This document shows positions 1-64,000 of a DNA stretch of 64,000 nt, piece by piece. Numbering within the stretch: position 1 is the stretch's first letter; every line of letters begins with the position of its first letter. The notes below the pieces were generated by a model. It worked only from the letters and a program-made list of their open reading frames with translations, ran no database searches and was not told where the DNA came from. The translations under genes were made by a program, and so were the position numbers. Source of the stretch: Phaeodactylum tricornutum CCAP 1055/1 (taxonomy: Eukaryota > Bacillariophyta > Bacillariophyceae > Surirellales > Neidiaceae); the NCBI RefSeq assembly GCF_000150955.2, contig NC_011686.1, positions 62,001-126,000 of the forward strand, given 5' to 3'.

Positions 1-2900
1 CCAATGTTATCGACGTGCTCTAGCGTCAACGTCGATCCTCGGTAGGCGGCGTCTACGAGCGCGTGTAAGGAAGGGCAGCAGGAGCCAGGAAAGATTATGG
101 TGTTGATAAAGTCGGTCGAACGTAAATAGTTCTCATATCGTTCTTCTGGTGTCGTAATAGCCTCCATAACAAGGACGCCGTCACGACACAGGACCTGTTC
201 GACGGCCCAGAAGAATTCTACCAAATGACCGTGTCCAACAGCTTCAATCATTTCGCAGCTCAGCACACGGTCAAACATACCGCAGTTGCTCTTGCGCGCG
301 CAAAAGGTCCGATAATCCACGACTTCGAACGTAATGAGGGACTCAATACCTTCTTCTTTGACGCGCTTTTCGGCAAGTGCTTTTTGCTCCACTGAAAGCG
401 TTATACCAGTCACTTTGCATCCGTACTTTTTGGCGGCATGAATAGACAATCCGCCCCAACCAAAGCCAATGTCCAGGACCGTTTGTCCGGGCTGAATCTG
501 GGCACGATCCAACAGTGTATCCAACTTACGCCACTGTGCTTCTTCGAGGGACCCGCGAAAGACGAGTCCAGAGTGCGGGCGTGGAGCAGGCACGGCATCG
601 TAAATCGCCGACGAATACATAAGTGTCTCCTTGTCCAAGAAAGTCTTGAATAGATCGTTGGAAAGATCGTAGTGCGCGTGGATGTTTTTTAGGCTACCCC
701 CTCGTTCGGAATTGTCCATTGTCAATTTGTAGCGAAGGTAATTGACGAAGGAACCCATCTGAGCCAATACCAATCCCGATGCGTTGGACAACGCGTTGGC
801 GTACTTGTGCCCCCGACCCGCTCGACGAGGTATGTGTGCTTTTGCAGCATTGTCATCACGGTTCCCGATCAGCAGCAAAAAGAGACGGGTCAAGCCAATC
901 GGATCACCCAGAGTGATGGTTGCTTCCTCGGACGCATGTTCCGGGCGAATGACAGGATGGTAGGATGACGTCTTTTCGAGAGGCTCCACAATGAAATGCC
1001 CAGCCATGTACGATCGTGCGAGACCCAGGTCGTATTCGGTCGCCAGTTTGACAAAGAACCATGGATCAAATACGCGAATTGTCACGTCACTAGTGTCACA
1101 GCCACACGGTGTGCCGTCGCCAAAGCTAACCACGGATCCATCGTTAAACTTCAGACGCAAGCGACCCATTTGGACGGCCTGCTTCATGAAATAAAAGGAA
1201 AGTTGTCGGCAGATTGCGACGGGCAAATCGTACGTGACACGTTGGTACAGGGCTTGCCACAAGGTCATTCGGGTGTGATTGCTCGAGAGATCCGGTGGTG
1301 GCAAGATGAGTGCATCTGGTGTACTAGGAGTCTCGTCAGTAGCCCGCGCCTCCGTCACCCACGGTAAGGGAACAGCGGACATGGCCGTGGCGACTCGAAA
1401 TCCATCGCGACATCCGTCTTCGTGAAACCCGTACCCGGACCAGGCACCACAAAACCAGAGACCGTCCTTTCCCTGGAGAGCGCCGAGTTTTTCTCTGGCT
1501 TGGAGCGTCTTACTGTTGAACTGAGGGTGTGCGAGAATGACCCGCTGGTGCGTCAAGGCTGGTTCCGGCGCGTGGTGGGGATTGAGTGATACGAAAATGT
1601 CGCGGTCCGTTTCAAGATTTTGCAGCCGATTCAACCAGTAGGTCACAAAGACTGCCTTCATGCGACCGTGGATGCCTTCCAGCGTAGGCTGTGCTGGTAC
1701 TGCTGTTTTTTCGTGGAATGAATCTTGGTCTTCGGGTAGTGCAGAGTGTGCAACGTTACCAAATCCCGATTCGGCACCTTCAAAGGCTTCGCCTTTTTTG
1801 CTACTGGTGGAATGGAAGGGTAGCATGTGTTGACTGCGTCCGAGACAATTCCAGGACGCCCATGCGTGACGACGTTTCGGCATGAGTGACGGATCAGAAT
1901 GGACGTACACAACGTTGTCGGCGTATTCAATCTGTGCCAAAAGTTGGAGGAGAAGCTGGTGATCTTGGTGCTCCTTATTGGTGGGATTGTTGCTCACACT
2001 AGTGCTGCGTTGCAGAATGTCGTGGGCCGTGGGTGGATGACAGGCAAAGACTACTTGATCAAACACGCCGAGGGAGACTTCGGTGGCTGATCCGTGCTCG
2101 CCGTCCTCTTTCCGCAAAGTAACGAGACGGTAGGTTTGGTCCTCTAGTTTTTCCACCTTGTGAACGGGCGTGTCCAAATGGACCGCTTCGAAGCCGAGAA
2201 TACTCTGTACCAGGTTGGTGTACTGCTGCGACCTTCCGGCGACCGTCTTCCACTGCGGTCGATCGAACAGTTGGAGCATTTTGTGATTGCACAAGAATCC
2301 AATGAGCTGGGCGGCGGGGAATCGCAAGACGTCCTCCATACTGGCACTCCATAGCGCCGCCATCATGGGAAATACGTAGAATTTGGCAAATTCTGTTGAA
2401 TATCCGTGTTCGCGGAGATACTGTGCCGTGGTGACGTGTTTGCGGGGATCGTCGTCGGTGAGGAGCAGAATATTGGCGGCTTGCTGATTGAAACGGATCA
2501 TGTCCTTGAGGAAACGGTAGAACGGGGGGCTAACGAGCTGTCGGCGATTCGCAAAGAGACCGTCGAGTCCGTCGGAACTCCATTCGACCGTGTCACCCCC
2601 GTCGAGGCTGACGGAAAGACTCATATCCGAGTCTTCCTGTGTCACACCCAACGTCCGGAACCACTCCACCATGTTGGGATAATTGGTTTCGTTGTACACC
2701 ATAAAGCCAATATCCACGTCGACCCCGTCCACGTTGGTTGTGTAGGCGTGCCCGCCGAGACGGGATTCCGCTTCGAAGAGTTGGACGTGTGCACCGGTGT
2801 TGACGGACAAGTGCCAAGCAGCGGACAATCCCGCTACTCCGCCACCGACAATGGCGACTTTCTGGTCGGTCAAGGCGGAAGGTGCTGCGTGCTCTACCAT
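1..2900 (-). CDS. FAD amine oxidase / cyclopropane-fatty-acyl-phospholipid synthase fusion (3' end outside window)
   Basis: The frame is open from ATG at 2900 (context GCCAACATGG) to the left edge, 966 codons without a stop, so the C-terminus is missing. Residues about 14-30 read KVAIVGGGVAGLSAAWHL, a Rossmann dinucleotide-binding loop, followed by ESRLGGHAYT; near residue 480 WFCGAWSGYGFHEDG closes an amine-oxidase-type FAD domain. From about residue 560 the chain is a CFA synthase (CMAS family): YDLSNDLFKTFLD, then VLDIGFGWGGLSIHAAKKYG at about 807-826, the S-adenosylmethionine loop. Such enzymes methylenate unsaturated acyl chains of phospholipids; the same FAD-CFAS fusion is known from plants and some bacteria. 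No intron is needed: the frame was checked at the FAD end, the junction and the SAM motif. It is divergent from the desaturase at 3956. The family is clear; the actual product (cyclopropane or methyl-branched lipid) is not. Confidence 0.9.
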   Translation of the reverse strand, partial: MVEHAAPSALTDQKVAIVGGGVAGLSAAWHLSVNTGAHVQLFEAESRLGGHAYTTNVDGVDVDIGFMVYNETNYPNMVEWFRTLGVTQEDSDMSLSVSLDGGDTVEWSSDGLDGLFANRRQLVSPPFYRFLKDMIRFNQQAANILLLTDDDPRKHVTTAQYLREHGYSTEFAKFYVFPMMAALWSASMEDVLRFPAAQLIGFLCNHKMLQLFDRPQWKTVAGRSQQYTNLVQSILGFEAVHLDTPVHKVEKLEDQTYRLVTLRKEDGEHGSATEVSLGVFDQVVFACHPPTAHDILQRSTSVSNNPTNKEHQDHQLLLQLLAQIEYADNVVYVHSDPSLMPKRRHAWASWNCLGRSQHMLPFHSTSSKKGEAFEGAESGFGNVAHSALPEDQDSFHEKTAVPAQPTLEGIHGRMKAVFVTYWLNRLQNLETDRDIFVSLNPHHAPEPALTHQRVILAHPQFNSKTLQAREKLGALQGKDGLWFCGAWSGYGFHEDGCRDGFRVATAMSAVPLPWVTEARATDETPSTPDALILPPPDLSSNHTRMTLWQALYQRVTYDLPVAICRQLSFYFMKQAVQMGRLRLKFNDGSVVSFGDGTPCGCDTSDVTIRVFDPWFFVKLATEYDLGLARSYMAGHFIVEPLEKTSSYHPVIRPEHASEEATITLGDPIGLTRLFLLLIGNRDDNAAKAHIPRRAGRGHKYANALSNASGLVLAQMGSFVNYLRYKLTMDNSERGGSLKNIHAHYDLSNDLFKTFLDKETLMYSSAIYDAVPAPRPHSGLVFRGSLEEAQWRKLDTLLDRAQIQPGQTVLDIGFGWGGLSIHAAKKYGCKVTGITLSVEQKALAEKRVKEEGIESLITFEVVDYRTFCARKSNCGMFDRVLSCEMIEAVGHGHLVEFFWAVEQVLCRDGVLVMEAITTPEERYENYLRSTDFINTIIFPGSCCPSLHALVDAAYRGSTLTLEHVDNI

Positions 2901-3955
2901 GTTGGCCGTAGAGTGCCTGCCTTGTCTGAATGGTTACACAATCGAGAGTGACAACCGAAAGACTGGGTGTTGTTAAATACAATGGACAAGGATTGGCTGT
3001 TACAGCGAGTCCTTGAAGATGTACGAAAGGAAGCAACAACGATTCGGTCGATCGATCGAATCGATGTGTGGATGGAGGATCAGATTCCCGGATCCGTTGG
3101 TTTACTCGATGATGTGGTGGAGGCGCACCAGAAGACAGGCAAGGAGGAAATCTACCCTACGCTACGGGGCACTCTTCCCGTGTTCTCGGAAGGGTTTCGG
3201 TACTGTTTCCAAAATATAATCATACTCGAAACGCTTCCGTGACATTTACGATGAAGGAATTTTACAAGAATGTCGGAACCGAATTCCTAGTTGTTCGTTG
3301 GCAATCGTGTCTGTTTCGGGGATAGATTTCGTTTTCTCCCACACAAAATGAGTCAGAGTATGCCGTCAATTATAAGTGCAAATGTCCCGACTACTATTCT
3401 GGCTTTGTCTCTCCTCCGGGAAAAAGATCCCGTGATCGTCCGTCACAGCCACCCATGGAACAACAGATGTGTCAAGGACAGACCGAAAACCCTGCCGATG
3501 CCTATTGTTTGCCTCGTCGTCGAAGGGATCACCCCAACCAAAATCCGTCACCGACCGCAATTCTTCAGAATCCTCGGGGTTCCCCCCACGGAATCTCAAA
3601 ACCACATTTTCTAGATTGACTCACACACTCACTATTCCTTCCTGCGATATCACTCGTTCCTTCTCCTTGCACTATTCCAAAAACGTACACGACACATTAC
3701 TCGATTCGTTTTGGTTGTCATACCTACTTGCAGATCTTGAACGTTCCCCTTCCACACGACAATTGAACACCCACCGAAACGACTCGGTCGATCCATTGAA
3801 GGACTCGCCGTTCTGGATTGCCGATTCCGGGTACGCGAATTGGAAAGAATCCAATCTCGAGTTACGGTTCGTTCCACCACTGGCCATTTCCCCCTTGGAT
3901 TGGCACTGATTCATCCCAACGTATCTACCTGTATGCATCCGAGTCACACAACACC
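2901..3955. other. Intergenic region between divergent genes
   Basis: About 1 kb between the CFA-synthase fusion (minus) and the desaturase (plus), so it should hold both promoters. Short open frames here lack good start contexts and resemble no family I know. I see no recognisable regulatory motif. Confidence 0.5.
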
Positions 3956-6163
3956 ATGAAGAAGTCACTACCAAAGACACCGTCCTCGTCCCCGTTGGCT
4001 TTTTATTCTTCCGCTCTGCAGACGCCCGACACGCCGGAGAAGCCGCAACGTTCCAAACTAGTACAAGCGACCACGACCAAAACTGCCACCGAAAGTCTCC
4101 TGTCCCGTCACAACACGACATCACGCAAATCTCTGTACGTACTGACCTCCGTTTGGCTCAGTCTGTGCGCCGGTCTCGTACTCAAGCATCAGCAACTTTT
4201 GGCCGTCTTTTTCGCCTTTTGTGCAAGCTTTGCCTGGGCAGCGATCCTTTCCACACGAACGCGGTGGACCACAAATCATCGGGCCCACGAACGCCATTTC
4301 TCCGTTGCAAAAACTGTCGATTCGTCAACCCTTACCGATTCGAATGCTTCCGCCACGTTCCACACGCAAACCAAACACTGGGTGGGATTGGCTGTATGTC
4401 TGGCCGCCCTGCTTTGCTGCTACAGTGGAAGCGCTACGATTGATCGCGACAACGCATCAAACACTCTTGGAGAGACTGCAATAACAACAACTACTACTCT
4501 GGGATGCTCACCGGAATATTTGGCACTTTCTCTCGTCGCCGGATACTTGGCCTTTGATCACTGGTTCTCCGCGCTCTTTTGTCAACCACCGCCGCCATCC
4601 AAGCTGGCGATTGTGGAAGATGCTTGCACCCTTACCTTCGTCCTCATTGTACTCGTACTCTGGGGGCCCAATCTTCATCGACAACAGCAAGGAACAAATG
4701 TCTACGCACAGCCATCGTATCAAGCACTCATTCTCGCCTGGCTCGGCTACAAGAGTTTCCGCCTCGCCTTTTCTATGCGCGTAACGTCGACAATGGCAAG
4801 GATGGCTACGACTACCCCGAGCCAGTCCAAGACACTCGACCCATTGCTATTGTGGATGATTCACGGAAACTACTATGACCTCCACACGTATGTATCGCGG
4901 CATCCCGGTGGAAAGGAAGCTATTCTGTTGGGACGCGGTCGCGACTGCACCGCCTTGTTCGAATCCTACCATCCCTTCACTTCGCAGCACCGTCGTGTAT
5001 TGGAAAAACATCGAGTGACAATTGACACCTCGTTTTGCAGCAAACAGCAAGACAGAAAAGTATCGAAACAAACAGTTTCATCCAGCGAACAAGCCAGTGA
5101 CGTCTTTTACAACATGTTGTGTCAGCGCGTCGCGCACGCACTGCAATCTCAAGGAGTGGATCCGATCCGTGATCGAGGTGCCACATGGACACGCAGTATC
5201 TACTACGTCTTTCTGTTCGCCGCATTGCTAGCTAGCGGATACGCTCACTGCACGGGAAGCCTACTCGGTAGCCTTCTCTTTGGTGTGGCTGGTTGGTTTA
5301 TTGGTGCTTTGGGACACGATGGCGGCCACTTTGCTGTCTCTCGCCGAGCCTGGCTCAACGATTTTTCCGTCTGGGGTATTTCCTGGTTGTGCAATCCTAT
5401 CATGTGGCAACACCAGCACACGTACGCGCACCATAGTTTCACCAACGAATTTGATCACGATCCGGATTTGCACCACTTCACAACCTTTCTCCGAGTACAT
5501 CGCAAGTTTCAGCAAAACTGTATTTATCGCAACCAAGCCAACTGGGTGTACGTGTTTTGGGCCTATACCTTTGTTACCTTTGGCGCATGCTTTTGGATTC
5601 CATGGGGCGTGTTGCGGGAGCAGACCTTGTACGGACTCGTCGATTGGACGGATCGGAAGCGTCCGTCACGGACGGCGGCCTTTGTGTTCCACTTGGTAAC
5701 CTACTTTGGTCTCGTCATGGTGCTCCCCTTTTGGACGCACGGAACTTGGTACAAGGCGTGTTTGGGTGTCATCTTGCACATGACCACCTCGGGCTTGATC
5801 TTTGCCTTTTTCTCGCAAATCAATCACATCAACGAACTATCGTTGGACGAAAAGGTCGTGAAACTGCACCGATCCACGTTGGATCCTACCGTGCGCGATT
5901 CGTGGGCCGTAGCGCAGGTGGAAGCCTCCAACAATTTTTGCACCGACTCGGCATTTTGGCATCTGTTCTCCAACGGACTTAATTTGCAAATTGAACACCA
6001 TCTGTTTCCGGGAATCAACCATTGCCACTTGCATCACATCGCGCCGGTCGTCCGCGAAACCTGCAATGAGTACGGTGTGCGGTACAAGTCGTACGATAGT
6101 TGGTCCGATATAATGCGAGCAATGTTGAAGTGGCTCGACCAATTGTCGGTTGGTCTGGACTGA
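3956..6163 (+). CDS. Cytochrome b5-type front-end fatty acid desaturase with long membrane extension
   Basis: Inserts a double bond between an existing one and the carboxyl end of a polyunsaturated acyl chain, normally at the ER. From ATG 3956 (context ACACCATGAAG; the frame is open upstream to an ATG at 3818) the protein has 735 residues. A haem-binding HPGG of a fused cytochrome b5 domain lies at 316-319. The three histidine boxes are HDGGH (454-458), HTYAHH (488-493) and QIEHH (678-682); Gln in the third box is the mark of front-end (delta-4/5/6) desaturases. Family members are usually 440-550 residues with b5 at the very N-terminus. Here about 300 residues precede it, with around five hydrophobic stretches (about 59-98, 142-162, 182-206, 221-237, 256-274) that I cannot assign. 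Regiospecificity cannot be read from sequence; delta-4 or delta-5 are both possible. No introns are required. Confidence 0.93.
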   Translation: MKKSLPKTPSSSPLAFYSSALQTPDTPEKPQRSKLVQATTTKTATESLLSRHNTTSRKSLYVLTSVWLSLCAGLVLKHQQLLAVFFAFCASFAWAAILSTRTRWTTNHRAHERHFSVAKTVDSSTLTDSNASATFHTQTKHWVGLAVCLAALLCCYSGSATIDRDNASNTLGETAITTTTTLGCSPEYLALSLVAGYLAFDHWFSALFCQPPPPSKLAIVEDACTLTFVLIVLVLWGPNLHRQQQGTNVYAQPSYQALILAWLGYKSFRLAFSMRVTSTMARMATTTPSQSKTLDPLLLWMIHGNYYDLHTYVSRHPGGKEAILLGRGRDCTALFESYHPFTSQHRRVLEKHRVTIDTSFCSKQQDRKVSKQTVSSSEQASDVFYNMLCQRVAHALQSQGVDPIRDRGATWTRSIYYVFLFAALLASGYAHCTGSLLGSLLFGVAGWFIGALGHDGGHFAVSRRAWLNDFSVWGISWLCNPIMWQHQHTYAHHSFTNEFDHDPDLHHFTTFLRVHRKFQQNCIYRNQANWVYVFWAYTFVTFGACFWIPWGVLREQTLYGLVDWTDRKRPSRTAAFVFHLVTYFGLVMVLPFWTHGTWYKACLGVILHMTTSGLIFAFFSQINHINELSLDEKVVKLHRSTLDPTVRDSWAVAQVEASNNFCTDSAFWHLFSNGLNLQIEHHLFPGINHCHLHHIAPVVRETCNEYGVRYKSYDSWSDIMRAMLKWLDQLSVGLD

Positions 6164-6542
6164 GCTTGAGTCGGAAAGGCTAGCAACGAATGATATCTGT
6201 TTAGAAAACGAAGCGCGGCATTTGTACTTTTTCCCCGCCCGCTGCAACGACGAGACTGTCAGGACCCAATTGTGATGGTGAAAAAACCCAGCTTATAAAG
6301 TTTAGTAGTGCACAAAGTATGAACACAGATATCTGGTAGGTGGCCCGTTCGTGTCAACAAGATCCTGTAGTTGCCTTAAAAAGCGTCTACTTTTTGTCTG
6401 GCGTGGAGGTTGTACCGGTACTGTAACAGGAATTGCCACCAGGAACATGGGTGGGCTCCAAACTGCACTTCTCCAGGCGTGGTGAGATCGGAACTCGCCG
6501 ATTGCCGTTCACCGAGAATTGATGGCTGCTGCGCCGTCGTTC

Positions 6543-7475
6543 TCAGCGGTAGCAGTAGCGTTTGGACTTGGCTTCATTTTCGGCTGCAGTTTCGACTTCT
6601 TGGACTGTGACAGTTTCGAGAACTCCGGCTTTATCAACATCTGTAGTTCCGCCGTTCCGGTCTACGCTTTCGTCGCTGGCAGTATCTTGATCGACGGAGG
6701 AAGCGACCTCTGTGGACATTGCTTCGTTGTGCGTAATCGTTTCCTCGTACGCTAGAGTGTCGTCATTGGGTGCGTCTCCATCGGTATTTTTACATTGTTC
6801 ATTGCGTGTGGTCTCATTGTTGACCGTAGCTGTATCGTTGCCGACGGTGATTCCGCCGTGGTTGTCAGTGGCTTCCTCGTGCACTGTAACTTGTTCCTCG
6901 TCCAACAGTGCGGCAGAGGAAACTTCGGTGCGTACACGTTCGTCGGTGACAGTAATGTCGTTGTAGTTGGCTGTACTGTTATCGTCCGTGTGCGATGCGA
7001 TGACGCCCTGGGTACCTACGGCTTGCACGTTGACAGCCACTTGTTCCTCCTCCAAAACTACGCCATTGGGTTCTGTAACGGGATGAATTGGCGTCTGGTT
7101 CGACTCTCTCGGATCTGACGGTACGTGTGGTAAGGATGGCGTTGAGGTCGGTTCCAACACGGACGGTTGAAAACTGTTCGGAATTGATACAGGCAAGAGT
7201 TGTTCCCTGGACAATTCGACGATATTTTTCTCGTCCACATTGATTGAATGGGATGCGTTCGTAGTTTCCGTGACGGACCGCCGTTGTCGTTGTCGGAGTA
7301 GACTAGGAGGATCCGCCCAGGCCCACCGGGCCAAACGTCGCTGCGCATCCCAGGCCGCCTCGACTTCGCGTCGCACGTCGCGATTCAGGACTCGTTGCAG
7401 ACGCGCAATCTCGATCGTCCCGGACGGCATCGTTTGCTCCGGTTCCAGCGGAGAACTCCGATCGCCGTGACTCAT
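6543..7475 (-). CDS. Hypothetical acidic, low-complexity protein
   Basis: Single open frame of 310 codons from ATG 7475 to a stop at 6543. Residues about 20-70 are helical and Arg/Trp rich (REVEAAWDAQRRLARWAWAD). The rest is rich in Glu, Asp, Thr, Val and Asn with very little hydrophobic core, so probably disordered. Two degenerate copies of a segment of roughly 60 residues can be seen, one starting LEEEQVAVNVQA and one LDEEQVTVHEEA, each followed by a Gly-Ile and a Thr/Asn-rich stretch. I recognise no domain. It is convergent with the desaturase (380-bp spacer) and lies just outside the retrotransposon. An internal bias could make this a chance frame, but 310 codons with a good ATG argues for a gene. 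Confidence 0.6.
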   Translation of the reverse strand: MSHGDRSSPLEPEQTMPSGTIEIARLQRVLNRDVRREVEAAWDAQRRLARWAWADPPSLLRQRQRRSVTETTNASHSINVDEKNIVELSREQLLPVSIPNSFQPSVLEPTSTPSLPHVPSDPRESNQTPIHPVTEPNGVVLEEEQVAVNVQAVGTQGVIASHTDDNSTANYNDITVTDERVRTEVSSAALLDEEQVTVHEEATDNHGGITVGNDTATVNNETTRNEQCKNTDGDAPNDDTLAYEETITHNEAMSTEVASSVDQDTASDESVDRNGGTTDVDKAGVLETVTVQEVETAAENEAKSKRYCYR

Positions 7476-7646
7476 GGACGGATGCCGTCGTGACGTGGGA
7501 CGTGCCTGGATCCAATCGGCTCACTGTAAAATAATTTGGTTGGTTGGTTGGTCACGTTCGTGCCGCTAGCGATAGGTGTCCGTCCCCCCTTTGGAACACG
7601 GTCGTCACGGTTGACAGTGAATGTCGTTACTGCACAAGGATAGATT

Positions 7647-7807
7647 TAGAAAACTGCAACGATAACGGGCGAGAATTGTCTAAGGAACCGAAAGGATCCT
7701 GCATACTTTCGTAGACGATCAAAGGCGTAAAAACATAAGATTATAGACTTGTCAGATAGACTTTGGGATATGAACCCTCATGTACCGCTTGACGTAGGGG
7801 TTTTCTA
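7647..7807 (-). repeat. 3' LTR of the Copia element
   Basis: 161 bp, begins TAGAAAAC and ends GTTTTCTA, a perfect 8-bp terminal inverted repeat rather than the usual TG...CA. It differs from the other LTR at two positions near its left end. A very short purine run (GTGTGGGA on the minus strand) directly inside it could be the polypurine tract. Confidence 0.9.
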
Positions 7808-8009
7808 GTCCCACACATTGAAACCATAAACATAGACATGGACATGGAGAGATGTGTCCCCTCAAAACCACTATGGGAAAAAATAGGGATCCACAACTTG
7901 TAAAATAAAAACTTTGACACTGCATGCAATGACACGTAGTACTGCAAATGCAATTTGTTCCGATACTGTTTTCATCGAAACGGGAAAGTCGGCAAACCCT
8001 TCTTCACTT

Positions 8010-8700
8010 GAATCAATATAAAATTTGACGCATAAGATTCTGTCGTACTGGAGCTGACTGAACCTTTGTTAGCGCATTGGCTAAGTTTGTTTCCGACGGC
8101 TCATAAGCAATCTTGATAACTCCCATCGCGACATTCTCTCGTACAAAGTGATATGCAATAGCATTACTCTTCTTCTTCTTCAACATTGATTCCGGCGCTG
8201 TAGTATTGTGTACCACCGACATATTGTCGCACAAAACTCTAGCCGGACCATCAATCGGAGTTCCCATCATCCGTAACTTATACCTTAAACCCTGAATCAT
8301 CTCCGTAGCAATCTTTAATGCAACAAACTCACTTCCAAACGAAGATGTTTCAACTGAATTCTGACGCTTCGAAAACCACATAATCGGAGAATGATTGAGA
8401 TATATCAAAACACCTGTTTGTGAACAACGAGTGACTTTGTCTCCAGCATGGTCAGCGTCAACAAAAGCAGTAATCTCCACAGCCCTACCACGTGGCTTTG
8501 GAGCATTCGGCGGAATAGGTTCCTTCACATTACCATAAAAATCCGTCCAATCTGCACCATCTATAAAATGGTTCTCAATATCAGCATATGAATCATCAAA
8601 CACGAGTCGAGACCTGTTGTGAGATTTCAAATAAGCAAAAATATGAAGAACAGCACTCAAGTGTCCTTCTCGTGGCATCGCGAGAAATGATGAAAGCATA
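8010..8700 (-). other. RNase H region of the Copia element
   Basis: The translated minus strand shows ADHAGDKVTRCSQTGVLIYL, SSFGSEFVALKIATE and VLCDNMSVV, the pattern of the Copia-type RNase H that follows reverse transcriptase. It is part of the broken element. Confidence 0.8.
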
Positions 8701-8899
8701 GATACTTCACACATAATATCAATACAACCAATTTCAACTGCCCATCTCAAAACACCAATCTGAGACTGAAAATAGTTAGCATGCTCTGCATTCAACACAG
8801 GAGAAACATCAAGTTCTGGTGGATATTTTGTCGACATTGGCAATGACACTTTGTTAGGCAAACCTCTTTTGATTTCGCTCAAATCTTTCTCAACATTCG

Positions 8900-10030
8900 C
8901 GACAGCTTGTTTCACGTAATTCGTCGAACTCATAGACCATCGCGGTTTGTCTGGCTTATCGGGAAGTGAAAAGTGTCCAAGATTCGCTCCCAAATATGTC
9001 TCCGTTGTCTTAATCGATTCCGGTTTAAGCTTGAAATGTTTTCCGATAGTATCCAGGATACTTTTCGGATCATGACTGATACATAGGAAATCATCCATGT
9101 AAATAAGCACATACTCATAAAATTCGAGACCACCTTCATTCTGAAATGGTCTTAACCAAACATCTGGATCTGCAATACAAGAGGTAAGCGTCAATTCTTC
9201 CATTGTTGCAGCTAAGTGAGCATGCCAAGCAGCTCCACTTGACTTCAAACCATACAACACTCAAACAATAATTGCATAATGACTTTCCGTCAAATTCCCA
9301 AATTCTGGACCACATGTTGTATATACCTTTTCTCGAACTGCGGCATTCAAATATTCATTTTGTGCATCAGCACCAAGTATTTGCATCAAATCCAACACTG
9401 CAATAAGTAACGCAATTCGAACACTGTCCCTCGAAACAACGCTAGCATAAATAATTGAACTCGGCGGATCTGTAATGTGTCCCCCGGCGACAAATCTGGC
9501 TTTGCAAGTGAAGTCCATTTTGATATCAAAAATCATATGACAAGGTATCCAAGTGTAACCAACTGGTTTCGACGCACTGGGCTCAAGAACTTTGAACGCT
9601 GGCATAACGTTTTTCATTTCTTTTCTGATTGCATCCAACCATATAGAAGTGTTAGTATAACAATCAATTTCGAGAGCTTCCTTTACTGACTTTGGCATAC
9701 AAATACCAAATTTGTGAGTCCGTTTCAGGTATCTGGCCTTTACTGCTGAAATAATTCTCTCTCGTTTGCGTAATACGTCCGGTACCCACCAGGCAAAAGC
9801 TGGTTCATGGACTAACTTGTTTGCAACAACATATTTGACAACATCAACAGGATTTGATTCTTTCAGATCTTTCAAGGGAATCCATGTATTTGATCCATCT
9901 TTCCATTGAAGTAAAAGTTGCCAACCTTTTGTTGTTTGACGCATTTGTTTCACACCACATTTGTCTGTATAATACAGATTGTCAGCAGCAACCGCCAATC
10001 CTTCCTTCCGGTGATCAACAATTTCATCCA
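8900..10030 (-). other. Reverse transcriptase region of the Copia element
   Basis: Shows ARFVAGGHITDPP, then GADAQNEYLNA and YMDDFLCIS (the YxDD box), all characteristic of Ty1/Copia reverse transcriptase. It is a fossil part, approximate ends. Confidence 0.85.
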
Positions 10031-10199
10031 TTAAAAGATAACAACAACCCTTGTCATCAACCTTTGAATAAAGATGCTCAGCAATAACATTAGCTCCGTA
10101 TTCCTATACATTACCGTCTGGAAATTGAACTTCTAAGATATGAGTGTCCAAAACTGGATCAGGATTTGACCTCCCAATTGGATTACCATCTCAAGCTTT

Positions 10200-11070
10200 C
10201 TTTTGTCCAATTATTTGACCAGCACCAATATGATCATGTTTTGGTATTACAACCTCAGCATTGATATACTTGTTAAATGCTTTGTGATTGTACTTGTCTG
10301 CTTGTGGCATTGTTTCCTGGTCCCCTGAATAATTGTCCAAATACGTTTCGAACTCACTGGGTTCCACCTCGAAAACATGAGTATTCTTAACACAATCATC
10401 TTTGTTCATAACAAAACAAGCATTCTTCTCAAGACTCTCCTGAAGTAACTTCACCTGTTGAGAATTAAGATCACTTGTAGAATGTGGGGACTAAGTAGTT
10501 CGCGAAATAATTTGCGAATTTCTGCCAAGTATACAAGCACACAAGGCATCACCAATATTGTGAGCAGGTCCGAGCCAGCAACCAAGTTTCCGCTTATCCT
10601 CTGGAAAGTCAACTGGATCCAAATACCATACCCAATCATACCATGCAAACTTGCATAAGTGACTAATATCCGTTGTATCTCCCAATACTGCCGTATTCGG
10701 GACGTTGTCGTTCAACGCGAAAATATTATGCGCAATTGACGATTGAATCAAACATTGCAACTCCAAGCAAATATCACAATTGTACTGACGCTTGTGATTT
10801 CGACATAGCAGCATTTGTCATATGCTTCAATGCTTTAATTGCGGTTTCCGCTCGATTCAACCATGGTGAATATGGCTCAATCTCTTTAGCATGAGCTCCT
10901 GCAGCACGAACCTTTTGTCTGAACTCTCCTTGAACTAATTCTTTTGCACCATCTGAAATAATTTCAGCTGGAACTCCCTCACAATGAAACAACAAATCCA
11001 ACATATTGTGAGCCTGACCTTTCGACTTCATTGGGTAAGCACAAGTCCAGTCAACATTGTTCACATAAAT
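10200..11070 (-). other. Integrase core region of the Copia element
   Basis: Shows EIISDGAKELVQGEF and YSPWLNRAETAIKALKH, the second Asp and the Glu region of the DDE integrase core as seen in Copia elements. Lying upstream of reverse transcriptase, it fixes the family as Copia rather than Gypsy. Approximate ends. Confidence 0.8.
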
Positions 11071-11499
11071 TTGAGCACAAGAATTTCCTCGAGACGAGAC
11101 AACATTCGAAACATCGTATCCGTATTGTCAACTGGAATGACAGTTTTGAGTACCGGTTCGCGCGAAAAAGGCGAGCCTGTGGAAACTAATCTTGTGTGTT
11201 TGGCCACAAATCCCGACAAGGATGGTTTTGGACAGGCGCAATCCCAGCTGAGTATTCAGAAACATGATGTGACTGTTTCGGGACTCGATCGTTGCCATGC
11301 TAAGGAGCATGGTAACTATGATGAATGTGCCCACAGTGCCGTGTATAACACCATGGAGAATAGTGAAACGGACCACAATGGCACTTGGCAGATTGTGGGG
11401 CCAAATGGAAAGTGAACAGATTAGCTCTTTAGTTTAGAGTTTATAAATCTTAACAACAATTGTGTGAAAACCATATTTGTTAGTTTGTATCTCTTCATT

Positions 11500-12420
11500 A
11501 GAAGCCAGACAAGTCTTGATCACCTTGTGCTGTCTTCAGAAGCCAGGAGATACTTGACATTGACACATATACAAACTTGTACGCAAGTGACAATATCTCA
11601 ACTGTGAAGTGACTGGTTTAACTCTCTTTGCTAACAATTGACTAGCAATATCCTTGACCCCTCTTTGAGTTGTTGCAAGTAATGTTCGCTTTGCTGTCAA
11701 TAAACCAATGTTCCATCGCTTCGCCAACTCTTCTGGCATTACCTTATACCTGTAAATCGAGAACTGTGCAACACTAACAATACAAGTCTTTTCAAGTTCA
11801 TCAATCAAATGTTTGTCCTCCAACAACATCGAAACAGATGATAAAACCATTGATACTGTACTGTCTCTTGTTGTAACCATCTGACTGTTTGCATGTGCAG
11901 AATTTCTTGTTACCAACACACCCTTACTATCGGTAAACTTCTCCTCCTGATGAGAAAAATCTGTCAAATATGGATCCCAAATTGGACTTTCATAAGTAAG
12001 GTTCAACTTGTGAAAATTTCGAAACTCCTCCGCAAACGGCTTGCAAACTGGTTAGTAAGAAATGACTCCATCTAATGATAATGGTAACCTCACATTGTCT
12101 TTCGGGTAATAAATTGAATGCGATAACTCCGTAAGCTTTTCCAACAAAATTGGGGACAATCATTGACCTCAACATCTAGGGTAATGATGTGGTTACCGCA
12201 ACCGGAGATGATACGTTGTTTCCCACCGAGTGGACGGGGTAGGTCGTCGACGTCAACCCCGTAAGCACGCATTTGCGTGCACGAATGGATAGTCTTTCCG
12301 GTACCAAGGTGAGCGTACTGGTGGAAGATACCAAGGATGGGGCCAAGAGTCGTTTCAATGACACCGGCGACGGTGGCGAGACGGAGATTGGATTTAACAA
12401 AGCATGTTCCATTATAGGAA
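11500..12420 (-). other. Protease/linker region of the Copia element
   Basis: Contains MRAYGVDVDDLPRPLGGKQR and, further on, LTYESPIWDPYLTDF, segments that I recall from the protease-to-integrase stretch of stramenopile Copia elements. The part at 12170-12420 is more GC-rich than the rest of the element. The assignment is moderate. Confidence 0.5.
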
Positions 12421-12699
12421 AATGTAAGGCCTGATGAATAACTAAAATAAATGTCTCATATGTGAAAGGATGATCAAAAGCAAGTGCAGCAGAGACAATT
12501 GGTACAGACCAGGCTTGACCAAATGTAGATAAAAATGCAGAATCATCAACTGTTCGAGAGCTTTCTTGAAATATATAAGCTTGTCAACCAACACAACATG
12601 TATCCGCATGAGAATCTAACTCCGCGTGTGATATAATTGCACTCTCAAGTGACTGTATAGAAATAGAACGTGTAGACACAACCGACACCTTTGGTAATT

Positions 12700-14200
12700 G
12701 TCAAGAATTTCTCTGTGACATGCTTTGACCTGCCAATGACTTTGATGTAAGAGAATTTGGATCATTGTGACTGGTCTTTGACTTCTTTTTGTCATCATTG
12801 TCCTTAGAATTAACACCAGATGCATTTTGACGCTTTCCACCAGCTTCTTCACATAACGTATGCAAATGACACTTTTGTTCTGGATTCATGGTCTTGTACT
12901 CATCAAAAGTGTAATATCTATCCACCATACCACTGGTAGATCCCTTGTTGAAAACACCCTTGTTTCCACCACAACCACCACAACCACCAACCTTTATTAC
13001 CACGTCCGGACCCTTTACCTTGCCCTCAACCACAACCAGATCAACCTGACAAAATATGTCAAAGCTGAGCCTGATTCTGCTCTTCAATAAATTCACTCAG
13101 AAAATTCACTGTCGCTTCAAAATCATTTTTCAAAGATGAGTTAGCACAAACAGTGGCAACTGCAGAATTTAGAAACGGTGCCTGAATACGTTTCAAAAAT
13201 TTTCGAACTTTGGCTGCCTCCATCAAAGGTTCTCCAAACTCTGCCATATCTGTATGCGCTTGCTGATGAATTTCCGCAAAACGCTCAAAAGTAAAACCAT
13301 GATGCTCTCCGTTATAAAACTTCGCTTCAAGGTCCCCTTCAGCTTGTGTCATAATCTTCGACTGATTTGTCGGTCCCAAATAATGCGAACGCAAAGCAAA
13401 CCATGCCGCACGACTGTTTCAAGCTCTCGAATACAACGAAACCCAACTCCAAGCCGGACCTCCATGAGTACAACTACAAATAATGGTCCACACCTGACCA
13501 TTGTCTGCCGCATAAGATTCTTCATCATGAGGACTGCAAGCAATCATTTCTTCAAACACATCCTGATAATTTTTGTCTGGACCCTCTGGAACTTCTTCCT
13601 CTTCACAAATAACGTAAGCAAGTGGGACTCCTGTTGTTCCTCAAATTTGCAGCAAATACTCCGCAATATTCTCGAAAGCATCACAAATCTTCTTTAAATC
13701 TTCAATCTGAGTAGGAGGCGTGAGGTCTTTTGTCAACTCTTTATCTTCCTTTTCGCGCTTCTTAATCTCAATCATCAAGTAAATACGCGCCGGATTAAAC
13801 TGAACTGGATAAGGCCAAGAAGTGCGCTTCAAATGATGAACATAGTACGCCAACAAGACAAGACGCTCCTCCGCAGTGGGTGAAATTGCAACACCATTGC
13901 GAGGAATCACAGCCGGTGCTCCTGGTTCTTCCGCGTTAGGATTCGGGAGTGTACCCCCGGGATAACGAATATTCTTGCACATATCCTTGATAAAATCATC
14001 CGTCGCAATCTCGAAAACATCCATAGACGTAATCAAATCAGTAATAGCATCACGCTGTTCAACATCAACAATACCAATTGCTTGTAAAGCATTTCGAACT
14101 TGAGCTAAAGCGGCTGCCATGGTCAACTTTCTTCTTTCTTCCTGTGTCACAAACTCATAAAATTCTGTTAGTTGGTTAGGAACATTCAGTATTCTCACGC
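12700..14200 (-). other. Gag region of the Copia element
   Basis: Position directly downstream of the leader and upstream of the protease region, and a Gly/Cys-rich stretch near 12960-13010 (GGCGGCGGNKG) followed by a charged tail, suggest gag with a nucleic-acid-binding end. There is no strong motif in the rest. Part of the broken element. Confidence 0.55.
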
Positions 14201-15415
14201 CACGTGAACACGAGAATTATTGATCATTGATGTCATCAAATGTGAATTTCACATATAGACTTGAATAAATGATATTGATAACGAGTACCGTTTCATAACC
14301 ATACAATAAGTATGCAACGAACACTAGCAAACACAAAACAGCTGCCACTCCCATCCGTTCGAGATATTTAACCAATATCTATCAGAGTGGAGGATCCGTG
14401 ACTACCTTGCGGTACAATTCCAATAAGAATTGTCGCATAAGTGTCAGGGAACCACCTTCCGATGGTTAAGTTCCACCGCCAATCTCTCCTCACAGTCATC
14501 ACCCCTACTCACAGTCAATGACTGGAATTCCCAAATGTAGCCTAGCCAACTAATCTTATAATTTTAGGATCTACACAAACCAAAAGTGACAAGAATCCAT
14601 TTTGAGTCTTGACTTACTGTGGTTAGGGTTTCGTTGATAGGTGGATGGACTATTTGTGATGACGTCATGTGTGATGTCATATAGTGTGATGATGAGGACA
14701 CTGTGGTGTCCATAGTGATGATGCATGGATTTAGGATAGGAATTTATGATAATGAGTGCCTCCTGTGAGGCTCTCAGATTACTAGAAATTACCTTTTTGA
14801 TTGTGATCTCCCCTTTGTTGATCTATTCAACAAGCTGCAGCCAAGGGATCTGATCAATCCCTATCTCAGCTTGTCAAAAAGGTCTGCTTCTCGAGGATAG
14901 TTGGTCCCGATACGATCTATTGCTTGACACAACCAACTCACTCCCTTGAGGAGTTCTTCCCCTTCCTTAATGCAAGGCTCCACCTAAGTCTTTACGGCAG
15001 GCGCAGACACTTTCGCGACAATAAGTAGCTGCTTTGATAAGCATACTACTTATCATCCACACCTGAATGATGCTCAAAACCCGAGCTTTTAGCAAACAAT
15101 ACAATTTTGTGCAATGCACCTTCTTTGATAGATGAAGAGATTCATGGATGCGTCCAGGAGATTTGCCTCGTTTCAGACCGTTAGACGGATACGAAACCCA
15201 GTAACCAATCAACACGTCTATCACATGGACCACTACAAGAAACTGGCAGTATATTCCAGGCCTCTGCAGGCATTGGCAACTTAACAATGACATGAAAAGC
15301 CAGGTATTTTGCCCTACCTCCTCAGGCACAATCGGAACCAGCGATCACTTCAAACACTCGAAAACACTACCTTTGATCCCGCTACCTCAGCATAGAACTA
15401 CTGGGTCTGATAAAC
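14200..15415 (-). other. Long leader of the Copia element
   Basis: About 1.2 kb between the 5' LTR and the gag region with no convincing open frame. Just inside the LTR the minus strand reads GTTTATCAGACCCAG, which shares only TATCAGA with the usual initiator-Met tRNA primer site, so the primer site is uncertain. Nothing else was recognised. Confidence 0.5.
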
Positions 15416-15576
15416 TAGAAAACTGCAACAATAACGGGCTAGAATTGTCTAAGGAACCGAAAGGATCCTGCATACTTTCGTAGACGATCAAAGGCGTAAA
15501 AACATAAGATTATAGACTTGTCAGATAGACTTTGGGATATGAACCCTCATGTACCGCTTGACGTAGGGGTTTTCTA
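15416..15576 (-). repeat. 5' LTR of the Copia element
   Basis: 161-bp partner of the repeat at 7647-7807, same length and terminal inverted repeat, two differences. On the minus strand this is the upstream LTR and would carry the element's promoter. Confidence 0.9.
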
Positions 15577-15987
15577 GATTCACAGTCAGGATAACGCAAG
15601 TCATGATGTACGAGGGGAGTAGGCACAAACCCGGATTGAAGCGTGTTAACTACTTTTACTTTCCGGTGTGTGTACTTACAGTGACCTCACTGTAAAGTAC
15701 GGACTGACCGTCCAGACGACTGGGTACGTCACTGTCCGTTAGTTGTTCGATTGGTAGGACGCGTACGCTAAGGACCCGAACGTATGCTGCCTCATCCGTT
15801 CGCCCGACAATTTCGTTCCTTCTCTTCCGTGGTGCATCACTCCCAGTCTGTCCATCAAAATTCCAACCAAGGTCACGTGGATAGCCAAGAGACACGAAGG
15901 TCAGTGGTCAAGGTTCACTATAAGAAAGGCAAAGTCGACACGATTCATTCATCCATCCCTTCGTCATCCCATTAATCGATTGGTTAT

Positions 15988-16016
15988 TCAATCAATCAAT
16001 CAGTCAGTCAGTCAGT
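15988..16016. repeat. Tetranucleotide repeat (TCAA)n/(TCAG)n
   Basis: Simple repeat of TCAA units passing into TCAG units, in the 5' leader of the alanyl-tRNA synthetase gene, about 120 bp before its ATG. Confidence 0.85.
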
Positions 16017-16137
16017 CCGTAGCCTCGGTTTGGAAACAGCGGTACCTACAAAAGGGATCGAACAAAGGGTTCAACCGTCGCCGAACTCGAGTGGGTCCAG
16101 ACGGAAATCGTTCCATCGCCCACACGTTCGCGGCTAC

Positions 16138-19100
16138 ATGAGTCGACTCGTCCCGTCGTCCGCTTTGTCACTTGGAGTTTGGTGGACAATAACAGTCCTC
16201 ATGTGGACTTCTCTGGCCATGGTACGGTCCTTGGCACTGCACGGGAGGGGGGCCTCTACGATCCGCACTTCCCGACGACCCCCGGCATTCCTCGTCCCGT
16301 TGCGTACGGCGTCCTCTCTACCCGACGCACACCGCACCGCGTTGGCCAATACCAACAGTAATAGTGAGATCGACACCGAGATCAATATGGATACCGACAC
16401 TGTTGTCTGGACCACCGACAAGGTCCGGAGTACCTTTATCGACTTTTTCGAACAGGAACCGCGATCACACACGTTCCAACGCAGTTCAGCCTGTGCCCCG
16501 CTCAACGATCCGACGCTTTTATTCACCAACGCCGGAATGAATCAGTTCAAGCCCGTCTTTTTGGGACAAGTCGATCCCAATTCGCCCCTCGCCAATGTAC
16601 AAAGAGCCGTCAATAGTCAAAAGTGCATTCGAGCCGGTGGTAAGCACAACGACTTGGAAGACGTGGGACGGGACACCTACCATCACACGTTTTTCGAAAT
16701 GCTAGGATCCTGGTCTTTCGGTGACTACTTTAAGAAAGAGGCCATTGACTACGCCTGGCAATTGCTCACCGAAGTTTATCGCCTCGATCCCGATCGATTG
16801 TACGCCACATACTTTCAGGGTGACGACGCCCTCGGACTCGCACCGGATTTCGAAGCCCGTGATTTGTGGCTCCGTTACTTGCCGGCAGCGCGGGTCATTG
16901 GCTGCGACGTCCGCGACAACTTTTGGGAAATGGGAGAAGTCGGACCCTGTGGACCCTGCAGCGAAATTCACTACGATCGCATCGGCAACCGCGACGCGGC
17001 CGCCTTCGTCAACGCCGACGACCCGCAAGTCATCGAAATATGGAACATTGTCTTTATTCAGTACAATCGGGAACCGGATAAACTGCAAACTCTCCCGGCA
17101 AAGCACATTGATACCGGTATGGGACTAGAACGACTCGTGTCTATTTTACAAAACAAGGATTCCAACTACGATATCGACGTCTTTCAACCACTCTTTGCCA
17201 AACTCGCCACGCACACGGACCGGGGACCCTACACCGGCCGGGTCGGCACAGACGACGTCGATTTAAAGGACACGGCCTATCGCGCCATTGCCGATCACGC
17301 CCGGACCCTCGCCTTTGCCATTGCCGACGGCGCCGTCCCCAACAATGAAGGACGCGGCTACGTCCTGCGACGCATCCTCCGACGGGCGACCCGATACGGA
17401 CAACAAATTTTGCACTGCGCACCCGGATTCTTCGCCACGCTCATTCCCGTTGTTGTAGAAACCTTTGGAGAAACGTATCCGGAACTACGAGCGGCCGAAT
17501 CTACCATTCTCGAAATCGTTCAGGAAGAAGAACAAGCCTTTGGTGACATGCTCGATCGTGGTATCAAGTTTTTTACCGAACTGGAAGGAGAACTCAAGGA
17601 AAATAAGGTTCTGGAAATATCAGGAGAAAAAGCATTCTTCATGTATGATACCCTTGGTTTTCCAGTTGACTTGACCGAACTAATGGCCCAAGAAGCCGGC
17701 TTGTCGGTGGACATGGCTGGCTTTGCCAACGCCATGGAAACGCAAAAGACTCGATCCCGGCAGGCTCAAAAGACGGCTCGCGCTGGAAATGCACCCGTCC
17801 TCGAACTTGTGGCCGAACAGACGGCCTGGTTGGTGGACCAAAATGTTTTGCCCACCGACGATGGGTTCAAGTACAAGTGGGACGTTCAGTTGCCGGCCAC
17901 TGTCATGGCCCTGTACGGGAAGGACGGCTTTTTGACCGGTGACTCCACCGCAGACCAAGGCGACTTTGTCGGTATTGTGCTCGACAAATCTTCTTTTTAT
18001 GCCGAAGCAGGGGGGCAGGAGGCTGATGTGGGCACGTTGGAGTTTTTGGACGAAGCCGGCACCATTACGGGTCGATTTACCGTGACGGATGTTCAAGTAT
18101 ACGCCGGATTCTTGTTACACAAGGGCGCCGTGGAAGAAGGTTCCATTGCCGTAGACCAAGCAGTGAATTGCAAGGTTGACTACGAGCGCCGGCGTATGAT
18201 TGCGCCAAATCATTCCATGACGCACGTTCTGAACGCGGCCCTGCGCAACGTGTTGGGCGAAAAGTGCGATCAGCGTGGTTCGCTTTGCAACAACGAAAAG
18301 TTACGCTTCGACTTTGCCCACAAAAGAGCCATGACAATGCTAGAAATCAAAGCAGTTGAAGAATTTTGCCAGAAGAGCGTCGCTGACGCCCAGCCTGTCA
18401 AATCCAAAGTGATGTCCTTGGCCGATGCCCAAGCTATTGACGGTGTCCGTGCCGTCTTTGGTGAAGTTTATCCCGATCCGGTCCGAGTCATTGCCATTGG
18501 CGACAGTAGTTCGGTTGAGTTTTGCGGTGGGACACATTTGGAAAATACAGCCGAGGCGGAAGCCTTTGTTTTGGTGGAAGAAACTGCCGTCGCCAAGGGT
18601 ATTCGTCGTGTGACAGCCGTAACCAAGGATGCCGCGAAGCGAGCTCTGGCCGGAGGAGTCAAATTTCAAGCATTGGTCGACAAAATTGAACAACTACCAG
18701 CTACGACGTCTGGATTATACAAACAGGCTGGGTCAGCGCGGAAAGATTTGGATGCGGCGTTTGTTTCCGCTGTACTCAAGGCAGAGCTACGAACAAGACT
18801 AGAAGCCATTCAAAAGAAAGCCAATGACGCGGCCAAGAAAGCATTACAGCAGCGTGTGGATTTGGTACTGAACGATGTGAAAAAGGATGTGGCGGTAGCA
18901 TTGGAAGAAAAAATGCAAACGCTGGTACTTAATGTGGACATTGCGGCCGACTCCAAGGCCTCGCAGCGTGTCATGAATACGGTCAAGGAAATCGCCCCGG
19001 AGATGGCCTTTTTGGGCGTGAGTGAGGCCGAAAGCGGAAGTGGTGGCAAGATAATGGCGTTTGCTGTAGTGCCCGACAGGCTAATGGAAGAATTCGATCT

Positions 19101-19266
19101 CAGGGCGGACGAATGGATTCGTGCGACACTGGAATCTTGTGGTGGACGCGGCGGGGGCAAACCCGGCAGCGCACAAGGGCAGGCTCAGGATTGTGCAGAC
19201 GTTTCCGGTGTTATGGATGCTGCGAACGCATTTGCGTCGTCCAAAGTCCAAAGCAAAACCTTATAA
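16138..19266 (+). CDS. Alanyl-tRNA synthetase, probably organelle-targeted from the first ATG
   Basis: Charges tRNA-Ala. From ATG 16138 it has 1042 residues; the frame is open further upstream but without ATG. The class II core is seen in HHTFFEMLGSWSFGDYF and ANNEGRGYVLRR-like sequence (VPNNEGRGYVLRRILRRATR), the editing domain in HSMTH (from residue 692) and CGGTH (796-800), and the C-Ala end in GGRGGGKPG. The first 60 residues before the core hold a hydrophobic run (LSLGVWWTITVLMWTSLAM) followed by Arg/Ser/Thr-rich sequence, like a diatom signal-plus-transit peptide. A second ATG at 16387 (residue 84) starts a 959-residue form right at the catalytic domain. One gene giving plastid (or mitochondrial) and cytosolic enzyme by alternative start is plausible; dual use of synthetases is known in diatoms. 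No intron is seen. Confidence 0.95.
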   Translation: MSRLVPSSALSLGVWWTITVLMWTSLAMVRSLALHGRGASTIRTSRRPPAFLVPLRTASSLPDAHRTALANTNSNSEIDTEINMDTDTVVWTTDKVRSTFIDFFEQEPRSHTFQRSSACAPLNDPTLLFTNAGMNQFKPVFLGQVDPNSPLANVQRAVNSQKCIRAGGKHNDLEDVGRDTYHHTFFEMLGSWSFGDYFKKEAIDYAWQLLTEVYRLDPDRLYATYFQGDDALGLAPDFEARDLWLRYLPAARVIGCDVRDNFWEMGEVGPCGPCSEIHYDRIGNRDAAAFVNADDPQVIEIWNIVFIQYNREPDKLQTLPAKHIDTGMGLERLVSILQNKDSNYDIDVFQPLFAKLATHTDRGPYTGRVGTDDVDLKDTAYRAIADHARTLAFAIADGAVPNNEGRGYVLRRILRRATRYGQQILHCAPGFFATLIPVVVETFGETYPELRAAESTILEIVQEEEQAFGDMLDRGIKFFTELEGELKENKVLEISGEKAFFMYDTLGFPVDLTELMAQEAGLSVDMAGFANAMETQKTRSRQAQKTARAGNAPVLELVAEQTAWLVDQNVLPTDDGFKYKWDVQLPATVMALYGKDGFLTGDSTADQGDFVGIVLDKSSFYAEAGGQEADVGTLEFLDEAGTITGRFTVTDVQVYAGFLLHKGAVEEGSIAVDQAVNCKVDYERRRMIAPNHSMTHVLNAALRNVLGEKCDQRGSLCNNEKLRFDFAHKRAMTMLEIKAVEEFCQKSVADAQPVKSKVMSLADAQAIDGVRAVFGEVYPDPVRVIAIGDSSSVEFCGGTHLENTAEAEAFVLVEETAVAKGIRRVTAVTKDAAKRALAGGVKFQALVDKIEQLPATTSGLYKQAGSARKDLDAAFVSAVLKAELRTRLEAIQKKANDAAKKALQQRVDLVLNDVKKDVAVALEEKMQTLVLNVDIAADSKASQRVMNTVKEIAPEMAFLGVSEAESGSGGKIMAFAVVPDRLMEEFDLRADEWIRATLESCGGRGGGKPGSAQGQAQDCADVSGVMDAANAFASSKVQSKTL

Positions 19267-20055
19267 AGACTGCATTCCTTACTTTAATTTGGATCCCTCA
19301 GTTTTTCGAAAATTCTCGGTTTACAGTTGTTTTTGTTGCTAGATGATAGGTCGGTTTTTACTGGTTGTTCGCTAGGTGGTGGCTCGGTTTGGGCTCGGGT
19401 AGACTGTTATTGGGGGTGATTAGGTTGGGGTTGATAGGGGTGCCTGCCCGAGGTTGGAGGACAACCCCTTTCCACGGCGGTTGGCTCGAATTTTGACTCG
19501 ACCGCGTTGGCAGGTTTCCGTTCTGTGATTGGAAGGCGACCGAGAACCTCGTCCTGCGTTCATGGGATTGCCAGGTTTTGGGTTAAAGTTTTTGAAACAA
19601 GTGCCCATGAAACAGCTTGGGCCCAAATTTACCAAGAATCACGTGAGAGCGCACCTTACTTACGGCTAAATTTCCAAATTTTCGGGAAGTAGACGTTTTT
19701 CTCGACCCCATCTATTAGCGATTTGATATATATGCATCTGTAGGATTGAGAAATTGAAATCATTCTCGTCACGCGCCGTCCGCTACACTTTGCATTATAT
19801 CAGGGAACATTTTGCCCGGAGTGTCGCCGCGTTTTCGCGAGAAGAGGCGCTCGTTAGTCTCAATTTCCATTCGAGCACCGGACACAATCAAACAGTGAAT
19901 TGATAATCGGCGGCTCAAGTATCCGTCTTTTTTTCTCCTGCGTTACTCACTTTCGGGTCTTGCTGTCGTCGAATGCGGTACGAACTGTAGTACATTGCCT
20001 CTATTCCACAGTTCCTGTCTATCCCGTTCTACACAACCGCTATTCACAGTCAGCA
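19267..20055. other. Intergenic region
   Basis: About 790 bp holding the 3' region of the alanyl-tRNA synthetase gene and the upstream region of the next. I see no gene, RNA or repeat. Confidence 0.5.
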
Positions 20056-21095
20056 ATGATTCCCTCTTCCGCCGTACTCATTTCGGACAATGTATCCATC
20101 CAATGTGTAAGTAACTGAGGATTTCTAGATGCCGATATCCGTTCAAGATATGTTCGGGAGTCCTTTGCATATGCGACTTGTCAAGAGCAAGCTTTGAGTT
20201 TGGTTCCAAGCTGCCTAAGGACTTGTCTGACTTTCCGTTCGCTTTACTTTTTCAGAAAGTCCGCAGGTCTCCGTGTTCCACCAATCCAAAGTTTTCTGAT
20301 ACACAGGATATTGCCTGCGTTTTGCGCAACTGGGGATGTCAAATTCCGGCAAAGTCCTCCGCCTCCCGCCTCGACAGCTCGAGCCAGCGGCTCATCGCAA
20401 CGAAGAAGCATCACCAAGGTCCGGAACTCGTGCTGACTCCGATCCAAACCGTGCTTTTCATGCGCGATGAAACTCCCATGCGCCGAAATCGCAGACGAGT
20501 GGTACCAAACGAAAAGGCTTTGCCCTCCTATTCTATTCCCATGTCAGATATCCTAGTCGTGGAGACGTACGGTGATCACGACGCGGCGACCCGATACAAA
20601 TTGAACGTCACTACGCTCAGCCTCGGCTATTTTGAGTTCGACGGAGTAACCCGCAACGGCCACGATATACTCATGGCTTTCCTGAAAGCCTCCGTAGATC
20701 CGGAACGAATTATTCACGAGGATTTGGGAGACGACACAATTCAATCGCAATCGTCCCAATCGTTGGGCGTGGACAGTGATGTGGACACCTTGAACGCACG
20801 GCAAATAAAGAGTCAAGTGGATCGGGAGACGTGGTCGGAAAAGCTTTCTCAACGAGTCGGGAAAGTCGTGCACTCCTTGGAGGAAATGTCCGGTTCGTTC
20901 TGTGATGTTGCATGCTGCCGAGACCCCGCCCACGACGTTGAAGTGCGCGAAAAGCCGCCAGTCGTCTATAACCTCGAAATGGACGAAGAAACATCCTTCA
21001 TCACGTCTCCCTCAAACTCCAGAACGTGTACCCGACCACCATCATTGGCAACATCGGTCGAGTCGGAAATCGAGGTCTCGGACTATCGCCAATAA
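20056..21095 (+). CDS. Hypothetical protein, two exons
   Basis: Exon 1 is 20056-20106 (ATG, 17 codons, ends CAATGT), then a GTAAGT donor at 20107, an intron of 149 bp ending TTTTTCAG at 20255, and exon 2 from 20256 to the stop at 21095; both ends are phase 0. The product has 296 residues. The downstream frame has no ATG before the acceptor, which supports the spliced start. A compact stretch at roughly residues 110-170 (DILVVETYGDHDAATRYKLN, then LGYFEFDGV) may be a small folded domain; the remainder is polar and probably disordered, ending in an acidic tail. I do not recognise the family. Confidence 0.6.
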
Positions 21096-21972
21096 GACCA
21101 TTGGCCCGAACACAAATAGCGTAGCCATTCGTTGTGCTCGGGCTGCCCGATTCTATCATAAATTGGATATGCACTGACTGGTTGTCGCCAACCTAGATTG
21201 GCCCGGGCCCCGGAAGGTAAAGGCCGCGTGTCGCTGACAATAGGCATTCCTCTGGATGTTTCGGAAGAGACTCTGGTCCAGAGCCACTTCAGTCGGGGTC
21301 AGCGGTCTCAGTCATGGCGTCTAATGATTCGGATCTTCCCCTGGATGGTAGGTTCAGTGTCGGAGTTTGCTGTAGCTATTTATAAAAAAAAGGTATGTCT
21401 ACCGAATTGTCAGTCCACGCCTTGGATGTAGACCATCTGGCCTTTTGGGTCTGGCGGCTGTCGTTCCGCTATGAGGGCCAAGGAACTCGGATGCAGAAGA
21501 TAAATAGAGAGGAGTATACCTACAGTTAGTCGAGAGTAACGAGTCGTAGCTATTGGAAAAACTAGGTCAATCATACTAATGTTTCCGTCATTTGCCCGAG
21601 GTGCGCTTTTGTGGTAGCACAGGCTGGTTATGTGACGGGTTGACCGTTTCATAGTTAGTCGTGTGCACTTACGGTTACCTTCAAAGAAGATGTTTCGGAA
21701 GGACAGACGCACCAACGCTTTTCCAAAAAGAGAAATGCATTAGTCGGCGTGGTGTGCTTCCTTTCGAGCGTGTGACAGTGAATTGGATGGAACGCAAACG
21801 CATGAAAAAGATCGATGCGACTGCATTCCTTTCTCTAGTAGTAGAGTTTCAGAGACGCAATTGCGTGCTTCCGCCGCTTCCGATCCGAAAGCGCAGCAGT
21901 GATTATTACTAGAATCTAGCAAAAGGGTACGTCTCGAATTCCGACGCTCTCGGTACTCAGTGGACCGACGTC
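21096..21972. other. Intergenic region
   Basis: About 880 bp between two plus-strand genes. Several short frames on both strands lack good starts and familiar motifs. Nothing is assigned. Confidence 0.5.
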
Positions 21973-23282
21973 ATGAGCTTGCGGGATGCTGGACAGTCGC
22001 TTTGGATGTCGATGCCGTCGTCGTACCACGACGTCCAGGCTCATCACGTAGTCGTCGCGTACGCTGCATGGAATCTCTGGTCGTCCAGTCACCTCGCCGA
22101 ACGTCTTTCCGACAAAGTCTTGAACTTGCTCAGTTCCTTTTCGGAACGTCTCGTGGGTTTGGTTCAATTGGGACTCGTCCCGGACTTTTTGATTCGCTTC
22201 GGCATCCGCATCCAATTGCGCGATCGCCTTGCGCTTCTCCGATCGACGGAAACCACCGCCGAACAGGACGACAAGATGCAGATTGTCCGACAACTACACA
22301 CCATGCCTATTGCGGTCATGACTAAGGAAGCCAATGATCAGCATTACGAAGTGCCGGCGCGCTTTTACGATCTCTGTCTCGGGCCCTGCAAAAAGTATTC
22401 CTCCGGACTCTGGCCGACGTCACGCACCACCTTCGAAGAATCGGAAATTCTCATGCTGGATTTGTACTGTGAACGTGCCGAACTCGAGGATGGTATGAGT
22501 ATTGTGGACTTGGGTTGTGGCTGGGGTAGCTTGACCCTGCACTTGTGTGCCAAGTATCCCAACGCCAAAATCACCTCCATTTCCAACTCGCACACTCAGA
22601 AGGATTACATTCTCAACACCGCCAAGGCGAGAGGACTCAATCACCAAAATATCAAGGTCATTACGGTACGTTGTCCGCACGTGGCACTCACTGGTACGCT
22701 ACGGAGGATTCACCCGCACTTTACCGTTGCTCACCGTTTCCGCACGTTCCTACCTTACATTAGTGCAACGTCGCCGACGATGAGGGCGCGCTACAGGTTG
22801 TCCGTGACAACGACCGGGTCATGACGGTGGAAATGTTTGAGCACATGAAAAACTATGACGATCTCTTGCAGAAGGTGCACGGCTTTTTGAAACCCGGCGG
22901 CAAACTCTTTGTGCATATCTTCACCCACAAAGATTATACCTACCACTTTGAAGACGGTTGGATGAGTCGAAACTTCTTTTCCGGTGGGACCATGCCCAGT
23001 GACGATCTACTCCTTTACTTTGCCAAGTCTTTTGCAATCGAACAACACTGGCGCGTGAACGGAACTAACTACGAAAAGACTTCCAACGGCTGGTTGGCTT
23101 ATTTGGACCAGAATTGGCGGAACGGATCTCTCAAACCCGTTCTGACGGAAGCCTACGGCGTTGGGAGCGAACGGGAGTGGTACGTCAACTGGCGCCTCTT
23201 TTTTATGGCCTGCGCCGAACTGTGGGGTTTCCGCGGTGGCAACGAATGGATCGTTTCGCATTATCTCTTTGTGAGTCGGTAA
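21973..23282 (+). CDS. CFA synthase / coclaurine N-methyltransferase-like SAM methyltransferase
   Basis: Exon 1 21973-22665 and exon 2 22764-23282 are separated by a 98-bp intron (GTACGT...TTACATTAG, phase 0); spliced length 403 residues. VDLGCGWGS at 178-186 is the S-adenosylmethionine loop and TSISNSHTQKDYI follows, as in the coclaurine N-methyltransferase branch of the CMAS family. DRVMTVEMFEHMKNYDDLL, after the splice, is the conserved segment that in CFA synthases reads S.EM.EH; without splicing this part is lost. The substrate may be a small amine or a lipid; protists carry many members with no proven reaction. An N-terminal hydrophobic helix is not obvious. It is a distant relative of the methyltransferase half of the gene at the left edge. 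Confidence 0.88.
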
Positions 23283-23476
23283 AGGTGGAACCGAGAAATA
23301 GTGATGAATGAACGAGCATGTTGGAACTGCACCTACGAAAATGGATGCCAAACATGCGGTGCCGATTCAATTAACTAGTCTTTGAATACGCGAAACATAT
23401 CCAAATTGTTGGTAGCTAAGTGCTTGCCGTTGAATCTCGTTTATCGTATCGAGACTACGCAACTACCGGTAGCCAG

Positions 23477-24598
23477 CTACCATCCCTTGTACGCGATCCG
23501 AATCACCAACAGCAGTCCCAAACCAGCCGTAAAGGAGAAAAAGTGCGTAAAGTTGGCCCTTATGCCGTGAAAGTGTTTGACCTCGGGTATCAGATCACTC
23601 CCGGCAATATACAAAAAGTTACCCGCCGCAAAGGGCACCAAAAAATCCACATTTACGGCTTTCGACGTGGCGTAGGCTACGACTCCGCCGACGAGAAAGG
23701 GTAGCGCCGACAGAAAGTTCCACAGGAGTGCCTGCATAGGGCTCCATCCACCGTGTACAAGTATGGCAAAATCACCGAGCTCCTGCGGCAACTCGTGAGC
23801 CGCGGCAGCGCACCACGCCGATACGCCCAGTGGGACGCTGTCGACAAAACTGGCGCCGACGAACATGCCACCGAGAAAGTTATGGACAGCATCGGCGATA
23901 AGAATGAGATACGTCAAAGGCTTTTTCGATGGAATCGGTGGCGTTGCCGCGACGACTGTAGATGTTTGCTGGAGAGTGTCTGGGATTTGCGCGGATGTGG
24001 TATCGACAGTACACTGGATGTTGTCCTTACATGAGGCAACGTGAGGACATTGTGCTTCTTCATCCAAACAGTTCGCGGACTCTGAGCGAATGTGTGTTCT
24101 GGTGAAACCATCGGGAAGATGAAGAGATTCGTGTCGTCCACTATTCTCGCAAGAATCGTCATCCGTTTCTCTACCGTGGGGACGGTGGGAATTCACGCCG
24201 AGCTCGGTATCTAAACCGCATACGTGTGTGACACTTTGTGCAAACTCGTCTCGTACAGTACCCGTGTGGGGGTAGTGTTGGTGGTCACTGCGGAGGGGAG
24301 GGCAGGCGTGACTGTGGGTGTGTGAATGGTGCCAGTTGAGGAATTGCTCGAGTCCGTAAAAGATGACGAAGCCAGCGGCGAGCCACACGTAGAGGGAAGT
24401 AACGTTGCCCATGCTTTCCACCGCGGCCGGAATCATATGAAACAAGGCTCCTCCAATGAGCGAACCGGCCGAAAAGGCCACCAGCGGTGTAATGAGGGAC
24501 TGAAATAGAGCTGGTTGCAGAAAGAGAGACAGTGCCCCGGCGAGCGCAATGAAGCTCATGAGAAAGCCAAAGAGAATAATCCAGAGTAGAGTTGACAT
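23477..24598 (-). CDS. ZIP family zinc/iron transporter
   Basis: 373 residues from ATG 24598. Three N-terminal membrane segments (from WIILFGFLMSFIALAGALS; GSLIGGALFHMIPAAVES; YVWLAAGFVIFYGLEQ) are followed by a His-rich cytosolic loop of about 140 residues (starting HHSHTHSHACPP) and then by DAVHNFLGGMFVGASF and HELPQELGDFAILVH, the helix IV and V metal-site motifs of ZIP transporters, and three more membrane segments. The HELPQE signature places it with the LIV-1/GufA-type ZIPs. It would move Zn2+ or Fe2+ into the cytosol from outside or from a vesicle. Convergent with the methyltransferase gene (194-bp spacer). The loop is long and also carries Cys and Asp residues. No intron. Confidence 0.95.
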   Translation of the reverse strand: MSTLLWIILFGFLMSFIALAGALSLFLQPALFQSLITPLVAFSAGSLIGGALFHMIPAAVESMGNVTSLYVWLAAGFVIFYGLEQFLNWHHSHTHSHACPPLRSDHQHYPHTGTVRDEFAQSVTHVCGLDTELGVNSHRPHGRETDDDSCENSGRHESLHLPDGFTRTHIRSESANCLDEEAQCPHVASCKDNIQCTVDTTSAQIPDTLQQTSTVVAATPPIPSKKPLTYLILIADAVHNFLGGMFVGASFVDSVPLGVSAWCAAAAHELPQELGDFAILVHGGWSPMQALLWNFLSALPFLVGGVVAYATSKAVNVDFLVPFAAGNFLYIAGSDLIPEVKHFHGIRANFTHFFSFTAGLGLLLVIRIAYKGW

Positions 24599-25946
24599 GA
24601 CAGTTGTGAGTGGGAAAAAGGTATCGCGTTGTGTCCAGGAAAGAAGTATTGGAGAGGCTCGTAGATAGGGCAGCGGGAGATAGAGGAGGGGATGCTTGTA
24701 CTGGGTTGGGGTTTTTTATTGTGGGAGCGCAGCGCACGTCACGAGAGAGGGAGTTCAGGCCTTTTAGGAATCTAGGCCTGCTTTTCCCCCACGGATATCC
24801 AAATACGTTACAGTTCCTTAGAAGTCAAGCCTATTAGTGTAGAGCCAGCAAATGATTTGAAGGCGATTGCGGATCGAAGTCGCATGGTATGTTCCCGTAA
24901 AATTCGCAAGGCTCGCGAGGTTCGCAATATTCGCGAACGGTTCGGGTCCACGAAATGTGCGGATCATTGGAACAGGATCAGACGAAAAACGCAATCGCAC
25001 GGTGCTACGGGAACGATTTGTGCACGCGCTTTCGCACGTCAATGTCGTATAGGTAAGACGCATCGAGATTTTTATGTGTGGGTTGGTCGTGGCCAAGAGT
25101 GATGGTTCATGCATGGTAGGTTACAGAGAGTCAATCCCCTTCCATCGGTATTTACATGATGGGTTTCTTCGTTGGATCTGGCGAATCTTAGACTCTAGAC
25201 GGGACCAACCCACAATCCAGTCCCTATCTCGGTAGGTAGGTAGGTTGCTACTGGAAGTCGTACCCGTAGTCCCAACGAAGCCCGGATTTGACGTATTTAT
25301 AAGTAGTTCAGTCTTGGTCCCCCAATGGTTGCCTTAAGTGTAAGCAGTCGAGTCAGTGCCGGTTGCTTCGGTCTTTGGTCAGAAAATGACTGTGAAACGA
25401 GTTTACGTTACCAGGATCGAGAGTTGGAATAATTCCGTGGGTGTAATCCTTCTCATGATGTCACCGACGAGCGCACTACCTATCAATACGTGCTAGAGAG
25501 GTTGATGGTGACGGTGAGACCCACCACCACCCCTACCTACCGCGACAACGGGAGCTTGGGGACCATTCTCGAAGTACCCGATTCTCCACCGCAACCCAGT
25601 AAACCAGAGTTGCGCGTCGGCGTGGACAGTGTGACTGTGTGAGAAAGGTCCAAGACCGAGAGATACGGTACACATAGGTAGGTAGCTAAGTAGGTAGCTG
25701 ACTAGCTAGGTATTCCCCCTGCCCCCTTTTTCAGACACAGCCATCCTCTTTAATTCGCTGCAATCCCACTCACGGTCCATATTCGGTTCCGTTTAGCTCC
25801 ATTGCGTGGAAGGCAATTTTGAATGCAATCGATTCGAAATCGAATAGACTGTGAATTAGTGGACTCTGTTCGATTCAACTGACTGTCTGACTGACTGATT
25901 GTTGGAAAAGACTGTTCCACAACAGGTCGTACGCGTCATTGCCCGC
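24599..25946. other. Intergenic region with simple repeats
   Basis: About 1.35 kb between divergent genes (ZIP transporter and BRO1 protein). Short GGTA/TAGG-type tracts occur at 25231-25244 and about 25676-25712, and a GACT-type tract just upstream of the BRO1 gene. No gene is supported. Confidence 0.5.
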
Positions 25947-28661
25947 ATGTCCGGTTTCGTCGCCAAGCTTCCCCTGCGTGTGCCGTTGGAGACAGATTTG
26001 GGGGGACAATTGGGGCGTTGGTTGGATCAAGCGCACGTGCAAAAGTGGGAAGGCCGACCCGGGATGACCTCTGCCGACTGTCGTGAGGATCTGGATCGGC
26101 TCGATCAGATGCGACGCAACGTCTACACTGCCTGTCGACACGGCGTCGCCGACGCCCTCCCCCACTTGCACGTCTTGCAAGAATACGCGGCGGCCCTCGA
26201 ACTCTGTGAAGAGCAAGGCTTTCCGTACAACAGCGGTGCCGTTGATGATTCTGGAACAACTCGTGACGACGAACACGATCGGCAACATCGACACAAATTG
26301 AACAAACGAGGACAGCAACATCATTCACCGCTATCGTCTGCATCGCTCGGAAACAGCAGCCTTGCCAACATGCTTGAATTCCCCTGGAAGTCTTCCGATA
26401 ATCAGGAAGAAGTCGACGGTACCTTGGCGTGGGAACGTGCCAACGTCCTTTGGAATCTCGCCATCGTGCAAGCCCACCAGGCCTACGCCGTCGAGAAGAC
26501 ACCCAACAATCCACAGTCTCGCACCGCCTGGAAACAAGCTGGTTTGCATTTGCAAACTGCCGCCTCACTTTTGCGGTATTTGCAAACGGATCTTTTACCG
26601 GCCGCTACGGAACGCTCTTTTCCGTCACACGATTTGTCGGCCTCCTTCTTGACACTCTGGGAGCGCTTTTGTTTGGCCGATGCGCAGTACGCCTTTTACC
26701 AAGCGGTTGCGGCGGCGCCCCGTCCTTTGCACGCTCTGCTGGCCAAGGTATCGGCCGCGGCAATTCCACTCTACGGCGTCTGTGAAGAATTGCTTCTCGA
26801 CGACGACGATTACGGTCTCGATACGAGTAGCTCAGCGAGTATCACTGCAAACGCCAGTGCTACCGGCCACGCGGCGGCTAACCAGTTCCGCAGTAAGCGA
26901 TTACAAATTTGGGGCGACGCGGTGCGGGCCTGGGGAATGTGGATGAGTGCCTTGTGTGAATATCATCAGGCGCAAACCCACGCGGACAAGGGTGAACGGG
27001 GTCCCGCCCATGCACGCCTCGAAGCGGCACAGAAATTTGGATCTCTCTGTCTCGATTTCTGTAACAGCGAGGAAGAATCGCTCTTGGACGATTTGGCGGA
27101 GCTAGTCTACGTAACCTTGCAAGATATGGAGACGCAATTGGAACAAGCGGAGCAAGCCAACAGACTAGACCCGGTCGACATTCCCGATCGGAACGATTTG
27201 CCCGAAGTTCCACCCCAAACCATGGTCGAAGTCGAAAAGGACGTATCGAGTAGTTTGCCAAAGCTGGCACCACCGCTCTTTACCAGTGGTCCCGGTTCTG
27301 TGCTGCGTCGGTACGAGCAAACCTTTCGATACGACATGCAGCGGCTCCTCACTAACACCACGCTCGCCGCCGAAGATAAAACGGATCAAGGACGACGAGC
27401 TTTGGCGACAGTTAATTTGCCGCATTCTGTTACAGCCTACCAACAGGAAAGTCAGGGTGGGGGCATTCCGGACGCTCTGTGGGAAAGGGTCCGAGTAGTG
27501 CAAGACCAAGACATGCTTCGAGAATTAAAACAATCGGTTTGGGAATTATGTGATATTGCCGAACGGGCGCGTTCGTTGTACCAGACTGTTCAAGAAAATT
27601 TGAAAGAAGATCTGCGGGTGGATTCTCTATTTCGCAGTCAAAATAGTACGTTTGAAGGACACAATGTATCGCAAGTTCAAAAGAGTTTTCACACAACACT
27701 CGAGAACTACGATTCGTTGCTGACGTCAGCTCGGGAAGGGGACCAGCTTGTTATGCAACGCGTCGAATTGCTCGATACAGATCCAAAGTATAAGTTGCTA
27801 CAGTTTCGGAAATCGCAACTGGATAGACTCTTGCCTGCGGGAGATCAGAATGTGGACGTGTCCACGCTCAGTCGAATGCTAGTGGAATTGTCGGCCTTGT
27901 TTCAGCGCCGCGACGTTTCGCTAGAGGAGTTGCGCAACAAAATGGAGGCGTATGATTTTACGGGTGAATTGGTGCAGGTGGATGAGCTTGGTCTGGAGGC
28001 AGAAGCTGAATACAAAGCAGTTTTTCAGCGGGCGAAGGATTCCTTTCAAGGAGCGTTGAACGGAATTGAACGAAGTATGGAGGAGCAGTCGAGGTTGGTA
28101 CGTGAAATTTTGACGGAAAACGATATTTTCATGCACGAACGCGAAAACAGTCGTGCGAAAGGGAGCACTGACCGAAGCATCACGATGATTGAAGATGCAG
28201 TAGACGAAGTGGAGCAATTGTCCACTCATTTGAAGGAGGGGCGGGATTTTTACGATTCGGTCCTGCCCAAATTGGAAAAGCTTCGCAAACAAGTTGGCGA
28301 TGTCAGTGCCCGTCTCACAATGGAGCGGTGTGAATATGAAGACAACACCCAGCGGAACCGACAAGAAGCCGATGACGCACGTATGGCCGCCAATTTGTCT
28401 GATCACGGTCAAGGTCAACAAACGCAAACCTCTATACGGTATATCGACAATGGAAGTGGCTCGTCCCCTAGGCGTCCTATGGACCGTGTGGCGACCCCTG
28501 GCATGCATCCAGTATCCCACGAGCTTCCTCAAGTACGCGTAGACGACGAAAAGGTCGCAAGTTTGGTAGCCATGGATTTCGATCCTAACCGAGTCTTTGC
28601 AGCTTTGTTACGATACGACAACAACTTTGAGCAAGCTTTGAATGATCTGTTGTCGGGATAG
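25947..28661 (+). CDS. BRO1-domain, ALIX-like protein with C-terminal UBA domain
   Basis: 904 residues from ATG 25947 (the frame extends upstream without ATG). Residues about 1-390 form a BRO1 domain: MSGFVAKLPLRVPLETDLGG at the start, a WERANVLWNLAIVQAHQAY helix and QAGLHLQTAASLLRYLQTDL. BRO1 domains bind the ESCRT-III subunit CHMP4/Snf7. Residues about 420-780 are long amphipathic helices with the look of the ALIX V domain (SVWELCDIAERARSLYQTVQ). The last 40 residues, from VDDEKVASLVAMDFDPNRVF to the end, fit a ubiquitin-associated (UBA) domain. ALIX and Bro1 normally end in a proline-rich tail, which is absent here. A role in ubiquitin-dependent endosomal sorting is inferred. No intron is needed. 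A second, short BRO1 protein lies at 62533. Confidence 0.9.
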   Translation: MSGFVAKLPLRVPLETDLGGQLGRWLDQAHVQKWEGRPGMTSADCREDLDRLDQMRRNVYTACRHGVADALPHLHVLQEYAAALELCEEQGFPYNSGAVDDSGTTRDDEHDRQHRHKLNKRGQQHHSPLSSASLGNSSLANMLEFPWKSSDNQEEVDGTLAWERANVLWNLAIVQAHQAYAVEKTPNNPQSRTAWKQAGLHLQTAASLLRYLQTDLLPAATERSFPSHDLSASFLTLWERFCLADAQYAFYQAVAAAPRPLHALLAKVSAAAIPLYGVCEELLLDDDDYGLDTSSSASITANASATGHAAANQFRSKRLQIWGDAVRAWGMWMSALCEYHQAQTHADKGERGPAHARLEAAQKFGSLCLDFCNSEEESLLDDLAELVYVTLQDMETQLEQAEQANRLDPVDIPDRNDLPEVPPQTMVEVEKDVSSSLPKLAPPLFTSGPGSVLRRYEQTFRYDMQRLLTNTTLAAEDKTDQGRRALATVNLPHSVTAYQQESQGGGIPDALWERVRVVQDQDMLRELKQSVWELCDIAERARSLYQTVQENLKEDLRVDSLFRSQNSTFEGHNVSQVQKSFHTTLENYDSLLTSAREGDQLVMQRVELLDTDPKYKLLQFRKSQLDRLLPAGDQNVDVSTLSRMLVELSALFQRRDVSLEELRNKMEAYDFTGELVQVDELGLEAEAEYKAVFQRAKDSFQGALNGIERSMEEQSRLVREILTENDIFMHERENSRAKGSTDRSITMIEDAVDEVEQLSTHLKEGRDFYDSVLPKLEKLRKQVGDVSARLTMERCEYEDNTQRNRQEADDARMAANLSDHGQGQQTQTSIRYIDNGSGSSPRRPMDRVATPGMHPVSHELPQVRVDDEKVASLVAMDFDPNRVFAALLRYDNNFEQALNDLLSG

Positions 28662-29544
28662 GAGCTCTTGCAGCATTGTTACCATCACCAGCTGACCTGC
28701 CCTCTTGAGAATGCGTTAGATTTTACAGAAAAGTTCTATGGGGAAGAGAAAACCTACTGAACCTTTGATGGTTCCTCGTCCGCATCGTTGTTTAATGGAC
28801 TCCGATAAAGTAATCATTCCACTTTTACTGTGCTCTTCAACTACAACTACCGAGTTAAGAATTCTGAGGCACTGCATATGGCTTAAGGTATGCGAGAGAT
28901 CCTGTTTATCTGGGTGCTGGCATTTCGATAACGTTCGCGTTCGGAAATATCTTGCGACGATCTGATGTGGTAGCGCCGTCCGCTTATTCGGTGCAGTGAG
29001 CAATCTATCGACGGTAGGTCAACGGATGAAAGCATGCTATTTTCTTAAAGCAAGTTGAGGTTGTTCGGGGGCAAATACTGGTAATAATTTTGCTGCCTGG
29101 GCCAGTGTTACAGAGACGGAGGCACGAAGGGATTCGTGATGAGCTCGTGCTATTACACATTCGGATTGGTCATAGTTTAGCACTATAAATTCAGCTAGCC
29201 CTTCCACCACGTAACCTTTGTTGTCAAACCTCCAACGTCTTTTGGTTGGAACAACCAGACTTCCTTTATCCAAGCCTCACCTGCCCGATGTGAAAATTGA
29301 CTGACAGTGAGTGTATCGATTTTGGGAAATTCTGTTCTGATTTTTGTTGCCTAGCTAGTCGGCAGTTTTTAAATCTCAACCTAGAAAATCGTGGAGGGGC
29401 GCAATCTTCTGGGAAGACGAGAGATTTGAATTTTATGAGTTTCATTATATCGACGGCAGATTGTGCCTACCAATCGTGTTTCATTCATACCACCTCAACC
29501 TACAATACTCTTCGTTTCACTACAAAATTGAGTCAAGCATTACC
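28662..29544. other. Intergenic region
   Basis: About 880 bp between two plus-strand genes. Only short frames beginning with non-ATG codons. Nothing is assigned. Confidence 0.5.
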
Positions 29545-31671
29545 ATGGCAGGCAACATGTCTCAGCTAGACGACGCAATCATTGCCAAGATTAAGAAATT
29601 GGTGCCCCAATCGCTCGAGACAAGGGCCGACGCCGGCGATTCTAACCTGAACGAGCGCTGTCTGTCGGCATTGCTTTTGTCGACTCGCCTTTCCAGCACC
29701 ACCAAACTACAGCGCATTTTCTATGACAGAAATATTTTAATTGACTTCATACTTCTTTTGGTAGAAGAGAACGCTACAGGTACGACGTTGTACGCGCGAT
29801 TAGCGGCTCAGTTGGCTGTGCGCCTTGCTGAATGCGAGCCCGACAGAGATGAAAGAGACAGAGCAACTTTCCAACAGCGCTCTTGTCGTCGGATCGGGTC
29901 GGCTCTTTGTGGTATTTTGGACCTGAGAACACGCGACACAAAGAAGCCTTTGATGATTGAGGTCATTGACGTGGAAATCGTTATCGCACTTAATGAATTA
30001 GCTGCCAGGCTTGTACAATATCGAACTCGCACCGATGGCGACGGGGACATCGACAACGCTCTACTGGAAACAATTCTGGAACAGGCATGGAAGCTCGCGA
30101 TAAATGCTGCGGTACACACAGAGGAGGCAAAGGGTGTTTCACTATCAAACGATCCCCTGGGGCCGAAATTGAAGCAGCCAAGCGAAATTATGCACGAGAC
30201 TTTGACACAACTTCTAAATCAGAGTTCCAACGTGGTCTGTGAGCAGTCTCTGTCCGTGCAAATGAGCGCAGAGACTACTCGTCTGTTCTTCGATCATGCA
30301 TCGAGAATAACCAACTACAAAATACCTTCGTACTATCGCTCCGCTTTAAACTGGGCTCGGGAGGGATTGGGTTCGTCCCCTTCCAGCTTTCTTGACGAAA
30401 GTCGAGAGTCCCCATCGACTACATCCGAATGCTCCAGCCTTAGATCCGCATCTATCCAAATCATTTTGTGGACCTCTCACTTGTTGGCAGCACTACCTTC
30501 ATTCCAAGCACAAATTGATGCCAACGAAATGGAGATTTCTGAAGGATTGGCGCGCCTGATTGTGGCCGGCTGTGTCTCTTCATCGGCACATCATCAGGAC
30601 CAATCCGACACATTCCGCTCCCTTTCTTGGAGCACGCTAGGTACTTTGGTACAAGCTATTGGATGGAGATGGCTATTTAGCGTCCAATGGCAACATACAT
30701 CGGTTTTTGGATCAGCACATTCTGTGTGTATACTCTTACGACTGGCTGTAGGAGAATGGAAAATTCAGCTAGGTTTTTTACTATCCGAGACAGAAGACAA
30801 CGAACCTGACAGCCAAAGTCTTTTGAACGACAGCAAGGTGTCTATATTTCAAACTTGTGCGCAAGTGATCATAGCGGCTGTTGAATATGTTGTTGAGCTG
30901 GCAACGGAAGTGGAGAACGATGGAAGTTTGTCTGTACCCGTCGACTCTGTGTTACATTTGCGCGAGTCCCTTTACGAATGTTTGGACGCTATTGTGCAAT
31001 ACTTTGCGTCCTTTGAGGAATCCTTGACGAAAGGAGTTAGAGCTGAGTTGGTTGATGTATGTGTCATTCGAGTCATGAGTTCTTTGCTGATGGAAATGGA
31101 TGCGTTCGAAACAACTCTACCGACTAGTACGACTTTAAAGGAAGACGGAGAACAGGAGAATGCTGTCTTGGGCGCACTCCGTCGGGCGATGAACGTAGAT
31201 ATCAAGCAAGCGAGGGAAGCTTTGTTGCCAGGGCTGGCGTCCGTATTTTCATCGGCTAAAAACCACGAGGATGAGAGCGACATACGGGTAGGTCTGTTGA
31301 AAGATTACGATCTCGTGGGAGATTCATTGGCGGATTTCTTGACCATTTTCTGGAACGAAAGAGATGCGGATGGATCCAGCATTGAATGGGCCTGCCGAAC
31401 TACCGAATTGTGGCTCTTCCTCACCGACGTTACCAAGGTGTCTACTATTCAAGATGGCATCGTTCGGTGGCTCCAGCTGAGTACGATTGCGCAAACTCGA
31501 CGCCCTAGCGGCGCAGGTACAAGTATACATGGCGGCAAAGAAAGCACGCAACAAGCAGTATATGCGGCGGTTGGTTGCTACGCTTTTCTTCAAGGTGATA
31601 CGAAACCCGGTGAGCCGCACGCCTCTATTCTACAGTGTGCGTTGCAAGAATGCAGTGAACTTGTGGAGTAA
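29545..31671 (+). CDS. Helical-repeat (ARM/HEAT-like) protein, possibly neurochondrin-like
   Basis: 708 residues from ATG 29545, which has an excellent context (TTACCATGGC); the frame upstream has no ATG. The chain is almost wholly helical, Leu/Ala-rich, without membrane segments. NERCLSALLLSTRLSSTTKL, then RIFYDRNILIDFILLL and YARLAAQLAVRLAECEPD near the N-terminus resemble the opening repeats of neurochondrin, a family of similar length (about 730), but the match is by eye and weak. A general ARM/HEAT scaffold is the safe reading. Its 3' end is convergent with the exoribonuclease gene, 161 bp apart. No intron is needed. Confidence 0.75.
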   Translation: MAGNMSQLDDAIIAKIKKLVPQSLETRADAGDSNLNERCLSALLLSTRLSSTTKLQRIFYDRNILIDFILLLVEENATGTTLYARLAAQLAVRLAECEPDRDERDRATFQQRSCRRIGSALCGILDLRTRDTKKPLMIEVIDVEIVIALNELAARLVQYRTRTDGDGDIDNALLETILEQAWKLAINAAVHTEEAKGVSLSNDPLGPKLKQPSEIMHETLTQLLNQSSNVVCEQSLSVQMSAETTRLFFDHASRITNYKIPSYYRSALNWAREGLGSSPSSFLDESRESPSTTSECSSLRSASIQIILWTSHLLAALPSFQAQIDANEMEISEGLARLIVAGCVSSSAHHQDQSDTFRSLSWSTLGTLVQAIGWRWLFSVQWQHTSVFGSAHSVCILLRLAVGEWKIQLGFLLSETEDNEPDSQSLLNDSKVSIFQTCAQVIIAAVEYVVELATEVENDGSLSVPVDSVLHLRESLYECLDAIVQYFASFEESLTKGVRAELVDVCVIRVMSSLLMEMDAFETTLPTSTTLKEDGEQENAVLGALRRAMNVDIKQAREALLPGLASVFSSAKNHEDESDIRVGLLKDYDLVGDSLADFLTIFWNERDADGSSIEWACRTTELWLFLTDVTKVSTIQDGIVRWLQLSTIAQTRRPSGAGTSIHGGKESTQQAVYAAVGCYAFLQGDTKPGEPHASILQCALQECSELVE

Positions 31672-31832
31672 ATCCAATTTTAATATCAGATATCTTACAG
31701 CTATGAGTGAGTGTTTGGATTTGATTTAAAAGCCAGCAATCGATCATTTCTTTGTCTTTCGTGGGAACCGTGCTAGTTGACTGAAAACCACGCTACAAAC
31801 TCCAGGAAGTAAGTAGCAAAGGCTAACACTAT

Positions 31833-34800
31833 TTACTCCAATTGCAATGGTGTTTCATTCGGGATCGATTCTCTGCCACTCAAACAGGCAAGATCTTGAC
31901 TGAAGACGCGTTGCCAACCATGCTCGTGAGTTATCAAATATACGTTAATGAATCCTCCCGAATAGGCATCCCGAAATGTTGCGTGTCGAATCGCCTTCAG
32001 ACCCAACGCCACGGCCTCGTCCACCGTTAGATCATGACGCTTCTCTGTATCCAAAATACCCAGGGCAAAAGTACTTCCAGAACCTACTGCAAAGACGTCT
32101 CCTTCAATGCGTGTGCCGGAGTTGTCAACGTAAAATATTCGTGCTCGACTAGATTTTGTTTCTGTGTCGTCAAAGCCCATAACCATAGTCCCGACAGAGA
32201 GGCCCAATTTTCGATTGTCATACAAGGCATTGGACAAAAGCCGTGATGCCCGAGCCACCGACATTCGGCGTCCGTCCAGCGTCAGTACGTGCATGGCGGC
32301 CTCACCCTGCAACTTCCGAATCCAGAAGGAGCAATCGGCAGCACCACCAGCCATAGTGCCCAACATATGCGAATTAATGGGCAAGACCTTTTGAGTGGTT
32401 TTCGACCCTACAAAACTCCCCAGACTTGCGCGAGAATCGACGGCTGCGACAATCCCTCCCTGAAACACAAAAGACAATGTCGTCGTGCCGTGTGCAAATT
32501 CAAGTGGAGGAGGTGGCGGATAGGAACCGACATCTGGAGGCAATAGCTCCACCTCGTCTCCAAGATGGACATCATTCCTAGCTTCGCGCTGCGCAAATAA
32601 CTTATTGCGAGAGAAGTCATCCGTTGGCGAGGATTGTAAATGGGCTTTACGTCCAAGCTCAATAGCACCGACACTAGAAAAAAGCGACGCAAAAATCGCT
32701 CCAAGAGCAAAAATTCGCCCTCGTCTAGGAAATGTAGCTGCTGTCCTTAAAGGATTCACTTCTGCGAAAAAAGCTGGACGCACGATAGCTCTGTTCGATG
32801 TTAAACAGTTCAAACCAGGTCTCTCCAGCGTGCAGAACTCGCGTGACGTTGGCTTCATCTTCTTCGACAAAGTTCCAAAAGCTCGCGACTGTGATGGCAA
32901 TCCATACAAAAGACTGGACATGGAGGTCGCTCGTACTGTGATTCCGGTAATTTCGTCGTCGGGAATCAAGTCGATCTTTTCTTGATATCCTCTGCTTCTT
33001 TGATTAGACTTGGCATTGACATTTTCTTTGGTCGAATCTTCGTCATCTGGGCGATAGGTGAGTACTCGTTTTGCAGCGTTGTAAGGATCCTTTTCCAGGA
33101 GAGCTGGAAGACTTTCCAACCGTTTGTCCTCGCTCACTGGTGCCCAAGATTTAACAAATAGAGGTACTTCCACTTCAAACTTGGCAAATGACTTTACAAC
33201 CGTGCCATCCGCCATGGTTCGCAAACCTTTTATGGGTCGGACGTATAGTAAAGTTTCGAGCTCTTCGACCCCACTTCTTGTTTCTGTGATCGTCAAGCCG
33301 CCAGTCCCAGTGTAACCTTCACCAGTGATGTATCCATTTATAACTTTCTTCAGTCGCGATTTGCGTCCTGTAGATTCTCGACTAGTCCATTGGCGCAGAG
33401 CCTCCTCCCCTCGAAGTATGCCTTGAGAATCGGACACTGCAGTGACAAGGGCCTCAATCAACACCGGATAGTTTATAAAAATGGTAGTCCCAATCAAATG
33501 TGGAGCCAGCTGTAAAATAGAAATTCCTTCGGGTGTCGAATTGTGAAGTTGCAGAAGTGCCGTTGTGTATCGACTGATGTTTCCGTGTACATTCACTTTT
33601 AGACGCTTGCGCCACATGCTGTGTACGGATCCATCCCGAAGCGTCGGTAAGCCGCTTAGAGGGACTTGAGTGCCTGGCTTCACTTCAGGTTTGAATATTG
33701 GCGGCGAGGAAGATACTCCAGGGTATCGCCATTGTGACGATACAAATGGAATTGATACTGCTGTGCAATCCTTGACGGTGTCAAAACATTTCCCAATACC
33801 TGTGGCTTCGAGATCGCGTTTTGAAGAAGCGTCGTTCAACCAGACAACGCTTTCCTTAAACTCGTTTCGCCCCACTTCCGCCTCAGACAACAATTCAGGA
33901 CTGACGCTGTTCGCGGCAGACAAAAGCCGCTCAGAGTCAATAAAAGGAAGCATAACGACTGCCTCCCAAGGCCACCTCTTTCCATTCATATCCACCGTGA
34001 ACGAACGCGGGTAAAATTGGCTGATCGGCGACGATGGGTCTGTCATGAGCCAGCGGTAGGGTTCAGGAAGTAAATGGGAATGAGAAGGGGGCATACATGC
34101 CATGAGTTGTTCAAAGGGTTTAAGCGGTGAGCCCATTTTACCATCAAATGAGACTTCACGTAACATGCCATCCACTCCGACGAGATCGGATATCATGGGT
34201 CCATAGTGGAATGGATAGTACCATTCCCAAGAAATGCAGCCTTCATAATAGTACTTAAGATTCCAAACGAGACCTTCCACGTAAGCTTTTCGCAGAGCGA
34301 TGTGTTTTTCTGCGTCAAACGGTGAAAACCCAAACTTGTCTGCATAATATCTTCCTTTGACATCGGTAACGTCGAACGCAGGCTCAGGTAACTTTTGCTG
34401 GGTGTCATTCTTTTTGTCCGGTACCGAAAACTGTAACAAATGACCCATTCGAGAGAAAAGCCCTTTGCCATCGTCTTCTTTATCACTCTTCTCTTGGTAG
34501 GAAGGTATGGAAGACATTACTGGTGTAAAATCAAGATGTTCTTTAACCGCAATCCGTTGTTTTTGTTCCACTGACTGCTCGAGCATGCCTCTGAAACGTG
34601 ATCGATCCTCTTGTTCCTTGGAGGCTAAAATTTCGTCGCTTGGTGTCGTAACCATCCCCCATTTGGCTTCCAGGGTTCGTGCCTTTCCAGGATCCTCCGT
34701 GCTTTTCTTGTAGTCATAGTAGGAACTCTCGTGGGCACCAACCACTCCGAGAAAAGATTCCAGCCGTTCGCCCGAGGCGATATTTCCCGCATTCGTCAAA

Positions 34801-36110
34801 TACGGGTCTTCCTTTTGGCTGAGCCATTTTTCACGTTGAGAGCGGTAAGTATAAAAAAGTAAATCAAAAGCCTCGTCAGCAATGTCCAAGGCCGGCATGT
34901 GTGGCAGAAAATCGTTCCCCACAAAAAAGGTCATGAAGACAAAGTCATCAATGGTCCGTTCCAAATCGTAGGGCGACTCAGGCCATACGTTAGAAGTTTC
35001 AAACTCAAAAGCAAAGTAGTCCCGTAAAATGTTCATGTGCAAGAATTCGAAGTTAGGATTGTGAATGTAGGCGTCAAGTCCGTGTGCTGCCAAGCGATCG
35101 TTGCGTCGGCGGTCAAAAATGACTTGTTCGCGTAGGAGAAAGAGATTGGGCTCGTGGGTTACCAGTCCTAGCATGATTAGATCCCCATCCTGTCCCATGA
35201 TGCAGTGCCGAAGATTTGGATCATAGTCAGGTCTGGATTTTTGCTGTCGCATAAACTCCATGATTTTGTGCTCGCCTTCTCCTGGAACGTTTGGCCCAGA
35301 AAAAATGATATCCAGATCTTTCCAGGCCGGATCCGTCGAAAGCTTGAATTGAATAAAATGCTCGATGTGCTTTGTACATTCGCTAAAAAAGGAAGTCCCT
35401 GGTGTAATAACGTTGGAATGAAAGATATTACTGTCGGCGCTCTCGTCGCCTAAACCAAACGTACTGTCGCTTTCATGTGTTTCAAACTTGCCCGTGAAGC
35501 GACCTGGCTCCACTTCGGTCAAGAGCGTTTCCTCGTCTTCTCGTTGCTCGTCCCTGTTCTGTGAGTGTAGATTGATTTCGTCATCAAAGTCGCCCGTCTC
35601 CTCCATCTTGCGTTGGCGATTCCGCTCCCTTTCACGTTCCATCGCTTCCAAATGAGCATCGTAGACGGTCCGCTCAATCTCACCTTCTTTTCCCGAACGA
35701 TAGCGACGGGACCGCTGTTGATTGAGTTTGGCTCTGGGCGCTACACCATCAATTGCCATGTACACGAGTTGCTTGGGCTTGGCAATGTCCTTGACGACCC
35801 TATCCAGATAATAGCAGATATTGCGAAAAATCTCGTCTTCCGAAATATTGGCAACACCTTCTTCCCCGTTCTCTTCGGCTTCGCTGTTATTGTGCGAACA
35901 GCCGTGAATGATTCCATTCATGTCGATGTAAAGGCGATCGATTTCGGGGGCTAGACCGCAAGTCGACAATGGATCGGGCTTCGGCATGTTCGCGGGCGGA
36001 TCGGTGCCAAAATGCTCCTGCGTCGTTTCTGCGTTGGGCGGACAGCCATGCCGCTGGATAACCTTGGGGTAGCGCTCGGAAAGCCAACGAAAGAATTTTG
36101 GAACTCCCAT
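31833..36110 (-). CDS. 5'-3' exoribonuclease (XRN) in one frame with 20S proteasome beta5 subunit
   Basis: A 1425-codon frame with no stop from ATG 36110 to 31833. Residues 1 to about 1050 are an XRN nuclease: it starts MGVPKFFRWLSERYPKVI and keeps the acidic residues of the active site in YIDMNG, MAIDGVAPRAK, PGEGEHK, GQDGDL and GNDFLP. Residues 1209-1425 are a complete beta5 proteasome subunit: mature Thr1 after HG, Asp17, Lys33 and Met45-Ala-Gly47 are all in place, and the family's GTMAGGAADCSFW is present. Between them, residues about 1064-1208 have two in-frame ATGs (32921, 32858), a hydrophobic stretch after twin Arg (RRGRIFALGAIFASLFSSVG) and a PPPPP run. Two neighbouring genes whose frames happen to join, with a separate internal start for beta5, is the cautious reading; a true fusion cut at the beta5 propeptide site is the alternative. 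No intron with matching phase was found between them. Confidence 0.9.
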   Translation of the reverse strand: MGVPKFFRWLSERYPKVIQRHGCPPNAETTQEHFGTDPPANMPKPDPLSTCGLAPEIDRLYIDMNGIIHGCSHNNSEAEENGEEGVANISEDEIFRNICYYLDRVVKDIAKPKQLVYMAIDGVAPRAKLNQQRSRRYRSGKEGEIERTVYDAHLEAMERERERNRQRKMEETGDFDDEINLHSQNRDEQREDEETLLTEVEPGRFTGKFETHESDSTFGLGDESADSNIFHSNVITPGTSFFSECTKHIEHFIQFKLSTDPAWKDLDIIFSGPNVPGEGEHKIMEFMRQQKSRPDYDPNLRHCIMGQDGDLIMLGLVTHEPNLFLLREQVIFDRRRNDRLAAHGLDAYIHNPNFEFLHMNILRDYFAFEFETSNVWPESPYDLERTIDDFVFMTFFVGNDFLPHMPALDIADEAFDLLFYTYRSQREKWLSQKEDPYLTNAGNIASGERLESFLGVVGAHESSYYDYKKSTEDPGKARTLEAKWGMVTTPSDEILASKEQEDRSRFRGMLEQSVEQKQRIAVKEHLDFTPVMSSIPSYQEKSDKEDDGKGLFSRMGHLLQFSVPDKKNDTQQKLPEPAFDVTDVKGRYYADKFGFSPFDAEKHIALRKAYVEGLVWNLKYYYEGCISWEWYYPFHYGPMISDLVGVDGMLREVSFDGKMGSPLKPFEQLMACMPPSHSHLLPEPYRWLMTDPSSPISQFYPRSFTVDMNGKRWPWEAVVMLPFIDSERLLSAANSVSPELLSEAEVGRNEFKESVVWLNDASSKRDLEATGIGKCFDTVKDCTAVSIPFVSSQWRYPGVSSSPPIFKPEVKPGTQVPLSGLPTLRDGSVHSMWRKRLKVNVHGNISRYTTALLQLHNSTPEGISILQLAPHLIGTTIFINYPVLIEALVTAVSDSQGILRGEEALRQWTSRESTGRKSRLKKVINGYITGEGYTGTGGLTITETRSGVEELETLLYVRPIKGLRTMADGTVVKSFAKFEVEVPLFVKSWAPVSEDKRLESLPALLEKDPYNAAKRVLTYRPDDEDSTKENVNAKSNQRSRGYQEKIDLIPDDEITGITVRATSMSSLLYGLPSQSRAFGTLSKKMKPTSREFCTLERPGLNCLTSNRAIVRPAFFAEVNPLRTAATFPRRGRIFALGAIFASLFSSVGAIELGRKAHLQSSPTDDFSRNKLFAQREARNDVHLGDEVELLPPDVGSYPPPPPLEFAHGTTTLSFVFQGGIVAAVDSRASLGSFVGSKTTQKVLPINSHMLGTMAGGAADCSFWIRKLQGEAAMHVLTLDGRRMSVARASRLLSNALYDNRKLGLSVGTMVMGFDDTETKSSRARIFYVDNSGTRIEGDVFAVGSGSTFALGILDTEKRHDLTVDEAVALGLKAIRHATFRDAYSGGFINVYLITHEHGWQRVFSQDLACLSGRESIPNETPLQLE
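31836..32486 (-). other. Mature proteasome beta5 (chymotrypsin-like) part
   Basis: 217 residues beginning at the catalytic Thr (codon 32486-32484), which follows Gly of HG|TTTL, the usual autocatalytic cut. Typical mature beta5 is about 200-205 residues. The sequence around RDAYSGGFINVYLI matches the conserved C-terminal core of this subunit. It sits inside the long frame described at 31833-36110. Confidence 0.93.
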
Positions 36111-36826
36111 GTTGCGTTAACTGTAGATGGCTCCGATCTAGGCACCAACTGTTATTGTCTTGCGGAAGGAATGATCGTAAATTCACTCTTTGTTTCATAA
36201 AAACAGCCGAGTCAATTCAAGACGACAGGGAATACTGCTTGTGGTAAGAGCCCACATTTTCTTTGGTGGAGAACGACACCATGGGCTCCGGTCGTCCCAC
36301 CAACTCGGGATCCAGACGATCACAGGTACGGGCTACGGACAGACCTCCTATAAATAACTATAATTTTGCAGTTACTTTGTCGCCGCATCGTACTTGCTAT
36401 CTCTTCCATCAGATCATTCAACGATACCGCGAAATGTTGAGCTTTCAACCTCTCCAACGTCCGGTAGCACTTTGCATCGTTACAATCAACAAGTTACAAT
36501 ACAGCGTTCCATTTCCCACATTTTATTGCAAACTCTTCTTTCGTCTGATATCGTGCCACTATCGCTTGCCAAATCCACACGATAGGGGTAGTGGGCCTGC
36601 TTCACGGGGTATTGATCAATATAGCAAACGTTGCTTTTCTTTTCTCCATTCCTATACAACAAGCAGATGATTCGGGCTTATGCCGCATTCTCGATTTTCT
36701 GAACTGAGCTGTTTCTTGTCGCACCAAACACTCGCACTCATACATTTTAAGATAGCCTATACCAGTCTGAAATTTGAATTGTTAACGAAACGAGACTACT
36801 TCCGTATCTCCATCCCAAAAGCGCGT
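36111..36826. other. Intergenic region
   Basis: About 720 bp between two minus-strand genes: promoter side of the XRN gene and 3' side of the p115 gene. Nothing else is recognised. Confidence 0.5.
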
Positions 36827-39800
36827 TCATGTCAGTTTGACAAATTTGCCGTACTGCGATATCGCCTTTTCTTCAGCGGAGCGAATGGCATTTTCGACTG
36901 CTTCCGGGCCACCCGTTTGCGACAGAGCTTCGTGCAAACTAGTTCGAACCAAATCGTGCTGTGCAAGTAAGGCCAGGAGATCGTCGTGTTCTGCCAGCAG
37001 CTCAAAATACATATTTCTCTCCTCCTCGATTGCCTCTTTCTGCTGCTGAATCTCATCATAAAGCTGAGAAGTTTGTGCGTACGATTGCTTCGCCTTTGTA
37101 TTTCTGTTCTCCGCCTCGTCGTCGCTACTTTCGGCCGGATTTTCGCCAAGAACGACGCTAGGACTGTCTCGTATAGAATCAGCAGCTTGCAAGCGCGCAA
37201 ATTCCGCTCGAACTTGCGCTTCGTAGCGTCCTTCACGCTCCAATTGGCTTGCTCGCATCTTGGCATCCCGACACTCTTCTGTAAGCTTTTTGATCTTGGA
37301 ATTAGCATCATCCAAATAACTCCGTAGGTCATCATTATCTTTCTTCGAAGCTTGGACGTGACTTTTTAAAGTCGCGAGCTCTTCAGATAACTTGGACATT
37401 TCGGCGTCATCAATAACGCGGGCCGGGGAACTTCTCGCCGCTAGGATCCGTTCCTGTTCCAATCGGAGGTCCCTGAGCTCTTGCTTCACATTCGCTAGGG
37501 CCATCTCCGACGCATGCCGTAACTCTCGCTCCAAAATGACGTCGGATTCTGCAGAAGCGTTTGCAGCTTCACGAGTTTCTCGCAAACGATGTTCGGCCCT
37601 GGAGCGTTCTTTCGCAATAGACGACAAAAGCTGGGCTTTTTCGAGTTGTAGTTGGACAACTTCGTCTCCTCTGAATGACTCAGAAAGTGATCGGTCTCCC
37701 GCAGAAGATGCCTGGACTAACGCCTCGTTGCTCCGTTCGCTCTCTTTTAAAGATTGAAACAAACGATCTCTTTCCATGTGAAGTTGAGTCAATGTATTCT
37801 GTAAATTCTCAATTTCAGCGGCATGAGCACGATTCAGGACGCCCTTGTCATTTTCAAGGGATGCAATTCTGTGTTCGAGCGAAGAACGACAGGTCGACTC
37901 GCGTCCTCTTAGTTCTTTGATTGTCTCGTTCATGGCTTTCAAATCCGCTTTACTGGCAACAATTTCTTGTTCGTACACAGTGACTTGAAGGTCCATTCTA
38001 CTAACACGCTCCTTAACTTCTTCCTCTGTTCGCCGAGCGTAGTCGAGTTCATCTAGAGTCCTTGTCAGCGCTGCCTTTAGCTCCTCCATTTCCAGCCGCT
38101 CTCGTCTTTGGAAATTTGCAGTCGCGTCCAGGGTCTGCCGTTGAATTTCGCTCATATTGTCTTCGGTGTCTTCCATTCCCAGCAACGCCGCCATATCGCT
38201 CCGGAGACGACGGGCTTCTATCTCCGCATCCTCACGCTTTTTCTGTTCGTCGGCAATGGTTTCCTCCTGCATTTCCAATAGCTCTCGAAGCTCGTCCACT
38301 TGCTGTCGGAGCGCTTGTGCCGCTGAAGCGGTAGCCTTTTCTGATATTTCATTCGTTGTAAGAAGCCGTAACGCATCCTTGGCTTGCTGTATTTCGTCCT
38401 CAAGCTCGCCGGCGTGGGTTCTTAAAGTGTCTCGTTCCTGTTCTATACGGGCTCGTGAACTGCGGAGATCGTCGCGCTCGCGTACAAGTTCCTCCAGTTG
38501 GGAGCGCTCAATCAGCCGCTGGGCTTCTACACATTCATTTGCCCGAGAATGTTCTGCCACACCAGAATCGAGGCGGGACGCAAAGTGCTCTGCGGATTGC
38601 TCTGCTTTCCCTTGCAAGGCAGCAAGTGAGGCCTCAACTGTCAGTCGTTTCGACCGTTCCTTTTGAAGCTCTTGACGAAGAGGCATATCTTTCATTTCGT
38701 CTACGGACTGAATAGCCGCCAAACGGGCCTCGAGCTCACGGTTTCGGTGTTCCGCGTCCATAAATTGACGCTCCCAGCTCGAAATAGCGTCGTTTGCTTC
38801 AACTGCCTGAGTTTCAAGCTCGTCCTCGAGTGCCTTTATAGCAGCTTTCAGATTTCTCTCTACAGCCTCGACCTTTTCAACACGGTCTAGAACCAAGGAA
38901 ACAATGTTAGTGAGCTTAAAATGCATTTAGGCGCCAAGTCAGGCCTGGACATACCTTTCCACTGGGACACGACTTCTTCCGACTCCACCATGAGAGCTTG
39001 AATTTCTACTTCGGCATCTCTCGTTTCCTCTTCGTTAGCCATTTTGTCGAATGCGACGTTGTCTTTCACCGATGCAACATCTGAGCGACGTTCAGAATTT
39101 TCCTCGTTTACCGGTGGCCATGACTCTTTGGGTTGTGGCTGTCCATATTTTGGTTCCGCGTTGTAAAGAGATGCAGTGTCGCGCTTACAATTTGTAGCAG
39201 TCTCAGTTTCAAGCACGCTGAGGACGCATAAAGCTTTGTCACGTTCCGCAGTGATCTCTTGGATTTTCGTCTGCTGCTCGAGGGTCTTTTCTTCCAGCTG
39301 ATTGCAGCACGCTTCCCATTCTGCAATAACAGCCTCAGCTTCTTTCCGTTCCTCGCAAAGCTGAATATCGTATTCTTGGATTGTTTGCTGCAAGTCAACT
39401 ACCCTCAAGTGCTCGGCATCTAACCCTGCCGATAGTATACTATTTTCATCGGACTTGTCCGTTGTTGCTAAATTCAAGTCCACAGAGAGCGAGTCGCATT
39501 GCTGTGTTAAAGCAACCAACTTAGCTTGAAGTTCTGTGGAGCGCTTCTTCTCCTTGTCTAACGAGTCTCTTGTATCTGAAAGTTCATTTTCCAAACTCTC
39601 ATTTTTCTGCTCCAATGCACGGTAGCTTGTTACCCCTCTGTCAAGCTTTTCTGATAAGCAATTGACCTCGCTTCTCAGCTCCGTAGCTTGTCTCTCAAAG
39701 TTTCGTTGCAACGCTTCGTTTGATTCCTGCTCTCGAGAAGCAATTTCTTGAAATACGACCATCTTTTCCTCAGTAGCTTTCAAGCTCTTCCCAGCTACTG

Positions 39801-42800
39801 AATACTCGTCCTTCAAAGTCGAAAGCTCATCATTCAAAGTCGAAAGCTCATCTTCTCGTAGTGACAAAACGAAAGCTGCTTCTTCAATTTCCTTTTTCTT
39901 TTGAAGAAGCTCTCTCTCAAGGAATTCCTTTGACGTCTCCCGTTCCTTCAATTTTTCTTTCAACTGCAGTATTTCAATGTTTGCTTCGTGATCTGATGCT
40001 GCGAGTTTCTCTTTCAAATGCTCGATGACCTTAAGTAGCTTACCCTCAGCCTGCGCCAGTGCTGCTATTTTAATCTCTGCTTCCTGATGGCCCTCCTGCA
40101 GGAGTGAATAATCCTTGATACGCAAGTCTGCAGCCAAAAGGTGACTCGCCGTGTCTTCCGCAGCCGCCTCAAGCAAGCATACTTGTTTCCTCAGAAAGCT
40201 CACCTCCTCTGAAAGGTCGCGCTCCGTCCGCGAGATCGATTCGGCATCGAAAAGCGCTTTCTCGAGTCGTGTCTCTACTTCCTCTCTGCGGCCTTGCAAG
40301 TCGGAGTACCTTGCCTGCCATTGACCAATAACGGTACTAGTATCTTTTTCTTGCTCCCTTAATTGGTCTTTTAAACCCTGTATAGTCAACTTCAACTCAA
40401 CCATACGTTCGTCAAACTGCTTTCTCTCAGCTTCTGAAACCTCAATCCTCCCTCTCAAACTAGAAATTTCCTGAGCACATTCTTTTTCTGGCGGTTGCAC
40501 GCCATTTCTTAGGGATACAAGTGCTTCTCAAGCACAGCATAGCTTTGCTGCCATTCAGAGATAACATTGCTAGCATCGGCTTCTTGGTCCTCTAGCTGCT
40601 GCCGGAGCGATTCCAACCTACTCTCCAACTCGGTGACACGGTCCTCCTGCTGCTGAGAATCAGCGCTCTCGGACGAGGCTTGCAACAGTTCCTCCAGCTC
40701 GAGTACGCGGGACCGAAGTCGATCCACCTCTTCGGGCAGTGTGTGCTTTTCGGAAGACAGCTCACCCGCGGCGACATTCTCGGCTGTCGACAACCGGCTT
40801 TCGAGCTCGATTTTTTCCGTCTCAAGCACAGCATAGCTTTGCTGCCATTCAGAGATAACATTGCTAGCATCGGCTTCTTGGTCCTCTAGCTGCTGCCGGA
40901 GCGATTCCAACCTACTCTCCAACTCGGTGACACGGTCCTCCTGCTGCTGAGAATCAGCGCTCTCGGACGAGGCTTGCAACAGTTCCTCCAGCTCGAGTAC
41001 GCGGGACCGAAGTCGATCCACCTCTTCGGGCAGTGTGTGCTTTTCGGAAGACAGCTCACCCGCGGCGACATTGTCGGCTGTCGACAACCGGCTTTCCAGC
41101 TCGATTTTTTCCGTCTCAAGCACAGCATAGCTTTGCTGCCATTCAGAGATAACATTGCTAGCATCGGCTTCTTGGTCCTCTAGCTGCTGCCGGAGCGATT
41201 CCAACCTACTCTCCAACTCGGTGACACGGTCCTCCTGCTGCTGGGAATCAGCGCTCTCGGACGAGGCTTGCAACAGTTCCTCCAGCTCGAGTACGCGAGA
41301 CCGAAGTCGACTTCCCTCGACATGAGATTTAGAGGCTTCGTCACTTTCACTGAGTCCTGGATCTTGGGTATAAAGATTCCGTTGCAATTTTTCAATTGAA
41401 CTTTCGAGACGTGCAATCTCCAAGTCTTTTACAGCTAGGTCACCTTCCATGCTCTCGATTCCAGATACGCGAGAAAGTAAAATTAGAATTTCGCTGCTAC
41501 TTGCCTCTAGTTGTCCACGTAGCGAATCTCGTTCCGCCTTCAATTTAGAGACCTCATTGCGCTGTTCTGAATAATCTTCCAACTGCAAGTAAAGTTGACG
41601 GATTGCTTCTTCACGCCTATTGATCTCGGATTCGGCTTTTTTCAACGCTGTTTCGATATGTTCCTTCTCTCTAAGCTGTCTCTTCAAAGCGGCTATATCG
41701 ATTTCCATGCTGGCAATGTGGGCAATTCGATCGTCAAGATCTTTGTGAAGCTGTTCAACTGCAACACGAATTCGATCCTCAACTTCAGGCGCGGAGATCC
41801 CTGAGATCTGAGATGAAGCAGGATCCGTCTCGTCGCGTTGTCTCAGCTTGCAGTTCAGTGCAGAAACTTCTTGAGAAAGGGATCCAACCTGGTCTGACAA
41901 GAGTCGGTGGTGCTCAACAGCTTTTGCCATCCATTCCTGAGCAGCCTCGTTTGCTTCACGTAGCTGTGATATCTCGGCTTCCCGACTGAGGATGTCTTCC
42001 ACCGTATACACGCCTAATCCCCCGTCCAGTCTTGCCTCCAACGCTCTGATCCGGGATTCTCGCTTATAAATTTCGGATTGCTCCCGGTTCGCAACGGATG
42101 CGAGTTCGGAACGCAGATGGGCCAATTCATGAGCTTGGGAAGCTTGCTGCTCCGAGGATAGTGCGTCCTCGGATAGCTCCTTCGCAAAACCCTGTAGCTG
42201 GTCTCGTTCTTCAGCAAGAGAACTGGCCTCATTTTCTATTCTCTGGAGTTCATTGTTTGACTGCTCAAGTAAAGATATCTCTCCGATGATCTCAGCTTCC
42301 GCGTTTGCGAATTCCTTCTGAATCTCCGGCTGATTTCCTTTGGTTATATTTGCGGCGCTCTCGTCCGTGATTGCTTTTGAGTCGAATCGCTCCGTACCGA
42401 TTCTCGAGTTCGATGATCTTTGCCTCAAAAAACATTCGCTGCCGGGCTAATTCTTCTTCCAGCACTGTTTTTGTGATCTGATCGTGATCTGGCGAAAAAA
42501 TGTCTTCTTGATTAGTAGCGACTACAAGCTGACCCCTCAACGAGAGGACTTCCGCCTCCAATGCCTGATTGGCAGACGTCACCTTGTCCATTCGCTCTGT
42601 TGCCATCGCCATCCATTCATCTGCTTTCTGAAGCTTCGCTGAGTTGTCGGCGGCCTCGGCAACATTGAAGTCTAATGTTTCACAGTGATTTCGCATCTCC
42701 TCAAGCTTTTTGTCCGACGAAGATTGAACCTCCGAGAGCTCAGCCTCCAACCGTGCAATGAGAGATGCATCACCGGTCAAAGCGTCGGCATTTGTTCTCC

Positions 42801-45800
42801 TGTTTTGTTCTTGCAATGCCAGCACCTCTTCCTCCAGAGACGTCTTTAAAAACGTTAGTTGATCTACGTACTCCGCAGTCATGGCCGCCCGTTCGTTGGC
42901 TTCATGTAGCTGTGACGCTTTGTCGCTCACCTCTATCTCAAGCTCCTTACAGCGCTGCGTCGACTCTGCGAGCTCTCCTTGCAGAGACGCGCGCAAGTCA
43001 CAAAGTTTATTTTCAAAGAGCTGCTTTTCATGGAGAAGAACCTCAGTCGCATTCGCATCCGAGCTCGATAGATCTGCCACAGCTCGCTCCAATTCTTCCT
43101 TCAATGCCAGAGATTGCTGTTCCAACGCTGCATTTACCGCCCCCATATTATTCATGCGCTCTACTGCCATAGTCATCCATTCATCTGCCGCACGAGCATC
43201 ATCTCGAAGCCTTGAATTCTCCGCTCGTAGAGTTGCAACTTCGATTCCGCCAGGGGTGTTCGGTTCTGCCATCCCGTCAGGAGCCTGGCGATTCTCTTCA
43301 TTACCGGGTGTGGATAGAGCCCTTTGACTCTGCTCCGATTGTCGACGAAATTCCTCTTCCAAACTGGAATATGCCTGACTCAATGCGGTCATGTCTTCGC
43401 GCAAGCTGTCGCGCTCTTCCCTAGCTTCAACTTCTCGAGCCATCGTATCATCTAATTCTTTCTCAACAGCGCCTATTTGTCCGTCTCGAGAAGCGAGCTC
43501 GCGTTGGTACGCTTCGTCTTTGCGGCGCAATTCGTCTTCAAGCATTGCAACCCTCCCATCGAGTTCGGCGTTTCTAGCCGTGTACTCGTTTAACAAGGTG
43601 TCGAGCTCCGTTGGCGTTGATTCCATCCGACGTTCCCACACATTAAGTTGGTTTTCTAGAAAGCCCAACACACAAGATGGATGTGGCGAGGGTTAGGCAG
43701 GTTCACGCATGGAAGACCTAATAAGTTGCACCATAAAGTATGCCTTACCCTGTAAATTCAACTGTAGCTTGGACTCGGTCACAGCGTCGCGCAACAATTC
43801 AATCTCCGCGGCTTGCTGAGCTACAATTCTCTGCAGCATCCGAGCATTTCCTCTAGAGTCATGGTCATCCTTGGAATCAGGACCGATTTCACTCTCTCTA
43901 TCTTCTGCGTCCCCTTCATCGCTATCGTCACCACTCAGGGTCAATTCCTGGACCACTCGCTTGCGTACCATCAAGACCGATTTGTCGTACCAAGTATCCC
44001 ACGTTCTCTTTTCCAAAGCGCAACCCGACCAGGGTAGATCTGTTTCGGTTTTGAAACTTTCCAGGCGATTCATAAATTTGCTGATACCACCACCACGTTG
44101 CGCAAACGTTTCGAGTAGCCCAGAACGTGTCCATCCTCCGCACTGCGACTCGTCGTTCAAGTGTTCCATGGCCAAACCCAGAAGCAAACTGGTGAGAACG
44201 GCAACACGTGACTTTCCCGATACCATCTCTGTCAGCACAGTACTATGAGGGGACGACAATAGCGCGTGGACCACCATGGGAGCTTCCGTTATCCAGTGTG
44301 CCAGAAACCGCATGATGACCAACCGGATAAAGTCATCGTTTTGGGAGCTCTTGTCGGTAATTTCTGCTTCGGCTTCCAGGGCTTCCATAAGAGCTTCGAG
44401 TAACGATTTACCGTCCGGAGAAGAAAAGCGCAACATCATGGACCTCGAGGCCTCGTCCGTGGCAAACAAACTCAGGCCGCCGAGCGCACCAGCCAAAAAG
44501 ACTTTGCGGCGCTCTTGCGCGTGGCGATCTCCGCTATCCGAGTCGAGCAGATGCAAGTTTTCAAAAATAGTATTGAGCAATTTGGGCACCACCGTCAAGG
44601 GAGGCTTAGGGCCTCGAGGAGTGGAGCCGGCCTCATCGTTTTCGTCATCCATAGAGACATCTTCCATAGGTGGTGCGAGTGTGTGGAGAAGCATCTCGTG
44701 CGTTTGCGTATCGCCCAAGGTCCGGCGGAGCACATGAAGAGCCGAGAAGGATATGGCCAAGCGTTGATCCAAACGCGTACCCATACCCCCGGTACACACC
44801 AGATACAAGAGTCGATCGACTCCGTTGTGCCGGTCCAGTGTATCGCGATTATTCAAATATAGGGCTGTGACGTGCAGAGCGCGCTGTTGGAGGGTGATGG
44901 AAGGAACTGCACAGGGATAGGGGGAATTGGGCGGCGGTGGGGCGATCAAGGCGAGCTCCCATACCAAACTAACCAGCGGCTTCTGCTTGGTCCAAACCAC
45001 ATTCCGCACCGCTTCCGATTCGAGGACGACGGCCAAAATGTCCAAGACGGCCGTCACAATTTTTTCTTCCGGTGGTGTCAAACGGGGCACGATAATCTTG
45101 GAACTGACCTCCTCTTGAGACTGCAAAGTAGAGACTTTTGGATCGGGAGTGGCCAGCAAGTCATCCAGGTCGTCAGACGTCGACGGTACGTTTCCCAGAG
45201 TTTTGGTAGACTCACGGGTCCCGGTGGAGGTGGGACTCTGAAACTGAGCAGCTTGCCGCAAATCCAAAAGCCTGGCAAGATTTGGTCCCAGAGTAGGCGA
45301 CTGTAGGACTAGATCCGCCAAGGCAGCATCGTGAGAGAGCAATTGCGCCAACAATTGGACACAGTCGAGCACAATGACGTTGCCTCCGGTCAAGCCACCT
45401 TCTTGAATCGCCAATTGTGCCACCACGTCACCCACTTCGTCAAACATCCATACTTTCGCGACGGCACTCCAACGGGAGAGGGTGGCTGCCAGCAACAGTG
45501 CCTGATTCCGAACCTGTTCGTCGTAAAGCGCTCGGTCGAATGCGTCCCCGGGCTGTGCAATGGGTGCCGGTTGCAACAAATCCCCGAGACGATGCAAGCC
45601 GTTGGGGGCCTGTAACAATTGCGTTTGCGTAATTTTGGGAGACGTTCGCGCAGTGTGTTCAATAATTTGCAGCGCCATAACACGGGCGTACGGAGAAACG
45701 GTCGCCAGACCTTGCGTAGCACCCGCACTACCGGAGCTACAAGAAACGTCAATCAAGGCTTCCAGCCAGCGACCGGGGGAAGGCTGCCGCAGCAGAGTGT

Positions 45801-46125
45801 CGCATATTTCTTTGGCGTCTTGTTGAGGAGACGACGACGTCGTAAGGGTAGTGAGGGTGTGGTAAACGCGCGTGACTAGTGTGGGAGCGTCTTCCACTGG
45901 CAGATCGCGCCACTGGGAAGTCTGTATCAGAGTCAAGAGCACTGGGAGAATGGAAGAATCCTCGTCCGCGCGTACAATCTCTTTCGGATCGAGCGTCCGT
46001 GCTTTCAAAGCGTCTTCAATAGCTTCTAAACTAGACACCATATCCTGCGACGTACTGGCGGAGACAATACGATCCAACAACAAGGCAGCATCGGCAGCCG
46101 CCGTGCGCGAGTCGCTGGCCTCCAT
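36827..46125 (-). CDS. Giant p115/USO1-type vesicle-tethering golgin, five exons
   Basis: Proposed exons (minus): 46125-43749, 43655-42398, 42222-40519, 40459-38955, 38886-36827, giving about 2967 residues. Introns 1 (93 bp, GTAAGG...TTTCTAG) and 4 (68 bp, GTATGT...TTCTAG) are clear and keep phase. Intron 3 (59 bp) and the acceptor of intron 2 (42223 or 42241) are my best fits and less sure; without introns the frames shift near 42397 and 40518. Exon 1 is an armadillo-like head with EGGLTGGNVIVLDCVQLLAQ, the p115/Uso1 head signature, and RGGGISKFMNRLESFK. The other 2100 residues are coiled coil. Near the C-terminus EHDDLLALLAQHD matches the conserved p115 tail. Human p115 is about 960 and yeast Uso1 about 1790 residues. 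It should tether COPI/COPII vesicles at the Golgi. A 98-residue repeat sits in exon 3. Confidence 0.88.
40527..41310 (-). repeat. Tandem 294-bp repeat, 2.7 copies, inside the p115 coiled coil
   Basis: Copies begin at 40527, 40821 and 41115 (period exactly 294 bp) and differ at only a few bases. Each encodes 98 residues of coiled coil (including RVLELEELLQASSESADSQQ), that is 14 heptads, so the coil register is kept. The last copy ends about 41310, where the sequence departs from the unit. Confidence 0.95.
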
Positions 46126-47036
46126 CGAGCTCACGGTGGAGCGCAAAGGCAACGCAACGCAACGAAGGTTCTAGGCTAGATAAAATTCAGCCCTGCACCT
46201 GCTCAGAAACACACCAGAGTAGTGAACACTACAAATCCTGTTTGCAAGTGACAACGACGGCTGTAGAGAGGAACGTGACCCGAGGGCTTCGAAGGAATGT
46301 GTCTAGAAAATGCGTTTGGAAGTAAAAGGTTCGAGCGGCAACGGCAAAGACGAATACGCGCAACAGGTCATTCTTTGCGGGCGCAATGCCGAAAGTAGGG
46401 TTGAGGGGTGATCACAGGAATGGGTTTTGGGTTTGGGCTCATTTTGTCCCAACAGCAAGTGCATGTGAGTACCCGGATAATATCCGTGAACCAGAAAACA
46501 TGTCCGTTGCCGGGTCACGAATAACAGTCGTAATGACATTGACATGACATATGGCATCACCTCTCTTGCATCCTAATGTAAACTCCTTGCCACAACCTAG
46601 CACAACAACAAGGGCGACCTAGGAAGGCCAACCAAGGATGAAACGACCAATACGAACGCAAAGTATCCTCTACGTCTACAATCCCTTCCCACTCGGGCAG
46701 AGTGATAACGGCTTCAAGCTTTTCACTCCAGCTGCTGTAACAGCTACTTTGATCCGGCCTGAAAACTAATTTCTTGGCAGTGTCGAGACTTTCGCAGTAC
46801 AATACTCGGCAGTTGTCTTGCACCACACAAAGTACCGAACAAGTTGCTTGAACATTTAGAAATACTTCCCAATTTTATTTTACTGCGCACCAGGCGTATT
46901 AATAGTCGACACGGCACACTCATCATTGCATTTATGTTGCCGTCGTTTTCGGTAGCCACTCTGTTGGCACCGAAATCTGAGCTGTTTCATAGCCACTTGC
47001 AACCCCGTCTATGACTTGCTGCTCTTATTGTCACGA
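46126..47036. other. Intergenic region
   Basis: About 910 bp between two minus-strand genes. Minus-strand frames at 46303-46560, 46557-46826 and 46744-46959 open with non-ATG codons; a small spliced gene cannot be excluded but I cannot support one. Confidence 0.4.
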
Positions 47037-49043
47037 CTACACCGTGTTTGCGAAAGCAGTCGCTTCGTCGGATTGCAATGTCCACAAAGCTTTCCAAAAG
47101 GTGTATCGTTCCGGACGGGACAAGTCACTGACGAGTGCCGATCCCGTGCGAGCCTGGCAAAGTAATTGTTCCTCGTGGCGAGGCCGAGACTTGCACAATG
47201 GCGACAACGGAAGTGCTGGAGACAAGGATCCGCGCTGTCCGAGAAAGTAACCGTACGCGACGCACAATTCGGGTGCCGTTGGAATTTGTGTGTTGTGGCC
47301 CACTGGCGCTAAAACCACATTCCCCCGCAATACGTTTTCTACCAAGCCTTCCAAGACGATGTTAGGGCTAGCCTTTGTATTTCCTGTGATTGGCAGCGTA
47401 GCATTCGCAGGATTCTCATACTTTGCAAGTGATGGATGCTCGGATTCTTCCATCACTGTCGATGTGCGAGCTTTGGGTGACGATTCCTTCGTCATGGTTG
47501 AGGGTGCCTCGATAAGTTGGACACCTGCTGTGCTGCCTCGACCTAAGGCTTCTTTCTTATCAACACTGCCATCTTTGACTGTTTTCAAGGGAGAGGTCTC
47601 TGTGCGTCCTTGTTCTGCTTCGCTTATCACCAGAGTATCAACAAGCCTATCTGTGGGATTGATTGAAAGACTGCCTCTGCTCTTCGGGACATGGCTCGAG
47701 AGATGGTCCGTGACTCTCTTGCAAGGGTTTGATTGCACACCAACCTTCGCAAGTGCACCTGCACCATCGAAAGGTTCGACAGACTTCTTTCTCACCGTAC
47801 GATTGGGAGTTTGAGATTCTAAAAACACCACCCGAAACCAATCACCTCCGAACTGGGCTACGAGACGCTCAAAGATGGCACCGGGTAAGTGACGGAAGCG
47901 GTGCTCCCCATCCAGATGACGCTTTGTACAGAGAGCAATCTCCTTCCGGACATCGCTAGCTACAGTCGAGAATGTTGGATTGGGGTTACCTTCGAGAAAG
48001 GCTAACATGCGCCATAGAGTTTGCATTTGGGGCGCGTCGGGACCTACTAACTCAAGAGTCGCCCTTTTCTGCCTGCTTGAGATAGAGTTGGAGCTGGGCG
48101 CCGAGTTCAAAAACACAGGGTCTTTGACAAACTTGGGCTTCCTGCCCAAAAAATTCTCGTCCCGATGGGAGATCGTTGAGACGGAGGGTGTTTTCTTGCG
48201 TTTACGGGAACGTGCGTTAATCGTCGATCCTTTCTTAAGGGATGACGAATTTCTAGAAGTGGAAATGGGACGTAACGTGCGCGAAGGCGTTTTCTTTGCT
48301 GCTGTATTTTTTGTTGGGTCCAAGTTCACCGAATTAGTATCGTTGAAGTGAGCATTGGTTTCATCTTCGATAGATATGGACAAATCATCCTCATCCATAA
48401 GTAAGGGTTCGCCAGTCAGAAAATTGGACTTGACTTCCCCGGGTATTCCCGAGGCCAGATCACGGAACGAAATGGGCAAAGATGTCGGCAGGAAGGGCTG
48501 GGATTCCTTGCCGCTCTGTCTCGTTGAAACTGGAGAGCATCCAATTGGAAGACCAGGACTAGGATCAGTATTGGGACTAGTACCAGCACCAACTTCGTTG
48601 TAGAAGGAACTGTTGATACTGCTCATATCAACCAGATGGTCCAAATACGTCGATTCGGATGTAGCTCCGCCTCTACGAACACAGTCCGATGAGGGCTTTA
48701 ATTCTTCAGGAGATGTACTTGCCAGGCCCGTTGTCGAGGAACAAAAGTTCTCTCCGGGTTGAATGGCCGGTACACCACGAAAGATTGGTGCAGTGGCAAA
48801 GTTTGTCGGCAAAACTGTTTTGACTTCGTCGAGACGCGTTACTTGCGAGCCAGCACTCTTTTGCACGTAACTCGCATCTCGATTCGAAGGGAGCGCGAAG
48901 GGACGCCATTGTTGGCAGTCAGAGTCTCCATTCGACGGACTTATGCGCATGGATTGGTCTCTGGATCTCGAAGACTGCGGAAGCCCTTGGGACGAACCTG
49001 AACGCGTCGGCTGGTGCGGGTCTATCGCATTTGGGGACGCCAT
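47037..49043 (-). CDS. Hypothetical Ser/Thr/Pro-rich protein, possibly nuclear
   Basis: 668 residues from ATG 49043 (the frame is open to 49127 without ATG). Most of the chain is Ser, Thr, Pro and Asn rich and probably disordered. ARSRKRKKTPS in the middle is a likely nuclear localisation signal. One segment stands out as folded: TLWRMLAFLEGNPNPTFSTV through RFRHLPGAIFERLVAQFG to GGDWFRVVFLE, about 80 residues, aromatic and hydrophobic. I do not recognise it. It is divergent from the dolichol kinase gene (388-bp spacer). No intron is needed. Confidence 0.75.
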   Translation of the reverse strand: MASPNAIDPHQPTRSGSSQGLPQSSRSRDQSMRISPSNGDSDCQQWRPFALPSNRDASYVQKSAGSQVTRLDEVKTVLPTNFATAPIFRGVPAIQPGENFCSSTTGLASTSPEELKPSSDCVRRGGATSESTYLDHLVDMSSINSSFYNEVGAGTSPNTDPSPGLPIGCSPVSTRQSGKESQPFLPTSLPISFRDLASGIPGEVKSNFLTGEPLLMDEDDLSISIEDETNAHFNDTNSVNLDPTKNTAAKKTPSRTLRPISTSRNSSSLKKGSTINARSRKRKKTPSVSTISHRDENFLGRKPKFVKDPVFLNSAPSSNSISSRQKRATLELVGPDAPQMQTLWRMLAFLEGNPNPTFSTVASDVRKEIALCTKRHLDGEHRFRHLPGAIFERLVAQFGGDWFRVVFLESQTPNRTVRKKSVEPFDGAGALAKVGVQSNPCKRVTDHLSSHVPKSRGSLSINPTDRLVDTLVISEAEQGRTETSPLKTVKDGSVDKKEALGRGSTAGVQLIEAPSTMTKESSPKARTSTVMEESEHPSLAKYENPANATLPITGNTKASPNIVLEGLVENVLRGNVVLAPVGHNTQIPTAPELCVAYGYFLGQRGSLSPALPLSPLCKSRPRHEEQLLCQARTGSALVSDLSRPERYTFWKALWTLQSDEATAFANTV

Positions 49044-49431
49044 GATGGGTTCAGAAAATAAATGAATCGCAGTTGCGGTATACTGACAGTGATACTGATT
49101 GCGGCATCTCATCGAATTTGTGGGCAACGTTGATCCCCGAAAGGATGAAACGCCGCCCTAATATTTGTCTACGAATCCGTTTATCTCCTTATCTTTCGGA
49201 ATTGAAACCCGTTTGAGTCTCTTTTTGGCAGATTGTGATTGGATGGACGATAGATTGCGGGAATATCGATAATGCTGTAGAGAGGGACCGCGTCTTACGT
49301 TATTGCAGTAGAAATTCCCCGATTTCCTGATTCAAAACCCGGAGTTCTTGTTCCACGCAAAAAGAAAAATAACAAGCACCGTATACAATCTTCTCTTGGA
49401 ACCGATAGTGAACTGCGACAATGGCCATACA

Positions 49432-51087
49432 ATGAACCGACCTGCGAGACCGACGGAAAGTTCTTACAACCGCTTGCGGGATATAGAAGGAATATTTTGG
49501 ACTGTCCTGGCATTTCTGCCTCTCGTTTACAGTCAGTCCCGATGGAACTCAATCTATTCCTTCGTTACTCTTTCGGGTGTCGTCGCGGAACTCGTTCGGC
49601 CTCACACCGCCGACAAAGGCGAAGCGGTAGCGACCCGATCAATGTGGCGATTACCCGGGAACGGTTACACCAATAGTGTTTCCGGAAGATCCATGGCGTA
49701 TGTGCTTCTTCCATTGCTGCTACAAACTATGGACGGCTTTTCTGCCGATCGTGAAACGGATTGCGGACGGTTTGGGATGCTCATCATCGTAGGAAATTTT
49801 GTCGGGTTAGCGCCGAGTGTCTCCAATCTCGGCATTGCCGCAGCTCTAATGGTGGCCTCAGATCTACCGGTAGGTTCGAGTATTGGATTTTTGGTCACTT
49901 GGTTGGTTCTGGCATTGACAATCTCGTACGTTCCGTCACTTCACGGAGTATTGACGCAGGGTGAATGGACACTGATTACCGCCCTCACAACAATTGCGAT
50001 AGCGGTGTTTGGTACTTGGGAAACATCCGACATTCACGAAGAAAATATGCACCATTATGTGGCCTTGTCGGGTGTTTTGGCCTGTGGATGTGGATGTGTG
50101 ACGGTAGCGCGATGGCCTTACTGTAAGCGACCCGTCGTGATCCAACTCGCCGCACTCGCCTCGATCCCATTGATCGGTATCGAGCTCGCCATCTCGAATG
50201 TTTCCAACTTGGAGGTCCGGAAATTTCCCAAATTGATCTATTGGTTGTTGGCCTTTCTGCGTGATACCGAAGCACCAACCACCGGCGTCATCACAACCAA
50301 AACCGATCCGTGGGGATTGCTAACCGAAACACGACCCCGTTTTCATTGGCTTCTCTACTGGGCTGTGGTTTTGGCCGTGACCCTTCCGCTAGCTCCCGTA
50401 TCGGACCGTATCAGTCCGGTCATTACGCGAAAATGGTTCCACGTCGTGGCTATTCTCCTTTTTGCCCCCGTCACCATCGCGGCGCCCGAGCTACTTTCGT
50501 TGTCCTACGCGGTCGCACTCTGTGTATTGATGGTCTTGGAATGCATCCGACCATCGGCACCGACAGTGTCCAGATTTTATCAACGCTACTTGGACATTTC
50601 CAAGGATCAGTCCCATACACTGCTGATATCACACGCCGCCCTCATTGTAGGATGTGGCCTCCCTCTGTGGATATCCAACAGTCTCCCGGTGCCGACCCAG
50701 CCCGACGGCGACTTTGAGGCCTCTGCCTCGCGTCGGTCCGTACAATATTTGCTACCGTTGTGGGGCGTTTGGGTTTTGGGAGTCGGCGACGCGTTGGCCG
50801 CGGTGGTGGGTCGTACGTGGGGACGTACCCGATGGAACGACGTCATAGGGTCCCCCACCGCAACGCACGGTCGGACTCTGGAAGGGTCCTTGGCCATGCT
50901 GGTGGGTCTCCTGGTCGTGATGTTGATCAGCGTCGGTTGCCTTTTACCGGATCCGCTGGACTGGCGGACCGTGGCGGTTTGGTTGCCGGCCGTGATTGGT
51001 ACGACCCTGCTAGAAGCTTGCACGACGCAAATCGACAATCTGGTCTTACCCTTAGCTGGTGCAGCCCTCTTGTTGGCGTTTCATTAA
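49432..51087 (+). CDS. Dolichol kinase
   Basis: 551 residues from ATG 49432 (the frame opens upstream at a TTG). Phosphorylates dolichol with CTP in the ER membrane to make dolichyl phosphate, the lipid carrier for N-glycosylation, GPI anchors and mannosylation. It has about 12-14 hydrophobic segments. The C-terminal third has the family pattern: RKWFHVVAI, LGVGDALAAVVGRTWGRTRW around residue 450 (the CTP-binding loop), THGRTLEGSLAM, and TTLLEACTTQIDNLVLPL at the end. The N-terminal part is poorly conserved in this family, in line with what is seen. Convergent with the plastid protein gene at 51372. No intron. Confidence 0.92.
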   Translation: MNRPARPTESSYNRLRDIEGIFWTVLAFLPLVYSQSRWNSIYSFVTLSGVVAELVRPHTADKGEAVATRSMWRLPGNGYTNSVSGRSMAYVLLPLLLQTMDGFSADRETDCGRFGMLIIVGNFVGLAPSVSNLGIAAALMVASDLPVGSSIGFLVTWLVLALTISYVPSLHGVLTQGEWTLITALTTIAIAVFGTWETSDIHEENMHHYVALSGVLACGCGCVTVARWPYCKRPVVIQLAALASIPLIGIELAISNVSNLEVRKFPKLIYWLLAFLRDTEAPTTGVITTKTDPWGLLTETRPRFHWLLYWAVVLAVTLPLAPVSDRISPVITRKWFHVVAILLFAPVTIAAPELLSLSYAVALCVLMVLECIRPSAPTVSRFYQRYLDISKDQSHTLLISHAALIVGCGLPLWISNSLPVPTQPDGDFEASASRRSVQYLLPLWGVWVLGVGDALAAVVGRTWGRTRWNDVIGSPTATHGRTLEGSLAMLVGLLVVMLISVGCLLPDPLDWRTVAVWLPAVIGTTLLEACTTQIDNLVLPLAGAALLLAFH

Positions 51088-51371
51088 TTGTCATATCCTG
51101 GTAAATGGATAGGGAACTCTTGAACTATCTAGGCCTACAGCTTTTGACGCGGCTACAGTGGTAACGAATGTAACAGTACGTGCCCCTCTTTTGTAAAAGC
51201 ACGCTAACACGAACGACTTGTCTAGAAGAATAATTTGGGGAAAGGAATGAGATTATTCCGAGTCGGCTTTTTCCGAATTGGAATCGTGCGGTGCGTCGGT
51301 GGAACAATACGGCCGAGAGGGAGAGGCGTGTTTTGTGTGTGTATGTGTGGTATTATTGTACAAACGTCCGT

Positions 51372-52414
51372 CTAGGCTTGTTTGTCGGCGGTGGCTTGCG
51401 GATTGGCCACGGGCGGCGCGGACGTCGATGTGTCTTGTTCCTCGACGGGTGGCCGCGTTCCGGTGGTCAACCGAATCCCGACGAGTCGTTGTTCGGCATC
51501 AATCTTGACGACGTCCGCGTACACGCCGGGTCCAAAGAATTTTTCGTACTTGAGGACGCGTCGCGGGTCGGCCCACATTTTGTAGGGTGTGTCTACGCTC
51601 TGCCAGACCATAGTGAAGGCTAGTTCCCCGTCGTTGACTTCGTCTTGTCGGAGTTCTTGCAATTGCGGGTAGGCCTTGCCGGGCACGACGAGTCCGAGTT
51701 TTTTGACGGTGGTATCTAGATGGGCCTCGTCTCCGTAGCGGTGTCGCGTGACGTCCTGTTTGATTTTGAGAATCGTGTCGGTAGCCTTGCGGTCAAAGAC
51801 CCGCTCGGCGGCGGGAGTCGTCGCGACGGGCACGGGGTTGATTTCGGCGTACTTGAGTGCGGCGCCGGCCAAAAAGACGGGAATGCCGTAGACGAATCCG
51901 AGTCCCGAAACGTTCAAACCGTCACCGCCACTTTCCGACAAGTATTCCGCGAAGGAAGCAAAGGTAATGAGGATACCGGCCCCCACGACGAGATTACCGA
52001 GGGAGAATCCACGAATCTCAAAGGGAGGCTCACCAGCGTTGTTGACGCCGGCCCCGCCAATCATGGCCGACGTGGGAGCTTTCCAACCCTGTTGCCCAAA
52101 AACAACCAAAAGTCAACCAAAAACGAAATGAGTAAGCAATCGATCAAGGATCATGGTGAGTGAACGACAGCTACAGTCTTCTGTGGTGTTGCTCGTTTCG
52201 ACAATGGAGGACACAAGGCTTAACGTACATCATCATCTTCGTCGTCGGATGCCATTCGCCAGACCAAGGGCGACTTGTACGTCGTCGTGGGGGCGCTAGT
52301 CGCTGCCGCACTGGTACGAGCGAGCGTGTGGGTCGTCGGCGGCACGAACGCGAGCGCCACGGGAGAGACGGAGGCGCCGAACACAGCCAGAACACCGGCA
52401 GAAAAAGACTTCAT
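51372..52414 (-). CDS. Plastid-targeted membrane protein, DUF2854-like, two exons
   Basis: Exon 1 52414-52229 and exon 2 52088-51372 are joined across a 140-bp intron (GTACGT...GGCAACAG, phase 0); 300 residues. The first 40 residues read as a diatom bipartite plastid presequence: MKSFSAGVLAVFGASVSPVA, then the cleavage site LA|FVPP with Phe at +1 (the ASAFAP type), then a Ser/Thr/Ala transit part. The mature protein has two membrane segments (NLVVGAGILITFASFAEYL and GLGFVYGIPVFLAGAALKY) and a soluble tail. GIPVFLAGAALKYAEINPVP matches, from memory, the core of DUF2854, a cyanobacterial and plant thylakoid-type family of unknown function. Targeting is more certain than the family name. Confidence 0.85.
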
Positions 52415-53418
52415 GGTAACGTCAAGGGCTTGACTGTACGGAGTAAGGTGTTGTGCGTGACGGAACGGATTTTCGGCGACGGAACGCAATCGAGTCGGTC
52501 GATGGGAGGATCCTGGATTGACTGTGAGATAGTTGAAATGAGATATATAGATATAGATAGATGGGCAAGCAGTCGGTTTGTTCAATTGATCGTTCGAGGC
52601 CGACTTTGCTAGTGGAGCAATTCAATGGACTGTGGGGCTGGACCGAATGAAGTACGAGAACGCGGTGGTTGTTAGTGTCGTTTTCGTTCTGGTCGTTGTT
52701 TTTGGTAGTACGTACGGTCTGGTTGACTGTGAAGTACCCGTGCGAGACGCTGACGGGGGTCACAAACACCGCGTTCGCAATGGAATTGTCAAACCGAGTC
52801 ACTCACTGCCAACGAGAAAAAGACTTTCTGGGTGCAACTTCGTCACTTCCGCGGGGGGACTGACGACGGTACGTACCGTTGCGGTGTTGGGGTTGTGTCG
52901 TGGTACCGTCCGTCACGTCGTAGACACCAGCGCACACACGACAGGATACCTTTTTGGATTTGATCGAGGAAGAATCATTTCCCACGATGACGTGGTCACG
53001 TCCCGGCCTCCGTTTCGAAACAAACCCGGCGTGATTCAATACCCGGATTTCCAATGGATGGATGGACAGACAGCATTGTGCGTCGGTCTCCGGACCCTAG
53101 CCCCGATAGGAAACTAGGGCCCGTAGCACTGTGCTGCGGGTACCAGTAGCACAGTCAACGACCAAACGACACCAACAAACGAATCGAGCCGTACTGTTTT
53201 ACTGTTCCGTGTTGGCGACCATGGCGGCGGCGCATAGATCCACAAACCAAACCAAACATCAGACCAAACAATAACTATCGACGCGGGTCGACTCGACACG
53301 CCTTGACGGCAAGCACCGCCCACTTCTTACGTGAAAGACTCAGTCAATTTAGTCAACTGCAAACTGTAAACTGTGTACGGTACAGTCACTCACGGTCACA
53401 TTTTCTCTCACCGACACA
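52415..53418. other. Intergenic region between divergent genes
   Basis: About 1 kb. A plus-strand frame at 52632-53117 (161 codons) begins with a hydrophobic stretch but then has no recognisable sequence; it lies where the promoters of both neighbours should be. Not called as a gene. Confidence 0.45.
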
Positions 53419-53523
53419 ATGATGAATCCGTCGTCCCCTCCCTCGCATGGCATCGCCAACGCTACGACTCGTCAACGGCAACGGGTCGGGGGAGACTTTC
53501 CCTATCGAGACGATCCGGTACGT

Positions 53524-53559
<36 letters not shown>

Positions 53560-54816
53560 TCGACTGTCAAGCGTCCTCCAGCAAAACATTGTGTCATTGA
53601 TACTCACGTTACTTCCAACCATCCATCTGTCCATCCAATCACCCCCTATTGCGTTGCTTAGAACGCCCCACCATCGGTGCGATTGGAATCCTTCACACCC
53701 GGCGGATACGGTCCCTCCCACGTCGACGCCGGTAGAGGCACGTCTATGGAAAAAACCAAGCGCCTTTCCGTCTCGCGGCGTTGTTGGAATACTGTTGGTG
53801 ACGCTTGTCGTCGCTGTCAACACGGCAAGCGATCCCCCCACACAGACGACACACTTTACTACCACGACGACTTTAACGACTTGCCCTGGAGTTGTTCCTT
53901 CGGCACTTCCGACGATCACGGAATCTGGCTCAACCAATCCGACCCTGCCGGAACCATCATGTGTCTACTCGTATGGGTACTCATTGGCTATTCCACCCTC
54001 ACCGTCACACTACTGGCACAAACTGGCGGTATTTCCTCCGCCTCCTCCGCCCTCTACACCATCCTCGCTGCACTCGCACTGGCATCGCACGTCAAAACAA
54101 CCCTTTCCGATCCGGGATCCGTGCCCTTTTCGGCCGTACCCACCGAAACCCAACGATACGCACACGACAAACTCACCATGTGCAGTCAGTGCCAAACATT
54201 CAAACCTCCCGGATCACACCACTGCCGTATCTGCAACCGATGTATATCCCGCATGGATCACCACTGTCCCTGGATGAATAATTGCGTCGGAGTCGGAAAT
54301 TTCAAATTCTTTCTCCTCTTTTTGATATACACCTGGACCATTTCCGTATTGTGCTTACTACTCATGGGCTACAATTACTTTTTCTGTGCCGACGACACCT
54401 GTGTCTTTACCCTCGTCTTGACGCAACTCGTCCGTATTATGACCGTCTTATCCATCGGATCCTTTCTCTTTACCTCCTCCATGCTCATGAACGTCACGTA
54501 CGGAGTCATGACCGGCGTGGGAACCATTGATCGTCTCAAGAAAAAGGCCAACGGCACCATGGCTGAATCAGACGAGGAACCCATACAGTTGCACGACATT
54601 TTTGGCATTGGCCCCTACTACACCTGGCCCTTCCCCACCGACCCTTGTTTTGAAGACTACGATCGCGTGGTGGGATACTCCACACCGCAACGCTTGCTTC
54701 GCGAGCAAATGCGCAACCACAGTAGTAAAAGCGTCGGCGGATCCTCTTGGGTCACGGGGATGGACGGCGATGACTCTGTACAAACCGGACGAGACAGTTT
54801 CGGTATGCCGGTATAG
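53419..54816 (+). CDS. DHHC-type protein S-acyltransferase (palmitoyltransferase), two exons
   Basis: Exon 1 53419-53517 (33 codons), intron 53518-53661 (144 bp, GTACGT...TTGCTTAG, phase 0), exon 2 53662-54816; 417 residues. The zinc-binding cysteine-rich domain runs CSQCQTFKPPGSHHCRICNR and CISRMDHHCPWMNNCVG, with the catalytic DHHC at about 232-235. Two membrane segments precede it (MCLLVWVLIGYSTLTVTLL; ALYTILAALALASHVK) and two follow (FKFFLLFLIYTWTISVLCLL; LVRIMTVLSIGSFLFTSSML), the usual four-pass layout. It transfers palmitate to cysteines on cytosolic faces of Golgi, plasma membrane or endosomes. The intron starts with a (CA)16 run. Confidence 0.93.
53527..53558. repeat. (CA)16 microsatellite in intron 1 of the DHHC gene
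   Basis: Sixteen CA units beginning nine bases after the 5' splice site. Confidence 0.97.
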
Positions 54817-55217
54817 CCACAACACGTAGCTTCATGGGTCGGCCTGCCTCGCCCGCCGTACAATGGTCGCCTACTGGTCAGTCAAATAAACAATAGTTTC
54901 ATAGAATATTACGTCAGTAATCCGTGGACGTCGGCTTGTATATCCGTATTCCATACACGAGTAACCAGTAGCAGCAACAGCACAAGGGTTCGTCCTTGTG
55001 TTCTATTCCACAAAAGTGTGGTTGCCCGTAAGCTAACACTACGTTTCGGATAAAAAAGTGCGTTATTCACAACGAGCAATATTTTTTTTGGGCAAACTTT
55101 TTGGACTTGCTATCAGGCGCTCTACAGGAATACCCATACACTCGGCCCACAATCACACACAGAGCTTCACGCTTGTAACCCATCAAAGCCATCCAATTTC
55201 CTCCCAGAGGAACGACA
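54817..55217. other. Intergenic region between convergent genes
   Basis: 400 bp holding two 3' ends. No RNA gene or repeat is seen. Confidence 0.5.
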
Positions 55218-55988
55218 TCAGTGTTCTTCGCCGTCATCCACGTAGTGCTGCGGGAGATCCGCTTTGTTGGTCAAGATGTCTTCCGAGATCAAACCCCACA
55301 CACCGACATCGTGGTGACCCAGTTCGGCAAAGAGCTTTTTCCGACTGGGCAAACCGGATTCCTCCGGGGGATCAATGAACATTTTTAGCTCTACCACACA
55401 GGCACACTCCACGACCACGCCACCGAGCATTTTGACCAAACTAACGGCCGACCCAAGGGTTCCGCCCGTGGCTACCAAATCGTCAATGATCAGAACCCGG
55501 TGGTTCTTTTGAATCTTGTCTTTTTGCACCGTCAAGCCTTGTCGGTTACCGTATTCCGTCGTGTAGTCGTCCGAGGATACGCTGTTGGGCATTTTTCCCT
55601 TTTTCCGCATCATTATAAAGGGTTTATTCAAAGCCAGGGCAATTGGTGGACCCAGGACAAACCCACGTGCGTCCAAACTACAGGAGTGGTCGTGGTGCAA
55701 GCACTAGAGGGTGAGAAAGTGTCACACAGACACGCTGGCCAACCCACTTTCCTTGACTTACCCCGCAATGACGTCGACACCGATTTCCCGGTACCGATCG
55801 ACAAAGACGTCTACAATCTTTTGAAAGACTTTGGGCTCGTACAGAAAACCACCAATATCGTAGAAGCGTGGAATGCCTTTGAAGGGAAAGTAGGGCAGGT
55901 ACTCGGCAATTTCCTTGGCTTCGTCGCCGTCCTGGGCGTACTTGTCGCTCACTAGCACAGCTGCCGAACTTCCGTTGGTTGTCGTCAT
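55218..55988 (-). CDS. apt: Adenine phosphoribosyltransferase, two exons
   Basis: Makes AMP from adenine and PRPP in purine salvage. Exon 1 55988-55762, intron 55678-55761 (84 bp, GTAAGT...CCTGTAG, phase 2), exon 2 55677-55218; 228 residues. The splice restores VIAGLDARGFVLGPPIAL, the family's hallmark, across the junction, which supports this acceptor over an earlier TAG. FPFKGIPRFYDIGGFLYEPK is the N-terminal adenine-site region, MRKKGKMPN the flexible loop, and VLIIDDLVATGGT (137-149) the PRPP-binding loop. The ATG at 55988 is the first in frame. The C-terminus is some 30 residues longer than in typical enzymes, ending in an acidic HYVDDGEEH. Confidence 0.96.
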
Positions 55989-56561
55989 GGTACGCGTAGA
56001 AGATAAAAAGGTCAGGAAGCTATTGGACAGAGACAAAGATAACAAAGACGAGGAGCAGAGCGACTTGGCGCAGGGGATTCTTCCGATAGCGAACTACGCC
56101 GAGCATCGTCAACATGGATAAGAATGGGCGGAGGACGTCATTCGAGACCCAGCACGTTCTAGTCACGAGCAGTCGAACAGAGGAAGAACTTCCAGCACTA
56201 ACCTCCGGGTATGTCGGCGGAGATGCACCGTACGTAAGTCATCCGCTGTTCAATGGATACCCCTATCCTCAAGCTGGTGACGCGAGACTTCGATCGCGCT
56301 CTATCGATCTTTCCAGAAGCATCGGCACACCCACACGGATGAACAGCGGGTTGGACTGATTAGCTGACCTGTCGCGTGGGATGCGCACGGGCGCCCTCAC
56401 GGTACCGTCCCGTATCATAAGGTTAGAAGACTTCCGAAGACGAATCCGCTTTTCCAACGATCCGATCGTGTCGGCTTTTCCCTTGACGTTGCTTATACCA
56501 CAGCATACGTCTTCGTCGCGATTCGAACGACACCGTCAGTCATCCTCTCGTTGGCACAAAC
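55989..56561. other. Intergenic region between divergent genes
   Basis: About 570 bp. A plus-strand ATG frame of 81 codons at 56114-56359 contains a good GTAAGT donor at about 56234, so a small 5' exon is possible, but no in-phase acceptor to the next gene was found. Confidence 0.4.
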
Positions 56562-57392
56562 ATGTCAACGAAGTTCTTTTTGCCAATACGCAAACCGTTG
56601 GTTTTCTCACACAGGAGCACTCATACATTTCTTTTATTCGTTACAATCATAATGGTCGACCTCTCCCCCTCATGCTCACTGGCTGTTAAGGTCCTTACAT
56701 TGGTAGATCGAGCCCGGACCGTTTTGGAGAAATCCAATCGCGACCAAGTCTTCATTGCCGTCGCCGGCGGACCGGGCAGCGGCAAGTCGACCCTGGCGGA
56801 ACTCGTCCGCGACAAGCTCAATGCTTCCAATGAAAGTGCCGATCACGAAATCTCCGTCGTCCTGCCCATGGACGGCTACCACTACCCGAAAGCCGAACTC
56901 AAACGAATGGGAGAGGCCAACGACGAGTACACCTACGAGATGATGATGCTCCGACGGGGTGCTCCCTTCACCTACGACCACGAACGCCTCATTGCCGACT
57001 TGAAAACTGCCAAGGCCTCTGGGGAAGGATCCTTTCCTACTTATTCACGCGAAATCAGTGATCCCGTTTCGGGTGGCGTACAGTTGATGAAATCGCACCA
57101 AATTGTGCTCTGCGAAGGTCTCTACTTATTGGCTCAGGACGACCCCAATTGGGAAGCACTGGGTGAAATATGGGACGATCGCTGGTATCTGAATACACCC
57201 GAAAACATTGTCAAGGCGCGGCTCGTCAAACGCCACTTGCAGAATTGGAACTCCGTCAAGGTACGAAACTGGGGTGAAGGTTGCGCGGGGGCTGTTCGCA
57301 AAACCGAACAGTCGGATTTGCTAAACACGCGGTGGATCGATAAAACGTCCCGGGACCACTGCGATATTTGCTTTCAAAGCTTTGAAACTTAG
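56562..57392 (+). CDS. PRK/uridine kinase-family P-loop kinase
   Basis: 276 residues from ATG 56562; a second ATG at 56652 (residue 31) gives a 246-residue form that begins close to the domain, and may be the real start. Walker A is AGGPGSGKST at about 68-77; PMDGYHYPKAELKRMG carries the substrate Asp; RRGAPFTYD and PTYSREISDPV follow; VLCEGLYLLAQDD is the family's Walker-B region. This matches the phosphoribulokinase/uridine kinase family and especially the plant and yeast (Yfh7-like) members with unknown substrate and the bacterial sugar-kinase relatives. It lacks the features of plastid phosphoribulokinase (no Cys pair, no Rubisco-cycle presequence). The residues before ATG 56652 include a short hydrophobic run (THTFLLFVTII). 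Substrate unknown. Confidence 0.88.
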   Translation: MSTKFFLPIRKPLVFSHRSTHTFLLFVTIIMVDLSPSCSLAVKVLTLVDRARTVLEKSNRDQVFIAVAGGPGSGKSTLAELVRDKLNASNESADHEISVVLPMDGYHYPKAELKRMGEANDEYTYEMMMLRRGAPFTYDHERLIADLKTAKASGEGSFPTYSREISDPVSGGVQLMKSHQIVLCEGLYLLAQDDPNWEALGEIWDDRWYLNTPENIVKARLVKRHLQNWNSVKVRNWGEGCAGAVRKTEQSDLLNTRWIDKTSRDHCDICFQSFET

Positions 57393-57777
57393 AGGATGGA
57401 TCCGCTTTTGTCTTTTTCCTATAGAGCTAAATCTACAGTTAGCGCTGTCAATATTTGTATGCCGAGTTTTGAATGCGTAATTTCGTGGGCGGCTTGTCGG
57501 CATCTCGTTCATGATATAAGATTGCTGCAGAGTAGAGATCCTGTTGTCACTAACGAGCGGACGGTTCCACCAAACCAAAATCGAAAAACAACATAATTTC
57601 GACAAATTAATGACGAACTGTAACACAAAAAGCTTCTTTGTCGAAACGAATGGGGAATACCTCTAACTGTAAGTCATTATCCATAGTGCTTCGACTACCA
57701 GCATTGTAGAATAATAGCGCAATGAAATTGTATTAGCGTTTAAAGAGCCGATTCTTTTTCCTAGCCAGAAAAGATTT
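57393..57777. other. Intergenic region between convergent genes
   Basis: 385 bp with two 3' ends. Nothing is recognised. Confidence 0.5.
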
Positions 57778-58449
57778 TCAAGTGGTAAAAGTTGCAACCA
57801 TAGGTGTATTCCACTTCCAATATTCCTCACTATCGCCGGTCTCATACGACCACTCCCAGTAACAGGGCTTAGTATCGGCAGCTTTGACGTCAGTAGCATT
57901 CTTCCAGTACGAATCCGAATCGGTCCGGGTGTGGGACCATTGCCAGTACGACTGTGAATCGTCAGAAGTTTTGGCCTTTGGCACACTAGACGGTACCGAA
58001 TTCGCGACGTCGACGTTTGAGGCTTCCCAGCTCCAGTACTTATCGGCTGTTGTTTTTTGATGAGAGCAAGTCCAGTACGAGTCATCAGTCTTGACTAGTT
58101 TGTGTTGGGGAGTGGTGGGTGAACTAGCATCCGTACATACTTGATCCGCAGTTTCAGCCCAGTATTCGTCGGATGATGTGTTGCACTTGGAAGGCTCTTC
58201 GCTCGCACCAACACGGGAAGCGTTGATAAGGTTCGATTCAATGCGGGCTGCCGAAAACAGGTCCGTTGCGGAAGCAACGGTAGGCTCCGTAGTCCATTCC
58301 CAATACGAAGCGCTTTCCACTGGCTGAGCTTGTTGCGGCCCGGTGGTCTCTGGACTTGCTAGGTCCTTTGATCGGACAAAGCTTTGTAGCTCACGAAAGT
58401 CGCTCAAAGATTGCGAAAGCGTCGATAGGCGGTGAAGATTGGGAGCCAT
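57778..58449 (-). CDS. YWxW-repeat protein, unknown function
   Basis: 223 residues from ATG 58449. It carries eight Tyr-Trp pairs at residues 49, 96, 125, 138, 168, 181, 197 and 210, five of them as YWxW (YWEW, YWSW, YWQW, YWEW, YWKW), and almost all preceded by Ser/Asp/Glu/Lys. Spacers of 13-47 residues are polar, Ser/Thr/Asp rich. There is no membrane segment and no signal peptide; the N-terminus (MAPNLHRLSTLSQSLSDFRE) is a possible amphipathic helix. Such regular aromatic motifs in a disordered chain suggest short linear binding sites that repeat one interaction. I know of no named family. A decayed relative lies at 59626-59900, on the same strand. Confidence 0.72.
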   Translation of the reverse strand: MAPNLHRLSTLSQSLSDFRELQSFVRSKDLASPETTGPQQAQPVESASYWEWTTEPTVASATDLFSAARIESNLINASRVGASEEPSKCNTSSDEYWAETADQVCTDASSPTTPQHKLVKTDDSYWTCSHQKTTADKYWSWEASNVDVANSVPSSVPKAKTSDDSQSYWQWSHTRTDSDSYWKNATDVKAADTKPCYWEWSYETGDSEEYWKWNTPMVATFTT

Positions 58450-59625
58450 GCTTCAGTAGGGACTCTTAAAAAGCAAAGGAGGAGAAGATTGCTCGTGCGT
58501 GGGTGTTTTATTGTGAACGCTATTCTCTAGCCAAGAGCTATCTAGCTAGCCTTTCCCGTGTAGATACCAAAATAGGTCGGCTTGATTGGTTTGTTCTTCA
58601 CAATCGTTGACCCAGAGGTGTCAAGATCCCAAGGCCTCAGTGAACCAGTCGTCAGTACTTGATTGTTCGTTTTCTTTCTATTTATTGGCTATTAAGTACG
58701 TTGTTCATTAGTATGAAATCTGACATTAATTATAAAGGAATTCTTGTACCAAAAGCGAACTAAATTTTGCAATTGCACCGGAAAGCATTTTATAGACCAA
58801 GCAAACTACAAATTTAGTGAAAATACAGACCGATGGAACTAATACTTGTGAAGCCCACTTCCGTTTCGAAACTACAAATCTGCATCTGCAAAGACCCAAT
58901 AACAGCAGTGTGACACGAGCTTCTCATCGTTGTTGATTGGGAGAATTACAAAAATGCTATGTCGCAGTGTTTTCTCCAGCTATGGCATCCCCTTCTGTAG
59001 AAGGGACTGATTCTAACGATTACAACTGCCGAGCTGGAGAGCCAACATAAGCCAATCTTACTGCGTCTTTAGTCGAGAATAAAGGTGTTCCATAACTTTG
59101 CTGTCCGTTATTTAATCAGCGTCAATAAACGCTGAAAAAAGGTCCGCCAGCTAGCTGGCTTTGTTGAATATACTTTTTATTGCACATCACACATCGATCA
59201 ATAGTAAATTGCGATCGCCTCTGAAGACAAACAAGAATCACTATCATACAATCTTTGCTTTGTCGGTACTCAAAACACCGCAATGTAGGTGTATCTGCCT
59301 TCGAGTTTGAATCGAGAGCGAGAGAGAAGCGTGCCAAAGACACGTTTCCACATGATGGATATCCAGGAGCTCTCGACTCGCTTCATGTAACGACATTCGA
59401 CCCAAGGCACCGGCATGCAAAATCTTGCGTTTTGTTCCGTTCTCGTGTACGTTGCACTTGCTACGGATCCTTTGCGCTAGAAACTGTTGCTGCACCTTGT
59501 TGCAGGTTACTCTGGATGAGGCTGGTTGAAGTCAGTAGCCGCCTGTTGTCCAGGGCAATTTTATTGTTCACGGAGCTTGGTGCATTTCGGTACGCATCCG
59601 ATTCTCTTCAGCTGGTCAGAGAACC
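58450..59625. other. Intergenic region
   Basis: About 1.2 kb. Short overlapping frames on both strands at 59122-59629 have no ATG-led, recognisable product. Nothing is assigned. Confidence 0.45.
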
Positions 59626-59900
59626 TTAATACTTTCGGGACAATTTGCGTCGAGTGCGAGGCTTCTTTTGCATCAGTTTAGCTTGTACGTGTTTGGCAGA
59701 CAAGAGCCAACGAGCCTTGTCTTCCTTCTGAATACGAGCAATGCTTTCATCCTGTGGCCATTACCAGTACAAGTCAGAGGACGTTGTCTTTTTTGTGGCA
59801 TTGACAGCAGGGTACGAATCGACATCGAGCTGGTGTCCTAGACGAAGGGAGCGACAAACCTATCGACAATACCGGTGGCAGCCTTTCGGTTGGGCGCCAT
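59626..59900 (-). pseudogene. Decayed relative of the YWxW-repeat gene
   Basis: The minus strand begins MAPNRKAATGIVDR at ATG 59900, then, after a frame change, reads DSYPAVNATKKTTSSDLYW, a TAA stop, and W. This parallels DSYWKNATDVKAADTKPCYW in the intact gene at 57778. The TAA lies exactly at the x of a YWxW motif. After it the frame runs on for 45 residues into a basic tail (ARWLLSAKHVQAKLMQKKPR...) that ends at 59626 and is absent from the intact gene. A frame change plus a stop in 275 bp suggests a pseudogene; a spliced gene with tiny introns is a poorer fit. Confidence 0.55.
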
Positions 59901-60775
59901 ACTAAAGCAATGGGTAGAGGAGTACGATTGTGGTGTTATATGGTAGATCGGAAATCGATCGCGAAAATACTGCAGGTTCTTCACGTGGGAAAAAGGCAAT
60001 CTGAAGGTACTTGTTCACCATCAAAAACGACTTCAAAAGGTTTCGTTTCCCCCGTATTTCTTGGAGTTCTTGTCCGATAATTCGGATTGTATGCTTCGGA
60101 TTGTGCGACGAAATAGCGACTCAATAATGGGTTTGCCCAAGCTGCAACCAAGCTTTAGCAGATGTAGATCCTTTCCATAGGAATGGAATTATAGTTACTT
60201 TTACATAGCTACCGCAGAAACGATAATGGCCTCTGGAAAAGCTGTAAGGTTGTAACCTCGCCAGAGCGAAAGAGACAAGGCTTTTCTTGCATTGCCGCGA
60301 TCATGGTTGTTCCTTATATTTCTAGAGAGGTGATTTCTGACTGCTCTTATGGTCGGATGAGATCGCACTCCATACTGGTCTATGGATAAACCCGGGTTGT
60401 CTGTCGAACCATCCTCCCGGCCAACCTTTCCAGTCCCGATCGACCTCACGTGTCGCCGTGACACTAAAGTCTTACGGGGATACCTTTCTATTTCGCGTAT
60501 ATGGATGGGGGGTACGGGATGTCTATGACAGGGGGTAGTCACGAATGGCAGGCAAATAACGTCGCAAGGACACGCAAAAAATAGACCGTTATATAGGGCG
60601 ACGATCGCGACGTGTAGAGAGAGCAAGCCTGGTAGTGATTGGTCTGTAAAATCTTGCCTTCCTGTAAATTCGACCCATACGTTTCATTTGATAAAATCCT
60701 CATTGAAAAAGTAGTACGTGCAGTAGTAAGAGTAGTAACAGGCACGGTTGCAGCAAGAGCGGATTCCGTAGCGGT
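59901..60775. other. Intergenic region
   Basis: About 875 bp upstream of the GDP-fucose synthase gene. Only short frames; nothing is recognised. Confidence 0.5.
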
Positions 60776-61762
60776 ATGACTGCGGAAAGTAACGAAACCG
60801 AGGACGCCCGTCGCCCCTCGGTCGTCATGGTGACGGGCGGTTCCGGCTTGGTCGGTGCGGCGATCCGCGAATACGTAGAAGGCACCGGTGCGCTAGAAAA
60901 CGAGAGTTGGATCTACCTGAACAGCAAGGAAGGCGATCTCCGCAATCGTGCGGATACGGAAAAGATCTTCGCCAAGTACCAACCCACGCACGTGATTCAT
61001 TTAGCCGCAAAAGTCGGAGGTCTCTTTGCCAATATGGCGCAAAAGGTGGAGTTCTTTCGGGAGAACATTCTCATCAACGACAACATTATGGAATGCTCGC
61101 GTATCTACAAGGTGGAGAAGCTCGTCAGTTTCCTCTCCACCTGCATCTTCCCGGACAAAACAACGTATCCAATTGACGAAACCATGTTGCACGATGGTCC
61201 GCCGCATCCTTCCAACGAAGGCTACGCCTACGCCAAGCGCTTGATCGACACCATGAACCGAGCCTATGCGGAAGAGTACGGCTGCAACTTTACTTCCATC
61301 ATCCCCACCAACATTTACGGCCCCCACGACAATTTCAGTATCCAGAACGGTCACGTGATTCCCGGACTCATCCACAAGTGCTACCTGGCCAAAAAGGACA
61401 ACACTCCGTTTACGATTTGGGGCAGTGGAACGCCGTTGCGTCAATTCGTTTACAGCCGTGATCTCGCCGAACTCACGGTCTGGGTCATGCGAGAGTACCA
61501 CGACCCGACACCAATTACGCTCTCGGTGGACGAAGAAGAGGAAGTCTCCATTAAGGACGTGGCCTTGGCCGTCGCCAAGGCCATGCAGTTTGACGGACAA
61601 ATCGTTTTTGATACTTCCAAAGCAGACGGACAGTTCAAAAAGACGGCGTGTAACAAAAAACTGCGTTCCCTCAAAGCAGATTACGAATTCACGTCCATGC
61701 CGGACGGTATCCAACAGTCCGTGGACTGGTTCGTAGCCAACTACGACAGCTGCCGCAAGTAA
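60776..61762 (+). CDS. GDP-L-fucose synthase (GDP-4-keto-6-deoxymannose epimerase/reductase)
   Basis: 328 residues from ATG 60776. Converts GDP-4-keto-6-deoxy-D-mannose to GDP-L-fucose with NADPH, the last step of the de novo route, in the cytosol. It is a short-chain dehydrogenase of the extended type: VTGGSGLVGAAI near the N-terminus binds NADP, Ser in FLSTCIFP and Tyr150/Lys154 in YAYAKR form the catalytic triad, and HLAAKVGGLFANM, NIYGPHDNFS and WGSGTPLRQFVYSRDLAEL are family landmarks. Length is normal (about 320). No organelle signal. In diatoms fucose goes into sulfated cell-wall and secreted polysaccharides and into glycans. No intron. Confidence 0.97.
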   Translation: MTAESNETEDARRPSVVMVTGGSGLVGAAIREYVEGTGALENESWIYLNSKEGDLRNRADTEKIFAKYQPTHVIHLAAKVGGLFANMAQKVEFFRENILINDNIMECSRIYKVEKLVSFLSTCIFPDKTTYPIDETMLHDGPPHPSNEGYAYAKRLIDTMNRAYAEEYGCNFTSIIPTNIYGPHDNFSIQNGHVIPGLIHKCYLAKKDNTPFTIWGSGTPLRQFVYSRDLAELTVWVMREYHDPTPITLSVDEEEEVSIKDVALAVAKAMQFDGQIVFDTSKADGQFKKTACNKKLRSLKADYEFTSMPDGIQQSVDWFVANYDSCRK

Positions 61763-62532
61763 AACAGAGAGTGTCTGATACCCGACCGTGTAAGATGTCT
61801 TCTAGTGTGCTGCTGCAGGGTGCTACGGAATAGTAGCAATAGTCGGAATGAGTAGTCAAAGCCCAGTTCTCACTGTAAATCGTACTTTAGTTGCAGTTTT
61901 TTGGATTCGAAAGGACAAAATATACATCGTGCTCTGCTTCGTTTGTGCAGACACGTTTGGTCCAACGACGAGGTACAGCTAGAAGCACTTGTTCGACTCT
62001 AGTCACTACCTATGTATCTACCCTACGAGAGCTAGGTAGACCAACGTCCTACGCTCCCGCGATGCCCCGGAGCTCCGATCTCCGTTATCGAACGACAAGA
62101 TATAAAATAACTGTTATTGTGAATCATAATATTCGTCGAGATGAACAACGTAGCGAACGACAATCCCGTACAGGGGTAGGGTTGGGAAGGAAACGCAGCC
62201 TGGAAAAATCACGAGCTGGTTTGTTGACTGAAAAATATCGTTTCATGTTCACATCAGACCGATCGCTCAAACCCGAAACTGTTGCGCGCCTTCGAAGAAC
62301 CAGAAAGCAGTCGCGCTGTATTCACGATTATCATTTCTTCCATCTGGATACACCTTCGGCTTCGTTAGGAACGGAGAGGCTCCTTTTCCTGTTTGAAAGA
62401 GTTTGTCGCGGTTTGCAGTGATTTACTAACAGTTAGTGATAGCTAATAACAGATTACGACAAGCCCAGTCGAGAGACGCAACCAAGATTCTATCGGCTCG
62501 GTTTCCGTACTTTACAAAAGCTTGCACTCGCC
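61763..62532. other. Intergenic region
   Basis: 770 bp between two plus-strand genes. A frame at 61891-62421 (176 codons) begins with TTG and is Arg/Ser/Thr-rich without any family resemblance; not called. Confidence 0.45.
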
Positions 62533-63693
62533 ATGCTCATTCTCCCGTTGAAGCCAGCCGTCCGTTTTGATCTACAAACCGCACTTTCAAAATGGCTAGA
62601 CTCGGATCAAGAAGTCTCGTTTCAACCATCCAATCCGTTGCAATTTGTGCTTCCCAAGCCAGATTTGTCCGCCGCCGCCTGTCGCGAAGATCTCTTGCGA
62701 TTGCAGTCACTACGCAACTGCGTTACTGATGTGCTCTTGAAGCGCGATTCCCACCGAGCGGCACTGGAAGACGATGGGTTGGCGGATTGTCACGAGTATC
62801 ACGCCACTTTGCTTGAGTTCGAAAAACGTGGGTTCCCCACGCTCGACGATGAACACAACGGATTGCGGCTTTTTTGGAAAGGCGCGTGGTCACCCGAGGA
62901 GGAACGACACGCAACATTAACGTGGGATCGTGCCGTGATTGAGTTCAATACTGCAGCGTTGCTAACGGGAATGGCCGCCGAATGCTCCGTCACCGATCGA
63001 GCTGCTTGCAAAGAAGCTGTGAATTACTGTCAAACGGCGGCGAGTATTCTGGCCGTTCTGAAAGAACTCGTGCAGTCTATGGACTTTGCCACGGTGGATT
63101 TAAGTCAACCCATGTTGGCGTTCTGGGAAAAGTATCTCGTCGCCCAAGCACAAATGTTCATTTATCGCATGGCCGCTCAGGCCGGAGACGACACCAAGCA
63201 TTCGACATTGTCGGTCTTGTCACAATCTGCCTTTGCCCTGTTTAACGAAGCGTTGACGGCTGCACAAGACCCACGTTTGGAATCCGAAGTACCTAAAGAG
63301 TCGTCTACATGGGCCACGTACTGCAAAGTGTCTTCTATGTTGAGTGTCGCTAAGGCCGAATACCACCAGGCGGTGGTTCACCGACTAGCGAACGAATGGG
63401 GCAAGGAGATTGCCCGGTTGCGCGATTGTCATTTAAAATTTGAAACGCTGTCAAAATTCGTACGGGGCCTGGACGACGATGGTCCAGTTTCTTATATGAG
63501 ACGCGAGTGCTTGGCCATTTTGCCAGTCGTTCACGATCGGTTGCACGAAGCCGACAAGGACAATTACAATATTTACCAGGAAAAAATTCCTGAAGAAATG
63601 CCCGAAATCGCCGCCAAACAATTGGCCAAGAGTAGCGGTGGACTTCCACAATCAATGTTGGTTCCCAAGAAGCAGGTCTTTGTAAATGTATAA
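62533..63693 (+). CDS. Stand-alone BRO1-domain protein
   Basis: 386 residues from ATG 62533, almost exactly one BRO1 domain. MLILPLKPAVRFDLQTALSK opens it, WDRAVIEFNTAALLTGMA is the helix that meets CHMP4 in relatives, AVNYCQTAASILAVLKELVQ follows, and DKDNYNIYQEKIPEEMPEIA near the C-terminus is the typical last BRO1 segment. There is no V domain, proline tail, UBA or C-terminal CaaX box, so it differs from ALIX, Bro1 and Brox. It may bind ESCRT-III and regulate it, or compete with the long BRO1 protein at 25947. The ATG is the first in frame. No intron. Confidence 0.93.
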   Translation: MLILPLKPAVRFDLQTALSKWLDSDQEVSFQPSNPLQFVLPKPDLSAAACREDLLRLQSLRNCVTDVLLKRDSHRAALEDDGLADCHEYHATLLEFEKRGFPTLDDEHNGLRLFWKGAWSPEEERHATLTWDRAVIEFNTAALLTGMAAECSVTDRAACKEAVNYCQTAASILAVLKELVQSMDFATVDLSQPMLAFWEKYLVAQAQMFIYRMAAQAGDDTKHSTLSVLSQSAFALFNEALTAAQDPRLESEVPKESSTWATYCKVSSMLSVAKAEYHQAVVHRLANEWGKEIARLRDCHLKFETLSKFVRGLDDDGPVSYMRRECLAILPVVHDRLHEADKDNYNIYQEKIPEEMPEIAAKQLAKSSGGLPQSMLVPKKQVFVNV

Positions 63694-64000
63694 TCGTCGA
63701 AGTTTTGCAATGGCGGCCCCAGCTTCTTCCGCCTTTGACTGTACGACTCACATAGAATTCGCCTAACGTGAGAAATTCTAAGGATCCAATGTATACGTGT
63801 ACAAATGCTTTTCGGATTTATCTCCGCTTATATAACGATCAGGTTAACAACAACGTATTCTTTTCAATATTCCAGTCAGCAGGGATCAGCATTCGTACCA
63901 ACAAGAAGGCTCAAGGTTGCGCTATCCCTTTAGCGCGGGAAAGCCTTTTGATTGATATGGTAATTGGAGCGCTGCGTACGATGCGCCTGCGCAGTTTCTG
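63694..64000. other. 3' flank to right edge
   Basis: About 300 bp after the BRO1 gene. Nothing is recognised before the window ends. Confidence 0.5.

Follow-up and report, generated by a model that had tools for sequence, protein, structure and literature searches.

Identity of the two genes within one open frame

The window analyzed in this study is a stretch of 64,000 nucleotides from Phaeodactylum tricornutum CCAP 1055/1. On its minus strand, an XRN1-type nuclease lies upstream of a complete proteasome β5 subunit, head to tail. Their shared frame is open from stop to stop between 36116 and 31833, and 1425 residues were counted from the ATG at 36110. The features of the locus are listed in Table 1.

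Table 1 Features of the XRN and β5 locus within the window.
Feature	Position	Strand	Basis
Uninterrupted frame, 1425 codons and stop	31833..36110	minus	open reading frame list
Part encoding the XRN1-type 5'-3' exoribonuclease (residues 1 to about 1059)	32934..36110	minus	Pfam, solved-structure matches, codon signal
Residues 1060 to about 1128, frame-0 signal lost, -1 frame coding-like	32728..32933	minus	codon models; putative XRN tail
In-frame ATG, M1064, candidate β5 start	32919..32921	minus	sequence
In-frame ATG, M1085, candidate β5 start, last before Thr1	32856..32858	minus	sequence
TAG of the -1 frame (ORF 32725-33003), candidate XRN end	32725..32727	minus	ORF list
T-rich stretch, hydrophobic residues 1133-1151, mean hydropathy 1.8	32658..32714	minus	sequence, hydropathy
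β5 mature part, Gly1208 then Thr1 (1209) to 1425	31836..32489	minus	Pfam, structure matches, alignment

The N-terminal part was matched by Pfam to XRN_N (residues 1-329, E 7.4e-86), XRN_M (residues 381-766, E 4.7e-92), and XRN1_D1 (residues 810-983, E 1.2e-13, 51.6 bits against a cut-off of 26.2). The D1 domain distinguishes Xrn1 from Xrn2. D63, D121, E278, E280, D308, D310, and D400 are invariant in the three rows of the XRN alignment A2, two of which were pieced together from printed alignments, and we take these acids to be catalytic. The part resembles the Xrn1 family in both nuclease segments, in D1, and in the matched acids. In contrast to yeast and fly Xrn1, no sign of the later C-terminal domains was seen past residue 983 by Pfam, which returned zero matches between the end of D1 and the proteasome domain; this is a weak test. 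Residues 764-1136 matched no Xrn1 chain among the solved structures, in a search insensitive enough to miss D1 as well.

The C-terminal part is, judged from its sequence, a proteasome β5. The Proteasome domain covers residues 1207-1393 (Pfam, E 3.7e-42), and among the best 60 matches listed from solved structures, the top proteasome chains were β type-5/PRE2, with β type-8 lower. This part is 48% and 51% identical to the two β5 sequences in alignment A1, presumably human and yeast. Thr1 is residue 1209 (codon start 32486) and directly follows Gly1208. The positions matching β5 T1, D17, K33, S129, D166, and S169, which we assume to be the active-site residues, are invariant in the three rows of A1. 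PSMB5/PRE2 is thus resembled in overall identity (48-51%), in Gly-Thr1, and in the matched active-site positions; it differs in that no stop precedes β5 here and that the propeptide would be 124 or 145 residues long if unspliced.

The openness of the linker was compared with two models of non-coding DNA. With an order-1 Markov model of the linker, the probability of remaining open over 86, 120, and 145 codons was 0.023, 0.0056, and 0.0022, respectively; with the stop rate of 5278 nt of presumed intergenic DNA, it was 0.015, 0.003, and 0.0009. A chance origin of the openness at such a length is unlikely.

An earlier note, made from the same DNA, had described an XRN nuclease with its catalytic acids and a complete β5 with Thr1 at 1209 following Gly, both in a single stop-free frame of 1425 codons. 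The frame is confirmed by the ORF list and Pfam, and the complete β5 is borne out by Pfam and the three-row alignment. The XRN statement holds for the matched acids of a three-row alignment, which are presumed to be the catalytic ones. The adjoining of two genes with no intervening stop, called unusual in that note, is indeed beyond chance expectation (P 0.0009-0.023 for 86-145 codons).

Codon statistics of the linker

Codon use in frame 0 was ordinary up to about residue 1060 and was lost in residues 1064-1127, as measured by codon models. These models took the place of a first model based on 5-mers, which was too complex for the amount of training sequence and gave an ambiguous result: the linker scored lower than 91% of coding windows and higher than 93% of wrong-frame windows. 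Over residues 1064-1149, frame 0 scored -8.1, compared with 11.2±8.2 in 190 coding windows, of which 0.5% scored that low, and -8.4±7.0 in wrong-frame windows. Over residues 1064-1127, the -1 frame scored 10.3 and frame 0 scored -5.7. None of the 1871 overlapping coding windows showed a wrong-frame win by this difference of 16.0, the largest being 13.7. Synonymous codon choice by itself also makes the -1 frame look coding (a fraction of 0.001 of the wrong-frame windows scored as high). The lead of the -1 frame declines from about codon 1110 to its TAG near codon 1128; an example of its tail peptide is VLHAGETWFELFNIEQSYR. No comparable shift was found in 15 windows at the first ATG or 16 at the ends of training frames (largest 1.7 and -4.5, respectively), among which several are inner-exon or trimmed ends and not true protein ends.

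The codon statistics oppose the translation of frame 0 at 1064-1127 as ordinary coding sequence, and the loss of signal favors separate proteins. This evidence is suggestive only, because a wrong frame also leads within homology-covered XRN windows, by up to 10.5 bits over 50 codons in residues 771-850 and up to 7.0 bits in residues 666-740, compared with 15.0 in the linker, and because the +1 frame leads further on. The latter frame is coding-like at 1110-1182 (score 7.9, wrong-frame fraction 0.005). Moreover, the best of three frames reached at least 10.3 in 3.5% of 458 presumed non-coding windows, so the -1 tail may be due to chance. GC by codon position also departs from coding in residues 1064-1149, where GC2-GC1 ranks at the 99.1 percentile among 330 windows; this carries little weight since a targeting peptide would produce the same.

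Start codons and splice-like sites

The two internal ATGs pointed out earlier, 32921 and 32858, are both present in frame as M1064 and M1085, and a direct scan of the sequence from M1085 to Thr1 found zero further in-frame ATGs. If unspliced, a start at M1064 or M1085 gives a propeptide of 145 or 124 residues. Upstream of residue 1064, 63 ATGs are found across the three frames of the minus strand, 27 of them in frame. Leaky scanning beyond XRN is therefore implausible, and β5 would require its own message.

Splice-like sites were scored with generic matrices that were typed by hand and not trained on P. tricornutum. Within codons 985-1208, candidate introns of 40-400 nt were sought whose donor and acceptor scores added up to >8 (donors >1.5, acceptors >2.5). 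Strong acceptor-like sites were found on the minus strand at 32762, 32725, 32674, and 32534, and the one at 32674, TTTTTTCTAG, falls inside the T-rich stretch. No good donor was found in the linker region by the generic matrix. The best donors scored 4.8, 4.4, 4.2, and 4.0 versus 8.2-10.4 for four likely short introns elsewhere in the window, which were picked by the same matrix, and no linker intron is therefore convincing. Two candidates, 32936-32791 (146 nt, with which the XRN end would be SYRASSFFRRSESFKDSSYIS) and 32907-32674 (234 nt, with a β5 propeptide of 67 residues), are examples that are not claimed, and no structure stands out. The linker gave no Pfam match above the cut-off in frame 0, -1, or +1 (best E 0.13). 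Linker stretches matched nothing significant among the solved structures (best E 0.56); of these searches, the one with residues 764-1136 missed even D1 and is a weak test.

Relatives and comparison with known systems

Viral and genome contigs were scanned with single sequences and alignments, and three loci were found. One is a distant XRN (L001, 34% identity), and two are β5 (L002 and L003, identical at 48% and 62% over their best segments), which are interpreted as eukaryotic contamination, perhaps fungal, in a bin assigned to a deltaproteobacterium. Within the DNA searched around each of the three, XRN and β5 occurred together at E 0.01 in none. These loci are too distant to inform on the linker. 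No diatom locus was found among the viral and prokaryotic contigs scanned, and no XRN-β5 fusion was reported in the titles or abstract openings among the literature matches listed.

The locus resembles the bicistronic genes of green algae (PMC11291117), in which two proteins are encoded by neighboring reading frames on one strand, with leaky scanning and an under-representation of start codons ahead of ORF 2. It differs from them by the lack of an intervening stop and by the 63 upstream ATGs. It is also similar to the merged gene models of the Tetrahymena type, in which two independent genes appear as one (PMC3143110); here, however, the frame is already open in the unannotated DNA and not just in a gene model. 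For P. tricornutum, PMC5859163 gives a mean intergenic distance of 307 bp, an average intron of 142 bp, and a re-annotation in which 194 gene models were merged and 262 were split.

Discussion

The locus probably contains two neighboring genes that produce two separate proteins. In the proposed arrangement, an ordinary XRN1-type exonuclease gene would be followed head to tail, nearly without a spacer, by an ordinary β5 gene, both being read from the minus strand. The XRN reading would depart from frame 0 near residue 1060 and finish at the TAG at 32725, either via an unrecognized splice or because the sequenced DNA is one base off the working copy. Translation of β5 would begin independently at ATG 32921 or 32858, its propeptide possibly being spliced, and the proprotein would cut itself before Thr1 as usual. 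In unspliced DNA, XRN has no stop and its mRNA must run into β5; the XRN end must therefore be explained by splicing that changes the frame, by a difference in the sequence, or by a genuine fusion. The coding-like +1 frame at 1110-1182 is left unexplained by this arrangement, and the unspliced β5 propeptide of 124 or 145 residues is a further point against it, its first half also being without coding signal. Of the earlier proposal of separate expression from an internal start, which that note rated at least as probable as the fusion, the separate proteins are supported by the codon statistics; the internal start alone does not suffice, as XRN stays without a stop.

Overlapping transcription units with no change of frame are unlikely. 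Here, a β5 promoter would lie inside the XRN end, translation would start at M1064 or M1085, and XRN would read into β5, giving an extended or unstable product. Two in-frame ATGs do precede β5, and the implausibility of leaky scanning calls for a separate β5 message; but the frame-0 codon signal is lost, and with 124-145 residues the propeptide would be long beside those of human and yeast β5 (59 and 75 residues, respectively).

A true fusion is improbable. It would consist of a single mRNA with all 1425 codons translated, after which β5 would free itself or the linker would be cut by a protease, yielding both products in equal amounts. The stop-free frame, the complete β5 with its conserved matched positions, the low probability that a non-coding linker of 86-145 codons stays open (0.0009-0.023), and the lack of a convincing donor for an XRN exit all agree with it. 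However, frame 0 is non-coding-like at 1064-1127, and a membrane-like stretch of 19 residues would be odd between soluble enzymes. Eukaryotic β5 self-cleavage takes place when half-proteasomes join, and an extension of 1208 residues would hardly fit there. The more specific form put forward in the earlier note, an Xrn1 nuclease-β5 polyprotein freed by β5 self-processing with a fixed enzyme ratio, found no supporting result and is very improbable.

Least credible of all is a long N-terminal targeting region on a β5 copy possibly bound for the endomembrane system or periplastid space: residues 1064-1150 do have a basic, S/R/T-rich start and then a hydrophobic core ending in VGA (hydropathy peak 1.8 at 1133-1151), and the high GC at the second codon position would be accounted for, but the core lies at least 48 residues past any in-frame ATG, its T-rich DNA also resembles a splice acceptor tract, and this β5 is near ordinary β5 in sequence.

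If the fusion were true, it would be a eukaryotic polyprotein linking a main RNA exonuclease with the proteasome, and it would contradict the idea that the particle has to accommodate the β5 propeptide within itself during assembly. If it is not, the locus is a useful warning that in compact genomes an open frame can run through two adjacent genes, which automatic annotation may merge.

The shared frame and its two enzymes

On the minus strand, 1425 codons are open, starting with ATG 36110 and closed by the stop at 31833. These coordinates of the joint XRN-β5 frame were correct in the earlier note, as were Thr1 at residue 1209 and the internal ATGs 32921 and 32858. The Pfam domains follow the order XRN_N, XRN_M, XRN1_D1 and then proteasome. 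Among 60 listed rows, the solved proteasome chains ranked top for the C-terminal part were β type-5/PRE2, with β type-8 lower, and by this comparison the C-terminal part is β5. The active-site positions matched to known enzymes were conserved for both XRN and β5 in small alignments. A long plus-strand frame ending at 31671 is convergent with β5.

Features of the locus and its neighbours
Feature	Positions	Strand	Basis or remark
T-rich stretch, membrane-like translation, acceptor-like sites, upstream of β5	32658-32714	minus	hydropathy and splice-site scoring
XRN1-type nuclease	32934-36110	minus	D1 kept, later Xrn1 domains unmatched in Pfam; a short Xrn1 if full length
Coding-like stretch of the +1 frame	32411-32746	minus	overlaps β5 propeptide
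Three long frames, perhaps exons of one gene	36827-42446	minus	coiled-coil-like by eye
Likely 68-nt intron within these frames	38954-38887		
BRO1-domain (ALIX-like) protein	25899-28661		carries a UBA domain
BRO1-domain (ALIX-like) protein	62443-63693		

Codon statistics of the linker

Codon models were trained on 14 long frames of the window, presumed to be genes; four of nine proteins scanned from the window had a Pfam match above the cut-off. For the synonymous, -1 versus 0 and wrong-frame lead tests, parts of XRN and of β5 were added to the training. The shared frame (frame 0) scored normally over residues 998-1063 (12.2 vs 8.6±6.7) and -8.1 over linker residues 1064-1149, which is the wrong-frame level (coding 11.2±8.2; wrong -8.4±7.0). 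Over 1064-1127, the -1 frame scored 10.3 against -5.7 for frame 0, and 5.4 against -4.8 on synonymous codons alone. The wrong-frame lead of 16.0 was reached in none of 1871 overlapping coding windows (maximum 13.7). The best switch points from frame 0 to -1 lie between about 1055 and 1071; the -1 frame stops at TAG 32725, and its lead fades somewhat before that, between about codons 1110 and 1128. The codon evidence speaks against ordinary frame-0 translation of 1064-1127, short of proof.

Other codon results do not fit. The +1 frame is coding-like over about 1110-1182 (7.9; wrong-frame fraction 0.005; synonymous 0.013); no simple gene structure accounts for this signal, which may be noise and which calls for caution on the codon evidence. 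Frame 0 recovers only partly from about 1150, scoring 2.9 over 1150-1208 (wrong-frame fraction 0.043) with a still low synonymous score, and the +1 frame scores 3.5 there. Among 458 windows of presumed non-coding DNA, 3.5% have a best-of-three frame score as high as 10.3. Within homology-covered XRN (yeast Xrn1 aligns to residues 584-999), a wrong frame can also lead over 50 codons: the lead peaks at 10.5 bits within 771-850 and at 7.0 in 671-720, compared with 15.0 in the linker. A comparable shift of the codon signal was absent from 15 first-ATG and 16 end windows, several of which are not true protein ends.

Possible exit from the shared frame

Two ordinary genes would require a stop in the upstream one, so the frame being open in the DNA leaves three readings: XRN translation exits the frame, the sequenced DNA departs from the working copy, or the fusion is true. 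If the linker (86 to 145 codons) were non-coding, a given frame would stay open through it with a chance of 0.0009 to 0.023, and where close tandem pairs are numerous, some linkers of this kind would be expected across the whole genome. PMC5859163 describes the Phaeodactylum genome as compact (mean intergenic distance 307 bp, mean intron 142 bp), calls intron retention prominent and reports 194 merged and 262 split models upon re-annotation.

An intron between the two parts is possible from splice-site scoring. The acceptor-like sites 32762, 32534, 32725 and 32674 fall within the top 0.1 to 2.2% of coding-DNA AGs, but among GTs the four best linker donors reach only the top 6 to 10%; four likely short introns elsewhere in the window have donors of 8.2-10.4, having been picked by the same matrix and being otherwise unproven. 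Donor 32936 joined to acceptor 32791, 32762, 32725 or 32674 would bring XRN to a stop within 1 to 21 codons; joined to 32889 or 32589, it would keep the frame with β5.

Expression of XRN and β5

The two neighbouring genes most likely give two proteins. Self-cleavage of the β5 proprotein before Thr1 is established, and here it would occur in the usual way. Co-production of both enzymes by self-cleavage of a 1425-residue protein, one of the options in the earlier note, is less supported but conceivable. No XRN-β5 fusion report was among the literature matches listed, and the viral and prokaryotic collections, when scanned, yielded no relative of use here. A eukaryotic-type β5 gene at 6001-6691 of one prokaryotic-scan locus (L002), on a contig binned as deltaproteobacterium, looks like contamination. 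Leaky scanning past XRN, the route described for green algal bicistronic genes in PMC11291117, is implausible for XRN-β5 because 63 ATGs precede residue 1064.

Nowhere in the frame is 19-residue hydropathy higher than in the segment IFALGAIFASLFSSVGAIE, residues 1133-1151 (1.8; next peak beyond the linker, 1.58 at 872). Since its T-rich DNA adjoins acceptor-like sites, the segment may not be translated at all. Were it translated, two soluble enzymes would have a membrane-like stretch between them, or, with a separate β5 start, it would act in targeting.
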